From: Planctomycetota bacterium
Lineage (GTDB): Bacteria; Planctomycetota; SZUA-567
Assembly: GCA_020060765.1 (NCBI GenBank)
Contig: JAGUZQ010000106.1
Span: 1-64,000, forward strand
Length of the DNA: 64,000 nt
Reading direction: 5' to 3'
The notes beneath the pieces are model-generated. The model worked only from the letters and a program-made list of their open reading frames with translations. It had not been told where the DNA came from and searched no databases. This document shows, one piece after another, positions 1 through 64,000 of this stretch. The stretch's first letter is position 1; the number at the start of each line of letters is the position of its first letter. Position numbers and translations under genes: made by a program.

Positions 1-64
1 ATTAATACGCCCAAGTGGCATCTACACTTTACCGTGAAAGCTTCATTGAAGGGCAAAACAAGTT

Positions 65-89
65 CCCTCGCCCCCTGAGGGGGAGAGGG
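65..89. terminator. GC-rich hairpin upstream of the mannosidase gene
   Basis: CCCTC (65-69) pairs with GAGGG (85-89) and CCCCC (71-75) pairs with GGGGG (79-83), with one G/A mismatch and a three-base loop. It is followed by GGGATTTTAATT. It could terminate transcription entering from the left or be a copy of a dispersed palindromic repeat. The rest of positions 1-214 shows nothing else I can name. Confidence 0.45.
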
Positions 90-214
90 GGATTTTAATT
101 CGATAGCCCTGCCTCTAACCCACAATTTTCCAGACAGTTCTTTACAAACGCCTGCCTGCCGGTATGATTTTGCCGTGTAAAAATTTTTACCCTCTGGCTG
201 ACAAGCGAGAACCC

Positions 215-2461
215 ATGCCTTCCCGAAAACTGCATATCATAACCAATTCCCACATCGACCCGATCTGGATCTGGAACCGCTCCTCCGGGCGCTGCTCGTG
301 GAACAACACCATCGCCACCGTGGTCAGGATGATGAAGCTTTATCCGGAATTGAAGTTTAGTTGTTCGGCCTCCACCCTGTACCGCTGGATCGAGGAAACC
401 GACCCGCGCCTGTTCCGGGACATCTCCGCTTTAGTCGGCGAGAAACGCTGGGAAGTGGTCGGCGGCTGGGAGGTGCAGTCAGACGCGATTATCAGCCGGA
501 CGGAACCGCTCTTGCGGCAGGCACAACACGGCAAGCGCTATTTCCAGGACAGGTTCGGCGTTGACGTGAAAACCGCCTACAACGTGGACGCGTTCGGCCA
601 CAGCGCGGGTCTGCCGAAAATTCTCCGCGCCTCCGGGTTCGAGCATTACGTCTACATGCGCGGCCAGGAAACGCCGGGGCTGTTCCGCTGGAAAGCCGAC
701 GACGGCTCCAGCGTCACGGCACTGCATATCGAATCCTACGGGATAGGCGCCCATCTCGACCAGAAGGGTTTTGTCGACCGCATCCGCCGACACTGGGAGA
801 CCGGGCTGCCCGAGCAGGTTGTTTTCATGGGAGTCGGCGACCACGGCGGCGGCATTTTCCAACGCCACATGGAATGGCTGCGCGAAGCTTCCGGGGAATT
901 CCCGCTGGTCTTCTCGACACTGGAGGAATATTTCGCGGCGGTCAGTAACACCGATATTCCCGAGTTGAGCGGCGAAATGGGTCCCGCTTTCCGCGGCTGT
1001 TACTCCGCCTGCCACCAGGTCAAGCACAAGATAGCGCGCGCGCTGGAAAAAATGCTCAAAGCCGAAACTCTCGGCGTCGACGCAGCCGAACTGGACGCAG
1101 CGTGGAAGGAACTGCTGTTCAATCATTTTCACGACATCCTGCCCGGCACCAGCGTCCGTGAGGCTTTCGAACGCGACATCTTCCCCGGCCTGGGTCTGGT
1201 CGAGCACACCGCCAACGCGCTGATCGACAGGGAGCTATGTCGGAGAAACGCCGCAGTCGACACCTCGTTCATGCCCGAGGGCGGAATCCAGGTCTGGAAC
1301 CCGCACCTGTTCCCGGCAAAGGGAATTGTCTCATTCGACGGCTTTACCGATCCCAACAATACCGGCGGAGAGTTCAGCGTTTTGCAAGACCGGGACGGAA
1401 AGAAAATTCCGTTGCAGCTTCTGCCTCCGGCCACCTCCTACGGCCCCTTCGGCGACGCCTGGGGCAGGATGACGGCAGTGGTCGAACTGCCTGCCTCAAG
1501 CGAGTGCTATCTCGCCTACGGCAAAACCGGGAAAGCTTTTCCAAACGTTGGCTTTGAAAAACAGCGGCAGCTTTTACAGCAGCTTTCCTTCGCGGTTTTT
1601 TATGACAACAGCTGCACCTGGGGCTTTAACCTCGAAGCTTTCAAACAGGTGATTGCCACGCTGGAACCGGTTTCGGTGACTGAATACGCCGACGGGCCGG
1701 TGTGCAGCATCCTGCGCGCGGAATATCATTACCAAGACTCGGAGATAATCCTGGATCTGGTCTCATATCGCGATATCGAGGAAACGCAACTGCGCCTGCG
1801 GCTAGACTGGCACGAGATCAATTGCTGCCTGAAACTGGTTCTGGCTCACCAGCTTGCCGACGCGGTTTTCATGACCGGCGCCAGCGCCAGCCTGACCGAA
1901 CGCATGGCCTGCAAACCCGCGTCCTCCCGCCAGTGGATTGACGGGAAAAGAGTTTTCCTGCAACCGGCCAGCAGCGAGCGCCCGTTTATCGACTGGTGCG
2001 CCGTTTCCTCCGATAATCGCCAGGCCGGATTTTACGCCGCTGACCTTCACTCCTGCGACCACGCCGAGGGGGCGCTGCGCCTGACCCTGCTGCGCCCGAC
2101 GCTGCATGCCGACCACGCGCCGTTCACGCCTGCCACCGAGGACGGCTGGATGGAACAGGGACTGACCTGGCTGGATTTCTGGCATTTCGATCTTGCTACC
2201 GACCGGGCGGAAATCCCGCACCACGCTTCCGCGAGGCTGTTCAACGCCGAAACGCACGAAGTGACCACGCACGAGGCAGGCGATCCCTACCCGGAAAAAA
2301 TGCCGGTAGTCAAACTGTCGTCAAGGCGAGTGACGGCGACGATAAACCGGTCAGAGGCTCACGCCTGCAACTACGGAAACGAAACAGAGACTGTGACTAT
2401 CGGCAACCGCGAGTTCCCGCTGCCCGCCAAGGCGCTGCGGATAATTCCCTTGCCGGAATGA
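215..2461 (+). CDS. GH38 family alpha-mannosidase
   Basis: About 748 residues. The N-terminal catalytic domain carries the GH38 metal motif NSHIDPIW (His13 and Asp15), the nucleophile region NVDAFGHS (Asp125) and the third metal motif HFHDILPGT (near residue 304). The rest is the beta-rich C-terminal part usual for the family. In this family a zinc-dependent retaining enzyme releases terminal alpha-mannose. There is no signal peptide, so a cytoplasmic role on imported mannosides is likely. An in-frame ATG at 164 would add 17 residues; I prefer 215 because family homology begins directly after it, but neither start has a strong ribosome binding site. The gene stands alone and ends 5 bp from the convergent neighbour. 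Family is clear; the substrate is not. Confidence 0.9.
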   Translation: MPSRKLHIITNSHIDPIWIWNRSSGRCSWNNTIATVVRMMKLYPELKFSCSASTLYRWIEETDPRLFRDISALVGEKRWEVVGGWEVQSDAIISRTEPLLRQAQHGKRYFQDRFGVDVKTAYNVDAFGHSAGLPKILRASGFEHYVYMRGQETPGLFRWKADDGSSVTALHIESYGIGAHLDQKGFVDRIRRHWETGLPEQVVFMGVGDHGGGIFQRHMEWLREASGEFPLVFSTLEEYFAAVSNTDIPELSGEMGPAFRGCYSACHQVKHKIARALEKMLKAETLGVDAAELDAAWKELLFNHFHDILPGTSVREAFERDIFPGLGLVEHTANALIDRELCRRNAAVDTSFMPEGGIQVWNPHLFPAKGIVSFDGFTDPNNTGGEFSVLQDRDGKKIPLQLLPPATSYGPFGDAWGRMTAVVELPASSECYLAYGKTGKAFPNVGFEKQRQLLQQLSFAVFYDNSCTWGFNLEAFKQVIATLEPVSVTEYADGPVCSILRAEYHYQDSEIILDLVSYRDIEETQLRLRLDWHEINCCLKLVLAHQLADAVFMTGASASLTERMACKPASSRQWIDGKRVFLQPASSERPFIDWCAVSSDNRQAGFYAADLHSCDHAEGALRLTLLRPTLHADHAPFTPATEDGWMEQGLTWLDFWHFDLATDRAEIPHHASARLFNAETHEVTTHEAGDPYPEKMPVVKLSSRRVTATINRSEAHACNYGNETETVTIGNREFPLPAKALRIIPLPE

Positions 2462-2466
2462 AAAAG

Positions 2467-3720
2467 TCAGAAGCCTTTTTTCATGTCCGTTGAGCCGCCG
2501 CTGCTGAAATCGGCATATCCTCTTCTCGTCACCGTTCCGTCGAGATAGGCAATGTTTGCGTACATCCCCCCGCCATGCCGGGTGAAGTTGATGAAGTCGA
2601 CATATCCCAAAGCGTACGTGGTCTTCATTTTATTATCGGCAAAGAGAATCGCGACGCTTGGGGTATGCACAGCGCTGCGGCGTTTGATGTAATCCGCTTT
2701 GACTGCGATAGGACTGTAGTCGCCGGTAAGCCAGGTGTTGACGCCGTAGTGGGTGTAGGAATACAGCCCGACATGGTAGTCGCCAAAACCAACCGGTTCC
2801 GACGGGCACATGAAACTATCGGGATAGGTAAACCCGTAATCGAGCGGGCCGACCTTTCCTGCCAGCATGTTGAAGGTATGATGCCAGGCGCTGTAGCCGA
2901 AGATGAGCCAGTCGTTGTAGTCGTCGGAATACTGCGAGGAGGCGAGCCAGAGCTGGCGCATCTGGCTGGAGCATTTCAGATCGCGCGCGGCGCTGAGTGC
3001 GCGCCCCAGCGTCGGCAGCAACATGGCCGAAAGTATGCTGAGAATGGCAATGACCACCAGCAGCTCCACCAGCGTGAAACCGGCGCGCGAACGCAAGCCA
3101 TATCTTTCACGCCGCATCGGCGGCAGGCGGTGCTCCGCCTCCCCTGCCCTACCCTCCGGCACCGGCAGACCCGCGCCGCGCAACTCGCCCGGCGTCACCT
3201 GGTTTCTCTGCAAGGCTTTCGCAATGATTCTTTCCACGCGCTGCTCCTCCTGCGGCAATTCAGACAAATCCAGCAGAGACTGCAAAACGGTTGTTACCCG
3301 CAAAGTCCCCTGCCATTCCCACTGTTCCTTCAACAGATAGCGCTTATGCAGGCGGCATTCGGCGGACGCGCTTTTCTGGAACACTCGCGGCTCGACCGTC
3401 AAGTCCACCGGCGCACACCCGTCGTCGGCCAGCAATCCGTGCAGGCATAGCGCGCTGGCATGGCTGATAACGGCCTGCGCCCTGCCCTTGCGGTCGCAAC
3501 TCCACAGCGACCAGCGCACGCAGCGCGACTGCAGATCGTCGCCATGCCCCGGCAGTCGGTAGATGCCCCGCTCCACACGCTCCCACGAATCGATGGAAGC
3601 CAGCGCCGCCTGTTGCGCGCTTGACAAACCCGCCTCCCGCGCCTGCGAGGCGGTAAGATATCCCGCCTGCCGCGCGGCGTATTGCCTGATGGCCGAACCT
3701 AGTTCCTCGCCCGCTTTCAT
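2467..3720 (-). CDS. AbiEi-like winged-helix domain fused to a prepilin-like protein
   Basis: 417 residues from the ATG at 3720, one base after the TAA of the upstream glycosidase gene, with AAGG about 9 nt before it; a longer frame to 3825 lies inside that gene and is rejected. Residues 1 to about 185 look like the N-terminal winged helix plus following domain of AbiEi-type antitoxins and regulators: GYLTASQAREAG, then WERVERGIYRLPG, then SHASALCLHGL. From residue 202 (MRRERYGLRSRAG) comes a complete type III prepilin signal: basic stretch, G214|F215, FTLVELL with Glu at +5, a hydrophobic helix, then a pilin-like domain ending in a variant of the H-X9-DG motif (His, 11 residues, LDG). No frameshift or stop separates the parts. 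An internal start at Met202 is possible, but no good ribosome binding site precedes it. The combination is unusual. Confidence 0.85.
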   Translation of the reverse strand: MKAGEELGSAIRQYAARQAGYLTASQAREAGLSSAQQAALASIDSWERVERGIYRLPGHGDDLQSRCVRWSLWSCDRKGRAQAVISHASALCLHGLLADDGCAPVDLTVEPRVFQKSASAECRLHKRYLLKEQWEWQGTLRVTTVLQSLLDLSELPQEEQRVERIIAKALQRNQVTPGELRGAGLPVPEGRAGEAEHRLPPMRRERYGLRSRAGFTLVELLVVIAILSILSAMLLPTLGRALSAARDLKCSSQMRQLWLASSQYSDDYNDWLIFGYSAWHHTFNMLAGKVGPLDYGFTYPDSFMCPSEPVGFGDYHVGLYSYTHYGVNTWLTGDYSPIAVKADYIKRRSAVHTPSVAILFADNKMKTTYALGYVDFINFTRHGGGMYANIAYLDGTVTRRGYADFSSGGSTDMKKGF

Positions 3721-3721
3721 T

Positions 3722-6700
3722 TTACTCTGCCTTCTGCCTGACAGCAACGTAAGCGCGGGAAGTTTTTCCCGACGCCAGTTCGCGGACAGTCGCGCTCCAG
3801 ATGCCTTCGGAGTCGTTGGTGGCAAGCCAGACCGTCTTTTTCCATTCCCCGTCGCGCGCGGCGAAATTATCGCTGTATTCGGAAACCGCCCCGTTGGCGT
3901 CGCGCAGGATAAATTCGACCGGAGTAAGTCCCTTGACCGGCTGGCCGTTTTCTCCCAGAATCCGCACGCTTATATCAAAGGCGCCGCCTATTTCCGCCTG
4001 CTCGGGGGCGGCGACGGAAAGCGAATCAATCGGCTCTTCCAGCAAAGCGAACAATCCGGCGGAGGCGGGTGCGTAATCATAAGACCAGGAAATCGCCTCG
4101 CCCTCGCGCTGGAAAGGCACGCTTTCGTGCCGGATCAGATCGTACACCGCCTTGATGTTTGCCGCGCCCGGCACGCGCACCGTCGCCGTCAGCGGCGCGC
4201 CAAGTTCGACAATCGTGCCGAATTTGCGGCCGATTTCTCCCGCAATGCGCTTGTCGTTGACGGCGTAGATAAACCGCTGCCCCTGTCCGCGGCGCTCGGT
4301 GACGATCAGCCACGGATCGGAAGCGACGGCGTTTTCCGCGATGAACGGAGCAAAGACGGAGGAAATTTCCTTCACCGTCTCCCACATTTTCGCCAGCCGC
4401 TCGTCAACCTTGACGCCGCCGCCCTTGCTCACCCCCATCCACGCCCAGTTGGGATAGATCATGTGATCCAGCGACGAGGCAAACTTTTTCACGTTCGGCA
4501 CGGCAAAGCCGAGATTATTGTCAGCCACCACCTGCCCGCCCGCTTCGGCGAAAGAGACGATTTTTTCGTGCGCGGATTTTCCTAAAACTTCGCAGAAAGG
4601 AATAAACAAAGCCTGGTAATTCGCCAAAGCGCCTTCCGCCACGTCTTCCTCGAAGACGACGTCAACCGGCAACCCGGCGCGCAGGAAAGCCTCGTGCCAG
4701 GCAGAGTAAGCCGCTTCCATACACCACTTCTTGTTGGCGTAAGCCTTGGAGAAAAGGCTGTTGGTATAGCTCACCAGGAACGCCACCTTGCGCCGGGGCA
4801 TTTCCGAAGCCGCCATCAGCACCGCGCCGTCGGGCTGCCAGATTTCTTCGTGAAGACGCTTGACCCCTTCCCACCGGTCGAGGTGGGCATGCTCCCGCAT
4901 CCAGCCTGCGTTCCAGTGCCCCACCGCCTTGACCGGGCGGCTGGCGGAGTGCAGCAGACCCAGCCTGATGATGGAAGCGGACGGGCAGAAATCCTCGTCG
5001 CCGATCACCCATTTCTTCCACAATACCTGCACGTAATTGCAGACCTGGCTGTAGCCGCTTTTCTTGCCGATAGCACGCAGCACTTCGATCTTGTAAGGCA
5101 GGGTGAGGGCGTTGGGAGCGGTGTAAGTCCAGTCCCAGGGGTTGAGCCCTTGATGACGGTCGCGAACAAAAGCCATACGCTCACACGGTTCGTGAAAAAG
5201 AAACAGGTCGGGTTTGACGGCGCGTGCGGCGTCGGCCATATCCTTGGCGAGTAAATTGAACCCTTCCCCTTTCAGCCAATACCAGCGATAGAACCGGTAA
5301 GCTTCGTTCGTTTCGTCGACCACGCCGTTTTCCGCCAGTCCAGGCAGATTTTCCGTCGGAAAACCGTACATCTTGGCATAGAGCGGTTTCGGCTCGATGC
5401 CGCATTCTTCTTTGGCGAGTTGCATCCCCAGCGGGGAGAAATCAGGTTCGTTGTGATGTTCGCTCTCGGTGTTTATGTTGAGCAACCTGAACGCCTGATA
5501 ATCCCGGAGGCTTTCGACAGCGGTCTTGATAAAGTTAAGGGAAAACTCCCGAAATCGGGGATTGCGGGGCAATACAGTGCCGGTCTTTTTGCCATCGGCG
5601 GTCTTGCCGTATAGTTCTTCCGGCCAGAATTTCCCATGCCAACTCAGCAGGTTGGGGCCAAAGACAATGCCGTATTTAAGCGCCAGGTCGTAAGAAGAAA
5701 ATAACGCCTCCTTTTTCGCGCTGCTGATTTTTTTCGCCTCCGCTTCTTCCGGAATCGGCAGCCCGTTATGCTCCCAATCCAGTTTCTGCGCGCGGCCGGG
5801 ACCACCGAAAGACATGGTAAAGCCGCGGGAAGCGTATTCCTGACGCTCCTCTTCCTTGCCGCCGCCCGCGCCGTCCCAGGTGAAGTAATTAAATCTTTCC
5901 GGATTCCAGTTGCGGGCGATGCCGATGTAGATTATCTCGCTGCGGCTCAACCCCTCGCGCGGCAACGACAGGCGGGCACGGATCATATATTCGTCACTGC
6001 GTAGCAACCGCGTATCTAGCGGGAAATTGGCGACCTGTTCTTCGCCCGGAGCTATTTTTTCAATCACCCTGTGCAAGTCCGCCACCAGCGGCTTGGCCGG
6101 GGAAGCCGCGTTGGGATTGGCGTTGAACGGAACGAATTCGACATCCAGCATCACCTGTTCGAAAGGAGCAGCGCCGTTATTCCTGATTATAAAAGGCAGG
6201 TTCATCTCGCCGGTATCGCGCAGGAAATACCTCGCCTTGCGTCCGTATGCAAAAGCGAGATCGCGGTGGAATCCCGAACGCTTTCCCTCCGAAACCAGAC
6301 GGGTCACCTTGACATTATCCATCAGTACCTTGCGCCCGATTTCGCCCAGCGCCACCGGCCCCGCGTCGAAGTCTCCCGCCGCCGCCGTCACCACCGGCTG
6401 GCCGTTCAGTGTGCCGGTAATCATGTCACCCAGAACGCTGACGCCGATAATAAAAGGAAATTTTGACAGGTCATGGTTTTCCGATTTCGCCACCACGTAG
6501 CGGACGCCGTCCTTGCAACGCACGATCTGGAGCGTATCGGTTCTGCCTGCCGTTGCCCATTCCAGCGCGTAGTAATTCTTCGGATTCTGGAAACGCGCCG
6601 CCAGAAAAACCGAACCCGCGCCGTCCTGTTCCTCGCTCATCTCGGCGCTGAAGCTGTAATCTGCCCACCACCCCTCCCCCGCCTGCGCCCAGTTTCCCAA

Positions 6701-7786
6701 GCCGTCGGGACCCTCGGAGTCGGACAGGTCGCCGAAACGTCCTCCCATAAAGCTCCATTGCTCGCCCGCGACGACTCGCCACGCTTCCTTTTCGGGATGA
6801 TCGAAATCGCTTTCCAGCAGCGTCTGTCCTTCCAGCAACTGATTGAGAGTCTTGGCCGCGTTTCCGCCGCCGGGTGCGCCGCCGGTTTCCGACGTCAGGT
6901 CGACTCCGGCTGGAAGAGTGGTAGCCAGCCTCGTCAGCGACCCGCCCTTCAAATCCGCCACCAACAACACGCCGGTACGGGCAGGATAGAGCTTGCCTTT
7001 GGAAATTCGCCAGGTCTTAAAGGAATTTTCGCAATCGCCGGTAATGGCAATCGTCGTGCTCCAGGAAAGCCCGCGCCGGTCCTGGTCGAAGGTAACCGGG
7101 AAAGAGGTCTTGCCGTCGATGCGGATGGCTTTGCCGGTTTTGGCGTCTGTCAACGACAGGTTCATCTCGTCATATTGCGCCGAGGTGTTGACCGCCACGC
7201 GCAACTCATCGCCATAAGAAATATATCCGTGACCCGGTTGACCTTCCGGCTGGTTGTCGATGTGCGTAATTTGAAGATGGTCGTTGTCACCTGAAGTCTG
7301 ACGCATCCAGTCGATCCGCGTTTCCTCGCCCGGCTGATTTCCATCCGGCCCGACCACCATCAATGAAAGACAGAAATCACCCTTGGGTCGCGCGAAACCT
7401 CCCTGCCTCAGATCAAGACTTAGCAGACATGGCCCCTTTACGCCGGACGCCAACTCACCGCCGCCCGTGGAGGCGTTACCGAAGCCGATCACTCCGGGCG
7501 CATCCAACAATAACGCCTGAAAATACGGCGCTTTTTCCAAGTCATAAGAAATATAACGCTGCGCCGAGCCCCAACTCCTCTGCCCGATTTCCCGGATCGA
7601 CACCACCCCATCCTTCACCGTCAACGCCACACTCTGCGGATTTCCTTGTCCCCATCCGTCGTGACGATTGTCGTTTAGCTGCAAAATATTGAAATCTTCG
7701 CGCCAGGTTTCATCTTCACCAGCTAAAATAGCGCTGCATATGAACAATGACAGGATAAGCATGATTCCGGCGCGCGCATTTGACAT
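3722..7786 (-). CDS. Large secreted GH42-like beta-galactosidase-type glycosidase
   Basis: 1354 residues with a signal peptide (about residues 1-22, ending ILAG). Two concanavalin/LamG-like beta-sandwich regions follow (about 30-250 and 315-500), then a beta domain. A (beta/alpha)8-like region of clan GH-A type spans about 630-1010 and includes NTESEHHNEPDF and FLFHEPCERM, whose glutamates are candidate acid/base and nucleophile. A flavodoxin-like region resembling the GH42 trimerisation domain (about 1040-1200, AFLVSYTNSLFS to GGQVVADNN) and a C-terminal beta-sandwich complete it. The ribosome binding site AGAGGAG lies just before the ATG. It is the first gene of an operon with the AbiEi-pseudopilin fusion. 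The family link is by architecture and the substrate is unknown; the double carbohydrate-binding-like N-terminus suggests a polymeric glycan. Confidence 0.7.
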   Translation of the reverse strand: MSNARAGIMLILSLFICSAILAGEDETWREDFNILQLNDNRHDGWGQGNPQSVALTVKDGVVSIREIGQRSWGSAQRYISYDLEKAPYFQALLLDAPGVIGFGNASTGGGELASGVKGPCLLSLDLRQGGFARPKGDFCLSLMVVGPDGNQPGEETRIDWMRQTSGDNDHLQITHIDNQPEGQPGHGYISYGDELRVAVNTSAQYDEMNLSLTDAKTGKAIRIDGKTSFPVTFDQDRRGLSWSTTIAITGDCENSFKTWRISKGKLYPARTGVLLVADLKGGSLTRLATTLPAGVDLTSETGGAPGGGNAAKTLNQLLEGQTLLESDFDHPEKEAWRVVAGEQWSFMGGRFGDLSDSEGPDGLGNWAQAGEGWWADYSFSAEMSEEQDGAGSVFLAARFQNPKNYYALEWATAGRTDTLQIVRCKDGVRYVVAKSENHDLSKFPFIIGVSVLGDMITGTLNGQPVVTAAAGDFDAGPVALGEIGRKVLMDNVKVTRLVSEGKRSGFHRDLAFAYGRKARYFLRDTGEMNLPFIIRNNGAAPFEQVMLDVEFVPFNANPNAASPAKPLVADLHRVIEKIAPGEEQVANFPLDTRLLRSDEYMIRARLSLPREGLSRSEIIYIGIARNWNPERFNYFTWDGAGGGKEEERQEYASRGFTMSFGGPGRAQKLDWEHNGLPIPEEAEAKKISSAKKEALFSSYDLALKYGIVFGPNLLSWHGKFWPEELYGKTADGKKTGTVLPRNPRFREFSLNFIKTAVESLRDYQAFRLLNINTESEHHNEPDFSPLGMQLAKEECGIEPKPLYAKMYGFPTENLPGLAENGVVDETNEAYRFYRWYWLKGEGFNLLAKDMADAARAVKPDLFLFHEPCERMAFVRDRHQGLNPWDWTYTAPNALTLPYKIEVLRAIGKKSGYSQVCNYVQVLWKKWVIGDEDFCPSASIIRLGLLHSASRPVKAVGHWNAGWMREHAHLDRWEGVKRLHEEIWQPDGAVLMAASEMPRRKVAFLVSYTNSLFSKAYANKKWCMEAAYSAWHEAFLRAGLPVDVVFEEDVAEGALANYQALFIPFCEVLGKSAHEKIVSFAEAGGQVVADNNLGFAVPNVKKFASSLDHMIYPNWAWMGVSKGGGVKVDERLAKMWETVKEISSVFAPFIAENAVASDPWLIVTERRGQGQRFIYAVNDKRIAGEIGRKFGTIVELGAPLTATVRVPGAANIKAVYDLIRHESVPFQREGEAISWSYDYAPASAGLFALLEEPIDSLSVAAPEQAEIGGAFDISVRILGENGQPVKGLTPVEFILRDANGAVSEYSDNFAARDGEWKKTVWLATNDSEGIWSATVRELASGKTSRAYVAVRQKAE

Positions 7787-7850
7787 GGAGTTTCTCCTCT
7801 TTTAACAACGGCTGAGTCTGGTTTACAACGCTTGCGAAAAACTTACAGAC

Positions 7851-7878
7851 AGCATATCCCATGGTTTCCCAGTTGCAA
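7851..7878 (-). promoter_or_regulatory. Candidate sigma-70 promoter for the glycosidase operon
   Basis: On the minus strand TTGCAA (7878-7873), a 16-nt spacer and TATGCT (7856-7851) give a moderate sigma-70-like match. The predicted 5' leader is about 58 nt before the ATG at 7786. Found by eye only. Confidence 0.4.
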
Positions 7879-8311
7879 CCCAGCCGCCGACAATAAATCA
7901 ATCGTATATTTAATATATTATAAACAAAGCACTTATATACATAAAACAATATATTAAAGTACTCTACCAAATGACAACTCGCGCTTCAGATTTATCTGGC
8001 CATCAACTGACCATCAACAATACCTCATCTGAGTATTTCTCAAAAGATGACTTTATCCGCCTACAATATATATAATTTGACCAAAATATAAGAACCTACA
8101 TGAAGTGCGACAGCACAATTAACCAACTGATACTCCTGCCGCATGGAGCTATAATAGCAATCCATGAATGACAACGAAAAGCAAGATCAAGCAGAATCCG
8201 AACAACAAAAAGCAAAATTCAGCAGTACAGACAAGACCCAAACTTACCAATGGTCTATTTTTCATCTTGGATGGTTTTTCAAACTTTTTATCCATTTTTT
8301 TCCTGCTTTAC
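7879..8311. other. AT-rich divergent intergenic region
   Basis: This is the regulatory gap between the divergent glycosidase operon and the IclR gene. It is markedly AT-rich (for example around 7895-7960) compared with the GC-rich genes on both sides. A 69-codon frame at 8164-8373 overlaps the IclR promoter and is probably not a gene. I see no clear operator palindrome. Confidence 0.5.
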
Positions 8312-8340
8312 TTGACATAGATGAATTTATGCGGTATTTA
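8312..8340 (+). promoter_or_regulatory. Strong sigma-70-like promoter for the IclR gene
   Basis: TTGACA (8312-8317), a 17-nt spacer and TATTTA (8335-8340). The predicted transcription start near 8347 would exclude the TTG start at 8346 and favours ATG 8370 or 8379. Confidence 0.65.
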
Positions 8341-8369
8341 TTAAATTGCGAAGCGCAAATTACGGATGG

Positions 8370-9140
8370 ATGAAAACGATGCCTGGAAACGATCTGGTTC
8401 AGTCTCTTACCCGGGGTTTGGATATCCTCGCCTTGCTGGCGAAGGCCGAGGGGGGGATGCGGATCAAGGATATCTCCGCGCAGTTGGAACTGAACGCCAC
8501 CACCGTGCACAACCTGGTGCGCACATTGCGCGCCAAGGACTTCGTCAGACAAGAAAACAGCTCGACTATATATAGTATAGGCCCCAGGTTGGCGGAGCTG
8601 GCGGAAATGCGCCAGCAAAAGCCTTTTATCAAACGCGCCGAAGAAGCGATGAAATGCCTGTCTGAAACTTTGCCGGGAGCGACGGTGATTTTCGCGGAAC
8701 CGGCGGACAGCGAGGTAATGGTGAGGCGGCGCATGAGTGCCGACCGCCCCGGCGAGATGCAATCGCCGGAGGGATTGACCTTTACCGTATATTGCAGCGC
8801 CTCCGGATTGGCGATGCTGGCTTTCGGTCGGGAGGATCAGATTCTGTCCCTGCGCCAGCGCCACCCGCTGCTGGAGGAAGGGGCGCCGCTGTGGGCTTCA
8901 CCAGAAAAGCTGGAAGCCTATCTGGAAGACGCGCGCCGCAAAGGTTATGCCCTGCATCCCCACGCAAACGATAAAAACTTTACGCTGGCGATGCCGGTTT
9001 ACGGCAGGGAAGCGCTGCTGGCGGCCGCGCTGGGAATCAGTCTGACTTCCGCCAACGCCATCCCGGATACTGACAGGGAGGAAGTGATGAAAGCCTTGTC
9101 CGACGCGACGCAGTCGCTGTCGGCGTCGCAGTCGAAATAA
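8370..9140 (+). CDS. IclR family transcriptional regulator
   Basis: 256 residues from ATG 8370; ATG 8379 is an alternative three codons in. The N-terminal winged helix-turn-helix is typical of IclR (SLTRGLDILALLAKAEGG, then IKDISAQLELNATTVHNLV). The C-terminal effector domain covers about residues 80-250. IclR proteins bind a small carbon compound and repress or activate adjacent catabolic genes. The gene lies 55 bp upstream of the QueG-like gene on the same strand, so it probably controls that set and perhaps the divergent glycosidase operon. The ligand cannot be told from sequence. Confidence 0.9.
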   Translation: MKTMPGNDLVQSLTRGLDILALLAKAEGGMRIKDISAQLELNATTVHNLVRTLRAKDFVRQENSSTIYSIGPRLAELAEMRQQKPFIKRAEEAMKCLSETLPGATVIFAEPADSEVMVRRRMSADRPGEMQSPEGLTFTVYCSASGLAMLAFGREDQILSLRQRHPLLEEGAPLWASPEKLEAYLEDARRKGYALHPHANDKNFTLAMPVYGREALLAAALGISLTSANAIPDTDREEVMKALSDATQSLSASQSK

Positions 9141-9195
9141 AAAACTTCTTTTTCGTTTTTTTGTAAACGCAACCACTATTCAACAGGAGAAAAAA

Positions 9196-10284
9196 ATGTC
9201 AGTCAAAGTCATGGGTACGGGAGTCAGAGGACGCGACATCGTGGATCCGGAAGTTCTGACGCACGATCCGCTGAAAGCAGCGGAAGCAGTGAAGAAACAG
9301 GCCTTGGCCATGGGCGCGGATTTCGTCGGCATCGGCAATATCGAACGATGGGCGGGCGCGCCCACGCAGATGGATCCCAAGCAGATCATGCCGGAATGCA
9401 AAAGCATTATCTGCATGGGCTTCCGGGTCATGCGCGGCAGCCTGCGCGGTATCGAGGAAGGCACCTACTTCAGCAACTACTCCGCCATGGGTTACGGCGG
9501 CATCACTTACCTCTATATGCCCATGACCGTAATCAACCTGTCTAAATATATCGAGGATCGCGGTTACGAAGCGATTCCCATGGGGCACCAGTCCGACTGG
9601 CGCGCCATCGACAACGTGGGTTATCTGCGCAAAGGCGGCAGCCGCCCCGTCGCGCCCGGCCGCGCCGCGCCGGACGTGATGATCCAGTTGCGCATCGCCG
9701 CCTATCTCTGCGGCTGCGGCGAAATCGGCATGAGCAAGATGTTCCTCTCCCCCCAGTACGGCCCGCGCAACCGCGTCGGCATCATCCTGACCGACGTGGA
9801 ACTGGCTCCCGACCCGATCTACAACGGCCCCAAACTCTGCAACAAGTGCGGCGCCTGCGCGGCAGCGTGTCCGGGACAGGCGTTTGACAAAAACAAAACC
9901 ATAAAGGTCAATCTCGGCGGCAACGAAGTGGAATGGTGGGACATCGACTGCCAGAAATGCGGCACCTCTTTCGTCGGCAGCCAGGTCACAGACGAACCGT
10001 TGACCGAAGAGCAGCAATACAACGGCCCCGGCACCAAGCCGGGAGAATGGTCGCCGTTCACGAAAAAACCGAAGAATCTCTACAACACCGGCCAGGCGGT
10101 CTGCGGCGCGCGCGGCTGCACCCGCGCCTGCATGATCAGCCTGGAGGCGCGCGGCGTGCTGGAGAACAAGTTCAGGGACAAGTTCCGCCGCCGCAAGCAA
10201 TGGTCGGTTGACTGGAACGAGGAACCGGTGTATCCTGCCGACGCGATGTTCTACAACGAAGTCGCAGTAAAGGAAGCGGATTGA
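9196..10284 (+). CDS. QueG/reductive-dehalogenase-like 4Fe-4S protein
   Basis: 362 residues, with AGGAG before the ATG. The N-terminal half has the pattern of the epoxyqueuosine reductase and reductive dehalogenase superfamily (MGADFVGIGNIERW, then a MPECKSIICMGF-type strand). The C-terminal half has a ferredoxin motif, LCNKCGACAAACPGQAF, and further cysteines (CQKCG and CGARGCTRAC) that could hold a second cluster. Members usually use a cobalamin cofactor beside two 4Fe-4S clusters for reductive chemistry. There is no Tat signal, so it is probably cytoplasmic. It is not a standard QueG: the second cluster motif differs, and the neighbours (IclR, a U32-like protein, a transporter) suggest small-molecule metabolism instead of tRNA modification. 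Substrate unknown. Confidence 0.65.
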   Translation: MSVKVMGTGVRGRDIVDPEVLTHDPLKAAEAVKKQALAMGADFVGIGNIERWAGAPTQMDPKQIMPECKSIICMGFRVMRGSLRGIEEGTYFSNYSAMGYGGITYLYMPMTVINLSKYIEDRGYEAIPMGHQSDWRAIDNVGYLRKGGSRPVAPGRAAPDVMIQLRIAAYLCGCGEIGMSKMFLSPQYGPRNRVGIILTDVELAPDPIYNGPKLCNKCGACAAACPGQAFDKNKTIKVNLGGNEVEWWDIDCQKCGTSFVGSQVTDEPLTEEQQYNGPGTKPGEWSPFTKKPKNLYNTGQAVCGARGCTRACMISLEARGVLENKFRDKFRRRKQWSVDWNEEPVYPADAMFYNEVAVKEAD

Positions 10285-10294
10285 GCGATGACGG

Positions 10295-10380
10295 GGCAAT
10301 GGCTTGAGGGCTGAATGGGTAGTGCGATGTTTCATACCATAATTATTTAGCGCAAAGCTACCCAGTAAGCCATTTAGCCA
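10295..10380. repeat. Imperfect intergenic inverted repeat
   Basis: Left part contains ATGGCTT and ATGGGTAG; right part contains CTACCCA and AAGCCAT in mirrored order, about 40 nt apart, so the RNA could fold into a long imperfect hairpin. It lies between the QueG-like and U32-like genes and may attenuate or process the transcript. Confidence 0.4.
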
Positions 10381-10399
10381 ATCAGCACAAGGAGGCGCC

Positions 10400-11425
10400 A
10401 TGAAATTCGCGGTCGGATATCAGCAGAGCGAAGCAGACGAGGAATCGTTTGTCGGCATCATCAAGGATTACCGCGAACATCTGGCGGAAATCTATTTTCC
10501 CTGGGTCGGCGCGTCCTCCGGTCGGGCGGCGCTGGGGCGGCAACGGGGTCTGGTGGACTGGACCGCCCAGCAGCGCCTGGAGGAAGACCTGCTAGCGTTT
10601 CGCGAAATGGGATTGAAACTCGACCTGCTTTTCAATTCAAACTGCTACGGCGCCAAAGCCGCCAGCCAGCAACTGGAAAACGAGGTCGGCTCCATCCTGG
10701 AACATCTGCGCGACGTCGCGGGAGGAGCCGATATCGTCACCACCACCAGCCTGGCGGTGGCGCGCACGGTGAAAAAATATTTCCCCGAAATCGAAGTCCG
10801 CGCCAGCGTCAACATGCGCATCGACACGCTTGAGGCCATGCGCTACGTGGGCGGGTTGTTCGACAGCTATTATCTGCGGCGCGACCTCCAGCGCGACCTC
10901 GCCTACGTGCGCGAGGTTTCCGGCTGGTGCGCGGAGAACGGGAAAAAGCTGTGCTTGCTCGCGAATTCCGGATGTCTGCGCTGTTGCCCGGGGCAGACTT
11001 TTCACGACAACATGGTCGCCCACGACGCGGAAATCGACGAGATGAAAAACATCGAGGGCTGGACGCCGCACGTCTGCTGGAATCTCTATAAGAAACCGGA
11101 AAACTGGGCGGCGATTCTGCAGGCGACCTGGCTCCGGCCGGAAGACGTCCATCATTACGAAGGCCTGGTTTCGGTAATGAAACTAGCCACCCGGATGCAC
11201 AACAAGCCGCGCATGGTGCTGCACGCCTACGCCAATCGCCGTTTCGACGGCAATCTGCTCGACCTGTTCGAACCTGGTTTCAGCCCCGCCTTCGCTCCCC
11301 ATATCCTCGACAACACACTTTTCCCCCCTGACTGGTTCCAAGTCACCTCGACCTGCGACCGCCGCTGCCACGCCTGCGGCTACTGCGGGAAAGTCCTGGC
11401 CGACGTGCTGGTGAAAATGGAATAG
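10400..11425 (+). CDS. Peptidase U32-like (UbiU/UbiV-like) Fe-S protein
   Basis: 341 residues, with a strong AAGGAGG before the ATG. It has the TIM-barrel-like layout of the U32 superfamily: an N-terminal strand leading to EIYFPWVGASSGR, repeated beta-alpha units, and a central strand in CLLANSGCLRCCPGQTF. Cysteines cluster in NSGCLRCCPG, HVCWN and the C-terminal CDRRCHACGYCGKV. In characterised relatives (RlhA, UbiU, UbiV) four cysteines hold a 4Fe-4S cluster, and the proteins act in RNA or quinone hydroxylation and not as proteases. Adjacency to a QueG-like protein suggests a joint redox reaction. I do not recognise an exact subfamily with known function. Confidence 0.6.
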   Translation: MKFAVGYQQSEADEESFVGIIKDYREHLAEIYFPWVGASSGRAALGRQRGLVDWTAQQRLEEDLLAFREMGLKLDLLFNSNCYGAKAASQQLENEVGSILEHLRDVAGGADIVTTTSLAVARTVKKYFPEIEVRASVNMRIDTLEAMRYVGGLFDSYYLRRDLQRDLAYVREVSGWCAENGKKLCLLANSGCLRCCPGQTFHDNMVAHDAEIDEMKNIEGWTPHVCWNLYKKPENWAAILQATWLRPEDVHHYEGLVSVMKLATRMHNKPRMVLHAYANRRFDGNLLDLFEPGFSPAFAPHILDNTLFPPDWFQVTSTCDRRCHACGYCGKVLADVLVKME

Positions 11426-11521
11426 TCGCCAGCCTTTATGCGTGACAAAGCTCGCGTTATGGCATATAGTCTCTGGCTTGTGAGGTTTCCCTGAGAAGGT
11501 GTTTCCTGAAAGCCCATACGC

Positions 11522-12418
11522 GTGTTTACCCTCGGCATCGTCATCGGCCTCGTGGGCGCGGTTTTCCAGGCGCTCAGCTATCTCTTCACCCGGCGCTTCG
11601 TCATGCGCGAACACAAGACCCCCGTGCAGATACTGGCGCTGGGGCATGTCTGGATGATGGTTTTTTCCATCTGCCTCCTGCCGCTGGTATGGAAAACGCC
11701 AAAAGCGGGCTGGGGCGCGGTGCGGCCGGTGCTGCAATCCGGCGGGTTTTATCTTTTGGGACAGGCGTGCTTTTTCTGGACGTTGCGCCACATCGCCGCC
11801 AGCCGCGCCTCGCCGCTACTGGGGGGTAAACTCCTGTTCGTGGCTGCTTTCGGCGTCTTCCTGTTCGGGCAGAAACTAACCCCGCTGCAGGGAGTGGCCA
11901 TTGTCCTGACCGCGGTGTCGGTTTTCCTGCTTAACCGCGTGGGCGGCGCGCTCGGGGGCAAGGTGATTTTCGGGTTCCTGCTGGTCTTTACCGGCTACGC
12001 CCTGTCCGACCTCTCGATTCCGCTGGCGATAGCGGCGATGGATCACAAGGGCGGGACGCCGGCGACTCTGCTGGCGGTGGCACTGACCTACATCGTCTGC
12101 GGCGTGGCGGGGCTGGCGATGCTGGCGCGGGTGCGGGGAATCGAGAAAAAAGACTGGGCTCAGGCGCTGCCCTTCGCCGTCTGCTGGTACGGGGGCATGG
12201 CGTGTTTCTTCGAGTCGATCGAGCTGGTGGGGGTAATGTTCGCGGTGATCCTGCAATCGACGCGGGCGCTGGTGTCGCTGGCGCTGGGGGAAATCCTGTC
12301 GCGCCGGGGACTGGCGCATATCGAGCAAAAGGTGGAGTTCGCCGACCGCCTGCGCCAAGGCGCCGCGACGCTGCTGATGTGCGGGGCGATCGCGCTGTAC
12401 GTCCTGGGAAAAACATAG
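11522..12418 (+). CDS. EamA/DMT-superfamily transporter
   Basis: 298 residues with about ten hydrophobic helices, as expected for two EamA repeats; no soluble domain. It starts at GTG 11522, where the first helix begins at once (FTLGIVIGLVGAVF). A purine-rich AGAAGG lies about 20 nt upstream, so the start is uncertain. The family exports or imports small metabolites in the inner membrane. It lies 96 bp after the U32-like gene on the same strand and may move the substrate or product of that pathway. It converges with the histidine kinase gene, 3 bp away. Confidence 0.8.
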   Translation: MFTLGIVIGLVGAVFQALSYLFTRRFVMREHKTPVQILALGHVWMMVFSICLLPLVWKTPKAGWGAVRPVLQSGGFYLLGQACFFWTLRHIAASRASPLLGGKLLFVAAFGVFLFGQKLTPLQGVAIVLTAVSVFLLNRVGGALGGKVIFGFLLVFTGYALSDLSIPLAIAAMDHKGGTPATLLAVALTYIVCGVAGLAMLARVRGIEKKDWAQALPFAVCWYGGMACFFESIELVGVMFAVILQSTRALVSLALGEILSRRGLAHIEQKVEFADRLRQGAATLLMCGAIALYVLGKT

Positions 12419-12421
12419 CGC

Positions 12422-14797
12422 TCAACCCTGCCGCTGTTCCCAGGCTTTTGTTGCCTTGTCCAGCGCGTTTTCGATTTCGTCGAACTCGAAAGGCTTGGCC
12501 ACCATATCGAACACGTCCAGCCCCGCGAAATTCTCCGCCGTCTGGCGGCCGGTGATGACCAGGCATACCGGTTGCGCGATGCCCTCTAGCGCGCGCAGGC
12601 GGGACAGGAACGTACGCCCGTCCATCAGCGGCATCTGCAAGTCCATCAGGATCACGCGCACTTCATCGTGCGAAACACAAGCAAGCGCGTCCTCGCCGCT
12701 GTCGGTGGCGAATGCCTGATAGCCCATCTTGACCAGCATCAACTTCAACAAGTCGCGAGTGTCGGCCTCATCGTCCAGGACCAGCACCTTGCCTGCTCTG
12801 CCGATTTTCGCCGGTGACTTAACCAGCGGCGCGGCGCCGGGCTTATCCGGCCACCGGAGTGGCAATCGAACCGTAAAGGTCGCGCCCCTGCCAAGTTCGC
12901 TTTCTACCGAGATTTTCCCGCCGTGCTGCTCGACCATAGTGTTGGTTACGCTCAGTCCCAGCCCGACGCCTTTCACCGCCGCCTGCGGGGTCTGCCCCGC
13001 GTGTTCGCCCTTGCGGGAAAAGAAGGGGGTAAAGATGCGGGAGAGGTCTTCCACCGCAATGCCGCAGCCGGTGTCGGCCACGGAAAAATATATCTCGTCT
13101 TTCCCGACGCCGGTCTCGACCTGCGCCGATTTTATCTCGCGCCCCAGCATGGCGTGCTTGGCGTTGGTGAGGAGATTGAGCAATACCTGCCCGATCTGGC
13201 CGGAATCCAGCAAAATCTCCGGCAACTCCCGCAGGTTGGTGGAAATCTCCACGCCTTCGGTTCTGAATTCCTTTTCCACCAGGGAGATGGTATCGCGCAC
13301 GATCTGGTTGAGGTCGGCGGGAGTATGCGCGCACCGGGCGGGGCTGGCGAAATTGAGCAAGTTGCGGGAAATGCTGCGGGCGCGCAAGGCCGCCTGCCGG
13401 ATTTTTTTGATAAAATCCCTGGTGGTTTCCTTCAGTTCGTCCTGTTCCAGGGCGATTTCGGAAAAACCCAGCACCGAAACGTTGATGTTATTGAACTCGT
13501 GCGCCACGCCGCCGGCGAGGGTGCCGATAGCGGCGAGTTGCTCGGAACGGATCAGTTGCTGCTGGAGCGACTTGCGCTCCTCAATCTCTTCCGCCAGCGC
13601 CCGGTTGGCGTCAAGCAGCTCGTGCGTGCGTTCCTTCACCCTGGTTTCCAGCAGATCGTGCGCCTCCTGCAGGGCTTTCTTGTGGGCGCGCTCCTCGGTC
13701 TGATCGCGGAAGACCAGCACCACGCCGGTAATTTCTCCCCGCCGACTGCGGATCGGCGCGGCGCTGTCTACGATCGGGTATTCCCTGCCTCCCCTTGCCA
13801 GCAGCACCGTGTGGTTTGCCAGCCCCACTATCCGCCCCGTGGCCAGCACCTCGCGCACGGGATTTTCCAGCGGCATTCTGGTTTCCTCGTTGATGATGGG
13901 AAAAATATCGTTGAGCGAAAGGCCTTCGGCGTCGGGGAAATCCCAGCCGGTCAGTTCCTCCGCTACCGTATTCATTTTCGTCACGCGCCCCTCGATATCG
14001 GTGGCTATGACCGCGTCGCCGATGGAATGCAGTGTGGTGGAAAGGTTCTCCTCGCTCTTCTCCAATTCCTCCTTCATGAACGCCGCCTGCAGGATATCGT
14101 TGGAAAGGGGATAGGCCATGGCGATAATCAGCAGCAGATAGGCGTATTCCACCAGGTAGAGGGAATGGAACCATTTCAGGCCGACCATCACGTCGTTGAA
14201 GACCGCGAAAAAAAATATCGCCATGGCGACAGCCAGCGGCCAGGCCTTGGGCCAATTCCCGGCTCTGCCAAAAGCGATTACCGCGTAAAAATAATAAAGG
14301 TAAAACGCCAATACCGAGAGGTGGTTAACGTCGATGCCGAAGCCGGTTACGCCTTCATTATAGGTTACCCCGAACCAGCCCGGCCACGTCAGAACAAGCG
14401 GCGCCGAATCAGCGATGGTTACGTTCCAGGGCGGGAGATTGGCGGCGGTGACGGCCAGACAGAACACCAGGTAAAGCCAGAGCAACGGCTCTACCCGGGA
14501 GGATTTTCGCTGGGTAAATGCGGAGATAAACCAGATGAAAGTCAGGAGCATCACGTTGACCCAGGCGTTCTGCCAGCGCTGCCACTCGACGCCTTCACCA
14601 ATGCTGTCGGCATTATACAAACCGGCGCAAAGGATATTGTAGACGCTCAGGCCGAAACAACATGCGGCGAAACTGAGATGTTCGCGCTGGAGGGGGCGGC
14701 GGGAAAAGATCAGCAGATGGTAAAGTCCGACATACAGGCTGACACCGGACATGATCAGCGCGGGAACGGCAATGGCATGTATCAGCAATTCGTTCAT
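12422..14797 (-). CDS. Hybrid sensor histidine kinase with 7TM-type input, PAS and receiver
   Basis: 791 residues from the ATG at 14797; a frame reaching 14863 adds 22 hydrophilic residues and is less likely. Residues 1 to about 230 form seven or eight membrane helices. Then come a PAS domain (about 245-370; LHSIGDAVIATDIEGRVTKM), a coiled-coil linker, a HisKA box with GGVAHEFNN (His near 432), and an ATPase domain with NLLTNAKHAM, DTGCGI, FTPFFSRK and GLGLS. The C-terminal receiver starts VLVLDDEAD and has the phosphoacceptor in MDLQMP (near 718). All catalytic motifs are present, so an active hybrid kinase is likely. No cognate regulator is adjacent. The signal is unknown. Confidence 0.9.
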   Translation of the reverse strand: MNELLIHAIAVPALIMSGVSLYVGLYHLLIFSRRPLQREHLSFAACCFGLSVYNILCAGLYNADSIGEGVEWQRWQNAWVNVMLLTFIWFISAFTQRKSSRVEPLLWLYLVFCLAVTAANLPPWNVTIADSAPLVLTWPGWFGVTYNEGVTGFGIDVNHLSVLAFYLYYFYAVIAFGRAGNWPKAWPLAVAMAIFFFAVFNDVMVGLKWFHSLYLVEYAYLLLIIAMAYPLSNDILQAAFMKEELEKSEENLSTTLHSIGDAVIATDIEGRVTKMNTVAEELTGWDFPDAEGLSLNDIFPIINEETRMPLENPVREVLATGRIVGLANHTVLLARGGREYPIVDSAAPIRSRRGEITGVVLVFRDQTEERAHKKALQEAHDLLETRVKERTHELLDANRALAEEIEERKSLQQQLIRSEQLAAIGTLAGGVAHEFNNINVSVLGFSEIALEQDELKETTRDFIKKIRQAALRARSISRNLLNFASPARCAHTPADLNQIVRDTISLVEKEFRTEGVEISTNLRELPEILLDSGQIGQVLLNLLTNAKHAMLGREIKSAQVETGVGKDEIYFSVADTGCGIAVEDLSRIFTPFFSRKGEHAGQTPQAAVKGVGLGLSVTNTMVEQHGGKISVESELGRGATFTVRLPLRWPDKPGAAPLVKSPAKIGRAGKVLVLDDEADTRDLLKLMLVKMGYQAFATDSGEDALACVSHDEVRVILMDLQMPLMDGRTFLSRLRALEGIAQPVCLVITGRQTAENFAGLDVFDMVAKPFEFDEIENALDKATKAWEQRQG

Positions 14798-14877
14798 ATG
14801 GAATAATCCGCCCGCGCCCAGGCAATGCGGTTTAGTTAAGGAAAAACCATTCGCTTCAACCATTAACCTTACAAATC

Positions 14878-14957
14878 GTCATTCCCGCGCAGGCGGGAAT
14901 CCAGTGGGGAAACCGTACGCAACACCGCCCGTCATTCCCGCCTGCGCGGGAATGACA
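14878..14957. repeat. Pair of GTCATTCCCGC palindromic repeats
   Basis: Two copies of a dispersed palindrome, at 14878-14902 (GTCATTCCCGCGCAGGCGGG and following bases) and 14931-14957 (GTCATTCCCGC to GCGGGAATGAC), about 30 nt apart. Each can form a hairpin. This type of repeat is common in bacterial intergenic DNA. The pair lies between the starts and ends of two minus-strand genes and may also end transcripts. Confidence 0.75.
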
Positions 14958-15002
14958 GGTGTAACTTTTTTGTAAAAACAGGACGCGTTTAGAAAAAAGC
15001 CC

Positions 15003-17180
15003 TTACTCCGGCTTGGCGAAAAAGACTACGCCGTAATTGCCGCACCGCGCGTTGGAACCGCCGGTCTGCGCCCACTGCAAGACCGTACAGGCGCCAACAG
15101 GGGGAAGAGGCTCTTCCTTCTCCTTGCGCCGCCACCTTTCCTTTTTCTTTTTCGGCAGCGTATCCACGTAATCATTGCGGGTGACGTTCAGCCCCCAAGC
15201 CGAACCGGGGCGCGGCATTCCCTGCAACCCCACCGCAGCGTAAGGAATCAGGATCTCCACGTCATAATATTTGTCGGCGAACTGCACCGCGCGCTGCCAT
15301 TGCGGATCCCAGCCCACGCCCAGACGGCTGGAGCGGTCAAGCGCCGTGCCTTTCAGATTGGTGGAAAACTGGAAGAATTCGCGCGCCCTGGCGTAGGGGT
15401 CGATAAATATCTCCACGCTTTCGTCCTGGTGCACAGAACCGTCGTGATGCGAGATTTTTACCGGAAAGATGCGCGGCTCTGGCGCTTCGCAACGGATCGC
15501 CACCAGCAGTCCCTCCCGGTTATAGGCGGCTACGCAGCGGATTACACGCGCGGGCTTTTCTCCCGTAAGCAGTTGCCCGAAATCCTCCAGTAACACCGCG
15601 TTTTTCCAGAAAGGTTCGGTCAGGTAGCCGTCGATAGTGACCTGCTCGGTGACAAATGGGAGCAGAGCCTTACGCAATCTGGTAAGCTGGAGTTCCTGCC
15701 TGGCATAGCCGATAATCCCCGCATCGACGATCAGCGACGGTAACGCGCCCTGCCGTCCCAGCGGAATGCAATCGAAATACGCCAGCTTTTCCTGCCCCGG
15801 CGCGAGGTCGTAGGACAAGGTCGGCGGCTCGATTTTCCAGGAAGAATCGGCAGGCATATCCCAGCGCAGGAAACCGGTAAACGGCCGCCGGGAGGGATTC
15901 ACCAGCCTGACGGGAATGCGCGACGCCAAGTTCGGGTCGGGAACGGCGCGGCAGGCCTGCCGGGCTATGGCCAGCACTTCGTCGCGGAGGCGCTGGACGT
16001 CACGGGCGTTGTCGAGAATCACGTCCTTGTCGAGGCACGCCTCGCCCGCCTCCACCGGCTGGCCGACATAATAGGAAAACTTGTCCACCACCTGCCCGAT
16101 GGCGGAAAGGGCGAATAGTTCGATATGCCCCTCGTCGGCGCGAATTACGCACGCGTGGGGAGGGGGATAAATCGCGGCGGTATAGTTGTTGGGCGCGGCA
16201 GCGGAGGGGACGCCTCCCCCGCAGGAGACGTAGCGGATCGCTTCCCCGCGGCTGTCGCGCAGGGGCAGGGTACGGTGATAACCAGGCGAACCGCCGCAGA
16301 CGACAAGGTCGACCCCGCCTTCCTCCAGGATGTCGCCCAAGGCGTCCAGCGACCGCGCGTCTACGCTCGCCGCGTCAACCAGCGGGCGGGAAAGCACCAG
16401 TACCGTCCAGGGATAGGCGTCGCGGTGCGCCTTGAGGTCTTCCCTCAGCCATTGCAGCACTCCCGCGCCCCGGCGGGGACTCTGCAAAACCCGCAGGTCG
16501 AAACTGACCAGATGGACACAGCCGAAGGTGCGGCTCCAGATGACGGCGTCTTTTTTCAGATTGGGATAGAGCTTTTCCGGAATGTCATCGCGGGTGCCGA
16601 TGGGGAAAAGGAACGGTGCCCGCTGCGCCAGCGTTCCCAGCGGGGCGAAGAAATTCTCGCGCAGTGAAACGAGGTCGGGCTTGCGGGCAAAGGGATTTTC
16701 GGTAAACACGACCGCGTTCAGATAGGTGGTGGAAAGCGCCTGTGAAATCTGCCGGAACTGCTCCGGCGTGGAATTGCCGCCGACAAAAGCCAGGGATACG
16801 CTGCCCGTGCTGGGCGGCAACGCCTTCAGCGGCACGACCGGGCCAACGTGGTTGTCCAGCAGAATGCGGCATTCGGTAGCCTGCGAGGCGTTGAGATTCC
16901 TGACCGGCAGGGCGTGCATGGTGTCAAAGGTGGCAAAGCGCTCGATACGGCGCGAGTCGGAATGCACCAGCCTCAGTCCCGCCACACAGCGACGGTCAGT
17001 CTGGAAGCGCATGACGACGCTGTCGGCGTCGGCGTCGGTGAGGTAGGGACCGAGGATGATGGCGGGCGGAGTCACCTTCGCATCCGGATCTATCACCGGC
17101 ATGTCGCCGCAGCCCGACAGTTGCAGAACCGCCATCGCCACGACAAACACCAACGCGGAAACTTTCGTTTTCACACGCAT
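15003..17180 (-). CDS. Lipoprotein: degenerate calcineurin-like phosphoesterase plus CBM9-like domain
   Basis: 725 residues from the ATG at 17180, chosen because a lipoprotein signal follows directly (MRVKTKVSALVF, lipobox LSGC). After an N-terminal Fn3-like strand set (ILGPYLTDADADSVVMRFQT), as in purple acid phosphatases, comes a metallophosphoesterase fold. Its motifs are eroded: GGNS replaces the expected GD, PIGTRDD replaces GNHD, and VVCGGSPGYHRT replaces VxxGHxHxYxR. The C-terminal domain (about 530-725) resembles CBM9-like DOMON domains: VTIDGYLTEPFWKNA and VHQDESVEIFIDP. I infer a surface lipoprotein that has probably lost phosphatase chemistry and may bind a ligand or glycan. Confidence 0.7.
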   Translation of the reverse strand: MRVKTKVSALVFVVAMAVLQLSGCGDMPVIDPDAKVTPPAIILGPYLTDADADSVVMRFQTDRRCVAGLRLVHSDSRRIERFATFDTMHALPVRNLNASQATECRILLDNHVGPVVPLKALPPSTGSVSLAFVGGNSTPEQFRQISQALSTTYLNAVVFTENPFARKPDLVSLRENFFAPLGTLAQRAPFLFPIGTRDDIPEKLYPNLKKDAVIWSRTFGCVHLVSFDLRVLQSPRRGAGVLQWLREDLKAHRDAYPWTVLVLSRPLVDAASVDARSLDALGDILEEGGVDLVVCGGSPGYHRTLPLRDSRGEAIRYVSCGGGVPSAAAPNNYTAAIYPPPHACVIRADEGHIELFALSAIGQVVDKFSYYVGQPVEAGEACLDKDVILDNARDVQRLRDEVLAIARQACRAVPDPNLASRIPVRLVNPSRRPFTGFLRWDMPADSSWKIEPPTLSYDLAPGQEKLAYFDCIPLGRQGALPSLIVDAGIIGYARQELQLTRLRKALLPFVTEQVTIDGYLTEPFWKNAVLLEDFGQLLTGEKPARVIRCVAAYNREGLLVAIRCEAPEPRIFPVKISHHDGSVHQDESVEIFIDPYARAREFFQFSTNLKGTALDRSSRLGVGWDPQWQRAVQFADKYYDVEILIPYAAVGLQGMPRPGSAWGLNVTRNDYVDTLPKKKKERWRRKEKEEPLPPVGACTVLQWAQTGGSNARCGNYGVVFFAKPE

Positions 17181-17342
17181 AAAAAATCCCGCCTGTAAGA
17201 TTTTTCCATTTTTTTGCGGTATTGACAACTGTCAACCCCGTTTCCTCATATCTTGTAAATGCTGCATGGAGATAGGTCAAGAAAAAACGTCGGCTGAAAG
17301 CCAAAAGTCCGGTTTATCCCGAAAAAACCGAGATTTTTCAAC

Positions 17343-17370
17343 TTGACGGAATAGCTCCGGCGGGGATAAT
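17343..17370 (+). promoter_or_regulatory. Candidate promoter for the 174-residue unknown gene
   Basis: TTGACG (17343-17348), a 16-nt spacer and GATAAT (17365-17370) lie in the gap between the divergent lipoprotein gene and the GTG at 17510. The leader would be about 130 nt. Nothing else is evident in the 17181-17509 gap. Confidence 0.5.
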
Positions 17371-17509
17371 TCAAACATGCGTTAAATATCAAACCTGTAA
17401 CACTCGGGTATGGATAACGTCGGCCAGCGTAAAGCTGCGGGATAAGGCAAGCGACGGTTCGCGCTTTTTGCTTGGCTGTTTTCAATAATACACGTGGAAG
17501 GGGGATCGC

Positions 17510-18034
17510 GTGGCATACGAAAAAGATTCGAAGGCAACTGCCGTTTCGGGGAAGCGCTATGCTTCCTCCATCAGAAGGAACCTGGGTATTATTCACGATC
17601 AGAAGTTTTACGCCCTCAGGCACATCATTGGCAAATCGCTGGAACTGCCGTTCAAGGACAGGCAGTTCAACGCGCTGCTGCAGGTTTCGCGTCCCCTGCC
17701 CGAATCGGTGATGCGGGAAATCGCCCTGACCCTGCTGCAGAACGGAATGCGGTCGGCGCTGTGCTGGGGCACGGAAGCCGAACAGATGACGGAAATCATC
17801 GACGAGATCATTGACGAACGCGAATTCTCGCTCGAAGGACGCACCGCCTACGCCACCCTGCACGAAGACGAATCCCTGACCGAAGTAATCGAATATTTCA
17901 TCCTGCCCAACGACCTGGCCGATACCGGCCTGCTGGTGGTCATTGCCGACGAGACGGAATTCAAGAACACTGTCATGGCTTTCGGCCAGACCGTCAAGGG
18001 TCTGCGGGAAGTCATTTACAACCAGACTGTCTGA
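17510..18034 (+). CDS. Conserved-looking cytosolic protein of unknown function
   Basis: 174 residues, starting at GTG 17510 with a strong GGAAGGGGG 5-14 nt upstream. No signal peptide or membrane helix. The sequence is a compact mixed alpha/beta pattern (RNLGIIHDQKFYAL, ALLQVSRPLPESVM, RSALCWGTEAEQM, TGLLVVIADETEF). I do not recognise the family. Its own promoter and a 14-bp terminator hairpin directly downstream indicate a single-gene transcript. The strand order could suit a small nucleotide or ligand-binding fold, but this is speculative. Confidence 0.75.
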   Translation: MAYEKDSKATAVSGKRYASSIRRNLGIIHDQKFYALRHIIGKSLELPFKDRQFNALLQVSRPLPESVMREIALTLLQNGMRSALCWGTEAEQMTEIIDEIIDEREFSLEGRTAYATLHEDESLTEVIEYFILPNDLADTGLLVVIADETEFKNTVMAFGQTVKGLREVIYNQTV

Positions 18035-18056
18035 GCTACCCTAAAACCGCGCTCCG

Positions 18057-18092
18057 GCAAACGCCTTTTCCCGCAAGAGAAAAGGCGTTTGC
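18057..18092 (+). terminator. Perfect 14-bp stem terminator
   Basis: GCAAACGCCTTTTC (18057-18070) is exactly complementary to GAAAAGGCGTTTGC (18079-18092) around an 8-nt loop. It sits 23 bp after the stop of the 174-residue gene. The following AATTTGTCTCTT is only moderately T-rich. Confidence 0.75.
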
Positions 18093-18212
18093 AATTTGTC
18101 TCTTCCCGCCAGGCAGTTCACATTTCCCCTCAACTTATTCCGTAAAAATGACGATAATATCAGGATAGGCTGGCGGTTTCCCTCATGCCGAAAGACCGCG
18201 GGAGGACTCTCG

Positions 18213-20021
18213 TTGCGAAAACATCCTGTTTTGCTACTTTGCGCGTTGTGTTTTTTTCTCGCCGCAACCGGTTTCGGCCCTGCCGCCGAGGGAGGCGCGA
18301 GTAAAAAGCATAAGCCTGTAAAAAAAGGCGTGACGCCTCCGCCTCTGGATAAAGAGGAACCACAAGGCACATCCTTGCTGAAACTTGAAATCGCCGACTT
18401 TAACGGCCCTTGCGCAGGCAGGGTGGAGCTGAGAAATCTCAAGGGAGAAACGCTGGGAGCTTTCGCCGGACTGCACTGGGCGTGGGCGGAAGGGAGTTTC
18501 ATCCTTCGGGTACCGGTCGGCTCGCTAAACGTCAGGGTTACCGGCGGCTCCCGCAAATGCGTCTGGGAAAGCCAATTGAACATGAACAAGGACAAGACCA
18601 CCGAAGCGGTAGCGGCCTTACAGACTTACGGCCAGGTTTACCGGGCAGGCTGGGTGGCCTGCGATCCTTTTCTCCAGGCCGACGCGGGAGCCGGCGGCAG
18701 GAGATATTTTTTCGGCACGCTGAAGGAAATCTCCATCGCCGCGCGCGCCGAAGGAGTGGAAGTCCTGGGACTCGCCCACGCCGACGCTTTGCTGGGGCCG
18801 CAGTCGGTTCCTTTCAGGCAGATGCCGGAAGGAAAAACCGCCCTGGCGCTGGCCTGCGAAGCCGTGACTGGCGGGAACTTCGTTCCGCTGGCGGCGGAAA
18901 AGGTTCAACTGCCTGAAAACGGAGGCACGCTTTACACGTTGGGTGCCACGACTGAGGCCGATACGCCTCCCGACGCAAGCCTGCTGGCGGTCGGCAAGAG
19001 ATTGCAGGATCGGGGCGGGCTGGTTGTGCTTAACCATCCGACCGGTTCGAGCGGGAAAACCGAAAGTGAATTGACCCATGCGGCCGAAAACACGATTTTC
19101 GCGGTGGTCGCGGGGCTGCCTTTCGACGCGGTCGATGTCGGACGGGGCGAAGGCGATCTGGACTTCTGGTTTATTCTGCTGAACCAAGGCTTCCGTGTAA
19201 CCGCCCTGGCGGGAGGCCCGGGACTTGAGGAGAAAAAGTCTCTCGACATTCCGGCGACCGGCTGCTATCTGCGCATACCGTCGGCGAGTCTCAGTCCAGG
19301 CGAGGCTCTGGAAAGCATGAAGCAAGGCCGGGTGGTAGTGTCCAACGGCCCCTTTATCCGGCTGCGGATCGACGAAGCCGATTGCGGCGGAGTGATTTCC
19401 CCCGGCACCGCGGCGCGGGAGATTTTCATCGAAGCCATTTCCTGTTCCGAAACCGGCGACAGCATCGGAAAGGTGGAACTGCTTTATAACGGCGAAGTGC
19501 AAGGGCAATGGAAAGGCGACAATCTCCAAAAATACATGCGCGTTGATCTCAGGAAAAGCCTGCCCCATGTCGGCTGGCTGGCGGCGCGGTATTATTCCGT
19601 TGACAGGCGGCTGTGGGCGCTTACCAATCCGGTTTACGTCAGGGCGGTAAACCTTCCCCGCCCGCAGCCGCTGGCTGCAAGGCTGTCAATTTCGCTGGAA
19701 GACAGCCAGACCGGCAAACCGGTCAACGGAGTAATAGAGGTGCTGGAGGGCGAGACCGCAATCACCACGGTCACGGTTAAGGGATGTGCGGAATTCGCCC
19801 TGCCCCCGACGGCAAAACTGCGCATCAATGCCGAGGGGTATAATCCGCTTAACTGGTCGTATTACCGGGACGGGGAGGCGCGCCAACTGATCGAGGAATG
19901 GGAACAAGCGGGAAAACTGCGGGAAGCCCTGACCGATCCCGAGGCCTATGCCCGCATGAGAAAAATCCTGGCAAAAAGCAGCGCAAGAATCAGATTGCAG
20001 CCGGTATTCCTGCCGGAGTAA
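18213..20021 (+). CDS. Secreted degenerate PHP-type (CehA/McbA-like) metallohydrolase
   Basis: 602 residues from TTG 18213, set by GGAGG 8-12 nt upstream and the signal peptide that follows (LRKHPVLLLCALCFFLAAT); longer frames start without a ribosome binding site. The central part follows secreted PHP proteins of the CehA/McbA type: an Ig-like N-terminus, GQVYRAGWVACDPFLQADAG where active members have GDLHVHTxxSDG, EVLGLAHADAL where they have DVLGLTDHN, and a retained GGLVVLNHPTG. The first two metal motifs have lost their histidines, so hydrolase activity is doubtful. The C-terminal part is beta-sandwich (about 410-570). It faces the periplasm or surface. Confidence 0.65.
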   Translation: MRKHPVLLLCALCFFLAATGFGPAAEGGASKKHKPVKKGVTPPPLDKEEPQGTSLLKLEIADFNGPCAGRVELRNLKGETLGAFAGLHWAWAEGSFILRVPVGSLNVRVTGGSRKCVWESQLNMNKDKTTEAVAALQTYGQVYRAGWVACDPFLQADAGAGGRRYFFGTLKEISIAARAEGVEVLGLAHADALLGPQSVPFRQMPEGKTALALACEAVTGGNFVPLAAEKVQLPENGGTLYTLGATTEADTPPDASLLAVGKRLQDRGGLVVLNHPTGSSGKTESELTHAAENTIFAVVAGLPFDAVDVGRGEGDLDFWFILLNQGFRVTALAGGPGLEEKKSLDIPATGCYLRIPSASLSPGEALESMKQGRVVVSNGPFIRLRIDEADCGGVISPGTAAREIFIEAISCSETGDSIGKVELLYNGEVQGQWKGDNLQKYMRVDLRKSLPHVGWLAARYYSVDRRLWALTNPVYVRAVNLPRPQPLAARLSISLEDSQTGKPVNGVIEVLEGETAITTVTVKGCAEFALPPTAKLRINAEGYNPLNWSYYRDGEARQLIEEWEQAGKLREALTDPEAYARMRKILAKSSARIRLQPVFLPE

Positions 20022-20028
20022 AACCGGT

Positions 20029-22266
20029 TCAATCGCGGTCGTATTCGTCGGTGGAAAACAGGGGCGTCTCCCCTGAATCCTTTTCTTCCTTGCCGACATC
20101 CTCCCCGGCGTCGTAATGTCCCGCCCACAACCACTTGTGTTTTTCGTCGGATTCGGCTTTTACTTCCTGAATACGTTCCTTCTTATCTTCCTTGGGAGCG
20201 GAAACCGCCTGCGCTTTTTCCGGTACAGAGACCACCATTTTCGGTTCCACTGTTTTTTCCGCCTGCGTCAACGCTTGTTTCTCAACTTGCGCTTTTGTCT
20301 GTTTTTCCGCCTGCATCACAGCTTGCTTTTCTGTCTGCTTGGCAAGTTTCTCCTCGGCTTCCGGATTGTTGGCATTGTGAGAGGAAACCGCCGCCGTCGG
20401 CTTGACCACCTCTAGCGCTTTTTTTGCTACATAGGACGAGGTGGCTGTCTTCTTTTCCGGCGCAGGAGCGACTGGCATTGTCGGCATTGTCGGCTGAGTC
20501 ATGACCGGCGCTTCTTTTTTCAGCGGCGGCAGCTTGACCAGCGGCTGCTGGACGGGCTTGCCTGTGTCCTGGGAGGTTGCCAGCAACACGCGACCCGTCT
20601 CTTTTTGCGACTTGCGCGTCGGCTTGACCTCAATCACGCCAGGCACCTCGACCAGCAGGCTGGTCTGGGAAATATCCACCATCCGGGTGTCTTCGTCGGA
20701 CTTCTTGGGCAGGCTGGAATCGCCGCCCTTGCGGATTTTATCCAGTTCGCGGTCGGCGTCCCGGGGCGGATCGGGGAAAATCTTTTTCAGCTTATCGGTC
20801 AGGTCGCGCACGCCGTCGGCATTGTCTGTCGGAGGCGGGGTAATTCCGCGCACGTGGTTGCCGACCGAGTTTTTCTCCCCGGCCAAAGCGCTGTAATCGT
20901 CTGATTTTCTGGGCAGACTATTGAGCAACTTTTTCTGGTCATACTCCTCCGCCTGCTTGCGCAGCCGCTCCTCGACCTTCTTCAACCGCTCCGATTCGAC
21001 CGGCGTATCGGGGATGGGGGCAGGAATCTGTTCCAGCTTGTTTTCCAGCGCCTTGGCCGCCTCGACCTGTCCCGGCTCCGGCTTGTTCTCCTCCTGGAAA
21101 ATCGGCGGAGGCGGAGGCGTTTCGGTTCTGGCGGGAGCCAGCGGCGTCTCTATCGTTTCATCCGGAACAGGCTCGCCGCCCTCGATCAAGGCGCGGTTCT
21201 TGTCCCACCAGATTTGCCACAACGCCGGATTGGGCCCCAGATCCTGCTTAGTGAGCCGGCGCAGACTCGCCAGCGCGGCTTCCGTCTCCGGCTCCGTCAA
21301 TTTGTGCTGCAGGGTAGTGATCAGGAAGCGGATGGCAACCGCAGGGCGCGAACTGGCCATGGCGTTCAAGGTGCAGACCCTGGTCTCGGGATCGGTCTTG
21401 CAGGACTGGATCAGGACGTTGATGCTGTCGGGATGTTTCAACTCTCCTAGCGCGAGGGCGGCGGCGGCGCGCACGGAAGCGGTGCGATCCTTCATCAGGG
21501 TATGCTCCAGATCCTCGCGCGCCTCCATCAACTGCATCTGTCCCAGCGCCCAGGCCGCCTGTTCCCGGTTCTCGGCCACAGGGTCTTCCATCAGTTTCAT
21601 CCGGAGGGATCCCGCCGACTTCAGATCTTTCGCCGCTCCCAGCAGATGGATATAGCCATCCAGGGGATTTACGCCGTCGTTAAGTGACTTGCGCGCCAGT
21701 TCCAGGGAAACGACATCCTTCTGGCGCGCGATGTTTTCCGCTGCCGCGTACCTGACCTTGGCTTCGGAATCGACCAGCATGTGTCGCACCGTTTCAACGC
21801 AGCCCTCGTCGCCCAGCCGCGTCAGCGCCACAACCGCCGCCTCCCGGATTTCTGGCCTGGTGTTTTCCAACGCTTTGCGCAATTGCGGCAACGCGGTCTC
21901 GCCCAGCCGCGACAGGAACATGAACGCAGCGTCCCGCGCCTCTGGACGTTCAGCAGCCAGTTGCTGAATCTGGAGCGAGATCTTGCTGCGCAGGCGGTCT
22001 CGCTTGGTGCGCATCTCGCTCAGCATCAGGCGGATGATGTCATCAGGGACGCCTTCCTCCTTGAGATGAATCATGGCCTTGGTGGAAAGGTCGAAGATGT
22101 TGTCGCTGCTTTTGATCTTCTCCTCCACCAGCGCCTTGTCCAGCCCCGCCTTCAACAGCGAAATGATATCCTGGTTGCTCAGCGCCTCGTCGGAGCCGCC
22201 CTCGTCAGCCGCGAACAGCGAACCTGCCACGACCACAGCCGCCAGAAGCATAACCACTATACGCAT
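20029..22266 (-). CDS. Secreted HEAT-repeat protein with long charged tail
   Basis: 745 residues from the ATG at 22266, preceded by AGGGGA and followed by a signal peptide (MRIVVMLLAAVVVAGSLFA); the longer frame to 22443 would run through the promoter. Residues about 85-360 are HEAT/PBS-type repeats (RPEIREAAVVALTRLGDEG, ASVRAAAALALGEL). The remaining half is low-complexity, rich in Pro, Lys, Glu and Gln, with repeated EKQ units near residue 660. HEAT arrays bind proteins; the tail looks disordered. Its partner and function are unknown. It ends 7 bp from the convergent PHP-like gene. Confidence 0.8.
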   Translation of the reverse strand: MRIVVMLLAAVVVAGSLFAADEGGSDEALSNQDIISLLKAGLDKALVEEKIKSSDNIFDLSTKAMIHLKEEGVPDDIIRLMLSEMRTKRDRLRSKISLQIQQLAAERPEARDAAFMFLSRLGETALPQLRKALENTRPEIREAAVVALTRLGDEGCVETVRHMLVDSEAKVRYAAAENIARQKDVVSLELARKSLNDGVNPLDGYIHLLGAAKDLKSAGSLRMKLMEDPVAENREQAAWALGQMQLMEAREDLEHTLMKDRTASVRAAAALALGELKHPDSINVLIQSCKTDPETRVCTLNAMASSRPAVAIRFLITTLQHKLTEPETEAALASLRRLTKQDLGPNPALWQIWWDKNRALIEGGEPVPDETIETPLAPARTETPPPPPIFQEENKPEPGQVEAAKALENKLEQIPAPIPDTPVESERLKKVEERLRKQAEEYDQKKLLNSLPRKSDDYSALAGEKNSVGNHVRGITPPPTDNADGVRDLTDKLKKIFPDPPRDADRELDKIRKGGDSSLPKKSDEDTRMVDISQTSLLVEVPGVIEVKPTRKSQKETGRVLLATSQDTGKPVQQPLVKLPPLKKEAPVMTQPTMPTMPVAPAPEKKTATSSYVAKKALEVVKPTAAVSSHNANNPEAEEKLAKQTEKQAVMQAEKQTKAQVEKQALTQAEKTVEPKMVVSVPEKAQAVSAPKEDKKERIQEVKAESDEKHKWLWAGHYDAGEDVGKEEKDSGETPLFSTDEYDRD

Positions 22267-22383
22267 ATTTTCCCCTGTCAAAAAACTGGCCGATTCCCGT
22301 CTGCAAAAAAATACAGCCCCCCGCCGCTTCACTCGACCGGAACCCGACCCACCAGCACGAAACTTAACGGAAACACGTATTTT

Positions 22384-22412
22384 ATGATAATGAAATCCCA
22401 GTATGGAGTCAA
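22384..22412 (-). promoter_or_regulatory. Sigma-70-like promoter for the HEAT-repeat gene
   Basis: Minus strand TTGACT (22412-22407), 17-nt spacer, TATCAT (22389-22384). The leader would be about 110 nt. Confidence 0.6.
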
Positions 22413-22507
22413 TTTTTATCGGAATAAATTCCGTGCGAAACACGTTTTTTTTTTACGTTCACCCCGTCGGTTTTTCATGAAAAATAGATTGTCTCCGCAT
22501 AGACTAC

Positions 22508-22536
22508 TTGCATTCCGGTCGTACAAGCAGTATCTT
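22508..22536 (+). promoter_or_regulatory. Candidate promoter for the Ppx/GppA gene
   Basis: TTGCAT (22508-22513), 17-nt spacer, TATCTT (22531-22536), about 27 nt before the ATG's expected leader. Moderate match, found by eye. Confidence 0.45.
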
Positions 22537-22569
22537 TTCGCAATACTCTACTTATCTGGGGACTGAAAT

Positions 22570-24135
22570 ATGGGCAAAAATATGCGTCGCCAGACCTTGC
22601 GCAAGCCGCGGCAACTGGCAGGCATTGATGTAGGCGCGACGTCGATCAGGCTGAAAATCGCGGAACTCTCGCCTGACGGAACGCTGCGCATCCTGGACGA
22701 GCTGATCCACCCCATCTCCATGGCAGGAGACACTTTCCGCTGCGGACACGTGTGCCCGGAAACCCTGCACGCAGTCTGCGAGATATTTGCCAAGTTCTCA
22801 CAGATCCTCAATGATTATGGGGTCAAGGACTGCCGGGCGGTAGCCACCAGCGCCATCCGCGAAGCCAGCAACAAGGAAATGCTGGTCGACCGTATCCGTC
22901 ATGAATCTGGCATAACCCTGCAGGTGCTGGACGCGGTGGAGGAAATCCGTCTCACCTACCAGACCATGATGCCGGCGCTGCGCGGGGTCTTTCCCCCCGA
23001 CAGCCACACCATCCTGCTGGATCTCGGCGGCGGCTCGACTGAAATCATGGTGCTGCAGAACGAGAGCATCGTGTTTGCCGAAACCCGGCGGCTGGGCGCG
23101 GCGCGGCTGTTCCACTCTATCGCCTGCGCCAACTGCGACGACACCCAGTCGCTGCTGGAAAGCGTGGTGCACAACGTCGTGGCCTCAATGGTCGATCTCT
23201 TCCGCGAATATCCGGTCAGCCAATGCGTGGTGGTGAACAACCTGCTGGGTGACGCCCTCGCGCAGATGCAGCAAGCGAGGCTGCTGCCCCAAGGCGGCAC
23301 GGCGCTGCCACCGGAGGAACTGCGAAGGATCGCCCGCGAGACCTCGGGTCACTCGCCGGAGGTGATTGCCAGCCGGTTCAAGATCGGCCCCAGCGACGCG
23401 GAACTGATGCTACCGGCGATGATGATCCTCGACCGGTTCCTGGGCTCCATTAACGTCAGCGAGGTGGCTTTCATGAAAGCAGACCTGCTCGACGGCATTC
23501 TTAACGACTTGGCGCTGGAAGCGGCGGGGAGCAACCCGGTGGAAATGTTCCACAGCCAGATCATTTCCAGCGCCATCAGCGTAGGCGAAAAATTCCATTA
23601 CGGGAAACTTCACTCCGCGCAGGTGGCGAAACTTTCCTGCCTGCTGTTCGACCAGTTGGCCGATTACCTCGACCTCTCCAGCCAGGACAAGTTGCACCTG
23701 CACGTAGCCGCCATTCTTCACGACGTCGGCATGTTTATCAGCGAAAACGCCCACCACAAGCATTCCGCCTACCTGGTGAAATGGTCGGAAATTGTCGGTA
23801 TCTCCGGCCACGAGCGGGACATTATCTCCCAGATCACCAGGTATCACCGCAAAGCCGTGCCGATGCTGCAACATCCGGACTTCCGCGAACTGACCGAAAC
23901 CGACCGGTTACGCGTCACGAAACTGTCGGCCATTCTCCGGATCGCCGACGCGCTGGATCGCAGCCACGCGCAGCAGATCGAAAACATTGCCGTGGAATTC
24001 TCCAGCGACCAGATTTTCCTGAACGCCGAGGCGAGAGGAGACATGGCGGTCGAGCAGGCAGCCTTGAAAATGAAGGGGAAACTCTTCGAGGACATCACCG
24101 GTCATAAATTGCGCTTGCGGAAAAAAAGCGAGTGA
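22570..24135 (+). CDS. ppx: Ppx/GppA exopolyphosphatase with HD domain
   Basis: 521 residues, with GGGGA 8 nt before the ATG. The N-terminal actin-like ATPase fold shows AGIDVGATSIRLKIAEL, AVATSAIREASN and the phosphate loop LLDLGGGSTEIMV. Residues about 310-510 form the C-terminal HD-type domain (LHVAAILHDVGMFISENAHHKHS, then TRYHRK). The family hydrolyses polyphosphate or the pppGpp 5'-phosphate in the cytoplasm. Its size matches long Ppx/GppA proteins. It stands alone, with its own promoter and a large inverted repeat behind it. Which of the two activities dominates cannot be told. Confidence 0.9.
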   Translation: MGKNMRRQTLRKPRQLAGIDVGATSIRLKIAELSPDGTLRILDELIHPISMAGDTFRCGHVCPETLHAVCEIFAKFSQILNDYGVKDCRAVATSAIREASNKEMLVDRIRHESGITLQVLDAVEEIRLTYQTMMPALRGVFPPDSHTILLDLGGGSTEIMVLQNESIVFAETRRLGAARLFHSIACANCDDTQSLLESVVHNVVASMVDLFREYPVSQCVVVNNLLGDALAQMQQARLLPQGGTALPPEELRRIARETSGHSPEVIASRFKIGPSDAELMLPAMMILDRFLGSINVSEVAFMKADLLDGILNDLALEAAGSNPVEMFHSQIISSAISVGEKFHYGKLHSAQVAKLSCLLFDQLADYLDLSSQDKLHLHVAAILHDVGMFISENAHHKHSAYLVKWSEIVGISGHERDIISQITRYHRKAVPMLQHPDFRELTETDRLRVTKLSAILRIADALDRSHAQQIENIAVEFSSDQIFLNAEARGDMAVEQAALKMKGKLFEDITGHKLRLRKKSE

Positions 24136-24173
24136 CAAAACCGAAAAAATGATATACTTGCGGGCAAATAATA

Positions 24174-24318
24174 GGGACTAAGGCTCTAAGGGACTAGGGG
24201 ACTAAGAAAAGCCTCGGCAGGCGCGCTGTCGATAATCGCTGATTGCGAAAACCTTACGACAATCACGGAAATCATCGACCAGTGCCTTAGTCCCCTAGTC
24301 CCTCAGTCCCTTAGTCCC
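24174..24318. repeat. Inverted repeat with 33-bp arms built of GGGACTA units
   Basis: Arm 1 (24174-24206) and arm 2 (24286-24318) match in reverse complement at 30 of 33 positions; the loop is about 79 nt. Each arm is itself made of short direct repeats (GGGACTAAGG, GGGACTAGGGGACTAAG). It fills the gap between the ppx and epimerase genes. It may be a MITE-like element, a transcript-end structure or a protein-binding array. No target-site duplication is obvious. Confidence 0.85.
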
Positions 24319-24369
24319 CCGTTAATTTGTTTTCAAGTCGGACTATTATAAAAGCTTCAGGGAGAATTC

Positions 24370-25311
24370 ATGCCTACAGTCGTTGTCACCGGCGGCGCCG
24401 GTTTTCTGGGCAGCCACCTTTGCGAGCGTTTCCTTAACGAAGGGATGAAGGTTTTCGCCGTCGACAACCTCTGCACCGGCAGGCTCGCGAATATCGAACA
24501 TCTTGGCGCGAACGAAAATTTTCACTTCAGCAAGCAGAACGTCTCCGATCATATCCTGATCCCCGGCGAAGTCGATTACATCCTGCATTTCGCCTCTCCC
24601 GCCAGCCCAATCGACTATTTACAACTGCCGATCCAAACGCTCAAGGTCGGCGCGCTGGGGACGCATAACGTACTGGGGCTGGCAAAGGCCAAGGGCGCGC
24701 GGATACTGCTGGCGTCCACCAGCGAAGTCTACGGCGACCCGCTGGTGCATCCGCAGAAAGAGGATTACTGGGGCAACGTCAACCCCATCGGCCCGCGCGG
24801 CGTCTACGACGAGGCCAAGCGTTTCGCCGAAGCCATCACCATGGCTTACCACCGCACCCACGGCGTGCAGACCCGGATCGTACGCATCTTCAACACCTAC
24901 GGCCCGCGCATGAGAATCAAGGACGGTCGCGCCCTGCCGAACTTTTTCCGCCAGGCGCTGAAAGGCGAGGACGTCACCGTCTACGGCGACGGTTCGCAAA
25001 CACGCAGTTTCTGCTACGTCTCCGACCTGATGGAAGGCATCTACCGCCTGCTGATGAGTAACGAAAGCGATCCAGTCAACATCGGCAATCCCGAGGAAAT
25101 CAGCCTGAAGGACGTGGCTGAGGAGGTGGTCAGGCTGACCGGTTCCAAGAGCAGAATCATTTACGAGCCGCTGCCGGTGGACGATCCGAAAGTCAGGAAA
25201 CCAGACACCACCCGCGCGGAAAAAATCCTCGGCTGGAAAGCGGTCGTCCCGCGCACCGAAGGCCTGAAGAAAACGCTGGATTACTTCAAGCAGGAGTTGG
25301 GGCTGAGTTGA
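24370..25311 (+). CDS. UDP-glucuronate decarboxylase-like (UDP-xylose synthase) SDR enzyme
   Basis: 313 residues, with AGGGAGAA before the ATG. It is an extended short-chain dehydrogenase with the NAD motif [14 protein letters not shown], catalytic Ser/Thr in STSEVYGDP, and Tyr146/Lys150 in VYDEAK. The signature [19 protein letters not shown] and [25 protein letters not shown] are typical of UDP-xylose synthase. The expected reaction is UDP-glucuronate to UDP-xylose plus carbon dioxide, for surface polysaccharide. A dTDP-glucose dehydratase is less likely because of the ASPASP motif. It stands alone after the inverted repeat. Confidence 0.88.
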
Positions 25312-25330
25312 AGGCAAAAAGGCAGGTATT

Positions 25331-25789
25331 GTGCAAAAGAGCGGTTCTATTCTTTATCCATTCCTGTTTTGCATTGCCTACCTGTTTTCAATCTGCACAA
25401 CCATGCTGATATGTTTCGTATTTGCAAATAGCATAGTTACCAGAACTATGCTAAGAGGCCATTCCGCAGACCTGATTTTAATAACGCTTGGCGGACTGTC
25501 ATTTCTTGCCGCCTGTTGCGGTTGGTCATATTTCTTCTGCCGCCAGAATTGGCTCACCCGCTGGCACGTTTTTCTCTGCACCGTATTCCTTTCGACATTA
25601 TTGATCTTAGGGTTACAAGTGCATCGCAGCTATCCCACCCTGACCCTGATCCTGCTTTCCTTCGCCATGCTGGGCGCTTTTTTCGGCGGCGAAATCGGCG
25701 ACCGCCGCAAGCGTCTGGACGGAGGTAAACTCATGAAAGCCCTTGACCGCTCCGAACTCGTCCGCACGATACGCGACCGGTTTCCGTAA
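25331..25789 (+). CDS. Small four-helix membrane protein, unknown
   Basis: 152 residues from GTG 25331, 19 bp after the epimerase stop, so possibly co-transcribed. Four hydrophobic helices (FLFCIAYLFSICTTMLICFV, LILITLGGLSFLAACCG, FLCTVFLSTLLILGL, LTLILLSFAMLGAFFGG), then a basic cytoplasmic tail with GDRRKR. No family is recognised. Its codon use is more AT-rich in the first half than that of its neighbours. Confidence 0.65.
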   Translation: MQKSGSILYPFLFCIAYLFSICTTMLICFVFANSIVTRTMLRGHSADLILITLGGLSFLAACCGWSYFFCRQNWLTRWHVFLCTVFLSTLLILGLQVHRSYPTLTLILLSFAMLGAFFGGEIGDRRKRLDGGKLMKALDRSELVRTIRDRFP

Positions 25790-25880
25790 TTTCACCGTAT
25801 CGCAATTTATTGCTGACCGCCGACGGAAAAACAGTTATACTCATGTTGCAATTTTTGCCTGTCCAGACGGAGGACACAGT

Positions 25881-26780
25881 ATGAAACTCGCCAGTCTGAT
25901 CGAACAGCGCCGGGTCTTGTGCGGCGCGCAGGCTTCGGATTATAGCGAAGCGAAAAAAGCGCTGCTGCGGCTGCTGGAGGAAAACGAGGGCATCAAGCCC
26001 GAGCCGCTGCTGGCGGCGCTGGCCGAGCGCGAGCAACTGGCCAGCACCATCGTCGCACCGGGCGTGGCTTTTCCCCACGCACGGGTGGGCGACCTCACTG
26101 ATTTTCATTTGCTTGTGGCGACATTCCCGCAGGGATTTTCCGCGCCCGGAGCCGACGAACCGGTCAGGTTTGTCGTCATGTTCCTGATGCCGGAAGGCGC
26201 GAGCAACCTCTATTTGAAATCGATGAGTGCGATGGCACAGGTCTTGGCGCAACCGGGCGCTCTGGAAAAAATCGTCGCGGCGAAAGACGAAAACGAACTG
26301 ATCGAGTTTTTCGCCGCCACCGGCGTCACTGTGAAGGACGTCGTCACCGCGCAGGACGTCATGGACAAGAATCCCCCCTTCGTCAACCCCTGGAGCACCC
26401 TGCGCGAAGTCGCCGACCTGATGGTGAAAAGCCACTCCTCCTGCCTGCCGGTGGTGAACGACAAAAACGAATACCTCGGCATGGTCGACGCGGCCGATCT
26501 GCTGAAAGTAGGCCTGCCTGACTACCTGCTGTCGATGGGGTCGGTGGCTTTTCTCAGCAACTTCGAGCCGTTCGGGGATTTGCTGAAACAGGAACAGTCG
26601 CTGACCGTCGAGTCGCTGATCCGCGAGGACGGCATTATTTTCATGACCCACACCCCCATGATCGTCGTCGCCAGCAAACTGGTGCGCGAGGGTTGCCGGA
26701 GCGCGCCGGTGCTGGAGGAAAAAAAGCTGGCAGGCATAATATCCACCCTCGACTTCGTGCATAAGGTAGTGCGGGCATGA
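25881..26780 (+). CDS. PTS EIIA-like domain fused to CBS pair
   Basis: 299 residues from ATG 25881, fixed by GGAGG 8-12 nt upstream; an upstream extension to 25743 is rejected. Residues 1-150 match PTS EIIA of the nitrogen/fructose type, with the phosphorylatable His in VAFPHARVG. Residues about 155-295 form two CBS motifs (TAQDVMDKNPPFVNPWSTL, SCLPVVNDKNEYLGMVDAADL). EIIA domains receive phosphate from HPr; CBS pairs bind adenyl nucleotides. The stop overlaps the permease start by four bases (ATGA), so the pair is translationally coupled and probably regulates that transporter. Confidence 0.85.
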   Translation: MKLASLIEQRRVLCGAQASDYSEAKKALLRLLEENEGIKPEPLLAALAEREQLASTIVAPGVAFPHARVGDLTDFHLLVATFPQGFSAPGADEPVRFVVMFLMPEGASNLYLKSMSAMAQVLAQPGALEKIVAAKDENELIEFFAATGVTVKDVVTAQDVMDKNPPFVNPWSTLREVADLMVKSHSSCLPVVNDKNEYLGMVDAADLLKVGLPDYLLSMGSVAFLSNFEPFGDLLKQEQSLTVESLIREDGIIFMTHTPMIVVASKLVREGCRSAPVLEEKKLAGIISTLDFVHKVVRA

Positions 26781-28153
26781 ACGATTTTATCCTTCCTGGC
26801 GTGATCGCGACTACCGTCGACCATGTCGAGCCTTGGTTCATGATTCTCGGCAGTTCGATTTTTATCCTGACTTACCTTGCGATAGCTTTCGAAAAACAGA
26901 TTCGGGTGGACAAGACCATCTCCGCGATGTTCGGCTCCAGCCTGATGCTGTTTTTCATTCTCGAATCCCCCCAGCACGGCGGCGAAGGCGCGGCGCAGGA
27001 CGCCTACAGCTATTTCGTCGACTTCAACGTCATCTTTTTGCTGGCGGGGATGATGCTTATCGTCAACCTGCTGCGCGAAACCGGAGTGTTCGAATATCTG
27101 GCTATCAGGTGCGCCAAGGCCGGGAGGGGGCAGCCCCTGGCGGTGCTGACCCTGTTGCTGGTGGTGACGGCGGTGCTGTCGGCGTTTCTCGATAACGTGA
27201 CTACCGTGCTGCTGATCGCGCCAGTGACTTTTCTGGTAGCCGAACAGCTTAACGCCCCGCCCCTTATGTTCCTGATTCCGGAGGCGCTGGCCAGCAACAT
27301 CGGCGGCACCGCCACCCTGATCGGCGACCCCCCTAACATCCTGATCGGCAGCTACGCCAAGCTTGATTTCGTTTCCTTTCTGCAGGTGCTGACCCCCTTC
27401 ATCTGCGTGCTGATGGCGATGTTTATCGTGATTCTGTTGCTGCTGCTGCGCGGCAAGATCACCGTCACCGCCGAGCAGCGCGCGCGAGTAATGGATCTGA
27501 ACGAAAAGCGCGCCATCACCAATCCCCGTTTGCTGAAAAAATCCCTATTCATCGTCGCGCTCACCCTGGCCGGATTCATGCTGCACGGCGTTTTCCGCCT
27601 CGAACCGGGCGTGGTGGCGATGGGCGGCGCGGCGTTGCTGCTGCTGCTGACGCGGGCGAATGTGGAAAAGGCGCTGGAGGGCGTGGAGTGGCCGACGCTG
27701 TTTTTCTTCCTCGGCCTGTTCATCGTGGTCAACGGCGGGGTCAAGGCTGGACTGATCGACCTGCTGGCGGAGAAAGCCATGTCGGTCATGGGGAGCAATC
27801 CTTACGTGGCTGCGGTAGCGCTGCTATGGATTTCCGGCATCTGCGCAGGGATAATGAACAACGTCTCCTTCACCGCCGCGGCGCTGCCGGTGGTCAAGGC
27901 CGTTGCGGCCAGCTTCCCTACGGTGGAAGCCGCTCCCTTCTGGTGGGCGCTGGCGCTGGGGGCGTGCCTGGGCGGTAACCTGACTCCCGTCGGCGCGGCG
28001 GCGAACCTGGTGATCTGCAATATCTCGGCGAAAAGCGGAAAACCCATTTCCTTCGGCCAGTTCATGCGCTGGGGAGCGCCTTGCGCGATCGGCAGCCTGA
28101 TTCTGGCTTCCGGCTATATTTGCCTGCTGGTGAGATGGGGCACGATCAATTAA
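26777..28153 (+). CDS. Ion-transporter superfamily (NhaD/ArsB/SLC13-like) permease
   Basis: 458 residues with about 11-12 membrane helices. The paired signatures of the superfamily are present: SAFLDNVTTVLLIAPVTF and NIGGTATLIGDPPNILIG in the first half; GIMNNVSFTAAALPVVKAV and GGNLTPVGAAANLVICN in the second. These fit a Na+/H+ antiporter of NhaD type or a divalent-anion transporter. Coupled to the EIIA-CBS gene by a 4-bp overlap. The ion cannot be set from sequence; the GDPPN motif is most like NhaD/arsenite members. Confidence 0.85.
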   Translation: MNDFILPGVIATTVDHVEPWFMILGSSIFILTYLAIAFEKQIRVDKTISAMFGSSLMLFFILESPQHGGEGAAQDAYSYFVDFNVIFLLAGMMLIVNLLRETGVFEYLAIRCAKAGRGQPLAVLTLLLVVTAVLSAFLDNVTTVLLIAPVTFLVAEQLNAPPLMFLIPEALASNIGGTATLIGDPPNILIGSYAKLDFVSFLQVLTPFICVLMAMFIVILLLLLRGKITVTAEQRARVMDLNEKRAITNPRLLKKSLFIVALTLAGFMLHGVFRLEPGVVAMGGAALLLLLTRANVEKALEGVEWPTLFFFLGLFIVVNGGVKAGLIDLLAEKAMSVMGSNPYVAAVALLWISGICAGIMNNVSFTAAALPVVKAVAASFPTVEAAPFWWALALGACLGGNLTPVGAAANLVICNISAKSGKPISFGQFMRWGAPCAIGSLILASGYICLLVRWGTIN

Positions 28154-28226
28154 TTTCCACGCGGCAAGATTTGACTAAGCCTTCCGGCTGAGGCATATTG
28201 AAGTAGCAAATAATAGGAGAGTTCCG

Positions 28227-28466
28227 ATGAATACAGTGCCTGACGGAATGATCGAAGAGTTGATACTGGCGGGGCGGCGGGCGACGCGATTCTCTCTTTC
28301 CGGCGACGAAAAACAGGAGAGAGACACGCTCGAATTCATGGACTCGCTGTGGGATCGGATGACGCGGGAGCAGCGTTTCCAGGCGCTGGCGAAACTCCGT
28401 TCCGCCGGGCTGGAGCAACTGGCGGAAAGAATCGAGCGCGGCCTGTCCGAACTCGGAACTCAGTAA
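28227..28466 (+). CDS. Small hydrophilic helical protein, unknown
   Basis: 79 residues, with AGGAGAG 8 nt before the ATG. It is predicted helical and charged (MIEELILAGRRATRFSL, LWDRMTREQRFQALAKL, AERIERGLSEL). No family recognised. It lies 73 bp after the permease gene and overlaps the convergent rodA end by 7 bp. Confidence 0.65.
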   Translation: MNTVPDGMIEELILAGRRATRFSLSGDEKQERDTLEFMDSLWDRMTREQRFQALAKLRSAGLEQLAERIERGLSELGTQ

Positions 28467-29596
28467 TCGATCAGGCGCTTGCCGGTGAACGATTCCCGCG
28501 CCAGCACCAGCGGCTGGCTCGCGCCGACGTTAAGCAGCAGACCTATCAGGCAGAAGCTGATAATCATGCTGGAGCCGCCGTAACTCACCAGCGGCAGGGT
28601 GATACCGGTAGTAGGCAGCAGCGCCGTCACCACCCCTATGTTCACCAGCGCCTGCGATCCCAGCAGCGCCGCGCAACCGGTGGCGATCAGCCGTCCGCCC
28701 GGTTCCTTCCTGGCAGACGCCACCCGGAAACCTCCCAGCATCAATAACAAATACAGAGAAATCAGAATCCCCACCGCGACGAAGCCCCCCTCCTCCGCGA
28801 TCACGCCGAAAATGAAATCGGTGTGCTTGTCCGGCAGGAGATCCAGTTCCGTCAGCGTGCCGTTGCCCAGTCCTTCGCCCAGCAGGCTGCCCGAGCCGAT
28901 GGCGATCAGGCTCATAATAAGTTGATAAGCCTCGCGCGCTTCATATTTTTCCGGGCTGAGAAAAGCGAGGATGCGGTTTTTCTGATACTGTTTCATCACG
29001 AACATCCACATCGGCACCGTGCTGGCCGCTCCCGCCAGGGCGATGCTGATCAGATGAAACGCATTCGCGCCGCTGGCGAAAACCACCGCGAACAGCAGCG
29101 GCGGCAGCAGAATGGCGCTGCCCAGATCAGGCTGTTTCAGGATCAGCGCCATCGGTATCAAAGTCAGCACAAATGGCGCGACCAATCCCCGCAGCGTGGA
29201 CTGCGTCTCGCGGTGCATCAGGTTTTTCGCCAGCACCAGCACCAGCGCGAATTTCATCAGTTCCGTCGGCTGGATATTGAAACCCAGTCCCGGCAGCGCG
29301 ATCCAGCTCCGCGCCCCACGCACCTGAGGTAACAGCAGCACCAATATCAGCAGCGCCAGCGCCCCGCCGTAAATGTCGTAAGCATAGCGCAGCAGCGTGC
29401 GATAATCCACCGCCAGCATCAGCAGCATCGCCGCCACTCCCAGAGCGACCCACACCAGTTGTTTCTGGAAATGCTGGGGCGAAGCGGAATACATGTACGG
29501 CAGCGACATCCCCGTCACTCCCAGCGCGGAAAGCAGCACCAGCCAGTCGAAACGCAACACGTAGGGTCTAGCCAACGGCTTCCTCCTCCACCGCAT
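28460..29596 (-). CDS. rodA: Rod-shape SEDS peptidoglycan polymerase RodA
   Basis: 378 residues with about ten membrane helices. SEDS motifs are present: GARSWIALPGLGFNIQPTE, KQPDLGSA, and near the C-terminus TGITLPLVSYGGSSM. RodA polymerises glycan strands together with its class B PBP. GAGGACG precedes the ATG at 29596, which lies inside the end of the PBP2 gene (29-bp overlap). It is the last gene of the mre operon. Missing division genes nearby and the PBP2 partner support RodA over FtsW. Confidence 0.92.
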   Translation of the reverse strand: MRWRRKPLARPYVLRFDWLVLLSALGVTGMSLPYMYSASPQHFQKQLVWVALGVAAMLLMLAVDYRTLLRYAYDIYGGALALLILVLLLPQVRGARSWIALPGLGFNIQPTELMKFALVLVLAKNLMHRETQSTLRGLVAPFVLTLIPMALILKQPDLGSAILLPPLLFAVVFASGANAFHLISIALAGAASTVPMWMFVMKQYQKNRILAFLSPEKYEAREAYQLIMSLIAIGSGSLLGEGLGNGTLTELDLLPDKHTDFIFGVIAEEGGFVAVGILISLYLLLMLGGFRVASARKEPGGRLIATGCAALLGSQALVNIGVVTALLPTTGITLPLVSYGGSSMIISFCLIGLLLNVGASQPLVLARESFTGKRLIDY

Positions 29597-31664
29597 CGTC
29601 CTCGCTCAGGCCGAAATAAGCCTGTAGTATTCTTTTCGCGATGGGCGCGCAGGTGCCGCCGCCGAAGTTGCCTTCCGGAACCAGCACGATGCAAACCACT
29701 TCCGGTTTTTCGAACGGCGCGTAACAGCCGAACCAGGCGTGGGTGGCCTTGGCCTTTTTCCACTCAGCCGAACCGGTCTTGCCCGCGATGTCGAAACTCC
29801 GCAGACGCGCCTTCCGGGCGCTGCCATGCGGGTCCTGCACCACTTTCCACATTCCCAAGCGCACGGTTTCCAGCGCTTCCGTCGGTGGAGCCAATTCCGC
29901 TCGCGACTGCGACAGTTGCGGGCTGTCCAATACATGCGGCTGCACGATCCGACCGCCGTTAGCAATCGCGGCGAAGGCAACAGCCATCTGCAAAGGTGTA
30001 ACCGTCAGCGCGCCCTGGCCGATCGAAAAGTGATAGGTCTGCCCCGTCGACCAGCGCCGCCCGGTCATGGCGGAAGGAGGGAGATACCCGGGGCGCTCGC
30101 CGGAAATATCAATGCCGGTCTCGTGCCCGAGAGACAGGTCCCACGCCCACTTGAAAATCTTTTTCGACCCTAGAGCCTGCCCGGCGTGATAGAAAAACAC
30201 GTTGCACGATGAACGCAGCGCGTCCTCCACGTTGATGTTGCCGTGATGAACCCGGCGCATGCAGATGAAGTCGTGATTCTTGAGGGTAATCACCCCCTCG
30301 CAGCAAAAAGTGGTGTCGGGCTGGATGACGCCTTCGCTTAGGGCTCCCAGCGCGATCAGCGGTTTCATTACCGACCCCGGCGGATACTGCCCGGCAATGA
30401 CGCGGTTGAGGAGCGGCGTCCTTTCGTCTTTCAGCAGTTCCGGAAAATCCGCCGCCAGCGTGTTGGGATCGAATCCGGGAACGCTGATCAACGCGTAAAT
30501 CGCGCCTGTCTCCGGATTCATCAGCAAGCACACTCCCGCATAGGGCTTGCCCTCGCGCCCGCGATGTTCGAGGCGCAGCTTTTCCAGTTCCTCCAGCATG
30601 ATGCCGTGGATTTTGCGCTGCTGCTCCAGGTCGATAGTCAGGCGGATATCGACCCCGTCGCGGGCAGGGTGGGGTTCGCCCACGCAGGACAGTTGCCGCT
30701 GCCCGCCCGCGCCGGTTTTTTCCAGCCTGAGCAGGCGCTGCACGTGCCGCCCGCGCAGACGCTGGTTGTAGTATTGCTCCACCCCGCCACGCCCCACGGT
30801 TTCGTTGGCGAAATACCCGGCGTAATGCTCCAGTTCGCCGCGCCTAGTGCGCTGGCGCAGACGCACGATCTGCATCTCCTCGCCCTCGGGCTCCAGCGCG
30901 AAAAAAGTCCTGCCCTGGTAGCTGATCACGCCTTGGCCGCCGACCCTGTTCCCGTCGACCCATTCGCCCCGCAGCGTGGCGTATTCCTCCCGGCTGAGGC
31001 GACCGACATAACCGGTGATGTGCCCCATGATTTCCCCGGCGGGGTAAACCCGTCTCATGCCCACGTGCGTTTCCAGCGACTGGAAGGCGGGGTCGCCGTA
31101 AGGGTTACCGCGTTCCTTCTCCACCGCCAGGTAAACCCGAGGCTCGACGTTTTCAAATAACAGGCGCGGCACCGTCAGATCCTGCTCCGAATCCGCCAGC
31201 CGGTCGAGACAGGCGTCTAGCACGACACGCGCGACAGCCTCGTCTTCCTGCTTCATCAGTTGCGCCAGATTTCTCACCAGGGAGGAAGTTTCAACCAGCT
31301 CCCGGAACGCGAGGTCGTAATCCAGTTCGCGCTGCCGACCGGAACTGCGCGCAAGCCTGACGATTTTATCCGGCGACAGTTCGCCCAGCTGGCTGACGAC
31401 CGCGCGCTTGCCATCGACATAATCTACCTGTGCCGGAATCAGCCAGAGATCGTAACTGGGCTGATCCTCCGCCAGCGCCCGACCGCGGCTGTCGAGAATT
31501 TTTCCGCGCCGGGGCGGAATCTGGATCAGCCGGTGGCGACGGCTGGCTCCCTGCTGGCGGTATTCCTCCGAATCCATCACCTGCAACTGCACCAGCCGCG
31601 CGACGATCAGCACAAAGCCGCACGCGAACAGGCACGCCAGGATCAGCACACGTTTCTGAAACAT
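29568..31664 (-). CDS. mrdA: Penicillin-binding protein 2 (class B transpeptidase)
   Basis: 698 residues from ATG 31664 (TGATG overlap with the mreD stop; a GTG at 31667 is the alternative). An N-terminal membrane anchor (VLILACLFACGFVLIVARL) precedes a PBP dimerisation domain (PPRRGKILDSRGRALAEDQ). The transpeptidase domain has YPPGSVMKPL (SxxK), SSCNVFFYHAG (SxN) and IAGKTGSAEW (KTG). It crosslinks peptidoglycan with RodA during elongation. It is somewhat longer than the roughly 630 residues of E. coli PBP2, due to insertions in the N-terminal half. Confidence 0.93.
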   Translation of the reverse strand: MFQKRVLILACLFACGFVLIVARLVQLQVMDSEEYRQQGASRRHRLIQIPPRRGKILDSRGRALAEDQPSYDLWLIPAQVDYVDGKRAVVSQLGELSPDKIVRLARSSGRQRELDYDLAFRELVETSSLVRNLAQLMKQEDEAVARVVLDACLDRLADSEQDLTVPRLLFENVEPRVYLAVEKERGNPYGDPAFQSLETHVGMRRVYPAGEIMGHITGYVGRLSREEYATLRGEWVDGNRVGGQGVISYQGRTFFALEPEGEEMQIVRLRQRTRRGELEHYAGYFANETVGRGGVEQYYNQRLRGRHVQRLLRLEKTGAGGQRQLSCVGEPHPARDGVDIRLTIDLEQQRKIHGIMLEELEKLRLEHRGREGKPYAGVCLLMNPETGAIYALISVPGFDPNTLAADFPELLKDERTPLLNRVIAGQYPPGSVMKPLIALGALSEGVIQPDTTFCCEGVITLKNHDFICMRRVHHGNINVEDALRSSCNVFFYHAGQALGSKKIFKWAWDLSLGHETGIDISGERPGYLPPSAMTGRRWSTGQTYHFSIGQGALTVTPLQMAVAFAAIANGGRIVQPHVLDSPQLSQSRAELAPPTEALETVRLGMWKVVQDPHGSARKARLRSFDIAGKTGSAEWKKAKATHAWFGCYAPFEKPEVVCIVLVPEGNFGGGTCAPIAKRILQAYFGLSEDDAVEEEAVG

Positions 31665-32182
31665 CACCGTCCCCGCAAGCCGAAATCAGCCGGAGCCTCC
31701 CGCCACGTCCGCAGCCAGCCGCAATCCAGCATCAATCCCGCCACCGGCGTCAGCAGCGCCGTCCACGCCGCCGAAGCCAGCAGCCATTGCAGACTGTCCC
31801 GGGAAAACGTGAAGCGTAAACCGTATTCCAGAAATGGCCGCGCCAGGTTTATCACCAACACCGCGCCCAGCACTATCGCCATACGCAACGACGCGGATTG
31901 TTGAATCAGGCGCTTTTCCCCCCTGGTGACGGCCAGCGCCAGCACGGAATACAGCAGCGTACTTGCGCCCAGCCGGGAACCGAGAAACAGATCGCCCATC
32001 ACGCCGCACCACCAGAACGCGGGGAGAGCGTGCCGTTCCGGCGCGTGCATGGCAGTGTGCAAAGCCAGCAGGAACAGCCATTCCGCGCGGAGATTTTCAA
32101 AAGGCAGAAAAGTTTCGTCTCTGAGCAGCAACTGCCCCAGGCCGATCAGCACAGCGAGCGGTAAAAGCACGCGCAGCCGCAT
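31664..32182 (-). CDS. mreD: Rod-shape membrane protein MreD
   Basis: 172 residues with five or six hydrophobic helices. MreD sequences are weakly conserved; the call rests on size, helices (WLFLLALHTAMH, WWCGVMGDLFLGSRLGASTLLY), and position between mreC and mrdA. The start overlaps the mreC stop by four bases (ATGA). It is an inner-membrane part of the elongasome. Confidence 0.88.
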   Translation of the reverse strand: MRLRVLLPLAVLIGLGQLLLRDETFLPFENLRAEWLFLLALHTAMHAPERHALPAFWWCGVMGDLFLGSRLGASTLLYSVLALAVTRGEKRLIQQSASLRMAIVLGAVLVINLARPFLEYGLRFTFSRDSLQWLLASAAWTALLTPVAGLMLDCGWLRTWREAPADFGLRGR

Positions 32183-32982
32183 CAGCGCCCCGCCTTTCCG
32201 GGCTTTAGCTCCTCCTGGTCGGCGGCGGAAGCGTTTTTCACCACCAGCACATCCTCCAGACTGTCCATCGCCGCGCGCAGCGTCACTTCCGCCTCCAGGG
32301 TGTTAGGCTCAGAACCTTCGCGTGGATCCTCGGCCAGTGCGCCAATCAGCAGATCCGCCGGAATCTTTTCCAGCAGCCCCGAGGACATCACCTCCTGCCC
32401 CTTTACCGCGCTTTTTTCCCCGCCATAGAACACCGCTTTTGCCTTGCCGTTGCCGACACCGATGACGGAACAGAGTACGCGGCTTTTGCCTACCCGCGCA
32501 GCCACGAGGCTGCCGGGACTGGTCAGCAGCAGCACCGTCGAGGCGCGAGCCCCGGTTCGCGCCACTTCCCCCACCAGCGCCTGTCCCTGCAGCACCGCGT
32601 CGCCCGGGGCAACGCCGTCGCTGTCGCCGCAATCGATGATGACGTAATCGGCTTTGAAATTCCGGTCTGCGTGAATGATTTCGGCGGTGACAAATTGCAG
32701 CTTCGGCAGGTATTCTCGCACCTCGGCGACGCGTTGCAGCCGCAGGCGGAGGGAGGAGATTTCCGCGTCTTTCTGCAGCAGGAGGTCGCGGAGTTCCTCG
32801 GCATGATTTACCGGCGCAGCCGGAATCGCTCCGCCGGTTTCCGTTTCTTCTGTCAGTGATTTCAGGCGTGTCAGGTTACTGTAAAGAAACAGACGCCAGT
32901 GCTCCAGCACCGAACTTGGCAGGACGTACAACGCCAGAGCCAGAGCAATCAGAATCGCGGGTATCAGGGATTTTTTCGTCAT
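32182..32982 (-). CDS. mreC: Rod-shape protein MreC
   Basis: 266 residues: one N-terminal membrane helix (LIPAILIALALALYVL), a short coiled coil (about 55-85; EELRDLLLQKDAEISSLRLRL), then the double beta-barrel domain (ADYVIIDCGDSDGVAPGDAV, VARTGARASTVLLLTSPGSLV). MreC links cytoplasmic MreB to PBP2 in the periplasm. It lies 47 bp after mreB and overlaps mreD. Confidence 0.92.
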   Translation of the reverse strand: MTKKSLIPAILIALALALYVLPSSVLEHWRLFLYSNLTRLKSLTEETETGGAIPAAPVNHAEELRDLLLQKDAEISSLRLRLQRVAEVREYLPKLQFVTAEIIHADRNFKADYVIIDCGDSDGVAPGDAVLQGQALVGEVARTGARASTVLLLTSPGSLVAARVGKSRVLCSVIGVGNGKAKAVFYGGEKSAVKGQEVMSSGLLEKIPADLLIGALAEDPREGSEPNTLEAEVTLRAAMDSLEDVLVVKNASAADQEELKPGKAGR

Positions 32983-33029
32983 CTTGTCCGGCCTGCCGTC
33001 AATGCCTGTCCGGCTGTCACCGCGCCGGA

Positions 33030-34088
33030 TTAATCGCTATGGTAGCTGTCCAGGTACTGCGCGTAATCCTCGATGCCTTCGATGAACATGCCGCAGCCGC
33101 GCGCCACCGCCCGGAGCGGATCGTCGGCGACATGCACCGGAATGCCGCGGGTTTCCTTGCTGATCAGTCGATCCAGCCCACGCAGCAACGCGCCGCCTCC
33201 GGCCAGCACGATGCCGTTGGTGTAAATGTCGCCCGCCAGCTCCGGAGGGGTGCGTTCCAGCGCCTCCAGCACCGCCGCCACGATCGCGTCGATCGGCTCC
33301 TTCATCGCCTCGCGCACTTCCTCGCTGCGGATGGTGATGGCGCGGGGCAACCCCTTGACCTGGTCGCGCCCCATGACCTCCATGCTCAGTTCCTCGTCCA
33401 GCGGAGCGGCGCTGCCGATTCCGATCTTGATTTTCTCGGCCGTGGTGTCGCCGATCACCAGGTTGTGCTGGCGCTTGATGTAGGCGCCGATAGCCTCGTC
33501 CAATTCGTCGCCGGCGATGCGGAGGCTCTTGCAGACCACCATCCCCATCATGGAAATCACCGCCACCTCGGTGGTACCGCCGCCGATGTCGACAATCATG
33601 CTGCCGATGGGTTCGTCGATGGGCAGCCCCACACCGATAGCGGCTGCCATCGGTTCCTCGATCAGATAGACTTTCCGCGCCCCCGCGCGCTCGGCGGAAT
33701 TGATTACCGCCCGCTGCTCGACTTCGGTAATGCCGCTGGGGACGGAAATGACCACGCGCGGGCAAACCCACCAGGTCGACTGGTTGTGCACCTTGTGGAT
33801 GAAATAGGACAGCATCGCCTCGGTGATTTCGAAATCAGCGATCACCCCGTCTTTCATCGGCCTGATGGCGACGATGTTGGCAGGCGTACGCCCGACCATT
33901 TTCTTCGCCCTTTCGCCCACGGCCTGCCCGTTAAGCAGCACACGGTTGTCTTTCTTGGAAACCGCCACCACCGACGGTTCGCAGAGAGTTATCCCTTCAC
34001 CCCGGACGTATACCAGGGTGTTGCAGGTACCCAGATCAATGCCGATGTCGTGGCTGAACAGGCCGAAAAAACGATTGAAAAAACCCAT
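33030..34088 (-). CDS. mreB: Actin-like rod-shape protein MreB
   Basis: 352 residues, normal length. Actin/Hsp70 nucleotide motifs: [32 protein letters not shown], and [13 protein letters not shown]. An N-terminal amphipathic helix ([11 protein letters not shown]) for membrane contact is present. MreB filaments position the cell-wall elongation complex. It heads the mreBCD-mrdA-rodA operon; a promoter lies about 65 bp upstream. Its presence fits a rod or at least elongating cell, or a coccoid PVC relative that keeps the module. Confidence 0.96.
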
Positions 34089-34153
34089 GCACTAATCCTC
34101 AAGCCCGTCGCCGGAAGGGGACAGACTGGAATATTAAGATATCCCAAATCATC

Positions 34154-34182
34154 AGGATACCCGTTCTTTCATATAATTGCAA
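34154..34182 (-). promoter_or_regulatory. Candidate promoter of the mre operon
   Basis: Minus strand TTGCAA (34182-34177), 17-nt spacer, TATCCT (34159-34154), giving a leader of about 60 nt before mreB. Confidence 0.5.
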
Positions 34183-34201
34183 AGCCTTCCGGAGTCCTTT
34201 C

Positions 34202-34245
34202 AAAAAAAAAAGCAGACACACTCGCCAGCGTGTCCGCTTTTATTT
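34202..34245 (-). terminator. Intrinsic terminator between the coiled-coil operon and mreB
   Basis: GCAGACAC (34212-34219) pairs with GTGTCCGC (34230-34237), one mismatch. On the minus strand the stem is followed by a run of ten T, ending the operon whose last stop is at 34297. A T-rich tract on the other side makes it potentially bidirectional. Confidence 0.8.
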
Positions 34246-34296
34246 TTATCGGACTCTGCCCGTCTTCCGGCACCGTGCGGAAAAGCAGGAGGCATT

Positions 34297-34581
34297 TTAC
34301 TTGAACATCCCCCACACGAAGCCGTCTTTGCTGCAATAAGGCTCCATTTCCCTGATCGTAACCACCAGCGCGGCGGTGTAAGCCAGGAATGACAGCACCA
34401 GCAGGATCGTGTATAGATTAGAGGAAGCCTTGTACTGCGGCGGACGCAGCGGCGCGGCCTCGGCTTCTTCCTCGTCGTCCTCGAAGCCTTCCTCGCCGTC
34501 CTGTTCCTCGTCGATGGCTTCCTCGTCGAGGGCGAGAGTTTCCTCCGCGTCGTCGTCGACCAGATCAAAATCGTCGCTCAT
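34297..34581 (-). CDS. Acidic single-pass membrane protein, unknown
   Basis: 94 residues with TAGGAG before the ATG. The first 45 residues are almost all Asp and Glu (DDDAEETLALDEE, EDDEEEAEA), followed by one membrane helix (LYTILLVLSFLAYTAALVV) and a short tail. It is last in the operon with the two anchored coiled-coil-type proteins and ends before the terminator. The acidic cytosolic face suggests contact with a basic partner; no function is known. Confidence 0.7.
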   Translation of the reverse strand: MSDDFDLVDDDAEETLALDEEAIDEEQDGEEGFEDDEEEAEAAPLRPPQYKASSNLYTILLVLSFLAYTAALVVTIREMEPYCSKDGFVWGMFK

Positions 34582-34602
34582 TCATGCGCTCCTATGATAA
34601 GG

Positions 34603-35370
34603 TTAAATATCCTCGGCGAAATCGGCGCTTATGCCCTTGGCTACGTCGTCCACCCTGATGCCCTGGGTTGTGGAGATGATTTCGCACATGCTCATGTCGC
34701 TGTATACCTTGGCCACGCGGATTTCGCCAACCCAGCGCTTGGCGCGATAAACCACGAAGCGCTTGCCTTCCTCAATGCCGCTTGTCGCTCCCAAGCTAAG
34801 CATCACCCGCATCTGGTCGGGATTGGTGGCAAGAATCTGGCCGCTGATGATTTCGATGGCGTTGTCTTCCGTGCGCGGCTTGTCCTTGGCCGGGGAAGGA
34901 TTGACTTCCGGCGCGGGCAGGAGGTTGACGGTTTCGGTCTTGACCGAAGTCGTAGCGGCGCTGACTAACATCGTCCCCGCAGCCGGGCCTACGGAAAGCG
35001 ACAAATCCTCTTTCGCTTCCTTCGCGGGAGCGACGGCGGTTTCAATCCTGACCGGCGCGTCAGTTTCCTTTTCCGCCACTGGCACCGCCGGGGCAATAAA
35101 GGGAACCGGCTGCGGCGCGGCGGGAAGCATCGGCTGGAAAGCCGCCGGTTGCGCGGACTGGACGCGGGAACCGATGGCCTGGGTAACGGCCGCGTCGACT
35201 TTCGCCGCGTCCACCTGCGTACGCAGGTTTTTCACTTCGGTTTTCAGCTCTTCCATGTCGTGATAGGCGATCACATTGAAGCCTGCGAAGAAAATTACCA
35301 CCGCCACACAGACGTAGGTAGCAAGAGCCGTCATGCTGGGAGACTTGTAGAGGTCGAACTGTTGGGTCAT
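34603..35370 (-). CDS. Membrane-anchored protein with C-terminal SH3-like beta domain
   Basis: 255 residues from ATG 35370 (AGGAAAA about 10 nt upstream); an ATG at 35403 lacks a ribosome binding site. One N-terminal helix (ALATYVCVAVVIFFAGFNVI), a short coiled coil (MEELKTEVKNLRTQVDAA), a Pro/Ala-rich linker, then a beta domain (about 180-255: GQILATNPDQMRVMLSLG, GIEEGKRFVVYRAKRWVGEI). The same beta domain ends the upstream 287-residue protein, so the two are paralogues. No family with known function recognised; location beside mreB suggests an envelope role. Confidence 0.7.
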   Translation of the reverse strand: MTQQFDLYKSPSMTALATYVCVAVVIFFAGFNVIAYHDMEELKTEVKNLRTQVDAAKVDAAVTQAIGSRVQSAQPAAFQPMLPAAPQPVPFIAPAVPVAEKETDAPVRIETAVAPAKEAKEDLSLSVGPAAGTMLVSAATTSVKTETVNLLPAPEVNPSPAKDKPRTEDNAIEIISGQILATNPDQMRVMLSLGATSGIEEGKRFVVYRAKRWVGEIRVAKVYSDMSMCEIISTTQGIRVDDVAKGISADFAEDI

Positions 35371-35461
35371 CTCGCGTTTTTCCTGTTCCACTTTTTTCCC
35401 CATCCGGAATTCAATTCAGCTGCCTATTGTACGGATTCGATCCCGCCATTCCAAGCGCATA

Positions 35462-36325
35462 CTACATTGTTTGCGCGGTGTCGGCAATTTCGATCGGGGC
35501 TTTCTGCACTTCGGGCAGATTGATGGCGGAGGACATGTCATTGAAAATATTACGTACACGCACCTTGCCGATGTATTTCTCGCCGCGGGAAATCACGAAT
35601 TCCGTGCCGGGCTTGACCTCGTCCTTGGTACCAACGTTAAGGATGACGATACCAGTGGCTTCGTCGACTTCCAGCACGCTGGCGGTGATGGGCTTACCGG
35701 CTGAGGCGATCCCGGTATTGGCTGCCATGCCGAAATCGACTCCCGCGTTGCGCGCCATTTCAATTAGAATATCCTTCGACATGACCTGTTCCATCAGGGC
35801 GCGGTTGCGCTTGCTGGTCTCCAGCAGTTCCGCTTCCGACTCGCGCAGCTCGCTCATGACCTCGATGGTCTGGGTCTCGGCGAACTCGCGCGCGGCCACG
35901 GCTGTGTCGCGCTCGGTGCGCATGGTGTCGATTTCGGTGCGGAGAGCCGTGTTCTTGTCCTGGGCGCGCTGGAGATTGTTCTGCAGGGCCTCAAGCTGGC
36001 TGCTGACCTTGCTGAAAGAGATGCGCAGATCCGCGTTTTCGGTGGTGAGCTGTTCCTTCTGGCCGGTCAGTTCGCTGAGCTTGGTCTTCTGCACGTCGAT
36101 GAACGCCGCCTGCTCCTTGATGATGTTGCTCTTTTCCTTTTCGGTCTGACTCAATTTCGCGGTCGTGTCGTCCAGCTGTTTCTTGAGCTGGTTGCGCTGA
36201 TAGACGCTTTCCCGCGCTTCCTCCACCCAGTTGACCCGCTTGCTGTGCAGGGTAAGGGTGGCGATCATCAGCGACAGCGCAAAGATGAAATTGATAACTA
36301 CGAAAACCTTGCTCAGCGTACTCAT
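35462..36325 (-). CDS. Membrane-anchored long coiled-coil protein with C-terminal beta domain
   Basis: 287 residues, with a strong AGGAGGA 9 nt before the ATG. One N-terminal helix (FVVINFIFALSLMIATLTL), then a coiled coil over residues about 30-190 (KQLDDTTAKLSQTEKEKS, TERDTAVAAREFAETQT), then a small beta domain (about 210-275: ITASVLEVDEATGIVILNVG, VKPGTEFVISRGEKYIGKV). The domain matches the end of the neighbouring 255-residue protein. The layout recalls MreC (helix, coil, beta-barrel) without clear homology. Confidence 0.75.
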   Translation of the reverse strand: MSTLSKVFVVINFIFALSLMIATLTLHSKRVNWVEEARESVYQRNQLKKQLDDTTAKLSQTEKEKSNIIKEQAAFIDVQKTKLSELTGQKEQLTTENADLRISFSKVSSQLEALQNNLQRAQDKNTALRTEIDTMRTERDTAVAAREFAETQTIEVMSELRESEAELLETSKRNRALMEQVMSKDILIEMARNAGVDFGMAANTGIASAGKPITASVLEVDEATGIVILNVGTKDEVKPGTEFVISRGEKYIGKVRVRNIFNDMSSAINLPEVQKAPIEIADTAQTM

Positions 36326-36349
36326 TTGGCGCGTCCTCCTGCGTCCCTG

Positions 36350-36775
36350 CTAATATTTTTTTGCCTGCAAATTCCAAGTCTTTCCCGATTGACGACGCAA
36401 CCGGCGACTTGCCTTGATAGCTTTATCGACCAAAAGGTTGACGTAGTTCCAGTCAAAAGGTTTATGCAGGTAGCCAAAACAGTCAGATTCCAAAGCTTTT
36501 TTTAAAACTTCGTCTGTTCCATAAGCGGTAATCACGATACAGGGGATTTTCTGTTCAATATGAGCGGCGTGATGGATCAGGGAAAAACCGTCCATCTCCG
36601 GCATCATGATATCAGTCACCAGCACGTCCCAGTATTCCTTGCGCAAGGCGGCCAAGGCTGCGTTAGGCGAGCTAAACGTAATAACATCAATATCTTCCCG
36701 CTTTATGTGAAGCTGAAAAAGTTCCAGTATCTCTGGCTCGTCGTCTACCACCATTATCCTGTACAATTTTTCCAT
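36350..36775 (-). CDS. Single-domain response regulator
   Basis: 141 residues from ATG 36775; the longer frame to 36829 overlaps the promoter and is rejected. It is one receiver domain with VVDDEPE, the phosphoacceptor in VTDIMMPEMDG, Thr in VITAYG and Lys in LHKPF. There is no output domain apart from a short basic tail (KASRRLRRQSGKTW). It lies 24 bp before the coiled-coil gene and probably leads that operon. Acts by protein contact in a phosphorelay; the kinase is not adjacent. Confidence 0.9.
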   Translation of the reverse strand: MEKLYRIMVVDDEPEILELFQLHIKREDIDVITFSSPNAALAALRKEYWDVLVTDIMMPEMDGFSLIHHAAHIEQKIPCIVITAYGTDEVLKKALESDCFGYLHKPFDWNYVNLLVDKAIKASRRLRRQSGKTWNLQAKKY

Positions 36776-36820
36776 CCTTATCTTCGGCGTAAAAAACCAC
36801 ACACCGTCCTCAACCAGTTC

Positions 36821-36850
36821 ATAATACATATTATATTAAAACCCTGTCAA
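36821..36850 (-). promoter_or_regulatory. Strong sigma-70-like promoter of the response-regulator operon
   Basis: Minus strand TTGACA (36850-36845), 18-nt spacer, TATTAT (36826-36821). The transcription start near 36814 supports the start codon at 36775. Confidence 0.7.
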
Positions 36851-37056
36851 GACCGATTCGTCAAATTTACTGTTTTTCCGCAAAAGGATTTTTTCGTCTT
36901 TCCGAAAAAAATTGACGCTATAGCCTGTTCCTTGGTTGCGATTCCAACCATTAGTGATATCATTTAATAGGAATTAACAGATAGCGATTGCAGAAATATT
37001 GGGAAAGCCGATAAGCCATTATGCTATCCTGCCATTAACCAACTCCGGAGACCGCC

Positions 37057-37491
37057 ATGACGGAAAAACAGAAATGCGCCGATAACAAGGACTGGTATTC
37101 CATTCCCGAGGCAGCGGAATACCTGGGCATCAGCAAGCCCACCATCTTCCGCTGGATGAAAAGCGGCCTGCTGTCTTACTATAAGGTCGGCGGCTCCACC
37201 CGTTTTTCGCGGGAAGGGCTGGACGCGGTGATCGAGAAAAATACCGGCCAGCGCGAAGCGGAAAAAGCCGCCGGGGCGTGCGCCTGCTGCGGCAACGATT
37301 TTCTCGCCCCCGGCACGCTGCAGGGCACAGGCAGGCTGTACTTCCGGCCTGAGCACAGCAAGTTCTGGAGCCTGGAGGAAGCGCTGGTGCCGATAGTAGC
37401 CCGGGTCTGCACCGCCTGCGGCTACGTGCAGATGCACGCCGACACGGAAAAACTTGTACGACTCCTGCCGAAGACAGAAGAAGATAAATAG
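37057..37491 (+). CDS. Excisionase-type HTH protein with zinc ribbon
   Basis: 144 residues, GGAG before the ATG. Residues about 12-62 are a MerR-like/HTH_17 helix-turn-helix (YSIPEAAEYLGISKPTIFRW, then YYKVGGSTRFSREGLDAV). Residues about 75-130 hold two cysteine pairs (CACCGN and CTACGY) spaced like a zinc ribbon. HTH_17 proteins are excisionases or small regulators; the zinc ribbon is an unusual addition. No phage genes are adjacent (the prophage is 9 kb away), so a housekeeping regulator is more likely. Confidence 0.75.
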   Translation: MTEKQKCADNKDWYSIPEAAEYLGISKPTIFRWMKSGLLSYYKVGGSTRFSREGLDAVIEKNTGQREAEKAAGACACCGNDFLAPGTLQGTGRLYFRPEHSKFWSLEEALVPIVARVCTACGYVQMHADTEKLVRLLPKTEEDK

Positions 37492-37532
37492 GGCATGCTC
37501 ATCACTCCCCTGCCCTGCTCATAGGAGAACCT

Positions 37533-38522
37533 ATGCGGCCACTAAGCCTCCTTTTTCTTCTCTGCCTGTGCCTGCCTGGATGCGAGGACATTGACAACGA
37601 TATCGACGACGGCGAGCCTCTCGTATACGATGCCAGAACTCAAAATTATTTGCGCCTGCATGAATATGGCAAAGACGTAACTGTCGAAAGTTCCGTGATC
37701 TGCGAAAAGTTCCTGGCGGTCGAATGCTTTTCCGCCGACGGCGACCGCTTGTCATGCATTTACTGCGACGGCAACGGCCTACCCATAAGCGAAACGTGGT
37801 ATTATATATTCATGGATTGCGACCTTAAAGATGCTCCTGCGGACTGGAGCAGAGGGGGTTCCTCCTGCTTCTGGTGGTCACACTCTCAACCCGCGAAAGA
37901 CGACCGCCGGATACTTGAATATTCCAAAATTACATTCACCGACGGCATACTTACAGACAGCGAATACCATCGCTTTATCAGGGGATCTGCCCGTGCTAGT
38001 TATGAGTACTACCCCACCGGGATGCTGAAAAAAGTCACATTGTTCGGCTCCCCCCCTCCTGGGGTTAAAGCTATCTTCAAAAGCGCAAAACCAAGAAAAG
38101 AATACCTCGAATACAGGCGGGTGATTACGATTGAGCCAAACGGCAACGAGGAAAAACACGAGTTTTTTCAAGGCGACAATCTGCTGAAAACAACGATCAG
38201 AAAAGGGCCGCTGGTCGACGTTTCGGTTGAACCGCTAGACGGCGGCGGATGGCGCATCAAAGGCGAAATACTGCGCAACTACCGCAGACGCTTTCCGACC
38301 TTCTTCACCTTTACCGCCAATCTGTCCGCCGACTGGGAAATTCTGGCATTGAGCGGAGAAACAAACCAATACGAATGGGGCAAATACGGTTATGTTAGCC
38401 CCTTTGAAGAATCGGAGGAGGCTGAATTTCTGCGAGAGATCGAAAGATACAGCGGCATTACGAAAGAGCGTTTTAGCGATCTTTTGCGGAGCCACGTCAC
38501 TGGCGTCGAAGAGCGAAAATAA
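37533..38522 (+). CDS. Lipoprotein of unknown function
   Basis: 329 residues with a lipoprotein signal (MRPLSLLFLLCLCLPGC) and AGGAG upstream. The mature part begins acidic (DIDNDIDDGE) and looks beta-rich, with repeat-like stretches (RLSCIYCDGNGLPISETWYY, ASYEYYPTGMLKKVTLFG) recalling MORN-type toxin/antitoxin repeats of the kind G-x-L-K-x-x. The family is not recognised. It probably sits in the outer membrane or periplasm. It lies 42 bp after the HTH gene and may be co-transcribed. Confidence 0.7.
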   Translation: MRPLSLLFLLCLCLPGCEDIDNDIDDGEPLVYDARTQNYLRLHEYGKDVTVESSVICEKFLAVECFSADGDRLSCIYCDGNGLPISETWYYIFMDCDLKDAPADWSRGGSSCFWWSHSQPAKDDRRILEYSKITFTDGILTDSEYHRFIRGSARASYEYYPTGMLKKVTLFGSPPPGVKAIFKSAKPRKEYLEYRRVITIEPNGNEEKHEFFQGDNLLKTTIRKGPLVDVSVEPLDGGGWRIKGEILRNYRRRFPTFFTFTANLSADWEILALSGETNQYEWGKYGYVSPFEESEEAEFLREIERYSGITKERFSDLLRSHVTGVEERK

Positions 38523-38606
38523 CGAGAGCGCATGCAGTTGCCAGCCTGCTGGCCGCAGTCATAATACTCCTGCCTCTATCATAGCCATACCGTATTTCAA
38601 AATGAG

Positions 38607-38636
38607 TTGGACGTATCCGCCTGCAACAATTATACT
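38607..38636 (+). promoter_or_regulatory. Possible promoter for the membrane receiver gene
   Basis: TTGGAC (38607-38612), 18-nt spacer, TATACT (38631-38636). The -10 is good, the -35 weak. It makes a GTG start at 38645 unlikely and favours ATG 38690. Confidence 0.35.
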
Positions 38637-38689
38637 CTCCGGCGGTGCCTGCGTTGTTTAATAGGAAAATAACTCTTTCGGACATTTTC

Positions 38690-40264
38690 ATGATCGCGCT
38701 AATCCTTGCCCGCAAAAACATCTATTACGTCGGCCTGATGTGGGGGGGCTGCGGCATCGTGATGTCTGGTTTGCTGGCCGGAACGTTGCAGCAGGCGGGG
38801 AAAACGCTGGGGCTGGAAAACATCATTGACGCCTCCTATCACTACCATATCTCCGCCGTCATCGCCGCGCTGGTCGCAATCCTGGCGCTGTTTTTCTTCG
38901 GCATTCGCAAACAGCGCTCGCGCCACCATGAATCGCTGACCGATCTGTTCGGCGCGCTGCTGTTTTTCGACTTTATCGCGCTGCTGCTGGGCGCGGGAGC
39001 GTCGTTCGGCGTCGGTTGGTTCAAGGAGGTTTTTGACGCCACCCAGGGTCGTTTCATGGACGCCAACGACATCCACGCCGACGTCAGCGGCATCATGCAG
39101 CAAACCATTTTTTCCCTGACCCTGCTGCTGCCGCCGCACGTTTTTTTCTGGATGTTCGGCGAATTCCTGCGCCGCACGCTGGTCGGCCTGGCGACGCCGA
39201 CGGCCGCGCGCAAATTTCTCGACAAAGCCAGGGAGACTGAAGCCCGGCTGGCGGAATCCCGGTTGCAGATAACTGCCCAATATAAATCCGCCTCGCGGCT
39301 GGAACAGGAAATCGCCTGCCTGGAACAGGAATGGGCGATACTGGGCGAAGCGGCGCAAAACTCCCCGGCCGGCCTGTCGGTGAAAAAAGCGGTGCAGGAG
39401 AAACAGGATCGCCTGCAAGCGTCGCTGGCGAAAATCATGCTGCTGGAAAAGGAAAATCAGAACCTGCGAAACTCCCTGAACCTGTTACAAAAATCCGCCG
39501 GAACCGGCTCGCAGCTTCTGCGGCTGGAAATAAGCGGCCTGATTTCCCGCTCCCTTAACAACGCCGGAATCGTCGCCCAGACCCAGACCCTGCTGGATAA
39601 AATGGCGAAAAGCTCCGCCAACGTACTGGGCGCGGAATTGGTAAAGACCAATTTCCCGCAGGCGACAACTCCTGTCTCTGCCAACGATGGACAGGCCGAA
39701 CTCGCTGCTTTACGGGACACCTTGAAAATCAGGGAGGAACAGGCCGGGGAAATGGAGCGTGAAATAGCTTCTCTGCGCACTTTGGCTGCCGATTACCAGG
39801 CGCAAATCGCCGATCTGTCGCCGCAGCGTGTTGCTAAAATCGAAGAAACCGTGCAGATTCTGAAACGTAAAGTGCTGCTGGTAGATGATGACCGCAGCCT
39901 GATCCGGATGATGACTGCGGCGCTGAACGAAACCGGGCTGATCGAAGCGACTCCGTCACTCAGCGCGATTGAAGCGATTGAAATGCTGCGGCAAGCCGGG
40001 AGACGCCCGGATCTGATTATTCTGGACATAAAAATGCCTAATTTTTCCGGCCCTGAATTTTTCGCCTCACTGCAAAAAAGCAAGAAATTCGCCCAGGTTC
40101 CCATTATTTTCTGCTCCGGCTGCCCGCCTGAAACCGTGCCGGAACTGGCAAACCTTGACTATGCCGCCTATATCCGCAAACCCTTCAGCTTGAGCAATTT
40201 CCAGAAAACAGTGTTCGAGCATCTGGGGCTATCGGTACCGGCGAGCGCCTCCACGGTCGGCTAA
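38690..40264 (+). CDS. Membrane protein with coiled coil and C-terminal receiver domain
   Basis: 524 residues. Four membrane helices occupy about 1-160 (VGLMWGGCGIVMSGLLAGTL, LFFDFIALLLGAGASFGVGW). A long coiled coil follows (about 180-380). The C-terminal receiver (about 400-515) keeps VDDDRS, the phosphoacceptor in ILDIKMPNFSG, Ser in CSG and Lys in RKPFS. There is no kinase or output domain, so the receiver is tethered to the membrane and probably controls a partner through the coil. The helix region around 20-160 resembles MotA/ExbB-type helices only loosely. No cognate kinase nearby. Start uncertain (GTG 38645 possible). Confidence 0.75.
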   Translation: MIALILARKNIYYVGLMWGGCGIVMSGLLAGTLQQAGKTLGLENIIDASYHYHISAVIAALVAILALFFFGIRKQRSRHHESLTDLFGALLFFDFIALLLGAGASFGVGWFKEVFDATQGRFMDANDIHADVSGIMQQTIFSLTLLLPPHVFFWMFGEFLRRTLVGLATPTAARKFLDKARETEARLAESRLQITAQYKSASRLEQEIACLEQEWAILGEAAQNSPAGLSVKKAVQEKQDRLQASLAKIMLLEKENQNLRNSLNLLQKSAGTGSQLLRLEISGLISRSLNNAGIVAQTQTLLDKMAKSSANVLGAELVKTNFPQATTPVSANDGQAELAALRDTLKIREEQAGEMEREIASLRTLAADYQAQIADLSPQRVAKIEETVQILKRKVLLVDDDRSLIRMMTAALNETGLIEATPSLSAIEAIEMLRQAGRRPDLIILDIKMPNFSGPEFFASLQKSKKFAQVPIIFCSGCPPETVPELANLDYAAYIRKPFSLSNFQKTVFEHLGLSVPASASTVG

Positions 40265-40344
40265 CTTTTCACATTTTATTTCGGCAGACACTTTCGTAAT
40301 CCACCACGATACCTTTATATACTCCACCGCCTTTTCAAATACGT

Positions 40345-43086
40345 CTACTTCTCTTTTCTGGCAGCAAGGAATTCCTGCAGAGTTTCCACCGGCGGCAGCG
40401 AATCGCAAGCCACCAGCGTCACCGGTTTCCAGATGCCGCCCATACCGGCGCGATTATAAACCCGCACCGCGACCAGGTTTTTCTCCCCCGGTTTCAGGAA
40501 AGGCTTGGCGTCGAACACGAACGGGCGATCCCAGGTAGCGCCTGCCCCGACTCCGGCGGTTTTGTCGTTATGGGTGAAAGCCGGTTGGCCATTGATAAAC
40601 ACTTCCGCATCCTCGTCCACCGCGCCGAACAATAGCAGCGCGTGCTGGCGTTCCGCGAAAGCGGCGGGAATTTCCAGCGTCTGCCGATACCACCCGTAAC
40701 CGGTGTATTCGGGAAAGCCCTGCGACTCCCAGCCGTTGCCGAGGTCGGAGCGGACTTCCTTCCAGTCGGCGTCGGCGGTTTCAGGCAGATGCCATTTCTT
40801 TTCCAAACCATCCTGCTGCGGCGCAGTGGCGAAACGCCAGGCAGGAGCCAGCGGCAAAACCGCCAGTTTCCCCGCATTTTCAGCTTCGACCAGTTCCGCC
40901 GCGTTGGCGGAGAGTTTCTGATCTTTAAGATCAAGCAAAGGTTTCCACTCCGCCATCAGTTCGTCCCAGGCTTCCTGCGCAATCCGCTGCCAGTGCGGCA
41001 TGAACATATATGGCTTCTTGAAGGCGTAAAAAGCATCCCGGCTGGCGGAAAGTTCCTTCACTTCCGCCTGGATAGCGGCGAGAGCCTCTTTTTGTTTAGC
41101 CTCGTCCTTGCGATTTTCCACCGCGCAGGCATAGCGTTCCAGAATCGTTATCCAGCGTTGCATTATGACGCAACCAGCCAGGAGTTCGGGATTATTCACC
41201 TTTTTCGCGCGCGCGGTCGCCTCCTCGCAGACGGCACGCACCCGAGACATCTCCTCATGCGTGGCGAATTCAAAGCCTTTGTACGGCCAGTTGCCGCCGC
41301 CCTTGCCGGTGAAATATTTGACAATCGGCTTGACTATGGATTCGGTCAAGCTGTTGTTGCCGTGGCCGTTGCTGAAGCCTCGCGCAGCATATTCCGTCAT
41401 GGCGATAATACGCGCTGTTTCCTCCGGTTGGTCGAGGTTTTTCCGCACCGCCCACGCAAGAGCAAATTGCTCGGGAGTGCGACCGTCCCGGTTCCAGAGA
41501 AATTCCGCCATGGCCTGGCCGTTGAAATCGTGCATGTAATGGCTGGATGGCAGATGCTGCACGACGAATTCCATTCCCCTGTCGACCGCCTCCGCCGCCA
41601 GCAGCTTGCAGTACACGGGTGTCTGGAACGGGTACATCATCAGCCCTTGGTAGCAGTGAGATGCGGTAGGGCTGGGAGTTGAACCGACGGTGTAGCCCAT
41701 CCGTTGCATCTCCATCACCGACGGCGGAAGATTGTATTTCTGGAAAGTAGTCTTATAGGTCATGGTGCCGTGATAGAAATTAAGCAGTACATCTTTAGGC
41801 ACGTATTTCAGCAACTCGAGGTTGTAGTCGTAAGAGCCCTGGGTCAAGCCCAGCATGATGCGGAAATTGGGATTAACCTGCTTGGCCTTGGCGTAGGCGT
41901 TCATCAGCAATTCGGTTTCCCGCAGAAACGCCTGGCGCGGGTCGCCTTTGCATTTGGGGCAGTGACAGACGCCGCGAGAGCCTTCGATTTCCGACAGCCA
42001 CAGATCTGCGAAGTCAAACTGCTTGGCGAGGGATACCAGATAGTTATCAAATATTTCATCCATTTTCGGCGCGTTCAGACAGAATACCGGAAACTCCTTG
42101 GCCGCTTTTGCATCCGGAGTCGCGGCAATACCCGGATACTTTTCGACCAGCTTCTTGTTTCGTAGAAAAGGCGCGGTCAGATGACTTGTGCCGGGATAAA
42201 CCCATACTCCGTATTTTTTTCCCAAGCCGATCGTATCCTGGGGAAAATACCATTCCGCCGCCAGGTTTTCATCCTTGTCCAAAACCGGCCTGACCGCCCA
42301 CGCCTCGCAGAGGTTGTATTTCCAGCCGGAAAAATCGCGGATTGTTTTTTCATAGTTAGGGATGTCCTGCTCAACCGGAATGCCCCAATTACGACTAAGC
42401 ACTGTCCACGAGCCGCGCCACTTCACGTCCGGCCAGTCAACGATTTCGATCTCCGGCACGATCAGCCCTTCCTTGCCCGACAAACTGTCCAGCAACTGCC
42501 CGCAAGTCAGCAAGCCGTAATACAAGCCGCTTTCGGCGTTGGCGGCGATGTAGACGGTGGAAACTCCGTCCACCGTTAATGCGCGCAGGATATAAGCCTG
42601 CTCCGGGTTCGGCCTTTCCGCCAGGTATTGCGCGTCGATCAGTCCCTTCTCCGCCGCCTGCTTCAACTCCGGATGGCTGCCGACCAGACCGACCACGATT
42701 TTCCATGTATAAGGCATGGCCAAGTGTTCGTTGCTGTGGTGTAGCGGCGCGAACTTCTCTCCCCACTTGGTCGAGAAATCAGCCAGCATCTGCTTGGTAG
42801 TTTCGTTCTCCCCCAAGTCATGCACCAGCAGCGCCGTATTTGCCTCGACGCCGAACGCGGTGTTGCGCAGGCGCAGTTCCTGCGGCAGGGGAAAGAGGAA
42901 TTGTCTGACTCTCTCCCGCTGCTCGGCAGTAAGTGCGACGGTCTCGATCGCCGCTTGTGGTTTGGCAGTCTCCTGATTCTGTGGTGGAGCGAAAGCCTCT
43001 TCCCCGCATCCTGCGGAGACAGTCGCCAGCAGCAGAAAGGAAAGAACAAAGCCGGGGATGTGTTTTCTGGTTTGATGGTTGCTCAT
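40345..43086 (-). CDS. Lipoprotein GH20/DUF4838-like glycosidase with jelly-roll domain
   Basis: 913 residues with a lipoprotein signal (lipobox VSAGC). An N-terminal GH20b-type alpha/beta domain (about 60-220; YYGLLTCGQLLDSL) leads to a TIM-barrel-like region starting IVDWPDVKWRGSW. This includes WLSEIEGSRGVCHCPKC, where the Cys pair pattern is typical of DUF4838 proteins and the Glu is the candidate acid. The C-terminal part (about 760-890) is a galactose-binding-like jelly roll (LLLFGAVDEDAEVFINGQ). It probably acts on an amino sugar or uronic acid glycan at the surface. It is last in the sigma/FecR-pseudopilin/CE7 operon, 48 bp after the esterase gene. Confidence 0.65.
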   Translation of the reverse strand: MSNHQTRKHIPGFVLSFLLLATVSAGCGEEAFAPPQNQETAKPQAAIETVALTAEQRERVRQFLFPLPQELRLRNTAFGVEANTALLVHDLGENETTKQMLADFSTKWGEKFAPLHHSNEHLAMPYTWKIVVGLVGSHPELKQAAEKGLIDAQYLAERPNPEQAYILRALTVDGVSTVYIAANAESGLYYGLLTCGQLLDSLSGKEGLIVPEIEIVDWPDVKWRGSWTVLSRNWGIPVEQDIPNYEKTIRDFSGWKYNLCEAWAVRPVLDKDENLAAEWYFPQDTIGLGKKYGVWVYPGTSHLTAPFLRNKKLVEKYPGIAATPDAKAAKEFPVFCLNAPKMDEIFDNYLVSLAKQFDFADLWLSEIEGSRGVCHCPKCKGDPRQAFLRETELLMNAYAKAKQVNPNFRIMLGLTQGSYDYNLELLKYVPKDVLLNFYHGTMTYKTTFQKYNLPPSVMEMQRMGYTVGSTPSPTASHCYQGLMMYPFQTPVYCKLLAAEAVDRGMEFVVQHLPSSHYMHDFNGQAMAEFLWNRDGRTPEQFALAWAVRKNLDQPEETARIIAMTEYAARGFSNGHGNNSLTESIVKPIVKYFTGKGGGNWPYKGFEFATHEEMSRVRAVCEEATARAKKVNNPELLAGCVIMQRWITILERYACAVENRKDEAKQKEALAAIQAEVKELSASRDAFYAFKKPYMFMPHWQRIAQEAWDELMAEWKPLLDLKDQKLSANAAELVEAENAGKLAVLPLAPAWRFATAPQQDGLEKKWHLPETADADWKEVRSDLGNGWESQGFPEYTGYGWYRQTLEIPAAFAERQHALLLFGAVDEDAEVFINGQPAFTHNDKTAGVGAGATWDRPFVFDAKPFLKPGEKNLVAVRVYNRAGMGGIWKPVTLVACDSLPPVETLQEFLAARKEK

Positions 43087-43134
43087 GCCGTCTCCTTGAA
43101 TAATCGAAAAAGTACATAGACCCGTGACAAGTCA

Positions 43135-45096
43135 TCATTCCGCAAGCAAATACTTGGCGATCCACTCGGCTTTTACCTTGATAAAATCCGGCCCCTGGAC
43201 GCAGTGGAATCCCAGCGGGTAACAGAACTGGCGTTTCTCGATATCGCCCAGGTTGTTGTACATCGCTGCAATACCTTCTGGAACCGTGCAGTAATCCGTG
43301 AATCCATTGCTCACCAGTACGGGGCATTTTATCATCGGCGCAAAGTTGGCCATGTCGAAGTAGCGCATCACCCCCAGGACTTTCTCGCGGGAGAGTTCTG
43401 GCTTGGCTTTGGCCATCTGCAGGAAACTCGGAAAATGAGAGATTGAAATATCGCAGGTGATCTCGTAGGCGCAGAAGGCGGGCGTCACCGATATTGCCAG
43501 GCATATTCGCTTGTTCAGCGCCGGGGTAACCAGCGCCGCCCCGCCGCCCTGCGAGCCACCAGATATCCCGATGCGTTCAGCGTTGATGTCTGGACGCTCT
43601 GCCAGATATTCCACCACCCGGTATAAATCCTGGAAAGCGTTACGGTGATAATAGGTTTCCTTACTTTCCAGTCCCATGTTCAAAAGATAGGTTTCGTAAT
43701 CGTGGAGTTCCCGGCTGTGACCCTGTCCCCGCATGTTATGGGCATAGGTTGCCAACCCCTGCCCGCTCATGTCGACAGGCTCGCATCCCCCACGATTAGA
43801 GCCGGTATAGCCGTGGACTATGATCAGGCAGGGGAAAGGCTTGCCGTCGGCGCGTTTGGGAGGCAACGTCAGAAAGCCAACCGTGGGTATCCCGTCAGCC
43901 CCGTTCAACACCAATCGGTAAACCCGGCTGCCGTTAGGATTTTCGCGCAGCAACTTTTCTTCCGGTCGGATCGGGATCGCGTCTGATTCCCGGATCACCC
44001 CGTCCCAGAATTTCTTGAAATCCTCCGGCGGGAGTTCCTGCATGGTGTTGGTCAGAATGCCGCCGGGGATGGGAAAAAACTGCTGGCGGCTCGCGAAAGG
44101 ATAATATGTGTCCCTTACCTTGACAACACCCTTTACCTTCAGCACTTTTCGCGCCCATCGAGGCAACAGCGCCTCTTCCGGAATACGGTTGTCGCCGTTA
44201 TGCAACGTGTCCAGTTTTACCGTGAAAGCCTGTTCCGGTTCCTGCTTGGGCGTGAAAACAATTTCCGCTGTCGCCATTTTCTCCCATGCCGGATTGATAG
44301 TGAGATTCAGCGATACAAAACCGCCTTCGTCATAATCCATCACCACGTCCGGGATAAATCCGAAAGACGAGTTCCAGATTTCCGCCGTTCCCGGCTGTTC
44401 ATCTGCTACGCAGGTGGCAAAGGTGGATTGCCGATTGTAATCGTAACCGGCGGGGGAATAAAATTGTTTTTGCACGCCGCCGTCCCGGTCGTTAATGCCG
44501 ACGGCAAGGCGTACAGGCTCCTGGGGAGCGGAACCGTTTTCCCGCAGCAAGGCCCACGGCAGGAGAATTTCATAAACAGACTTGTTTCCGTTGCGGGTGA
44601 ATCTGACGTCTGCCAGCGCCAGCCTGTCCAGCATAAGTTGGGTTGCGTCCGCCAACGTGACCTTTACCGGTATGTCACGCAAGCGCTTGCCGGAATTTTT
44701 GGAATACCACTCCGCGCGACCCTTGCCGTTCCAGTCGAAAAAGACGAACTGCTGTTCCTCAAACCAGAATTCGACCGAATCGTAAAGATACGGTTCCCGC
44801 TCTCCCTCGCCCGGATTGCCGGAGGGCGGCGCATGTTCCGTATCTGCGGTTTCCACCTTCAGCAACAGCCCCGCCTGCCGCCAGGCGATTTTGAACCAGG
44901 CTTCGTAATCGGCGTATTTTTCGCCGGAGCGGCATTTGTCGATCGGTATAGCGGGAATGCTTTCCCATGTTTCCGGAGAGACGGCATCACTGCCCTGCCC
45001 AGTTATTTTCTTGATCTTGTAGTTTTCCGGTTCCCCTGCCGCCGCAACCGAGTAACCCAGGCTGAGCGCCATTGCGTAAATTATGATGAAGCGCAT
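43135..45096 (-). CDS. Secreted CE7-type acetyl esterase with CBM9-like N-terminus
   Basis: 653 residues from ATG 45096 (GGAGAAT 7 nt upstream); a TTG at 45108 is rejected. Signal peptide about 1-20. Residues about 30-260 resemble a CBM9/DOMON carbohydrate-binding domain (DYEAWFKIAWRQAGLLLKVE, EFWFEEQQ). The C-terminal alpha/beta-hydrolase (about 350-650) is like acetyl xylan esterase CE7: nucleophile in GISGGSQGGG, Asp in NGFTDYCTVPEG, His in GFHCVQGP. It would remove acetyl groups from a glycan in the periplasm. Same operon as the GH20-like enzyme. Confidence 0.8.
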   Translation of the reverse strand: MRFIIIYAMALSLGYSVAAAGEPENYKIKKITGQGSDAVSPETWESIPAIPIDKCRSGEKYADYEAWFKIAWRQAGLLLKVETADTEHAPPSGNPGEGEREPYLYDSVEFWFEEQQFVFFDWNGKGRAEWYSKNSGKRLRDIPVKVTLADATQLMLDRLALADVRFTRNGNKSVYEILLPWALLRENGSAPQEPVRLAVGINDRDGGVQKQFYSPAGYDYNRQSTFATCVADEQPGTAEIWNSSFGFIPDVVMDYDEGGFVSLNLTINPAWEKMATAEIVFTPKQEPEQAFTVKLDTLHNGDNRIPEEALLPRWARKVLKVKGVVKVRDTYYPFASRQQFFPIPGGILTNTMQELPPEDFKKFWDGVIRESDAIPIRPEEKLLRENPNGSRVYRLVLNGADGIPTVGFLTLPPKRADGKPFPCLIIVHGYTGSNRGGCEPVDMSGQGLATYAHNMRGQGHSRELHDYETYLLNMGLESKETYYHRNAFQDLYRVVEYLAERPDINAERIGISGGSQGGGAALVTPALNKRICLAISVTPAFCAYEITCDISISHFPSFLQMAKAKPELSREKVLGVMRYFDMANFAPMIKCPVLVSNGFTDYCTVPEGIAAMYNNLGDIEKRQFCYPLGFHCVQGPDFIKVKAEWIAKYLLAE

Positions 45097-45141
45097 GAGA
45101 TTCTCCAATCCAATAAAATCAATCAGAACGGAACTGGCTAT

Positions 45142-46143
45142 TTACGGCGTCGTCACCCCAATCTTTCCGGTCAGTCTCGGAATAACCCAATCCGGGGCAT
45201 TGCCGGGCGAAGCCCATATGTCGTCCAGAGATGTTTTCAGGTGCTTGGCGTGACCGCCCACGAACAGGACATTGACCCCGCCGGGGTGGGGCATCCAGTA
45301 ATCAGCCACTACCTGTTTATAAAATCCCCACATGTCGACCAGTAACCAGCGATCTGGCGAATTGGCGCTCAGTCGCGCTCGCATCACCGCCAGCTGTGCG
45401 GGATTGAGGGTTTCCGTCCTGTTAACAGTCCACTCGCACCACCGCGTCCAGTAATTGTTATGAGATTGCGTGCCGGTCGGGCTCCAGCCATAAACTTTCG
45501 TGCCATTCCTGCCGCTGTAGCTTAAATCCCCGGGTTGACCAAACGCGGTGCTTTTCGTCACTTGATTGCTGCGGCTGGGACAGTAAAAAACCTTGCCGTC
45601 GTTCAGGTAACCGGAGCCATACAGGCTGCCGAAGCCTTGCCAGCGGGAAATATGGCACAATCCAAATCCCGGAGCCACAGCCGCAGGTGGATTACCCTCG
45701 GCCTCGTATTGTCTCGGCGGCTGGCGACCGAAATCGCCGTCGTACATGGAATAGGCGCAATACTGCTGTTTCATGTTATTGATGCAAGCCACCTGCGTAG
45801 CCATGCTGATAGCCTTTCCCAACGTCGGCAGCAGCAGCGCTCCGAGAATGGAAAGGATAGCGACAGCCACCAGCAATTCCACCAGGGTAAAGGCGGCATT
45901 GGATTGCCGTCGCCAGGAGTTAACCCCGGAATTCATCCCGGATTCGCGACTGGCGTAAATCACCTTGCCTTCCTCGCGGTTAAGCCGGCAGGATTGCCTG
46001 AACTCCGCCTCTTCCCTCGCCATTCTCAACAAACCGCGCCGCGCCTCCCGGCTGGAGCGCAGGCACAGGTTCAGTTCGCCGACGCTTGCAACCGAAACCA
46101 TGCCGTCGAGATAATCGCGCATCAGGCTGTACTCTCGGTTCAT
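45142..46143 (-). CDS. FecR-like N-terminal domain fused to a prepilin-like protein
   Basis: 333 residues. The ATG at 46143 overlaps the sigma factor TGA by four bases, so the two are translationally coupled. Residues 1 to about 55 have the anti-sigma/FecR N-terminal pattern (MRDYLDGMVSVASVGELNL, CLRSSREARRGLLRMA). A basic linker (NSWRRQSNA) leads to the type III prepilin signal A84|F85, FTLVELLVAVAILSILGALL, then a pilin-like domain that ends with PHPGGVNVLFVGGHA, a variant of the H-X9-DG motif. There is no FecR ligand domain. Thus a regulatory leader of about 84 residues replaces the usual short leader. Met70 could be an internal start but has no ribosome binding site. Confidence 0.85.
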   Translation of the reverse strand: MNREYSLMRDYLDGMVSVASVGELNLCLRSSREARRGLLRMAREEAEFRQSCRLNREEGKVIYASRESGMNSGVNSWRRQSNAAFTLVELLVAVAILSILGALLLPTLGKAISMATQVACINNMKQQYCAYSMYDGDFGRQPPRQYEAEGNPPAAVAPGFGLCHISRWQGFGSLYGSGYLNDGKVFYCPSRSNQVTKSTAFGQPGDLSYSGRNGTKVYGWSPTGTQSHNNYWTRWCEWTVNRTETLNPAQLAVMRARLSANSPDRWLLVDMWGFYKQVVADYWMPHPGGVNVLFVGGHAKHLKTSLDDIWASPGNAPDWVIPRLTGKIGVTTP

Positions 46144-46673
46144 TTTACATTCTCCCCCAGCTTAAGATTCTTTTCCACGCACCGGCGCAGGCCATCCCTG
46201 GTACGTTGCAAAACCATCTGCACCGCGCCGGTGCTGCGATCAAACCTATCCGCGATTTTGCCTATCGCCTCGTTTTCCTCATATCTTGCCCGGAAAATCT
46301 CCGCCGCCTGTCCTTTCAGGCTTTTAATACATTTGCGCAAGGCCGGAAGTTTATCGTTGGCAGAGGCATATTCCTCCGCCGCATCCTCGGCCATCAGGGC
46401 AATGACGTCCGGCGACAGAATTTCCTTTCTTTTTGCCTGTTTTTCCCGCCATTTGAGGCATTCCAGCCGCGCCACTCCCAGCGCCCACGCGATAAAAGGG
46501 CGGGACTGGTCGTAAGCCGCGAATTTTTCCCATAACACGCAGGAAACTTCCTGAAACAAATCCTCGGCCGAGTTCGCATCCCCGCATATCGCCAGGAGAT
46601 AACCCCGGATACGGTCTTCGGTTTCGACGAAATTCCGGATAAAGCTTCTGTGGGCAGTTTCATTCATAGCCAT
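46140..46673 (-). CDS. ECF-type RNA polymerase sigma factor
   Basis: 177 residues. Region 2 lies at about 10-80 (FIRNFVETEDRIRGYLLAI, NSAEDLFQEVSCVLWEKF, IAWALGVARLECLKW) and region 4 at about 110-170 (FRARYEENEAIGKIADRFD, STGAVQMVLQRTRDGL), typical of the sigma-70 family seen with FecR-like proteins in Planctomycetes and relatives. Its stop overlaps the FecR-pseudopilin gene by ATGA. It probably directs transcription of its own operon with the CE7 and GH20-like enzymes. The other frame-start Met at residue 3 is equally possible. Confidence 0.9.
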   Translation of the reverse strand: MAMNETAHRSFIRNFVETEDRIRGYLLAICGDANSAEDLFQEVSCVLWEKFAAYDQSRPFIAWALGVARLECLKWREKQAKRKEILSPDVIALMAEDAAEEYASANDKLPALRKCIKSLKGQAAEIFRARYEENEAIGKIADRFDRSTGAVQMVLQRTRDGLRRCVEKNLKLGENVK

Positions 46674-46696
46674 ATATAATCCCGGAAAACAGAAAA

Positions 46697-47240
46697 ATGA
46701 TCACGGTTTTTTTTTTGATTTTCAGCGACTTGAAAGATTATCAGGTCGATCAAGTGTTTCTGGAAAAGGGCGAGTCTGCGAAAACAGCCGACAGAACGCA
46801 GTTGAAAGCGGCTCTGGCTTACGTCGCAGCCAAGGGCGATATTGATGTTTTTCTGGTTCACAAACTCGACCGCGCCGCGCGGCAGAGTTTGGATTACCAT
46901 ATGATCGTCGCCACGTTGATGGCGGCGGGGTGTAAGCTGGTCAGCGCAACCGAGCAATTCGACAATGAAACGCCTTCGGGGCGGTTCATGGGCGGCATTC
47001 TTGCCCTGCAAGCGCAATTCGATAACGAGGTCAGAACTGAGCGATGTAAAAGCGGCATGATTGAATCGGTCAAGCGCGGTTGTTGGATGTGGACGGCTCT
47101 GGATTCAAAACCGGTAAGACGCGGGACGGACATGCGACCCTTTATCATGATCCGGTGATGGCTCCAATTCAAAGCCTGTGGTGTCCGGAAGGAATTTTGT
47201 TTGAAAAATCCAAGCCAGTTAGAACCCGCTTAATAATAAA
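46697..47240 (+). pseudogene. Truncated, frameshifted serine recombinase (resolvase) remnant
   Basis: The frame at 46697-47158 contains the middle of a serine recombinase (DVFLVHKLDRAARQSLDYHM, KLVSATEQFDNETPSGRF, FDNEVRTERCKSGMIESVKR). The N-terminal 50 or so residues with the catalytic Ser and arginines are missing: 46674-46700 leads directly into the neighbouring sigma gene. After VKRGCWMWTA the matching continuation (GFKTGKTRDGHATLYHDP) is in another frame, so there is a frameshift near 47095, and the match ends near 47175. A perfect 8-bp inverted repeat, CGCCAGCA/TGCTGGCG, lies at 47243-47272. It marks the decayed left border of the prophage. Confidence 0.8.
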
Positions 47241-47398
47241 CACGCCAGCACTTTACGATGAAAATGCTGGCGCGGTCAACTCATGGTGGAGCATAGTAGA
47301 CAAGTTTCCAATCAGCGAGTTTGGCAAAATCGTCTCCTGGCTGGAGCGGCATCGCGACTTCCGCTTGGCGCGGGAAGTGTCCTAGCGGACTTTTCTTT

Positions 47399-47428
47399 TT
47401 GACAATCTCAGCGACCGTGCTGTATAGT
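47399..47428 (+). promoter_or_regulatory. Near-consensus sigma-70 promoter
   Basis: TTGACA (47399-47404), 18-nt spacer, TATAGT (47423-47428). The expected transcription start near 47435 falls on the ribosome binding site AGGAGG (47435-47440), so the 5' leader is only about 14 nt. Confidence 0.8.
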
Positions 47429-47448
47429 ACCTCCAGGAGGGTACAATC

Positions 47449-48051
47449 ATGAAGACCATTTTTCTGACACTCTTTGCGCTTATCATCTGCGGCACCACGT
47501 TCGCGGCCGAAGCCGAGAAAAAAGATGCGCCGAAAGAGGAAACCACCAAGGAAGCGCAGGAGGAGGTTAAGGCGCTCACCGTCGACGATCTGATGAAAGA
47601 GTTGGAGGATTACCGGAAGTTCATTCAGAAGAACAGAGCGGGAGCCATTGACTCATATCGGTATAAACTTGAAGAAAAGCTTACCGGTAAGCCGGTAATG
47701 ATTGAATTGCCCGCAAAAGAAAACGTCAACATCGTCAAAGCAAGGAATGAATATTCGGTAACGTTTGAAAAGAGTAAACGGGTACAGAAGAAATCGAAAA
47801 AAAAGAACGAAGTTAATCTTTCAATCTCAGTAGGCTATACAGATCTTACCGAAGAAGAAGCAAACAATATCGATAAAGTCACTGGTTATATAAAAAGCGT
47901 TACTCTCAATGGTTCTTCTGACCACGCATCAATCTATCTATCCATAATTATCCAAAAAGGCTGGAAGCCCAAGGCAGTCGAAGAAGCCGAGAAGGCCGCC
48001 GCTGAAAAGGACAAGGAAAAAGACGGCGGCGAAGGAAAAGAAAAACCTTAA
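47449..48051 (+). CDS. Secreted Lys/Glu-rich protein at the prophage border
   Basis: 200 residues with a clear signal peptide (MKTIFLTLFALIICGTTFAA) and AGGAGG 8 nt before the ATG. The mature protein has charged low-complexity ends (EKKDAPKEETTKEAQEE; EAEKAAAEKDKEKDGGEGK) and a central folded part (about 45-165) with helix and beta strands (EVNLSISVGYTDLTEEEANN). No family recognised. It has its own strong promoter, is convergent with the tail-fibre gene (stop codons overlap at TTAA, 48048-48051) and is more AT-rich than its neighbours. This layout fits a lysogenic cargo (moron) gene, by inference. Confidence 0.7.
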   Translation: MKTIFLTLFALIICGTTFAAEAEKKDAPKEETTKEAQEEVKALTVDDLMKELEDYRKFIQKNRAGAIDSYRYKLEEKLTGKPVMIELPAKENVNIVKARNEYSVTFEKSKRVQKKSKKKNEVNLSISVGYTDLTEEEANNIDKVTGYIKSVTLNGSSDHASIYLSIIIQKGWKPKAVEEAEKAAAEKDKEKDGGEGKEKP

Positions 48052-49601
48052 CTCTCCCTTGCAAACTGCCTCTCCGGTGAAGTCGGCGCAAGCCCGATGT
48101 CAGGCAACAGGATTTCGGCGGCAGGGCTGTAAACCGTCCCATCGGTTGCCCGGATCGCTGCGTATTCCTCGCCTGTTTGAGTCCGGAAAAACGCCCTTCG
48201 CCCAACGGCAGGCATCCCATTGAGCATCATCGTTTCGGCAGGGTCGCCGCTGGTATCGACCGGCGAAGTTGCGCCATACCAGATTGCAAAGCCTGTAATC
48301 GAACTCGCGCCGATCCCCGCGGGGCAAAGGAAACTGATTTTCGTCTTGCCCGTGCGGGTGTATGATAGCGACAGGTCAGTCACCGCCGGAATCACCGACA
48401 CGACAGCCCCGCCAGTGGAAACGGCTACAGTCAGGAATTGCGCCATGCGACAATCCCAAAACCAGCGGCGCGGACGGATTTCGATTTCGTGCGTACCTTC
48501 TGCAAGCGACACATCCAGATAACCTTCCTCGTCGATCTTGCCAAGCAGAGAGCCGCCTTCGTAAAGGTCGTAACCTTCCGTGAGAAATACGTGCGCCCGG
48601 TCTGCCTGCTGCGACCGGACATAGGCGAAGATGTTGGCGCGGTCTGCTTGCTGCGATTGCACGTAAGCGCGGATTCCTGCCCGGTCAACCTGTTGGCCGG
48701 TGACGCCGCCACGGATGTCCGCACGGTCGGCCTGTTGTGACGCCACCAATGCCCGCACGTCGATCCTGTCGGCCTGCTGGCTGGTGATGATAGCGCGTAA
48801 CACGTCTGCGCGGTCTGCCTGTTGCGACGCAACCAAAGCGCGGACGTTGGCGCGGTCGGCTTGGCGGGAAATTACAGGCACCGGGACAGTATACCGTCCT
48901 GTCGGCGGAGTAAAACCATCGGCAGGGTTGCCGCTGGCGATATAGATAGGATCACCGTATTTGTTAATGCGGCCAGTGTCGAGTGAGAATCTTAACTCGG
49001 CAAGCTGGCCGATGAAATAATATGACGCTCCGGTATATTCCCCCATCCTGCCGATTGCCATTTTTGCGCTGCTGTTGTTGGCGGTGATGCCTGTGACGTC
49101 AACGGTTGCGGTTTGCAAAACGCCGTCGATAAATAAATAGAGCGTATTGCCTAACCGCACGAAAGCCACGTGATGCCAGGCGTTGTCGTTTACGGTCGAA
49201 TTTGAGACCGCGTCATACATCGTAGAGCCAGATGCCAGCGTTCCGTACATTTTCCCGGCTACGAGCCGCAACTCCACGCTGCGGCTCGTGGTCGCCCCGG
49301 CACCGTTGCACTGCGCCATAATTACCCCGGTGGCGTTTGACGTTTTAAATTGTCCATCCATGCAAAAATTTAGGCCAGCAACATACCAGTCGGCGCTATC
49401 AGGAGTGTCTCCGTAGTCGCTGCCGTCAAGAGTTGCAACGCCGTCGTTTCCGCCCCACGGATCGGCCACGCCGGTATCAACCTGCATGTCGCCCTGCGCC
49501 GTCACGGTGTGCGCGCTGGCGCTGCTGTCGGGAAACGCTGTGGACGCGTCCGCGCCAGTGCAGTGCAGCATTAATTTTGTATATGCGTCGATTCCGGCCA
49601 T
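48048..49601 (-). CDS. Prophage tail fibre-like protein with LamG domain and 14-residue repeats
   Basis: 517 residues, last of the virion gene run, as expected for a fibre or host-contact protein. Residues about 40-215 are LamG/concanavalin-like (VATLDGSDYGDTPDSADWYV, AWHHVAFVRLGNTLYLFIDG). Residues 246-343 carry seven tandem copies of a QQADRAxVRALVxS-type unit, 14 residues each (one has 15). The C-terminal third (about 345-517) is beta-rich (GYDLYEGGSLLGKIDEEGYL). The function as adhesin or fibre is inferred from order and architecture. Confidence 0.7.
   Translation of the reverse strand: MAGIDAYTKLMLHCTGADASTAFPDSSASAHTVTAQGDMQVDTGVADPWGGNDGVATLDGSDYGDTPDSADWYVAGLNFCMDGQFKTSNATGVIMAQCNGAGATTSRSVELRLVAGKMYGTLASGSTMYDAVSNSTVNDNAWHHVAFVRLGNTLYLFIDGVLQTATVDVTGITANNSSAKMAIGRMGEYTGASYYFIGQLAELRFSLDTGRINKYGDPIYIASGNPADGFTPPTGRYTVPVPVISRQADRANVRALVASQQADRADVLRAIITSQQADRIDVRALVASQQADRADIRGGVTGQQVDRAGIRAYVQSQQADRANIFAYVRSQQADRAHVFLTEGYDLYEGGSLLGKIDEEGYLDVSLAEGTHEIEIRPRRWFWDCRMAQFLTVAVSTGGAVVSVIPAVTDLSLSYTRTGKTKISFLCPAGIGASSITGFAIWYGATSPVDTSGDPAETMMLNGMPAVGRRAFFRTQTGEEYAAIRATDGTVYSPAAEILLPDIGLAPTSPERQFARES
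48585..48866 (-). repeat. Seven tandem 42-bp repeats in the fibre gene
   Basis: They encode units QADRANVRALVAS, QQADRADVLRAIITS, QQADRIDVRALVAS, QQADRADIRGGVTG, QQVDRAGIRAYVQS, QQADRANIFAYVRS and QQADRAHVFLTEG. Gln-Gln and Asp-Arg are fixed; the other positions drift, so the array is old or under selection. One copy has an extra codon. Confidence 0.9.
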
Positions 49602-49604
49602 GGT

Positions 49605-51113
49605 TTAACCCCACTGCAAGTAAACGTCCATATCAACATCGCTGCGGATTCTCATGCCGTCGAGAACGGTCAGTCTCTTGCATACCGAGTTGTACGCGGC
49701 GGCGGCAAGGTCACCGTAGGAAAGACCATTGGCGAAGGTCGGATAATCGCCAAACGTCACGCCGTCCGGGGCAACGCCGGTAGCAGGATTTTCGTACAAC
49801 CCCGATCCGTCCGGGGCGTCAATCCCGATGTCGATGTCTGCCATAGGCTCAATCGCATCGCCAGCTTCCCACGCGACGGCGGTATACCCACGATGCCCAA
49901 GAACGCTTGCCCCGTCCGCGACGGCCATGGTAACGGAACTCACTTCAATGTTTTCGTCGTTCTGGAATGCCGTGCCGTTCCACCCTTTGAAGATGATCGT
50001 TCCGGCGGCATCGTCACCAGCCCACGAACCGGAAGTCAAAACGATCTGGTCAACGTAGGCTTGCGCGCCCGAGGTCGCGCCAACGATTAAATCGCCCGGC
50101 TGGATTTCTTCCGCGCCAGCGTCGAAAGCAATCGCACCCCAAAGCACCGCCGCGCAATACAGCTTGCTTCCATCGCGCCGCGTGACATATCGGCAATCGG
50201 TTTTCGTGGTGTTCTTGACCCACATGCCGCCGGAAATCCAGTCAGCAAGGCTGGTCGCGGTAAAATCGCCTGCCCCGGTGCCAAGGCTTTCCCCGACTGC
50301 AATCGTGGTCGCAGTTCCTGCCGGGACTCCGGTACGAGCGGTCAGGTCAATCATGGGGTCGGTGGCGCTGTTGTTGTGGATGATTTCCCAAACATACCGG
50401 GTTGACCCGCCGGTTGCGTCCGATGTTTCGTAAGACTCAACATCCGGAGTCAGGAAGCCGGTCGGCGCACTGGTGACGAAAGTATCGGTCTGGTCACTGC
50501 CCGGCAAACTGGAATTGGTCACGTCCACAATGGCGAAGGCGTTGCCGTCTGCCGTGTAAAGGACGCCATCGGTGACGTCGCTGGACACGTCGATTCCGTT
50601 GCCATACTCTGAGCCGCCGACTTCTTTGATATGCAGGGTCATTTCCGAGTAATCGAAAAATATCGACAGCGTTCCCTCACCCAAACCGGCGCTCAAATAC
50701 TTTAGAGTCAACCCGGTTATATTCGTGCCTGTCACGGCTTGGATTTCCGGGTGCGCCCCGTCGGCCTGCAAACCAAACAGGCGCGTTCCTGATCGACGGT
50801 AGCCGCCCAGGACAAGGCGATACTTGTCGCCAGCGGCGGGGGCGACAGGCAGGCTTTTGGCCAGAGTCAGCGCCCCGGTCACGGAAGACCGCACATGGAA
50901 AGGCTGTCCGCGTAATGCGGCGGTTACCGTGTCGCCGTCAAACCAACCTTGCGCCCCGTCCCAATATCCGTCCGCTTCGGTCAAGGCCGCGTCCACAATC
51001 GTCTTTGCCGTGCATCCGGAATCGGCGGTCTGCTGGGTAATTGCGTCGCCGTTGGACGCAAGGTATTTGCTGGCGAAATACCTGATCAATTCGTCAACCG
51101 TTGGTGTGCTCAT
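49605..51113 (-). CDS. Prophage tail-associated protein, unknown
   Basis: 502 residues, 3 bp upstream of the fibre gene. Mostly beta-rich, Gly/Asp/Thr-rich sequence (SSVTGALTLAKSLPVAPAAG, SGAQAYVDQIVLTSGSWAGD) typical of phage tail-tip or fibre proteins. A short helical N-terminus (TVDELIRYFASKYLASNG) could be the attachment part. No family is recognised. Confidence 0.65.
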   Translation of the reverse strand: MSTPTVDELIRYFASKYLASNGDAITQQTADSGCTAKTIVDAALTEADGYWDGAQGWFDGDTVTAALRGQPFHVRSSVTGALTLAKSLPVAPAAGDKYRLVLGGYRRSGTRLFGLQADGAHPEIQAVTGTNITGLTLKYLSAGLGEGTLSIFFDYSEMTLHIKEVGGSEYGNGIDVSSDVTDGVLYTADGNAFAIVDVTNSSLPGSDQTDTFVTSAPTGFLTPDVESYETSDATGGSTRYVWEIIHNNSATDPMIDLTARTGVPAGTATTIAVGESLGTGAGDFTATSLADWISGGMWVKNTTKTDCRYVTRRDGSKLYCAAVLWGAIAFDAGAEEIQPGDLIVGATSGAQAYVDQIVLTSGSWAGDDAAGTIIFKGWNGTAFQNDENIEVSSVTMAVADGASVLGHRGYTAVAWEAGDAIEPMADIDIGIDAPDGSGLYENPATGVAPDGVTFGDYPTFANGLSYGDLAAAAYNSVCKRLTVLDGMRIRSDVDMDVYLQWG

Positions 51114-51123
51114 GATCTATCTC

Positions 51124-51675
51124 CTATGCAATTGCTATCCTAAAAACGCCGCCGCCTTGCGCCGTCACCGTAACCGTTTCCGGCGCGTCTGGCGGTTGAA
51201 AAACTCGAAAGACCCAACTGGCTCTGGTTGACTGACGGCCATATTGATCGACCGCCTCAACCCGGAGGAAATGCCAGCCGTCAACCAATTCTTTCGTCAA
51301 CTGGATTTCGTAAGCCGCCGCGCCGATGTCCGTGACCTGTCTGATTGCGCGTTCCGATCCGCCGGGGGCGCGGTGGTAAACGATATATGTTTCCGCTCCC
51401 GCCGCCGCCTGCCACCTGAGCAGCGGCTTGCCCCACCTGTCGCGCGATGGCAATGACGGCTCCGGCATATCCGCGCCTTCGTGCAACAGGATTGCCAGAG
51501 GCCGCGACGCATCCGACACGCCGACAGTGACCGTCTGCTCTGCGCCGGTCGCAACTGTCTCAGTCGGCAAAACCACGCCGTCAACCTCGATCCACACCGA
51601 TACGCCAACGGTGCCGGTGAACGTGATTACCAGTTTACCGGGAGAGACATAAGCAATGTCGAAAGCGTCAATCAT
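51124..51675 (-). CDS. Prophage Fn3-like tail protein
   Basis: 183 residues, beta-rich, with fibronectin type III character in the middle and C-terminal parts (GKPLLRWQAAAGAETYIVYH, ELVDGWHFLRVEAVDQYGRQ, PPDAPETVTVTAQGGG). Fn3 modules are common in tail tips and fibres. It overlaps nothing, with 1 bp to the preceding gene and 10 to the next. Confidence 0.65.
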   Translation of the reverse strand: MIDAFDIAYVSPGKLVITFTGTVGVSVWIEVDGVVLPTETVATGAEQTVTVGVSDASRPLAILLHEGADMPEPSLPSRDRWGKPLLRWQAAAGAETYIVYHRAPGGSERAIRQVTDIGAAAYEIQLTKELVDGWHFLRVEAVDQYGRQSTRASWVFRVFQPPDAPETVTVTAQGGGVFRIAIA

Positions 51676-51676
51676 G

Positions 51677-52960
51677 TTATTCCTCTGGCGTCCAATTCGG
51701 TGGCGCTGGCGGAGTAAATGAGTCTGTCACGCAAAATACGTATGAATCTCCTGACGGCGACCATCCTGAATATGGCCCTTCGTTGTTACATGCCAGCGGG
51801 TGTACCGTCCACGCGTGGTCTGTGAAATTGTATGTCGCCGACCAATGATGAAACGACGGCGTCCAGGGCGGAGGTGCTGGTTGTGTCCAGTCTGAGTAAA
51901 TTATGCAGGTCGGCGCGGCGTCGCCTTCCGGCGTCCAGTCTGTGGCCGTGCTGTCGTGCTGGATCGAGTCAAGCGCCACTGTCCACCCAGCCACCGCGTC
52001 GCATGTCGCTGTCCAGTGGTAATATGAATTGACGTTTTCCCATGTGACTTTTAAGCCGCAATACCAATCGTCACGCGCCTCCATGTCTTGAGTGAAAATA
52101 TAGAGGAAAAAGCCGATGCGATGCCACGCGGCGGCATTATCCACGCCTTGAAACTTAAATTCAATCGGGGTGTTTTTTGGCAGCACTACCGGGTAATAGC
52201 CATTGCTGTCGCCGGTGCCATCGTCGCCGATCAACAGATTAGTGTATGGCGTGTCTTCCCAGCAGCGACTATAAACCAACGTGCCGTCAATCCAGTGCGC
52301 GATTAAATCATCGCCTCTGCCATAATTCATGAACGCAACTACGACATCCTTATTGAGCGTCATGCGAAGATGAGCGGAAGTAATCCTTGATACCGGGTAA
52401 TAGTCATAATCCTTATTTTGCACCGAACCGAAATTATTGATTTCGAGGTAATTATCCGGATTGAATGCAATCCCGCCGATTGACGATTGCCCAAAGTTAG
52501 TCTTACAGTTAGCCTGACCACGAGAAAGAGAGCCGTAAAAATTGAGCCAGTAATTCGACTGTTCGGCATAGCTCAAAATTTCCATCGGCGTATAGTAAGT
52601 TATGGGGGCCCCAGTCTCCGGGTCGTAATCCTCCCATGATTCGTAACGCAGATTTCCGGGACGTGGACCTGATACTCCAGCAAATCCTCCAGCAATCCAG
52701 AAATTAAGCGGTAGTGGTAATCCGCATGGACATTCCATCGCAGTTTTAATGGCGACCGGCTTTCCCTTTGCGCCGAGGATTGCAAACCCATAATCACCGT
52801 TTTCGAGCGGCGCGGTGCGGGACGCGACCGGACGCCCGCAAGCGGCAGGATAGGCAAGGCCAAACTCGCCATTGGCAAGCGCAACCTCTTTGTGCGCGAC
52901 CGGACGCCCGCACGAACCTGAGATGGGAAAACCGAAATCGCCGTTTTCGAGATTACCCAT
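51677..52960 (-). CDS. Prophage structural protein with N- and C-terminal internal repeats
   Basis: 427 residues. Three N-terminal copies of a 23-residue unit (NGDFGFPISGSCGRPVA, NGEFGLAYPAACGRPVA, NGDYGFAILGAKGKPVA) are followed by a middle beta-rich region (about 110-300) and two C-terminal copies of a Trp/Cys-rich unit of about 60 residues, each ending PAPPPWTP or PAPPNWTP. The middle part could be a receptor-binding or LamG-like fold. Recognised only as a tail-region protein by position. Confidence 0.6.
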   Translation of the reverse strand: MGNLENGDFGFPISGSCGRPVAHKEVALANGEFGLAYPAACGRPVASRTAPLENGDYGFAILGAKGKPVAIKTAMECPCGLPLPLNFWIAGGFAGVSGPRPGNLRYESWEDYDPETGAPITYYTPMEILSYAEQSNYWLNFYGSLSRGQANCKTNFGQSSIGGIAFNPDNYLEINNFGSVQNKDYDYYPVSRITSAHLRMTLNKDVVVAFMNYGRGDDLIAHWIDGTLVYSRCWEDTPYTNLLIGDDGTGDSNGYYPVVLPKNTPIEFKFQGVDNAAAWHRIGFFLYIFTQDMEARDDWYCGLKVTWENVNSYYHWTATCDAVAGWTVALDSIQHDSTATDWTPEGDAAPTCIIYSDWTQPAPPPWTPSFHHWSATYNFTDHAWTVHPLACNNEGPYSGWSPSGDSYVFCVTDSFTPPAPPNWTPEE

Positions 52961-53605
52961 TTAATCCTCTTCCCCGTTGAAAATCTCAAACGCATCACCG
53001 ATCACGTTACCCTCTGCGTCGGCTAGTTTGACACTAATCATTCCGTCCGCAGGATCGGCAACAGCTTTTATCCTAACCGGCATGGCGCCATCTCCGATCT
53101 GGATCACGGCCAGCATTTCGCCGGTGCTGGCCGCATTCTTTTTCCAGAGAATTTTCGCCCTGCCAAGCCAGGCCGAGACCAGAATTTTCGATTCGTCTTC
53201 GATGGTCGCGTACCAGTGATCGGCGTCGCTGACATTCACTCGCGCCATGCAAATGCCAAGGTAATGCCCCAGGCCGACTCCTCCGTCCGCGATCTTTTCC
53301 CCGGCAATGGCGAACGATCCGACGTGCTTTTCCGTGTCGATTTCCTCGGTCTCAATCAGTATGGTTTTCGGATGATTTTGATTATCGGTGAGATACTGTT
53401 CGCCAAGACCGATTACCTCTCCGAATTCAATATCGCGTTCGAGAGTATTGGCCAGCTTCACGGACAGGCAACTGTCAGGTGCGAACCCGCCATACCGCCG
53501 GTTGCCGGTTCCGATGTTGGCGGCATTCCGGAGTATGGCGCTACGCATCCCATTGAGGCGCAGCGCCGTTATCGGATCACTTTTTTGCCAACGTTCCAAC
53601 GCCAT
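52961..53605 (-). CDS. Prophage tail-region protein, unknown
   Basis: 214 residues. The ATG at 53605 overlaps the upstream TAA by one base (TAATG). It has helical N-terminal residues (ERWQKSDPITALRLNGMRSA) and beta-rich remainder (ILIETEEIDTEKHVGSFAIA). No family recognised; position between tape measure and fibre suggests a distal tail or baseplate part. Confidence 0.6.
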   Translation of the reverse strand: MALERWQKSDPITALRLNGMRSAILRNAANIGTGNRRYGGFAPDSCLSVKLANTLERDIEFGEVIGLGEQYLTDNQNHPKTILIETEEIDTEKHVGSFAIAGEKIADGGVGLGHYLGICMARVNVSDADHWYATIEDESKILVSAWLGRAKILWKKNAASTGEMLAVIQIGDGAMPVRIKAVADPADGMISVKLADAEGNVIGDAFEIFNGEED

Positions 53606-54486
53606 TAGAACAGACTCCCCGAAAGACCGAGAGCGGAGAAGTCGGAATCCTTGAAGAACTTGGCAATGTACAGCCCTTCCGCTTTCGTCTCTACCATGTT
53701 GGTGCCGGTAACGACCTCGGCTTCACGGATCCATGCGTATTCCCAGCCCAGGACATCGCGGGTGAAAACGAAGTCACCCCCATCTATCGCAGGGTGCTTT
53801 GGCAAATCAGCCATCGCCTCATTTCTACGGATTGCGAAATCGAATTGGAGCGCCCACAAGTCTTCCATCTTCTTCGGAATAGAGATGCTTTCCAGCCGCA
53901 CCTCGCCAGCCGCGAACCCATAGAACACATCCGAATTCACCTTGCCTCTTTCGCCTATGCAACCTACAACATATTCGGTGTTTATGGCGTTCTTATCCTT
54001 GTATAGCGTTACCGACAATGTCGTAGTCGGCACACCCCAGGGAGCACCCTCGACCGTGCCGTCTCCTTTCAGGCCGACGCAGTTGCCAACAGGCACACTT
54101 TCTTTCCCGCCTGTTGACGCCATAGGGGTTTGTTTAATCGCATACTTCACCGTCTCCTGCTGCATCTGGCCGTTGATAGTCCAGATTTCTGTGCCGTCCT
54201 GGGGATTGAGTTCTTCCGTGTCGCCGTCGAGGGTTTCAAAATCCGCCGTCACGTTCCAGACGTAATCACCCAGCGCGGTAATCTCCTCCAGTTCCGACCG
54301 AATCCGGCTGCAACGCATAGTGCTGCCAGACATAAGGTCGCCTTCCTGGAATCCTAGTGCCGCCTCCGCGTCCTCCGGTTCGGTGGCACTATCCGAGACG
54401 ACGCGATATTGAATCGATTTCGTTTGCTTGCCGCCTATCGCGGACGACGACGACAGCGTTTTCGTTGACTGGATTTCCGTTGCCAT
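53605..54486 (-). CDS. Prophage tail protein downstream of tape measure, unknown
   Basis: 293 residues, just after the tape-measure gene, the usual place of the distal tail protein. Beta-rich (TTTLSVTLYKDKNAINTEYV, GEVRLESISIPKKMEDLWAL), with a helix-poor C-terminus. It could be a tail-tube or distal-tail paralogue; no motif decides. Confidence 0.6.
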   Translation of the reverse strand: MATEIQSTKTLSSSSAIGGKQTKSIQYRVVSDSATEPEDAEAALGFQEGDLMSGSTMRCSRIRSELEEITALGDYVWNVTADFETLDGDTEELNPQDGTEIWTINGQMQQETVKYAIKQTPMASTGGKESVPVGNCVGLKGDGTVEGAPWGVPTTTLSVTLYKDKNAINTEYVVGCIGERGKVNSDVFYGFAAGEVRLESISIPKKMEDLWALQFDFAIRRNEAMADLPKHPAIDGGDFVFTRDVLGWEYAWIREAEVVTGTNMVETKAEGLYIAKFFKDSDFSALGLSGSLF

Positions 54487-54498
54487 GATTTGCCCTTT

Positions 54499-56643
54499 CT
54501 AGGTTGCCACAGCAACCTGCCGTTCGCTCGTATTTCTAACGAGCTCAGCCAGGTGCTTGTTTGCCTTTTTGTTTTCCGCAAGCTGGTCTTTCAGGGTTTT
54601 ATTCTCGCTTCCAATCGCGAGAGACGAGGCCGAGAAACTACCCCTGATCGTGGTGTTGTCTGTACCTTTTGTCCCTCCTCCAAGATTTGGCATCCCGGTA
54701 TCGATATTCGGCATTCCGTTTTCATCCAGCCCCGCGAGATTCAGGTTCGACCCTTCCAATTGCGCGGCGAGTTGTTTGTACATCTCCGGTGTCAGCTTGT
54801 CTTTCAGAGAGGAAATGAACTCGGGGATTTTTTCCGATATTCCAGGCTTGCCAGTATCTTTTGCAAAAACAGATGCCATTTCCTGTTCAAGGCTGTTCCG
54901 GTAGTTTTCACCCTCTGTTTTCCTTCTGGCTTTTCGTTCTGTATACGCTGCCTCCCTGTCTGCCGCTTTCTTTGCACGTTCCTCCTCAGTCCCTCCCAAC
55001 GCACCACTGCCGAAAAGCTCCTCTGCTTTCTTTCGGACATCGTTCTTGGCGCGCAGGTAACCGGCATCGTCCTTACTCCACCAGTTCTTCGCATCCCGCA
55101 CTGTTATATAAATGCTCTTCACGGAGTCACGGATAGTGGCAAGCGCGTCCCAAAACGCATTCTTAACCGCATCCGCCGCTCCTTCCCCGGAAGTAATAAC
55201 CGCATCCCAGAATGAGTCAATTCCCTGCATTACCCAATCCCACCCGCTCAGGATCGCCAAAAACGTGGTTTGCATATATGCGCCGATGCTGGCGCCTCCG
55301 ATGCGGATACTCTTCAGTAGTTCCCCCCACCCTCTGTCTATCATCTCAAACGAACTGAGAACCATCACGGCAGCTACGGCAATAGCAACGAGAGGTGCAG
55401 CCGTAACAGCCGCCAAAGCAATCGCAAACGCCTTAACCGCCAAACCTAGTGCAAATATGCCAGCACCTACGGCAGTGACGGTAATGGCCATTTTCGCATA
55501 TGATATGACAAGCCCCTTATTCTGCTCAATCCAGAGCGCCCCCACCCTGACCATTTCCAGAATCTTTGACGCCCACTTCGACGCCAGCGGTTCCAGTGCT
55601 GCGCCGACACTCCGCAGCAACGCAAGGAATCCCTGCTTCAACTGCGCAATCTGAAAAGCCAGAGTATCGGTCTGCTTGGCGAACGCCTCCTGGGTAAGCC
55701 CGGCGCGATTCCCCATCAACGCCAGGTCCTGCTCCAGCCCCACCAGGTCGCCCATCAAGGGGTTGACGCCGCGCAGCGCTTCCACGTTCGGGAATATCTT
55801 GGCCAGGTCTTCCGCCGTCGCCCCGCCTTCCTTGAGCCTTTTCAGCACCCCGCTCAGGCCGAGGGTTTTCAGCGTAGTGGTATTCATCTCCACGCCGAAC
55901 TTCTTGGCCGCCTCGCTGGCTTCATCCGTCGGCTTCATGAAGTTCATCAAGATGCCGCTCACGCTGGCCACGGCCTGCGCAGTTTTGACGCCGTTCCTAG
56001 TCATGGTCGATATGGTCGCACCAAGTTCTTCCAGCGACAGTCCGGCCGAAGAAGCCGTGCTCGCCACCATGCCGATGGTCGGCGCCAGCGTGGAGAAATC
56101 GGTCTTGCCCTTCTTGACCACCGCGAACAGCCAGTCGCTGACCGACGCCGCCTGATCCGCCCCCAGGCGATAGCTGTTAAGGACGGTGGTGAGGGCGTCC
56201 GCCGCGGTGCCGGTATCTGACGCGCCCGCCGCCGCCGCTTTCATCGCCTCTTCGAGAACGCCCAACGCGCCCGCCGCGGGAACGCCAGCCGACAGGATGT
56301 CATACAGGCCGTTAGCGATAGTTCCGGTGTCCTCGCCAAAGCGCACCGCGAAGTCACTGACAGACTTTTTGAACACAGGCATGAACTGCATGTCGGCATC
56401 CGACAGCATCGTGGAAACCTTGGCCATCTGCTGCCCGAACTTCGCCTGTTCGTTCACTGCCAACGCGAGAGGCGCGATAGCGGCAAGACCCACCCCCATC
56501 ATGCGTCGGCCGATGCGTTCGGCGTTTTCGGCAAACCGGTTAAGCTTCTGGCTCGCTGCCGCCAGCCCCGCCACCAGTTTCGAGTCCTTCGTACCAAGCT
56601 CGACAAATGCCCCGCCCGCCTTGATTTCGCTATCGCCTGCCAT
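54499..56643 (-). CDS. Tail tape measure protein (TP901-type)
   Basis: 714 residues. The first 300 residues follow the phage tail minor/tape measure family: GVPAAGALGVLEEAMKAAAA, TDFSTLAPTIGMVASTASSA, ELGATISTMTRNGVKTAQAV. Hydrophobic membrane-like stretches (about 370-430) and a helical C-terminal half complete it. It sets tail length. At about 0.15 nm per residue, a general rule, the tail would be about 100 nm (inference). The ATG lies 14 bp inside the preceding chaperone frame. Confidence 0.9.
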   Translation of the reverse strand: MAGDSEIKAGGAFVELGTKDSKLVAGLAAASQKLNRFAENAERIGRRMMGVGLAAIAPLALAVNEQAKFGQQMAKVSTMLSDADMQFMPVFKKSVSDFAVRFGEDTGTIANGLYDILSAGVPAAGALGVLEEAMKAAAAGASDTGTAADALTTVLNSYRLGADQAASVSDWLFAVVKKGKTDFSTLAPTIGMVASTASSAGLSLEELGATISTMTRNGVKTAQAVASVSGILMNFMKPTDEASEAAKKFGVEMNTTTLKTLGLSGVLKRLKEGGATAEDLAKIFPNVEALRGVNPLMGDLVGLEQDLALMGNRAGLTQEAFAKQTDTLAFQIAQLKQGFLALLRSVGAALEPLASKWASKILEMVRVGALWIEQNKGLVISYAKMAITVTAVGAGIFALGLAVKAFAIALAAVTAAPLVAIAVAAVMVLSSFEMIDRGWGELLKSIRIGGASIGAYMQTTFLAILSGWDWVMQGIDSFWDAVITSGEGAADAVKNAFWDALATIRDSVKSIYITVRDAKNWWSKDDAGYLRAKNDVRKKAEELFGSGALGGTEEERAKKAADREAAYTERKARRKTEGENYRNSLEQEMASVFAKDTGKPGISEKIPEFISSLKDKLTPEMYKQLAAQLEGSNLNLAGLDENGMPNIDTGMPNLGGGTKGTDNTTIRGSFSASSLAIGSENKTLKDQLAENKKANKHLAELVRNTSERQVAVAT

Positions 56644-57468
56644 TTTCCTGTTCCTTCAAATAAGCCTGCCAGCGCCGTTCGATGTCTTCCTCGGACTCGT
56701 ACTTCGGCAAACGCTGCTTCTGTTCCTCGCCCCACGCGAGAAGCTGACCCATATTCACCGTTTTGTTGCGCCCCCGGATTGGATGGAAATCGTCCAGCGT
56801 TTTACGCGCCGAACCGAACCGGGGGATATGCGCACACAACCAGGCGATACGATCCCACTCCTCCATCCGCGCCGCGTCCGCCCGCCAGGTGAGTTCCCGC
56901 AGGCTGTACCGCCACGGATCAACCCCAGCTATGGCCGCACGTTCGTGAACATCCTTCCAAGTGAGAGTCCGAAAGGGTCATTGCCACCGTCACCCTTCCC
57001 GTCCTTCTCCTCCAGTTGCGGGAAGAACTCGAACAACACATTGAGCGCCACCATCATTGCTGAGTTCACCTGGTCTTTGCCGATCGAGGCGCGGAAGTCG
57101 GAGTAATCGACCACGTTGCCTTCCAGTCCTTCCGGCGCCTCATCCGGATCGGCGTAATGCGCGACCGGAGACTTTGCCGAGTCTCCCCCCTGGCGGCAGC
57201 CCTCATAGAGCAAAAAGGTCAGCGAACCGACCCGGCCGAAGAGCGCCCTGGAAAGTTCCAGAACCAGTCTTTGACCGGAGCCAGTCTGCTTGCCGCCCTT
57301 TTTGTCCTTCTGCCCCAGCAGGGCGTTGAAGATTGCCTCAAACACGCCGACGCCGATATGCCGCTCGAACTCGTCCATTACGCGGCAATCGATACGCGGC
57401 GACCATACCCGCCCCTTGGCGTCCACAAAAAACAGCGCGGGCTTATCCGCTTTCACTTCCTCTTTCAC
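56629..57468 (-). CDS. Tail assembly chaperone GT, -1 frameshift product (56630-57468)
   Basis: The frame of 57468-56929 is read to the codon pair CCT TTC (56976-56971), then shifts -1 into a second frame ending at 56630. The fused protein would have about 279 residues: 166 in the first frame and 113 in the second. The second frame is open right from CCC TTT, with a stop (TGA) just upstream at 56980, and codes a typical chaperone C-terminus (RTLTWKDVHERAAIAG, VDPWRYSLRELTWRAD, MEEWDRIAW). No ATG begins this frame at its upstream end; the first (56866) starts within conserved sequence, so frameshifting explains it best. Coordinates start at 56629 only as the frame's last base neighbour. Confidence 0.8.
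56929..57468 (-). CDS. Tail assembly chaperone G
   Basis: 179 residues from ATG 57468, unshifted product ending MFTNVRP. Helical, with FFVDAKGRVWSPRIDCRVM at the start and LNVLFEFFPQLEEKDGKGDG near the end. Position between tail tube and tape measure and the -1 signal near its end identify it as chaperone G. The family has low sequence conservation. Confidence 0.75.
   Translation of the reverse strand: MKEEVKADKPALFFVDAKGRVWSPRIDCRVMDEFERHIGVGVFEAIFNALLGQKDKKGGKQTGSGQRLVLELSRALFGRVGSLTFLLYEGCRQGGDSAKSPVAHYADPDEAPEGLEGNVVDYSDFRASIGKDQVNSAMMVALNVLFEFFPQLEEKDGKGDGGNDPFGLSLGRMFTNVRP
56971..56977 (-). promoter_or_regulatory. -1 ribosomal frameshift slippery heptamer CCCTTTC
   Basis: In the 0 frame the codons are C CCT TTC, an X XXY YYZ heptamer. 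Slippage gives CCC TTT. It falls two codons after the TGA that closes the -1 frame and exactly where the second chaperone frame opens. A GC-rich downstream sequence could supply the stimulatory structure. Confidence 0.8.
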
Positions 57469-57502
57469 GTTATTCCTCCTTCTTCTTCCGTTTCAACAGC
57501 TA

Positions 57503-57907
57503 TCAGCTGGCGGCGCTGACCTTGGCAAGCGCGCCAGTACCCTTCGCGGCGAACGGCATTCCGACCGCGCCGTCAAGCGGCTGGCCGAGTTTTACCGACG
57601 TGATAAACACGGTGCCAGTAAAGCCTGCCCCGCTCGGTGCGGTAATCTCAGCAGCGAGATACGTGCCGTTAAGGTACGAGTCCAGAATGGCGTCCAGCCC
57701 CTCATCGGTCGCCACCCACAACTGATCCCCTGACAGGCTCCAGTTCTTGATGCCCTGAGCGCCTTCCCACCATCCGTCTGAACTCCGGGTGGTCATATCG
57801 ACTTCGCCTGCTCCGGCGTCGAGATCGACGTTCTGCGCCTTCGCGATAGTCTTTGCTCCGAGTTTCAGCGCCATCTTCCAGCCAACCACTCCATTCGGTG
57901 TGCTCAT
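57503..57907 (-). CDS. Major tail tube protein
   Basis: 134 residues, like TP901-1-type major tail proteins: GWKMALKLGAKTIAKAQNVD, DMTTRSSDGWWEGAQGIKNW, GTVFITSVKLGQPL. Position just upstream of the chaperones fits. It polymerises around the tape measure. The tube surface is beta-rich, as expected. Confidence 0.8.
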   Translation of the reverse strand: MSTPNGVVGWKMALKLGAKTIAKAQNVDLDAGAGEVDMTTRSSDGWWEGAQGIKNWSLSGDQLWVATDEGLDAILDSYLNGTYLAAEITAPSGAGFTGTVFITSVKLGQPLDGAVGMPFAAKGTGALAKVSAAS

Positions 57908-57916
57908 TTCGTTCTC

Positions 57917-58216
57917 CTATTTCAAAACAACCACGTTCCTGCCAACCAAACCCACGCAATTTATCCACCCCATGCGGCCGTCCACGAGACGGACGCGATA
58001 CCACGGAAAGCCGTCGCTTTTGCGCGGCCTGACTTCGATCACCTCGAACTCCGGAGACGACGCCTGCCGCATCTTTCCTACCTCCGGGGAAGTCTGGAAG
58101 TCGTCCGTATGCACCGGACACAGCACGACATTGCCGTCTGCGCGATACCTCCCACCCGGCCGAAGCAGGTAAGCCTCATCCTTCACCAGCAGTTTCAGCG
58201 CACTGGCCATATTCAC
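57917..58216 (-). CDS. Small prophage SH3-like protein
   Basis: 99 residues from GTG 58216, with GGAGG 8 nt upstream and ATG 58210 as alternative. The C-terminal half is SH3-like (FEVIEVRPRKSDGFPWYRVR, GRMGWINCVGLVG). Family not certain; it lies where phages often carry a tail-terminator partner or small tube chaperone. Confidence 0.6.
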   Translation of the reverse strand: MNMASALKLLVKDEAYLLRPGGRYRADGNVVLCPVHTDDFQTSPEVGKMRQASSPEFEVIEVRPRKSDGFPWYRVRLVDGRMGWINCVGLVGRNVVVLK

Positions 58217-58218
58217 GG

Positions 58219-58668
58219 TTACGCCTCCTTTTCCAGCACCCGCGCGTGTACCTTGATCTGGTATCCCGGATAGCTCTCCGGGTCACTGGTTGCTACCGGA
58301 GCGTCCGCCGTGCATCCCCAATCCTCATAACCTTCCGCGCCCAGGTATGTTGACAATTCCGCCCGGTCGCAGCATTTCCAGATCGCGAAAGCCAGGTCAT
58401 CCAGCGCCTTCGTGGACATCTCCTTGTCGTCGTAGACCTGCACGTCCACATGCAGCACCGCCCCGCGTTGCGCCCGGCATCCGAAGTCAGACCCGCCGAC
58501 GAAGACCAGCACGATTACCGGGAACTTCGTGTCCTCCGGCACCTGGTAGCCGGTGAATATCGCAGGCTGATCCGCTTCCCCGTCCGCAAACCGGTACTTG
58601 GCCAGCGCGTTCGCAATGGTCGAATCAGCCAACAGCAGTTGCCGGATAACGTTTTTAATCACGGTCAT
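58219..58668 (-). CDS. Tail terminator/completion-like protein (DUF3168 type)
   Basis: 149 residues from ATG 58668, which overlaps the upstream TGA by ATGA; a longer frame to 59061 is rejected. Pattern of DUF3168: KNVIRQLLLADSTIANALA, then FTGYQVPEDTKFPVIVLVF and RGAVLHVDVQVYDDKEM. These proteins complete or terminate the tail at the head side. Confidence 0.65.
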   Translation of the reverse strand: MTVIKNVIRQLLLADSTIANALAKYRFADGEADQPAIFTGYQVPEDTKFPVIVLVFVGGSDFGCRAQRGAVLHVDVQVYDDKEMSTKALDDLAFAIWKCCDRAELSTYLGAEGYEDWGCTADAPVATSDPESYPGYQIKVHARVLEKEA

Positions 58669-59147
58669 TTTCTCCTCAGCAACATGCGGCCGTCCTTGGT
58701 TTCTTCCAGCTTCAACCCCGCAAAGAACTGCGGAAACTTGCTCATCGCGGCCAGCATCGCCGGACGCATGAACGGACGCTTGACCTTTCCAGTCTTCTTG
58801 TTTAGGCCGAACTCGTGCATCCGCCCGTACCAAGCCACGGTAGTGGGGCCGACCACGATTGAGCCGACCTTGGTGCGGGCATGGGTGATACTGTTCCTGA
58901 GCGTCTTGCTCTGCGCATGGGGAGGATCGCCGTCCCTGCTCGCTATCACCCACTGCTTCAAAGCGCTGTTGTAATAGGCATACGGGCTGCCCTTGGCGCT
59001 CTTGCTTTTCCCCCCTTGCTTCATTGACCGTTTTGCTTCTCTCTCTATGGCAAGCGCACATTTATTAAGCGGCTCAATCGACGCCTCCTTGACCGCCCCC
59101 CTGACGGCCTTCGCGTCCAGCCACGTCGAGCACTTCATGGTTATCAT
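58665..59147 (-). CDS. HK97 gp10-like tail/head-joining protein
   Basis: 160 residues from ATG 59147 (AAGGGG upstream). It has CALAIEREAKRSMKQGGKS, SKTLRNSITHARTKVGSIVV and TTVAWYGRMHEFG, the typical gp10 pattern. The C-terminus RPFMRPAMLAAMSKFPQFF fits. It joins the tail to the head during assembly. Confidence 0.8.
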   Translation of the reverse strand: MITMKCSTWLDAKAVRGAVKEASIEPLNKCALAIEREAKRSMKQGGKSKSAKGSPYAYYNSALKQWVIASRDGDPPHAQSKTLRNSITHARTKVGSIVVGPTTVAWYGRMHEFGLNKKTGKVKRPFMRPAMLAAMSKFPQFFAGLKLEETKDGRMLLRRK

Positions 59148-59149
59148 CG

Positions 59150-59482
59150 TTACCCCTTGATCTGCGCCCTGACCGACGATAAGCCCAGATTGAGTTCGTC
59201 CTTGGTCGCGAACTTCGCAACGCATTCCGCCTTACGCTCGCCCGAAGATACCGCCAGCTTTCCGATGCTCTCGTGTACCAGCGAAATCTTGTCGAGAATC
59301 TTCTGGTCTGATTCCCCCGAAGCTCTCCGATCTGCCTTGAGTTCGTCGAATATCTTGTCCATCGCCGATTCGACAGTGCTGATGCGCTTGTTCAGCATGG
59401 CCCAAATCACCCCCACCAACCCCGTGAACGCCACGAACACCATCCCAAACGCCCACATCACCACCGAGCCATCAACTTGCAT
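59150..59482 (-). CDS. Membrane protein with coiled coil, possible spanin or holin partner
   Basis: 110 residues: one N-terminal helix (WAFGMVFVAFTGLVGVIWAM), then a coiled coil (ISTVESAMDKIFDELKADR). GGGGAG precedes the ATG. Size and layout fit an inner-membrane spanin-like or holin-associated protein. It sits between the lipoprotein-like gene and gp10. Confidence 0.55.
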   Translation of the reverse strand: MQVDGSVVMWAFGMVFVAFTGLVGVIWAMLNKRISTVESAMDKIFDELKADRRASGESDQKILDKISLVHESIGKLAVSSGERKAECVAKFATKDELNLGLSSVRAQIKG

Positions 59483-59485
59483 CGC

Positions 59486-59839
59486 CTACTCCCCTTGTTG
59501 TTTGTCTTTCAGCGCTTTGACCAAAGCCCTGAAATCGTCTTTGTGAATCAGGACGTAGCCCCCCACGTCCTTTTCCGTAACGATGTCCGTGCCAACCACC
59601 CCCACCTTGACCGGTTTGTTCGTGGCCACCCACAGCGCGCCGTTCGCCTCCTCCGGGTACGGCGTCACGCTGACCCGGACAATCTCAGTCTGTTTGTGAG
59701 TCGCCCAACACCCCGCCCCACTTGCGCAGCAGGTCATTAGCAGCAGGGGCAGGGCGAACGCTCTCAGCCGCAAGCTGAGGTTTTGCCACCGTGACCGTGA
59801 CCGTTTCCACCGGCTGACTGATCCAGAATTTGAGAACAT
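59486..59839 (-). CDS. Lipoprotein-like small prophage protein
   Basis: 117 residues with a basic N-terminus, a hydrophobic stretch (LRAFALPLLLMTCCASGAGC) that could be a lipoprotein signal with a poor lipobox, and a soluble part. The first 155 bp overlap the upstream gene (59685-59903) in another frame, as in nested spanin pairs. An outer-membrane spanin is plausible but unproven. Confidence 0.5.
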   Translation of the reverse strand: MFSNSGSVSRWKRSRSRWQNLSLRLRAFALPLLLMTCCASGAGCWATHKQTEIVRVSVTPYPEEANGALWVATNKPVKVGVVGTDIVTEKDVGGYVLIHKDDFRALVKALKDKQQGE

Positions 59840-59903
59840 CTCCCAGCACCCCCGTAATGATCTGAATAATCGGACTCAGCGCTGCCAACAGCGCCGAGGA
59901 CAT
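59685..59903 (-). CDS. Small membrane-active prophage protein
   Basis: 72 residues, ATG 59903 overlapping the holin-like TAA by one base (TAATG). It has one hydrophobic segment (LLAALSPIIQIITGVLGDVL) and a Val/Thr/Ala-rich tail. It overlaps the next gene by 155 bp in a different frame. Possible inner-membrane spanin component. Confidence 0.5.
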   Translation of the reverse strand: MSSALLAALSPIIQIITGVLGDVLKFWISQPVETVTVTVAKPQLAAESVRPAPAANDLLRKWGGVLGDSQTD

Positions 59904-60238
59904 TACTCTTCCTCCGTAACTGCCGCCTCTTTCATCGCGGTCGCGATCTTCACCTCTTCGGCCTTGACCTTGACGTTAGTCCGGCTCTGGATGTATCCGG
60001 CGTCGATGCCGAACTTGTAGACCACTGACGAGATGCTCAACACCAGGCCGCCGATAAGGTATGCCTGGTTGCTTTCGCCCACCACGCCGCCGATCTGCGC
60101 CATGACCTGCGGGCCGAACGCCACGATAGCGCCGAGAATCATCCCGACCGTGCCCCACACACTAGCGCTCTTCGTTCGCGCGTACTCGGTGGTTTCGGCT
60201 CCTGCCTTGACCGCTTCCGTTACCTTTTCTTCTGCCAT
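59903..60238 (-). CDS. Holin-like two-helix membrane protein
   Basis: 111 residues from ATG 60238 (AGGAGAAAG upstream); an extension to 60331 is rejected. Two helices (VWGTVGMILGAIVAFGPQVM and AYLIGGLVLSISSVVYKFGI) are flanked by charged ends. It resembles class II holins. Position beside small membrane genes supports lysis. No endolysin is seen in the window. Confidence 0.6.
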   Translation of the reverse strand: MAEEKVTEAVKAGAETTEYARTKSASVWGTVGMILGAIVAFGPQVMAQIGGVVGESNQAYLIGGLVLSISSVVYKFGIDAGYIQSRTNVKVKAEEVKIATAMKEAAVTEEE

Positions 60239-60251
60239 GACTTTCTCCTTC

Positions 60252-60440
60252 TCATTCCTTGATCTCGATCTCATCCATGACCTTGACATCCTCACGGGCG
60301 TCAACGCCGACAATAACCAATTCGTTTCCATGAACCTCGAACGCGCCCCAAATGGTCACGCCTTCGTCGAACGCGGTAAGCGTCCCACCCTGTCCGTCGC
60401 TGGTTCGCGTCGGCCGGTAGCGCGTAAAAGGCGTTTTCAT
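60252..60440 (-). CDS. Short head-closure (head-tail joining) protein
   Basis: 62 residues: TRYRPTRTSDGQGGTLTAFD, VTIWGAFEVHGNELVIVG. This is the beta-rich pattern of phage head-tail joining proteins, only half the usual length. It overlaps the connector gene by four bases (ATGA). Confidence 0.6.
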   Translation of the reverse strand: MKTPFTRYRPTRTSDGQGGTLTAFDEGVTIWGAFEVHGNELVIVGVDAREDVKVMDEIEIKE

Positions 60441-60976
60441 CCGATGCTCGCTTTCATTCTGTACTTGCGCAGCCTCTTGGCGATGTCACTCACGTCCAGC
60501 CCCTGCCAGTCGTAGCCGTGGCCGGCCGCGCTCTGGTGTCCCTTCCCGCCCCGGTTCGTATACCCACGGTAGACCAGGTCGAGAATCGCGTGTCTTATTC
60601 CCACAGGGACGCTGTTTGAGTCGTATCCAGCGTCATAGGTGACCCGCCACCGCTGGATACCTCGCCCCCACAAAGTCCCATCGGTTTCACTGAGAATGCG
60701 TATCTTGGTATGCTTCCAGCCGGTTGTCGCTTCGTTATCGTTCTCGGTGTCGAGGATGCCGGTCACGCTGTTAATCGGCCGCTTCGTCGGCATTAACTCC
60801 AACTCCCCGCCGTCGAGGTCTTCCGTGATTTCGCCCTCGCCGTCGTGGAAATAGATGCCGGTCTCGTCGCTCACGTATTCCTCGGCCGAGTCGATCAACA
60901 CCTGAATGATGTCGTCTTCCTCGGAGTGGGAAATCTGGAGGTACTTCTTGGCCACTGCCAGCGTCACGAGAGACAT
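60437..60976 (-). CDS. Head-tail connector protein (gp6-like)
   Basis: 179 residues, with the gp6/Phage_connect pattern: LAVAKKYLQISHSEEDDIIQ, VLIDSAEEYVSDETGIYF, then WRVTYDAGYDSNSVPVGIRH. These proteins form the ring under the portal. The gene overlaps the preceding 96-residue gene by 13 bp. Confidence 0.8.
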   Translation of the reverse strand: MSLVTLAVAKKYLQISHSEEDDIIQVLIDSAEEYVSDETGIYFHDGEGEITEDLDGGELELMPTKRPINSVTGILDTENDNEATTGWKHTKIRILSETDGTLWGRGIQRWRVTYDAGYDSNSVPVGIRHAILDLVYRGYTNRGGKGHQSAAGHGYDWQGLDVSDIAKRLRKYRMKASIG

Positions 60977-61254
60977 TCGTAGTCCTCCAGGTCCTCAGAC
61001 TCGTCGGCAGTGAAAATTTCGTATTCCATGCCAGTAATCGTTTCAGGCACAGCGGCAAGGATAGTAGCTGGTTCTGCCGCCACCACCTGCTCCACCTTCG
61101 CCGCATCATCGACGATCTCGACCAGTCCGCAGGCGACATAACTCCGCGCCTCGTGCTCCGGCATGATGTCCTGATCGCCCCTGGCTCTCCGGATCGCCTC
61201 CCCCTTGCGAAAGAGATTCCCCGTCTGCAACCACTTCACCAGCATTTCCTTCAT
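60964..61254 (-). CDS. Small prophage head-region protein
   Basis: 96 residues from ATG 61254 (AAGGGGAAG upstream). It contains a small module (FRKGEAIRRARGDQDIMPEHEARS then YVACGLVEIV) that resembles the N-terminus of the neighbouring glycosyltransferase. Acidic C-terminus (ESEDLEDYECLS). No function known. Confidence 0.6.
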   Translation of the reverse strand: MKEMLVKWLQTGNLFRKGEAIRRARGDQDIMPEHEARSYVACGLVEIVDDAAKVEQVVAAEPATILAAVPETITGMEYEIFTADESEDLEDYECLS

Positions 61255-61267
61255 GACTTCCCCTTCC

Positions 61268-61837
61268 TTACTCGAATGCCAACACCCCGCAAAGGTGCCG
61301 TTCCTGACCTTCGGTGAAAGTAATTTCGCCGTAAGGGGCAAACTCCTCGCGCAACTGCTCCTCGTCTTTCCACCCTATCAGGTGTCCGTCATGCTTCTGC
61401 TGCGACGGCGAAGGAAGGCCGCGGGGAACGCTGAAAATAAGCCGGTGCCGAGTCATTTCCACGATCTTCCGCAGCACCACATGGAGGTTTTCCCGGGAAA
61501 AGTGCTCCAGCACCTGGAATGCACACGTACTGCCGAAGGCCTTCGCCCACTGCGCGGTGCCGAGTTTGAGAATATCAGCCCTTACAAAGAGGCGGGAGGG
61601 ATACCGTTTCCGCGCTTCCTCCACCAACCTCTGCGATATATCCATCCCCATGTAGTGAATCTGTTCCGGCAGATACTTGCAGAACTCACCGAAAGCGGGG
61701 CCGATCTCAAGCACAGGGCCACAGACTGACCCAGACGCGATTTCGTATTCCATCGGCCGGTCGCGGTAGTCCTGGTTTTTCTGGTAGTTGGGCACCATGC
61801 TGTCCCACCACTCGCTGCTATTGATGACTCTCGCCAT
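61268..61837 (-). CDS. Class I SAM-dependent methyltransferase
   Basis: 189 residues from ATG 61837 (AAAGGA upstream; TTG 61852 possible). Motif I is GPVLEIGPAFGEFCKYL, then HYMGMDISQRLVEEA (acidic end of strand 2), DILKLG, and FQVLEHFSRENL. Sits in the head gene region between the glycosyltransferase (20-bp overlap) and a small head protein. Likely modifies a sugar or small molecule, with the glycosyltransferase, since class I methyltransferases of this kind often act on surface saccharides. Substrate unknown. Confidence 0.8.
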   Translation of the reverse strand: MARVINSSEWWDSMVPNYQKNQDYRDRPMEYEIASGSVCGPVLEIGPAFGEFCKYLPEQIHYMGMDISQRLVEEARKRYPSRLFVRADILKLGTAQWAKAFGSTCAFQVLEHFSRENLHVVLRKIVEMTRHRLIFSVPRGLPSPSQQKHDGHLIGWKDEEQLREEFAPYGEITFTEGQERHLCGVLAFE

Positions 61838-63884
61838 TTCCGATCCTTTCAAAAGCCTTCCTGACCAACTCCGGCAGTTCCCAGTTGACCGCCTTTATAA
61901 CCCCGTCGCCGCAGTCACCGAGCTTGCCGTTCCATTCGTGCCACGCCTTCCTGCGCGCGCGTCTGGCCGCGTCGTCGCCGTCCCGCTTGATATAGAACTG
62001 GTGCTTGCTGTCCATCAAATCCGGCGGTAGAACATGGCCAAGGTGATAGATGCGGCAGTCGGGACACTTTTTCACCGCATCGACAGTCTGGTTCTTATGC
62101 GACAGCGCGTTATCGTTGGAGTCATAGGCCATACAGTGCTTCTTGAAGCGATATGACCCGCGCCAGATTGACCACCGGTAATGCCAGTGACGGCTTCCCC
62201 GTGACAGCGGTTCCCCCCACCTGAGCATTCCGGGAGCGTCCACCACGTAATGCTCTGCGTCGTGCCAGAAATGCACCCAGGTCGGACAGCCGAAGTCGAT
62301 GTCCTGGGCGATCCACCTGTCCAGTCCGTCGAAGATTTCGTCCGCGTCCACAATCAGCATGTAGTTGCCAGTCGCGTGGCGTCCGCACCAGTCGCGCATT
62401 TCCAGCTTGTCCTTCCACAGCGGACGCGTTTCCAGGAGGATCTTCTTCTCAGGGTCAGGGAAAGACCGGATCAACTCCAGCGAGTTATCCGGCGGCACGT
62501 CTTTCCACAGTTCGGTCGGCCCGTGCGCGATAACGATCTGATCCACGTGCGGGTACACGCTCGCAAGCGCTTCCTGTACGGTCGGCCCGTAGTAGCAAAT
62601 CATCTGAGCCGTGACCGACTTCCGACTGGTGGCCAGGTATGGCAGGCTGTCAACCGCCTTGACCATCGCCTCATGCCCCCACGCGGCAATCGCGTCTTCC
62701 GTGCCAGCCTCGACCACATCCCGGATGTCAGGTTGCGCACCCTCGCTGTCTTTCCCCAGGACGCTTTCCGCCGCCTGCTTGACCGTTAGCTTGTAGTCTT
62801 CCCGGTCGCCCCACTTGGCATATAGCAGGCTGTCACCGTAGATTTCACGCAGCACCGGGAGGTCGTATACCACGCAGGGAGCGCCCGAACACAGCGCCTC
62901 CATCGGCACCATCCCCGCGCCCTCGAACAAGCTGGGCGCCAGAACTAACGCCGCGTCACGCATAAGCGTGTACTTGTCCACGTCCGTTACCTGTTCCAGC
63001 TTAACCACCTTGTGCAAATCGGTGCTTTTCACCGCCTCCGGGGGCTGGCCGATCATCATCAAGTCGAACGCAAACGGCAATTCCATCACCGCCTCGATCG
63101 CCACGTCGCCGCCCTTGTACTTCGCGCTTCTCGCGCTCCATACCGCATACGGACGCGGGTGCGCGGGAGAGGTAATATTCCTGCTCAGTTCCAGCGCGTA
63201 GGTATTGACCGCAGGCAACAGGACGCCGATAGGACAGGATCCGTCTTTCCCCATCCACTCGCGCAGGTACTTGGCCGATTCCAGACTGTTGGCAATCAGG
63301 TAGTCGGCATGACGGAACACTTCCCGTGTGTTCGGCATGGCCTTGGCGTACTCGGGAGCGAATTTCTCCACCCAATTCGGCGTCTCGAAGTTGATGCACA
63401 CAAACGGCACGTGCGGGTTGCTTTGCTTCCAATCAACCGCCTTTTCGCCGTACTTGCCCTTGCAGTCGGTGATAATCACGTCCAGGTCGGCAGGGACTTT
63501 CTCGCCTTCCATTACGATCCGCAGCCGCGGATGTTCCGGGTAATCGCGCTTCCACTTCGGCAGCGCGTCCGTAATCAGGTACACGTCCGCCCCGAGTTGC
63601 GCCAGTGCAAGGCCGATCTGGTACAGATGCACCCGCCCGCCCGAGTAGTGCTGGCTTGTGATAAGCCATATACCTACTCGCTTTACACGTTCGTAAGACC
63701 CGGCCGGGCTGGATACTTTGAGCTTCTCCCGATACGAAGTTTTCCACGACCCGATCACTCCTTTGGCTATCAGCCGTTCGGCATCGACGCGGGTCATGAC
63801 TTCAACGATTTCGCCCACCGCCTTGCGCACTTTCGTGCCGGTTTGAGTGGTGAAATCGTGTTCTTTCAATACACGGTAAAACAT
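61818..63884 (-). CDS. Prophage fusion glycosyltransferase (GT4-like plus GT2-like)
   Basis: 688 residues. The first 55 residues are a small module (KVRKAVGEIVEVMTRVDAERLIAKGVI). Residues about 70-400 form a GT-B glycosyltransferase of GT4 type: GIWLITSQHYSGGRVHLYQI, VWSARSAKYKGGDVAIEAVM, and LAPSLFEGAGMVPMEALCSG with the EXFG-like end. Residues about 425-688 are GT-A (GT2-like) with MLIVDADEIFDG as the metal-binding motif. It may glycosylate a virion protein or phage product. Its place inside the head-tail genes is unusual. Confidence 0.85.
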   Translation of the reverse strand: MFYRVLKEHDFTTQTGTKVRKAVGEIVEVMTRVDAERLIAKGVIGSWKTSYREKLKVSSPAGSYERVKRVGIWLITSQHYSGGRVHLYQIGLALAQLGADVYLITDALPKWKRDYPEHPRLRIVMEGEKVPADLDVIITDCKGKYGEKAVDWKQSNPHVPFVCINFETPNWVEKFAPEYAKAMPNTREVFRHADYLIANSLESAKYLREWMGKDGSCPIGVLLPAVNTYALELSRNITSPAHPRPYAVWSARSAKYKGGDVAIEAVMELPFAFDLMMIGQPPEAVKSTDLHKVVKLEQVTDVDKYTLMRDAALVLAPSLFEGAGMVPMEALCSGAPCVVYDLPVLREIYGDSLLYAKWGDREDYKLTVKQAAESVLGKDSEGAQPDIRDVVEAGTEDAIAAWGHEAMVKAVDSLPYLATSRKSVTAQMICYYGPTVQEALASVYPHVDQIVIAHGPTELWKDVPPDNSLELIRSFPDPEKKILLETRPLWKDKLEMRDWCGRHATGNYMLIVDADEIFDGLDRWIAQDIDFGCPTWVHFWHDAEHYVVDAPGMLRWGEPLSRGSRHWHYRWSIWRGSYRFKKHCMAYDSNDNALSHKNQTVDAVKKCPDCRIYHLGHVLPPDLMDSKHQFYIKRDGDDAARRARRKAWHEWNGKLGDCGDGVIKAVNWELPELVRKAFERIGNGESHQ

Positions 63885-63913
63885 GCCGCTCCTCCCTCCT
63901 TCGGGTTGAAGGC

Positions 63914-64000
63914 TTACTTGCCTTCCTCTTCCGTCACGACATCCAGGTCTTCCCGGCTCAACCGGCGGTATTCGGCTTCGTCGCCGTCCAGCTTGACCCT
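63914..64000 (-). CDS. C-terminus of a prophage gene cut by the window edge
   Basis: The last 28 codons of a minus-strand frame end at TAA 63916-63914. The piece reads RVKLDGDEAEYRRLSREDLD then VVTEEEGK. It lies 30 bp upstream of the glycosyltransferase ATG. Probably a head or structural gene; too short to classify. Confidence 0.6.
   Translation of the reverse strand, partial: RVKLDGDEAEYRRLSREDLDVVTEEEGK

Follow-up and report, generated by a model that had tools for sequence, protein, structure and literature searches.

Regulatory domains as putative cleavable leaders of type IV prepilins at glycan operons of a planctomycete

The regulators ToxR and CadC consist of a cytosolic DNA-binding domain, one membrane helix and an extracytoplasmic domain, and the proteins described here share that layout whilst differing from it by a prepilin cut site at the helix junction. 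The domains that precede the helix have their closest relatives in two further systems, the first being the AbiEi antitoxin of the type IV toxin-antitoxin system AbiE (PMC3985639, PMC7319586), with which one class of fusion has in common the fold of an N-terminal winged helix and a C-terminal domain, its best match in the PDB being 6y8q. In Streptococcus AbiEi is a repressor of the operon that encodes it and binds inverted repeats (PMC7319586). AbiE systems pair the antitoxin with AbiEii, whereas here the toxin is absent from the genome, a prepilin is attached and ~40 copies head glycan operons. The second system is the ECF sigma factor with a FecR-type membrane anti-sigma factor, which shares with our other class a TIGR02989 sigma factor, a tight gene overlap and the anti-sigma N-terminal domain; in the FecR-type proteins this domain is followed by a transmembrane helix and a FecR domain, but in the fusions by a prepilin helix and a pilin body.

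Other membrane-held regulators are freed by proteolysis: the anti-sigma factor RsiP is cut by signal peptidase (PMC8844934) and the cutting of RseA exposes a degron (PMC10202637). By analogy the fusions may share with RsiP/RsiV (signal peptidase) and RseA (DegS/RseP and then ClpXP) the logic of a secretion-pathway or membrane protease that frees a regulator, although the candidate protease here is prepilin peptidase, the cut would be on the cytosolic side and no site-1/site-2 pair is implied. Finally, Planctomycetales have been described as carrying an expanded set of N_methyl/SBP_bac_10 (DUF1559) proteins, likewise ~100 scattered prepilin-like proteins per genome with weak similarity to SBP_bac_10, and in the section consulted regulator heads are not described for them (PMC8567305).

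The window, by which we mean the whole stretch of DNA analysed (64,000 nucleotides), comprises positions 1-64,000 of contig JAGUZQ010000106.1 of Planctomycetota bacterium (SZUA-567), assembly GCA_020060765.1, and contains one locus of each class (A, AbiEi; B, anti-sigma) with the following features.

2467..3720, minus strand: fusion A, AbiEi repressor head and prepilin (PF13338 (AbiEi_4) E=5e-8, PF07963 (N_methyl) E=2e-8)
3151..3720, minus strand: head of fusion A, residues 1-190, AbiEi fold (AlphaFold model and Foldseek)
3722..7786, minus strand: GH42-like secreted enzyme, directly upstream of fusion A (PF08532 E=3e-9)
40345..43086, minus strand: lipoprotein-like protein with GH20 domain 2 and a GH2 sugar-binding domain (PF02838 E=1e-7, PF02837 E=2e-11)
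43135..45108, minus strand: secreted CE7-type acetyl esterase with an N-terminal signal-like stretch (AXE1 E=9e-41)
45142..46143, minus strand: fusion B, anti-sigma-like leader and prepilin, 333 aa (N_methyl E=4e-7)
45988..46140, minus strand: leader of fusion B, residues 2-52, FecR-type anti-sigma domain (hhalign and model)
46140..46673, minus strand: ECF sigma factor, TIGR02989 (Rhodopirellula/Verrucomicrobium family; NCBIfam, 133.2 bits against a cut-off of 124.55)

Locus B (46673-40345, minus strand) runs from the sigma gene through the prepilin fusion and the CE7 gene to the GH20b/GH2_N-type gene, with the start of fusion B overlapping the stop of the sigma gene (ATGA) and the CE7 gene starting 33 bp downstream of the fusion. 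The head of fusion B is modelled as three helices (pLDDT ~85); the model of its body is poor (pLDDT 49) and interpretation is confined to the head. At locus A the ATG of the fusion sits one base past the GH42 stop, and the TTG at 3825, the first possible start, is probably not the true one. The AlphaFold model of fusion A (mean pLDDT 84; blocks of the head mostly 91-98, the first 83) places a disordered linker at ~191-213, reaching the cut site, before a confident helix, and Foldseek returns the AbiEi antitoxin 6y8q as the top match of the head (E=2e-5). Cuts are predicted between 45892 and 45891 in fusion B (SNAA↓FTLVELL) and between 3079 and 3078 in fusion A (RSRAG↓FTLVELL).

The earlier note on this DNA had claimed that each locus joins a cytosolic regulator domain to a prepilin, which the AbiEi_4 and N_methyl matches and the anti-sigma homology confirm, and that the cut site falls exactly between regulator and helix, which agrees with both junctions. 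Its view that the two leaders are unrelated also holds, one having the AbiEi fold and the other being an anti-sigma three-helix domain. Secreted glycan enzymes were named as partners at both loci; this stands for the GH42-like and CE7 matches, but in the supposedly GH20-like gene (43086-40345) the domain search gave no match to the GH20 catalytic domain.

The genome from which the window derives is a 4.8 Mb draft, labelled G000 in the multi-genome comparisons, in which 100 matches to PF07963 were found; the DNA surrounding each match was examined and the open frame preceding the motif measured. AbiEi-type heads lie in frame before the cut in 39 of the 100 prepilins, within a stretch of 198-415 aa, and 26 of the 27 PF13338 matches in the genome share a frame with a prepilin motif. 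Ten more prepilins each lie directly downstream of a TIGR02989-like ECF sigma gene, a type of which this genome has 24, their leaders being ~50-130 aa when measured from the preceding stop. As 49 of the 100 prepilins, on many contigs, are thus regulator-linked, by an AbiEi leader or by sigma linkage, and as fusions recur in related genomes, the architecture is not a product of chance. Both classes have the hallmarks of prepilins, an N_methyl motif with Glu at +5 (PF07963 scores above its cut-off in fusions A and B alike), a hydrophobic helix, a small residue (G/A) at -1 and FTLVEL(L) junctions, but both depart from the short leader expected of a type IV prepilin. The same genome has two Peptidase_A24 (prepilin peptidase) genes and 13 T2SSE (secretion ATPase) matches. 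An artefact of recoding or of missed stops is ruled out by the frames, which are open and stop-free.

On balance we lean towards reading these proteins as operon regulators built as cleavable leaders of type IV prepilins, the head being detached by prepilin peptidase. The cytosolic head, whether AbiEi, anti-sigma or one of the GntR and GntR-LacI heads found in relatives, would control its own operon, usually from the first gene, an anti-sigma head pairing with the ECF sigma factor encoded just upstream. The prepilin helix would set the protein in the inner membrane with the head inside and the pilin body outside, prepilin peptidase would detach the head by cutting between G or A and F, and operon control would thereby be linked to the steps of pilin insertion and processing. 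We infer from sequence that the heads would bind DNA or sigma factors, that the junction would be cleaved and that cleavage would have these consequences; that it is 'gated' may be suggested on the same grounds. Prepilin peptidase is generally regarded as constitutively acting, and leaders of 200-400 aa are to our knowledge far longer than any known to be processed.

The AbiEi fusions are placed as operon regulators might be: 38 of the 39 open their unit, the sole exception being the GH42 locus of the window, where the enzyme atypically precedes the fusion, and the gap upstream of them has a median of 418 bp against 65 bp over all genes. The next large same-strand gene carries a glycan-related Pfam domain in 34 of 38 cases when called at E<=0.001 (~30 pass the curated cut-off), with domains that include GH42, GH20, GH123, GH2, GHL10, DUF4838, heparinase, CBM9 and others. 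As a rough control, 22 large genes >6 kb from any prepilin gave one GH42, the control listing 25 of the 83 families and its genes being shorter than the partner genes. The earlier note had proposed that leaders of more than 60 residues before FTLVEL be surveyed and their neighbours tabulated, and such a survey came out in favour of the idea, the leaders being neither random in sequence nor unconnected to glycan genes.

Headless prepilins are also closely followed by a large same-strand gene, in 40 of 50 cases, and the pairing of pilin and enzyme may predate the heads. This is in keeping with a constitutive polyprotein that is always cut: the pilin would be a normal pseudopilin, or an adhesin, that serves the enzymes, the head would be a free autoregulator present in equimolar amount, and no signal would cross the membrane. 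We consider this possible though rather doubtful. Against it, a plain two-gene operon would have an equal output, and anti-sigma domains normally have a membrane-anchored partner, such that the recurrent joining of heads to the membrane suggests that tethering matters.

A PDB search with a profile of the AbiEi heads recovers the AbiEi structures 6y8q and 9hlo, and the origin of the heads may be sought in the wider phylum, where the AbiEi domain occurs in ~27 other genomes of 392, mostly as proteins of 200-240 aa in one or two copies. AbiEii was confirmed beside unfused AbiEi at two loci, with similar neighbours visible at several more, and no AbiEii toxin (PF08843) was found in the window's genome. 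The head has probably come from a toxin-antitoxin pair, the toxin then being lost and the head spreading as a prepilin leader, an order of events that we infer. Such an origin, together with one decayed head (C54:11554-11784), would also suit toxin-antitoxin domains that are relicts or selfish elements, fixed in frame but functionless, but 39 intact heads with a median identity of ~37% in a genome that lacks AbiEii, and the recurrence of unrelated heads, make this the least credible of the explanations considered.

Comparison of the regions upstream of the AbiEi heads gave no clear common operator. The motif AAAGTGACCACCTT, picked after inspection of the data, has no occurrence in 1.2 Mb other than those upstream of two related heads, a copy with one mismatch lies upstream of a third, and inverted repeats upstream of AbiEi fusions are in slight excess (6 against 2 expected).

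Five of the sigma-linked leaders align with canonical FecR-type anti-sigma N-termini, taken from behind sigma genes in the same class, with an hhalign E=1.5e-10 and a score of 49, the best score among 100 column shuffles being 15; the other five are shorter and lie outside the FecR-type assignment. The sigma-linked fusions sit tightly behind the sigma gene, as do many canonical sigma/FecR-type units of the class, with prepilin and pilin body in the place of the canonical transmembrane helix and FecR domain, and six of the ten have glycan-domain partners. No sigma-prepilin pair was seen among 15 sigma loci examined in relatives.

Membrane sensors such as FecR are the usual carriers of anti-sigma heads, which would accord with a membrane-tethered one-component regulator of the ToxR/CadC kind: sensing would fall to the pilin body on the outside, the head would do its work at the membrane, and cleavage would be secondary or would switch the regulator off. 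The bodies diverge strongly and the heads are conserved, as would be expected if the bodies were sensor domains. We nevertheless regard this explanation as unlikely, as alone it does not account for the residue that precedes the cut, which is G or A in 49 of 49 regulator-linked prepilins of the window's genome and in 24 of the 51 others (Fisher p=1.5e-10), where it is often R or K. In G028, a genome from another genus of the same family, the proportions are 18 of 18 AbiEi fusions and 11 of 32 among the rest (p=2.4e-6, leaving out 11 further matches without a recognisable motif), and the single fusion of the related genome G027 has S at this position. Both p-values treat paralogues of shared ancestry as independent events, and an independent-pairs test of the rule on the body tree found four supported pairs and had no power. 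The retention of G or A in fusions, and its loss from many other prepilins, might be accounted for by a need for cleavage to release the head, as in the reading we prefer; its strictness would also favour a constitutively cut polyprotein.

After the cut a C-terminus of -AA or -AG would be left on 10 of 10 sigma-linked and 26 of 39 AbiEi leaders of the window's genome, where Ala at -2 is found in one of the 51 other prepilins. In the anti-sigma version of our preferred reading this exposed end might serve as a protease signal, freeing the sigma factor. The strong -2 Ala signal in the window's genome suggests such a degron, but in G028 the ending is rare, being predicted in just 3 of 18 AbiEi fusions. 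A released anti-sigma domain would go on binding its sigma factor unless it were degraded.

The linkers before the cut are positively charged, as in ordinary leaders, and the heads lie exactly before it, both of which would be expected if the head acted on the pilin and not on DNA, a bulky leader barring the prepilin from assembly until removed. It would be a strange coincidence for all four recruited families then to be transcription regulators, and the sigma gene would be left without a role; we consider this very improbable.

The fusions recur outside the window's genome, with at least 18 AbiEi fusions in G028, where the next open frame usually begins with a signal-like sequence, and one in G027. 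G028 also encodes a GntR winged helix (PF00392 E=1.4e-13) joined to a prepilin (QAA↓F), with genes for GH71 and GH42 downstream. G014, from a different genus, has 105 prepilins and no AbiEi fusion; one of its proteins consists of a GntR domain (YvoA match E=3.5e-10), a LacI-type ligand-binding domain that matches PurR (E=2.5e-27) and a prepilin (KRA↓F), with neighbours that on inspection are like secreted glycan enzymes. The convergent pairing that the earlier note had described at two loci is seen again, and at least four unrelated kinds of regulator (AbiEi, anti-sigma, GntR and GntR-LacI) are made as prepilin leaders. The note took the pilin part for a possible common membrane sensor or anchor; a ligand-binding domain is already part of the GntR-LacI head, and the pilin body need not be the sole sensor, a point that would also suit a constitutively cut polyprotein.

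A class-wide habit is ruled out, AbiEi fusions being found in just G000, G028 and G027 among 29 genomes of the class. An artefact of two mixed genomes or a chimera is likewise ruled out by the spread of the fusions over many contigs and by their recurrence in G028 and G027 and, in versions with different heads, in G028 and G014. A contig search with one G028 fusion matched solely its own record (MAG SZUA-567), and one with query A3 gave no match.

On a tree of the pilin bodies, those from fused, sigma-linked and headless proteins are interspersed with one another, and the supported branches by themselves require the AbiEi label to have changed four times or more; within one subgroup, identity is 58% between heads and 28% between bodies. 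Heads and bodies thus behave as separable modules, heads having been swapped among diverging bodies.

The architecture is well supported by the sequences; no published description of a regulator-prepilin fusion was found in the open-access literature, subscription papers and preprints being outside the scope of the search. By analogy it resembles a membrane-held regulator released by a protease, with an anchor and a candidate protease that are not known for that role. Glycan enzymes abound in many members of the phylum, as do pilin-like proteins of unexplained role, and the presence of regulator families at the trimming site gives these pilin-like proteins a testable one. A toxin-antitoxin repressor appears to have been taken over as an operon regulator and multiplied some forty-fold, and prepilin peptidase is suggested to be a releasing protease new to bacterial signalling. 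More tentatively still, prepilin peptidase may act as a signalling protease proper, with exposure of the junction dependent on glycan releasing repressors or destabilising anti-sigma factors, a reading we put forward with low confidence; were it true, interchangeable heads on diverging bodies would constitute a private set of glycan-sensing switches.

An alanine at position -2, two residues before the predicted prepilin-peptidase cut, is found in all ten of the prepilins of this genome encoded directly after an ECF sigma gene, compared with only 1 of the 51 other prepilins, and in 7/10 of the sigma-linked proteins the stretch before the predicted cut ends in -AA; a C-terminal degron after cutting is possible for these ten proteins. 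Two features in the neighbourhood of sigma genes are as follows.

Window 46697-47158, strand opposite to the adjoining sigma gene: resolvase N-terminal domain (PF00239, E=4e-24)
Contig C74, 4510-4830: prepilin peptidase match, one of two in the genome, with a sigma-prepilin operon at a distance of about 2 kb

The near-palindromic sequence AAAGTGACCACCTT lies upstream of C54:6113, C123:22520 and C117:24028, with exact matches at two sites only in the 1.2 Mb examined and one mismatch at the third, and, as a motif picked post hoc, is a possible operator.

Elsewhere on C54 (11554-11784) an AbiEi head has decayed, with three internal stops, and in G028, a MAG from another genus of the family, an adjoining AbiEi head and prepilin (C110, 8064-8697) are in different frames, reflecting either a frameshift or a sequencing error. 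In the relative G017 an AbiEi-like gene is followed by an AbiEii-like gene, without a prepilin (locus L132).

On contig C32 of the window's genome (locus L086) two prepilins with much alike bodies stand in tandem (motifs at 4481 and 6096), one carrying an AbiEi head and the other headless, the latter retaining a similar linker directly before the cut. Of the headless prepilins of this genome generally, about half have a residue other than G or A in front of the predicted cut, and therefore many of them may never be processed.

Follow-up and report, generated by a model that had tools for sequence, protein, structure and literature searches.

A gene directly downstream of an ECF sigma factor gene in the 64,000-nucleotide stretch of planctomycetotal DNA analyzed here (the window) encodes an anti-sigma-like domain fused to a prepilin. 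On balance, we consider this protein likely to be a membrane-bound regulator of the ECF sigma factor, built like a FecR-type protein but with a prepilin in place of the usual membrane helix and outer part; cleavage after A84 would switch the sigma factor. The anatomy given in the original prediction, comprising an anti-sigma-like domain, a prepilin site, a membrane helix, an external part, and coupling to the sigma gene, is supported by the sequence analysis and was found again at four further loci in the genome. The positions of the features are listed in Table 1.

Table 1. Features of the sigma/fusion locus and related features in the window
Feature	Position	Strand	Evidence
AbiEi-type region with prepilin, probable start 3720, 417 aa	2467..3825	-	AbiEi_4 4.3e-8, N_methyl 2e-8
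Glycoside hydrolase-like (GH20b and GH2 sugar-binding domains), next gene, possible target	40345..43086	-	PF02837 1.8e-11, PF02838 1.4e-7
Acetyl xylan esterase (AXE1) family, possible target, 33 bp downstream of the fusion	43135..45108	-	PF05448 9.1e-41
Fusion protein, 333 aa	45142..46143	-	Open frame; four paralogues in genome
Residues 106-333, external pilin part, weakly DUF1559-like	45145..45828	-	PF07596 0.0021 (below cut-off), H-X9-DG 0.037
Residues 85-105, pilin N-terminal helix, membrane segment	45829..45891	-	PF07963 4.4e-7
Predicted prepilin peptidase site between A84 and F85	45889..45894	-	N_methyl motif
Residues 58-84, linker, predicted unstructured	45892..45972	-	pLDDT 55-62, no helix
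GTG61, possible internal start (leader of 24 aa)	45961..45963	-	Duplex -8.0 kcal/mol, 4-nt spacing (close)
Residues 1-57, predicted three-helix anti-sigma domain of FecR type (class I)	45973..46143	-	Profile and model
ATGA, sigma stop overlapping fusion start	46140..46143	-	Sequence
ECF sigma factor, TIGR02989 (Rhodopirellula/Verrucomicrobium) family, 177 aa	46140..46673	-	NCBIfam 7.3e-39
GGGGGAG, ribosome-binding site of the fusion	46152..46158	-	Duplex -8.4 kcal/mol before Met1

Frame and start of the fusion gene

The ATGA overlap between the sigma gene and the fusion was confirmed, with positions 46140-46143 of the minus strand common to both frames. The GGGGGAG Shine-Dalgarno sequence lies 8 nt upstream of Met1 (-8.4 kcal/mol). 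At the internal Met70, which had been described as having no ribosome-binding site, the duplex energy was +0.1 kcal/mol, that is, no pairing, and Met70 was rejected as the true start for this reason. The earlier analysis of the start was thus correct in placing Met1 above Met70; it had left GTG61 (-8.0 kcal/mol) unconsidered. From its Shine-Dalgarno-like sequence, GTG61 could yield a second, ordinary prepilin product.

Resemblance of the leader to FecR-type anti-sigma domains

Pfam and NCBIfam called no FecR domain in the fusion leader, and a family-specific profile is therefore needed to detect the similarity. We employed a profile (FecR-N) built solely from the N-termini of sigma-linked FecR proteins of other PVC genomes, which came from 80 named sigma loci of Planctomycetes, Verrucomicrobia, and Lentisphaerae. 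The window leader scored 16.4 bits, a value that none of 2000 shuffles reached, and the resemblance covered about residues 3-57. The leaders of the sister fusions on C74, C46, and C6 scored 20.4, 9.6, and 6.1 bits (0, 2, and 5 of 2000 shuffles as high, respectively); the C30 leader scored 1.1 bits, which 176 of 2000 shuffles equaled and which was not significant. The profile did not recognize the five leaders that are paired with other ECF types. When applied to the N-termini of 578 open reading frames of the same genome, it ranked a true FecR first (41.5) and sigma-linked prepilins in the next four places, with the window leader third, below the true FecR and one sister fusion. The FecR-type N-terminal pattern originally noticed in the leader is therefore beyond chance (0 of 2000 shuffles, rank 3 of 578). 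Residues 1-57 resemble a FecR-type anti-sigma domain and would belong to class I.

The five sigma-linked leaders with no match to the FecR profile would suit a different role, in which the leader serves pilin trafficking or assembly rather than acting as an anti-sigma domain and the sigma gene is a mere operon neighbor. We consider this very improbable because the profile score and rank tests favor FecR resemblance, the position is exactly that of FecR in other genomes, and short-leader prepilins carry no such domain.

Identity among the fusion leaders was 17-35%, and that among their sigma factors was 23-51%; at a given level of sigma divergence, the leaders differ from one another broadly as much as canonical FecR domains do. 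Such divergent leaders, together with the Shine-Dalgarno-like sequence at GTG61, could also be read as signs of a relic, in which a deletion placed a prepilin directly behind the N-terminus of a FecR protein and left the leader as a non-functional overhang on a usual pilin, perhaps begun at GTG61. However, open and well-started leaders have been kept beside sigma genes in five loci, they diverge broadly as functional FecR domains do, and the architecture recurs with other regulators, which makes a relic improbable.

A structural model computed with an alignment of FecR relatives folded residues 3-57 into three helices with a core pLDDT near 95. Its best PDB matches in Foldseek were the anti-sigma domains RsiW, RslA, MucA, and ChrR, with probabilities up to 0.99 and TM values of 0.5-0.65 and with E-values of only 0.3 to 5. 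A single-sequence model showed the same three helices (pLDDT 65) and matched neither an anti-sigma domain nor any other PDB entry, so that the support from the fold depends on the FecR alignment; a sequence-profile search of the PDB with the leader returned nothing meaningful. The predicted fold is supportive of anti-sigma identity, not independent proof of it. In class I anti-sigma domains, the first three helices bind sigma4 (PMC7406223). The fusion shares the predicted fold of residues 1-57 with these factors (RsiW, RslA, MucA, and ChrR), but it has no predicted fourth helix for sigma2 (residues 58-84 showed no helix, but confidence in this part of the model was low) and no Hx3Cx2C zinc motif, and a prepilin replaces the usual sensor part.

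The prepilin part and its predicted cleavage site

The prepilin site between A84 and F85 proved to be a real motif, with matches to Pfam N_methyl (4.4e-7, residues 81-105) and TIGR02532 (7.6e-5). Similar to type IV prepilins and type II secretion pseudopilins (DUF1559-like), the fusion has a cleavage and methylation motif with Glu5, a hydrophobic helix, and an outer domain. Type IV prepilins have a short basic leader, whereas that of the fusion, if begun at Met1, comprises 84 residues and resembles a regulatory domain; the short-leader prepilins of the genome (n = 41) mostly have <30 residues before the cleavage site. Neither Pfam nor NCBIfam detected a FecR or LamG outer domain in the fusion, which carries a prepilin instead.

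The residue at position -1 was Gly or Ala in all 43 regulator-linked prepilins scored, compared with 20 of the 41 short-leader ones (p = 8e-9, a value inflated by the common ancestry, or paralogy, of the fusions). Approximately half of these 41 depart from Gly or Ala, with Arg, Lys, Leu, Val, or another residue in this position, which is unusual for prepilin peptidase. The genome contains two prepilin peptidase genes. One of them, at C74:4510-4830(-), adjoins the C74 sigma/fusion pair.

Sigma/prepilin pairs in this and other genomes

The window sigma factor matched TIGR02989 at 133.2 bits, above the curated cut-off of 124.55. The genome contains 25 TIGR02989-like ECF matches and 91 prepilin motifs, and a prepilin with a long leader directly follows 10 of the 25 ECF genes; the probability of this adjacency by chance is about 9e-11 (from a rough gene count). 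Five of the pairs (window, C46, C74, C30, and C6) have FecR-like or FecR-positioned leaders, and the other five (C50, C48, two on C2, and C8) have other ECF types and other leaders. At these latter loci (C50:1871, C48:8011, C2:61469, C2:103858, and C8:32508), the ECF genes are followed by prepilins with leaders of 43-75 aa. Because five independent loci have the same architecture, a chimeric assembly or a chance open frame was rejected. The genome is a draft of 130 contigs and is 92% complete.

In the sigma tree, the factors of the window, C30, C46, and C74, which are 41-51% identical to one another, formed one clade (90/99), and C6 stood apart; a single clade for all five paired sigma genes was not rejected (p-AU 0.277). 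Beyond the first helix, the pilin bodies share about 17-24% identity, with the exception of window and C74 (50%), and the outer pilin parts appear to have been exchanged among the paired loci. No correlation among the five pairs, a set too small for coevolution analysis, was found in the divergence of sigma factor, leader, and pilin.

Sigma/FecR-pseudopilin pairs, which the original prediction proposed to seek in related genomes, were present five times in this genome and in none of 391 other sampled genomes of the phylum, in which ordinary FecR proteins follow these sigma genes; the FecR-prepilin fusions were thus found in one genome only. A prepilin followed the TIGR02989 sigma gene at none of 30 loci in relatives and at none of the 80 named PVC loci. 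At nearly all of these 80 loci, a gene for a FecR-like protein comes next, and it often overlaps the sigma gene in the same way. The fusion occupies the position directly after the ECF sigma gene, as FecR does in PVC genomes.

Proposed mechanism

FecI/FecR and the planctomycete and verrucomicrobial TIGR02989 sigma/FecR pairs resemble the present pair in having an ECF sigma gene that overlaps the gene for a three-helix anti-sigma domain, which is followed by one membrane helix and then an outer domain. They differ in that the fusion has a prepilin as its membrane helix and outer domain, with no Pfam FecR domain, and in that FecR relies on Prc and RseP, whereas the fusion has a predicted prepilin peptidase site at this place. 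FecR fragments 1-58 and 1-85 bind FecI, and N-terminal FecR fragments activate FecI after proteolysis (PMC9249621). The active proteolysed fragment of FecR comprises approximately 85 residues (PMC9249621), and that predicted for the fusion comprises 84.

On the reading that we favor, the sigma factor would be kept at the inner membrane by residues 1-57, and the outer pilin part would report either on a substrate or on the assembly of a pilus or secretion apparatus. Prepilin peptidase would cut after A84 and release an 84-residue fragment, about the size of FecR1-85, the FecI activator in E. coli. The sigma factor would then be switched on by the fragment or freed once the fragment is degraded, and it would drive transcription of the carbohydrate genes downstream and, probably, of its own operon. 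An anti-sigma factor inactivated by prepilin processing is plausible from the features described. Prepilin cleavage elsewhere is normally constitutive, and signal-dependent cutting would therefore need an unseen control.

We counted the following in favor of the sigma-regulator reading: the coupling and ribosome-binding site at Met1, the FecR-N profile ranks, the three-helix fold, the FecR proteins in the same position in PVC genomes, the five paralogues, the ECF adjacency, the FecR-like divergence of the leaders, the uniform Gly or Ala at -1, and the peptidase gene beside the C74 pair. It is weakened by the unmatched leaders (C30 and five others), the restriction to one genome, and the possible start at GTG61. 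If the leaders are regulators freed by prepilin peptidase, one cleavage would tie pilus or secretion assembly to gene expression, and the peptidase would become a signaling protease. In Bacteroides, sigma/anti-sigma pairs linked to SusC/D act as sensors of their own clusters. The present reading, if true, would likewise offer an explanation for the approximately ninety prepilins of the genome, many of which lie beside carbohydrate-degradation genes and each of which may be the sensor of its own cluster.

Other regulators joined to prepilins

At least 36 other prepilins in the genome have an N-terminal AbiEi-type DNA-binding region of approximately 200 aa, with leaders of 181-264 aa; Pfam AbiEi_4 gave E <0.001 in three of the five tested. 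One such gene lies in the window (Table 1), and examples beyond it are L041, L047, and L053. Fusions of this AbiEi kind are present in two further genera of the family (at least 8 in G001 and at least 1 in G007); elsewhere in the phylum, the AbiEi protein is standalone and unfused. In genus g4 (G003), a complete GntR/LacI-type regulator is in frame with a prepilin (L261:1768-3456(-), 562 aa), and in genus g2 (G001), a GntR domain is (L271:1451-2701(+), 416 aa). Among 35 proteins encoded upstream of short-leader prepilins, GntR was found in 7 and a LacI-type binding domain in 7, the two sets overlapping.

Separate GntR- or LacI-type genes often lie just 5' of short-leader prepilins, so a fusion may merely weld operon neighbors. 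This observation bears on the main rival to the sigma-regulator mechanism, namely that the fusion is a polyprotein for co-expression. The regulator domain would be cut off promptly and would act in soluble form as an anti- or pro-sigma factor, at a level dictated by how much pilin is made, with no transmembrane signal. Efficient cleavage of this kind would agree with the finding that every regulator-linked prepilin scored has Gly or Ala at -1. Nevertheless, the prepilin sits where canonical FecR has its membrane helix and outer domain, which suggests that topology matters, and regulator domains of several origins converge on one arrangement. We consider a polyprotein unlikely.

The fuller picture is that several unrelated kinds of cytosolic regulator precede prepilins or are fused to them throughout the genome. 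The approximately fifty regulator-pilin pairs and fusions suggest an undescribed link of pilus-like proteins to gene control; in the open-access literature, no description of such an arrangement or of AbiEi, FecR, or sigma-factor linkage to prepilins was found. Membrane-tethered one-component regulators of the ToxR/CadC type place a regulator in the cytosol and a sensor outside, connected by one membrane helix. The AbiEi and GntR fusions have the same layout, except that the helix is that of a prepilin and carries a peptidase site. They may work in parallel to the sigma-linked fusion, with cleavage releasing a DNA-binding protein.

The gene families 3' of the fusions include DUF4838, LamG, CBM9, GH123, GHL10, and acetyl xylan esterase. 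We tentatively suggest, with some doubt, that prepilins may form a general chassis for transmembrane gene regulation, in which leaders of FecR-type anti-sigma, AbiEi, GntR, or GntR/LacI kind would be released by peptidase processing or pilus assembly and would control the adjoining carbohydrate cluster. If true, this would constitute a signaling principle parallel to regulated intramembrane proteolysis.

Two further features of the window lie near the sigma/fusion operon. An apparently partial gene for a resolvase-type recombinase (46697-47158(+)) is divergent from the sigma gene. Prophage tail genes (48048-56643(-)), which encode a tape measure protein (54499-56643) and tail fibre-like proteins, adjoin the operon.
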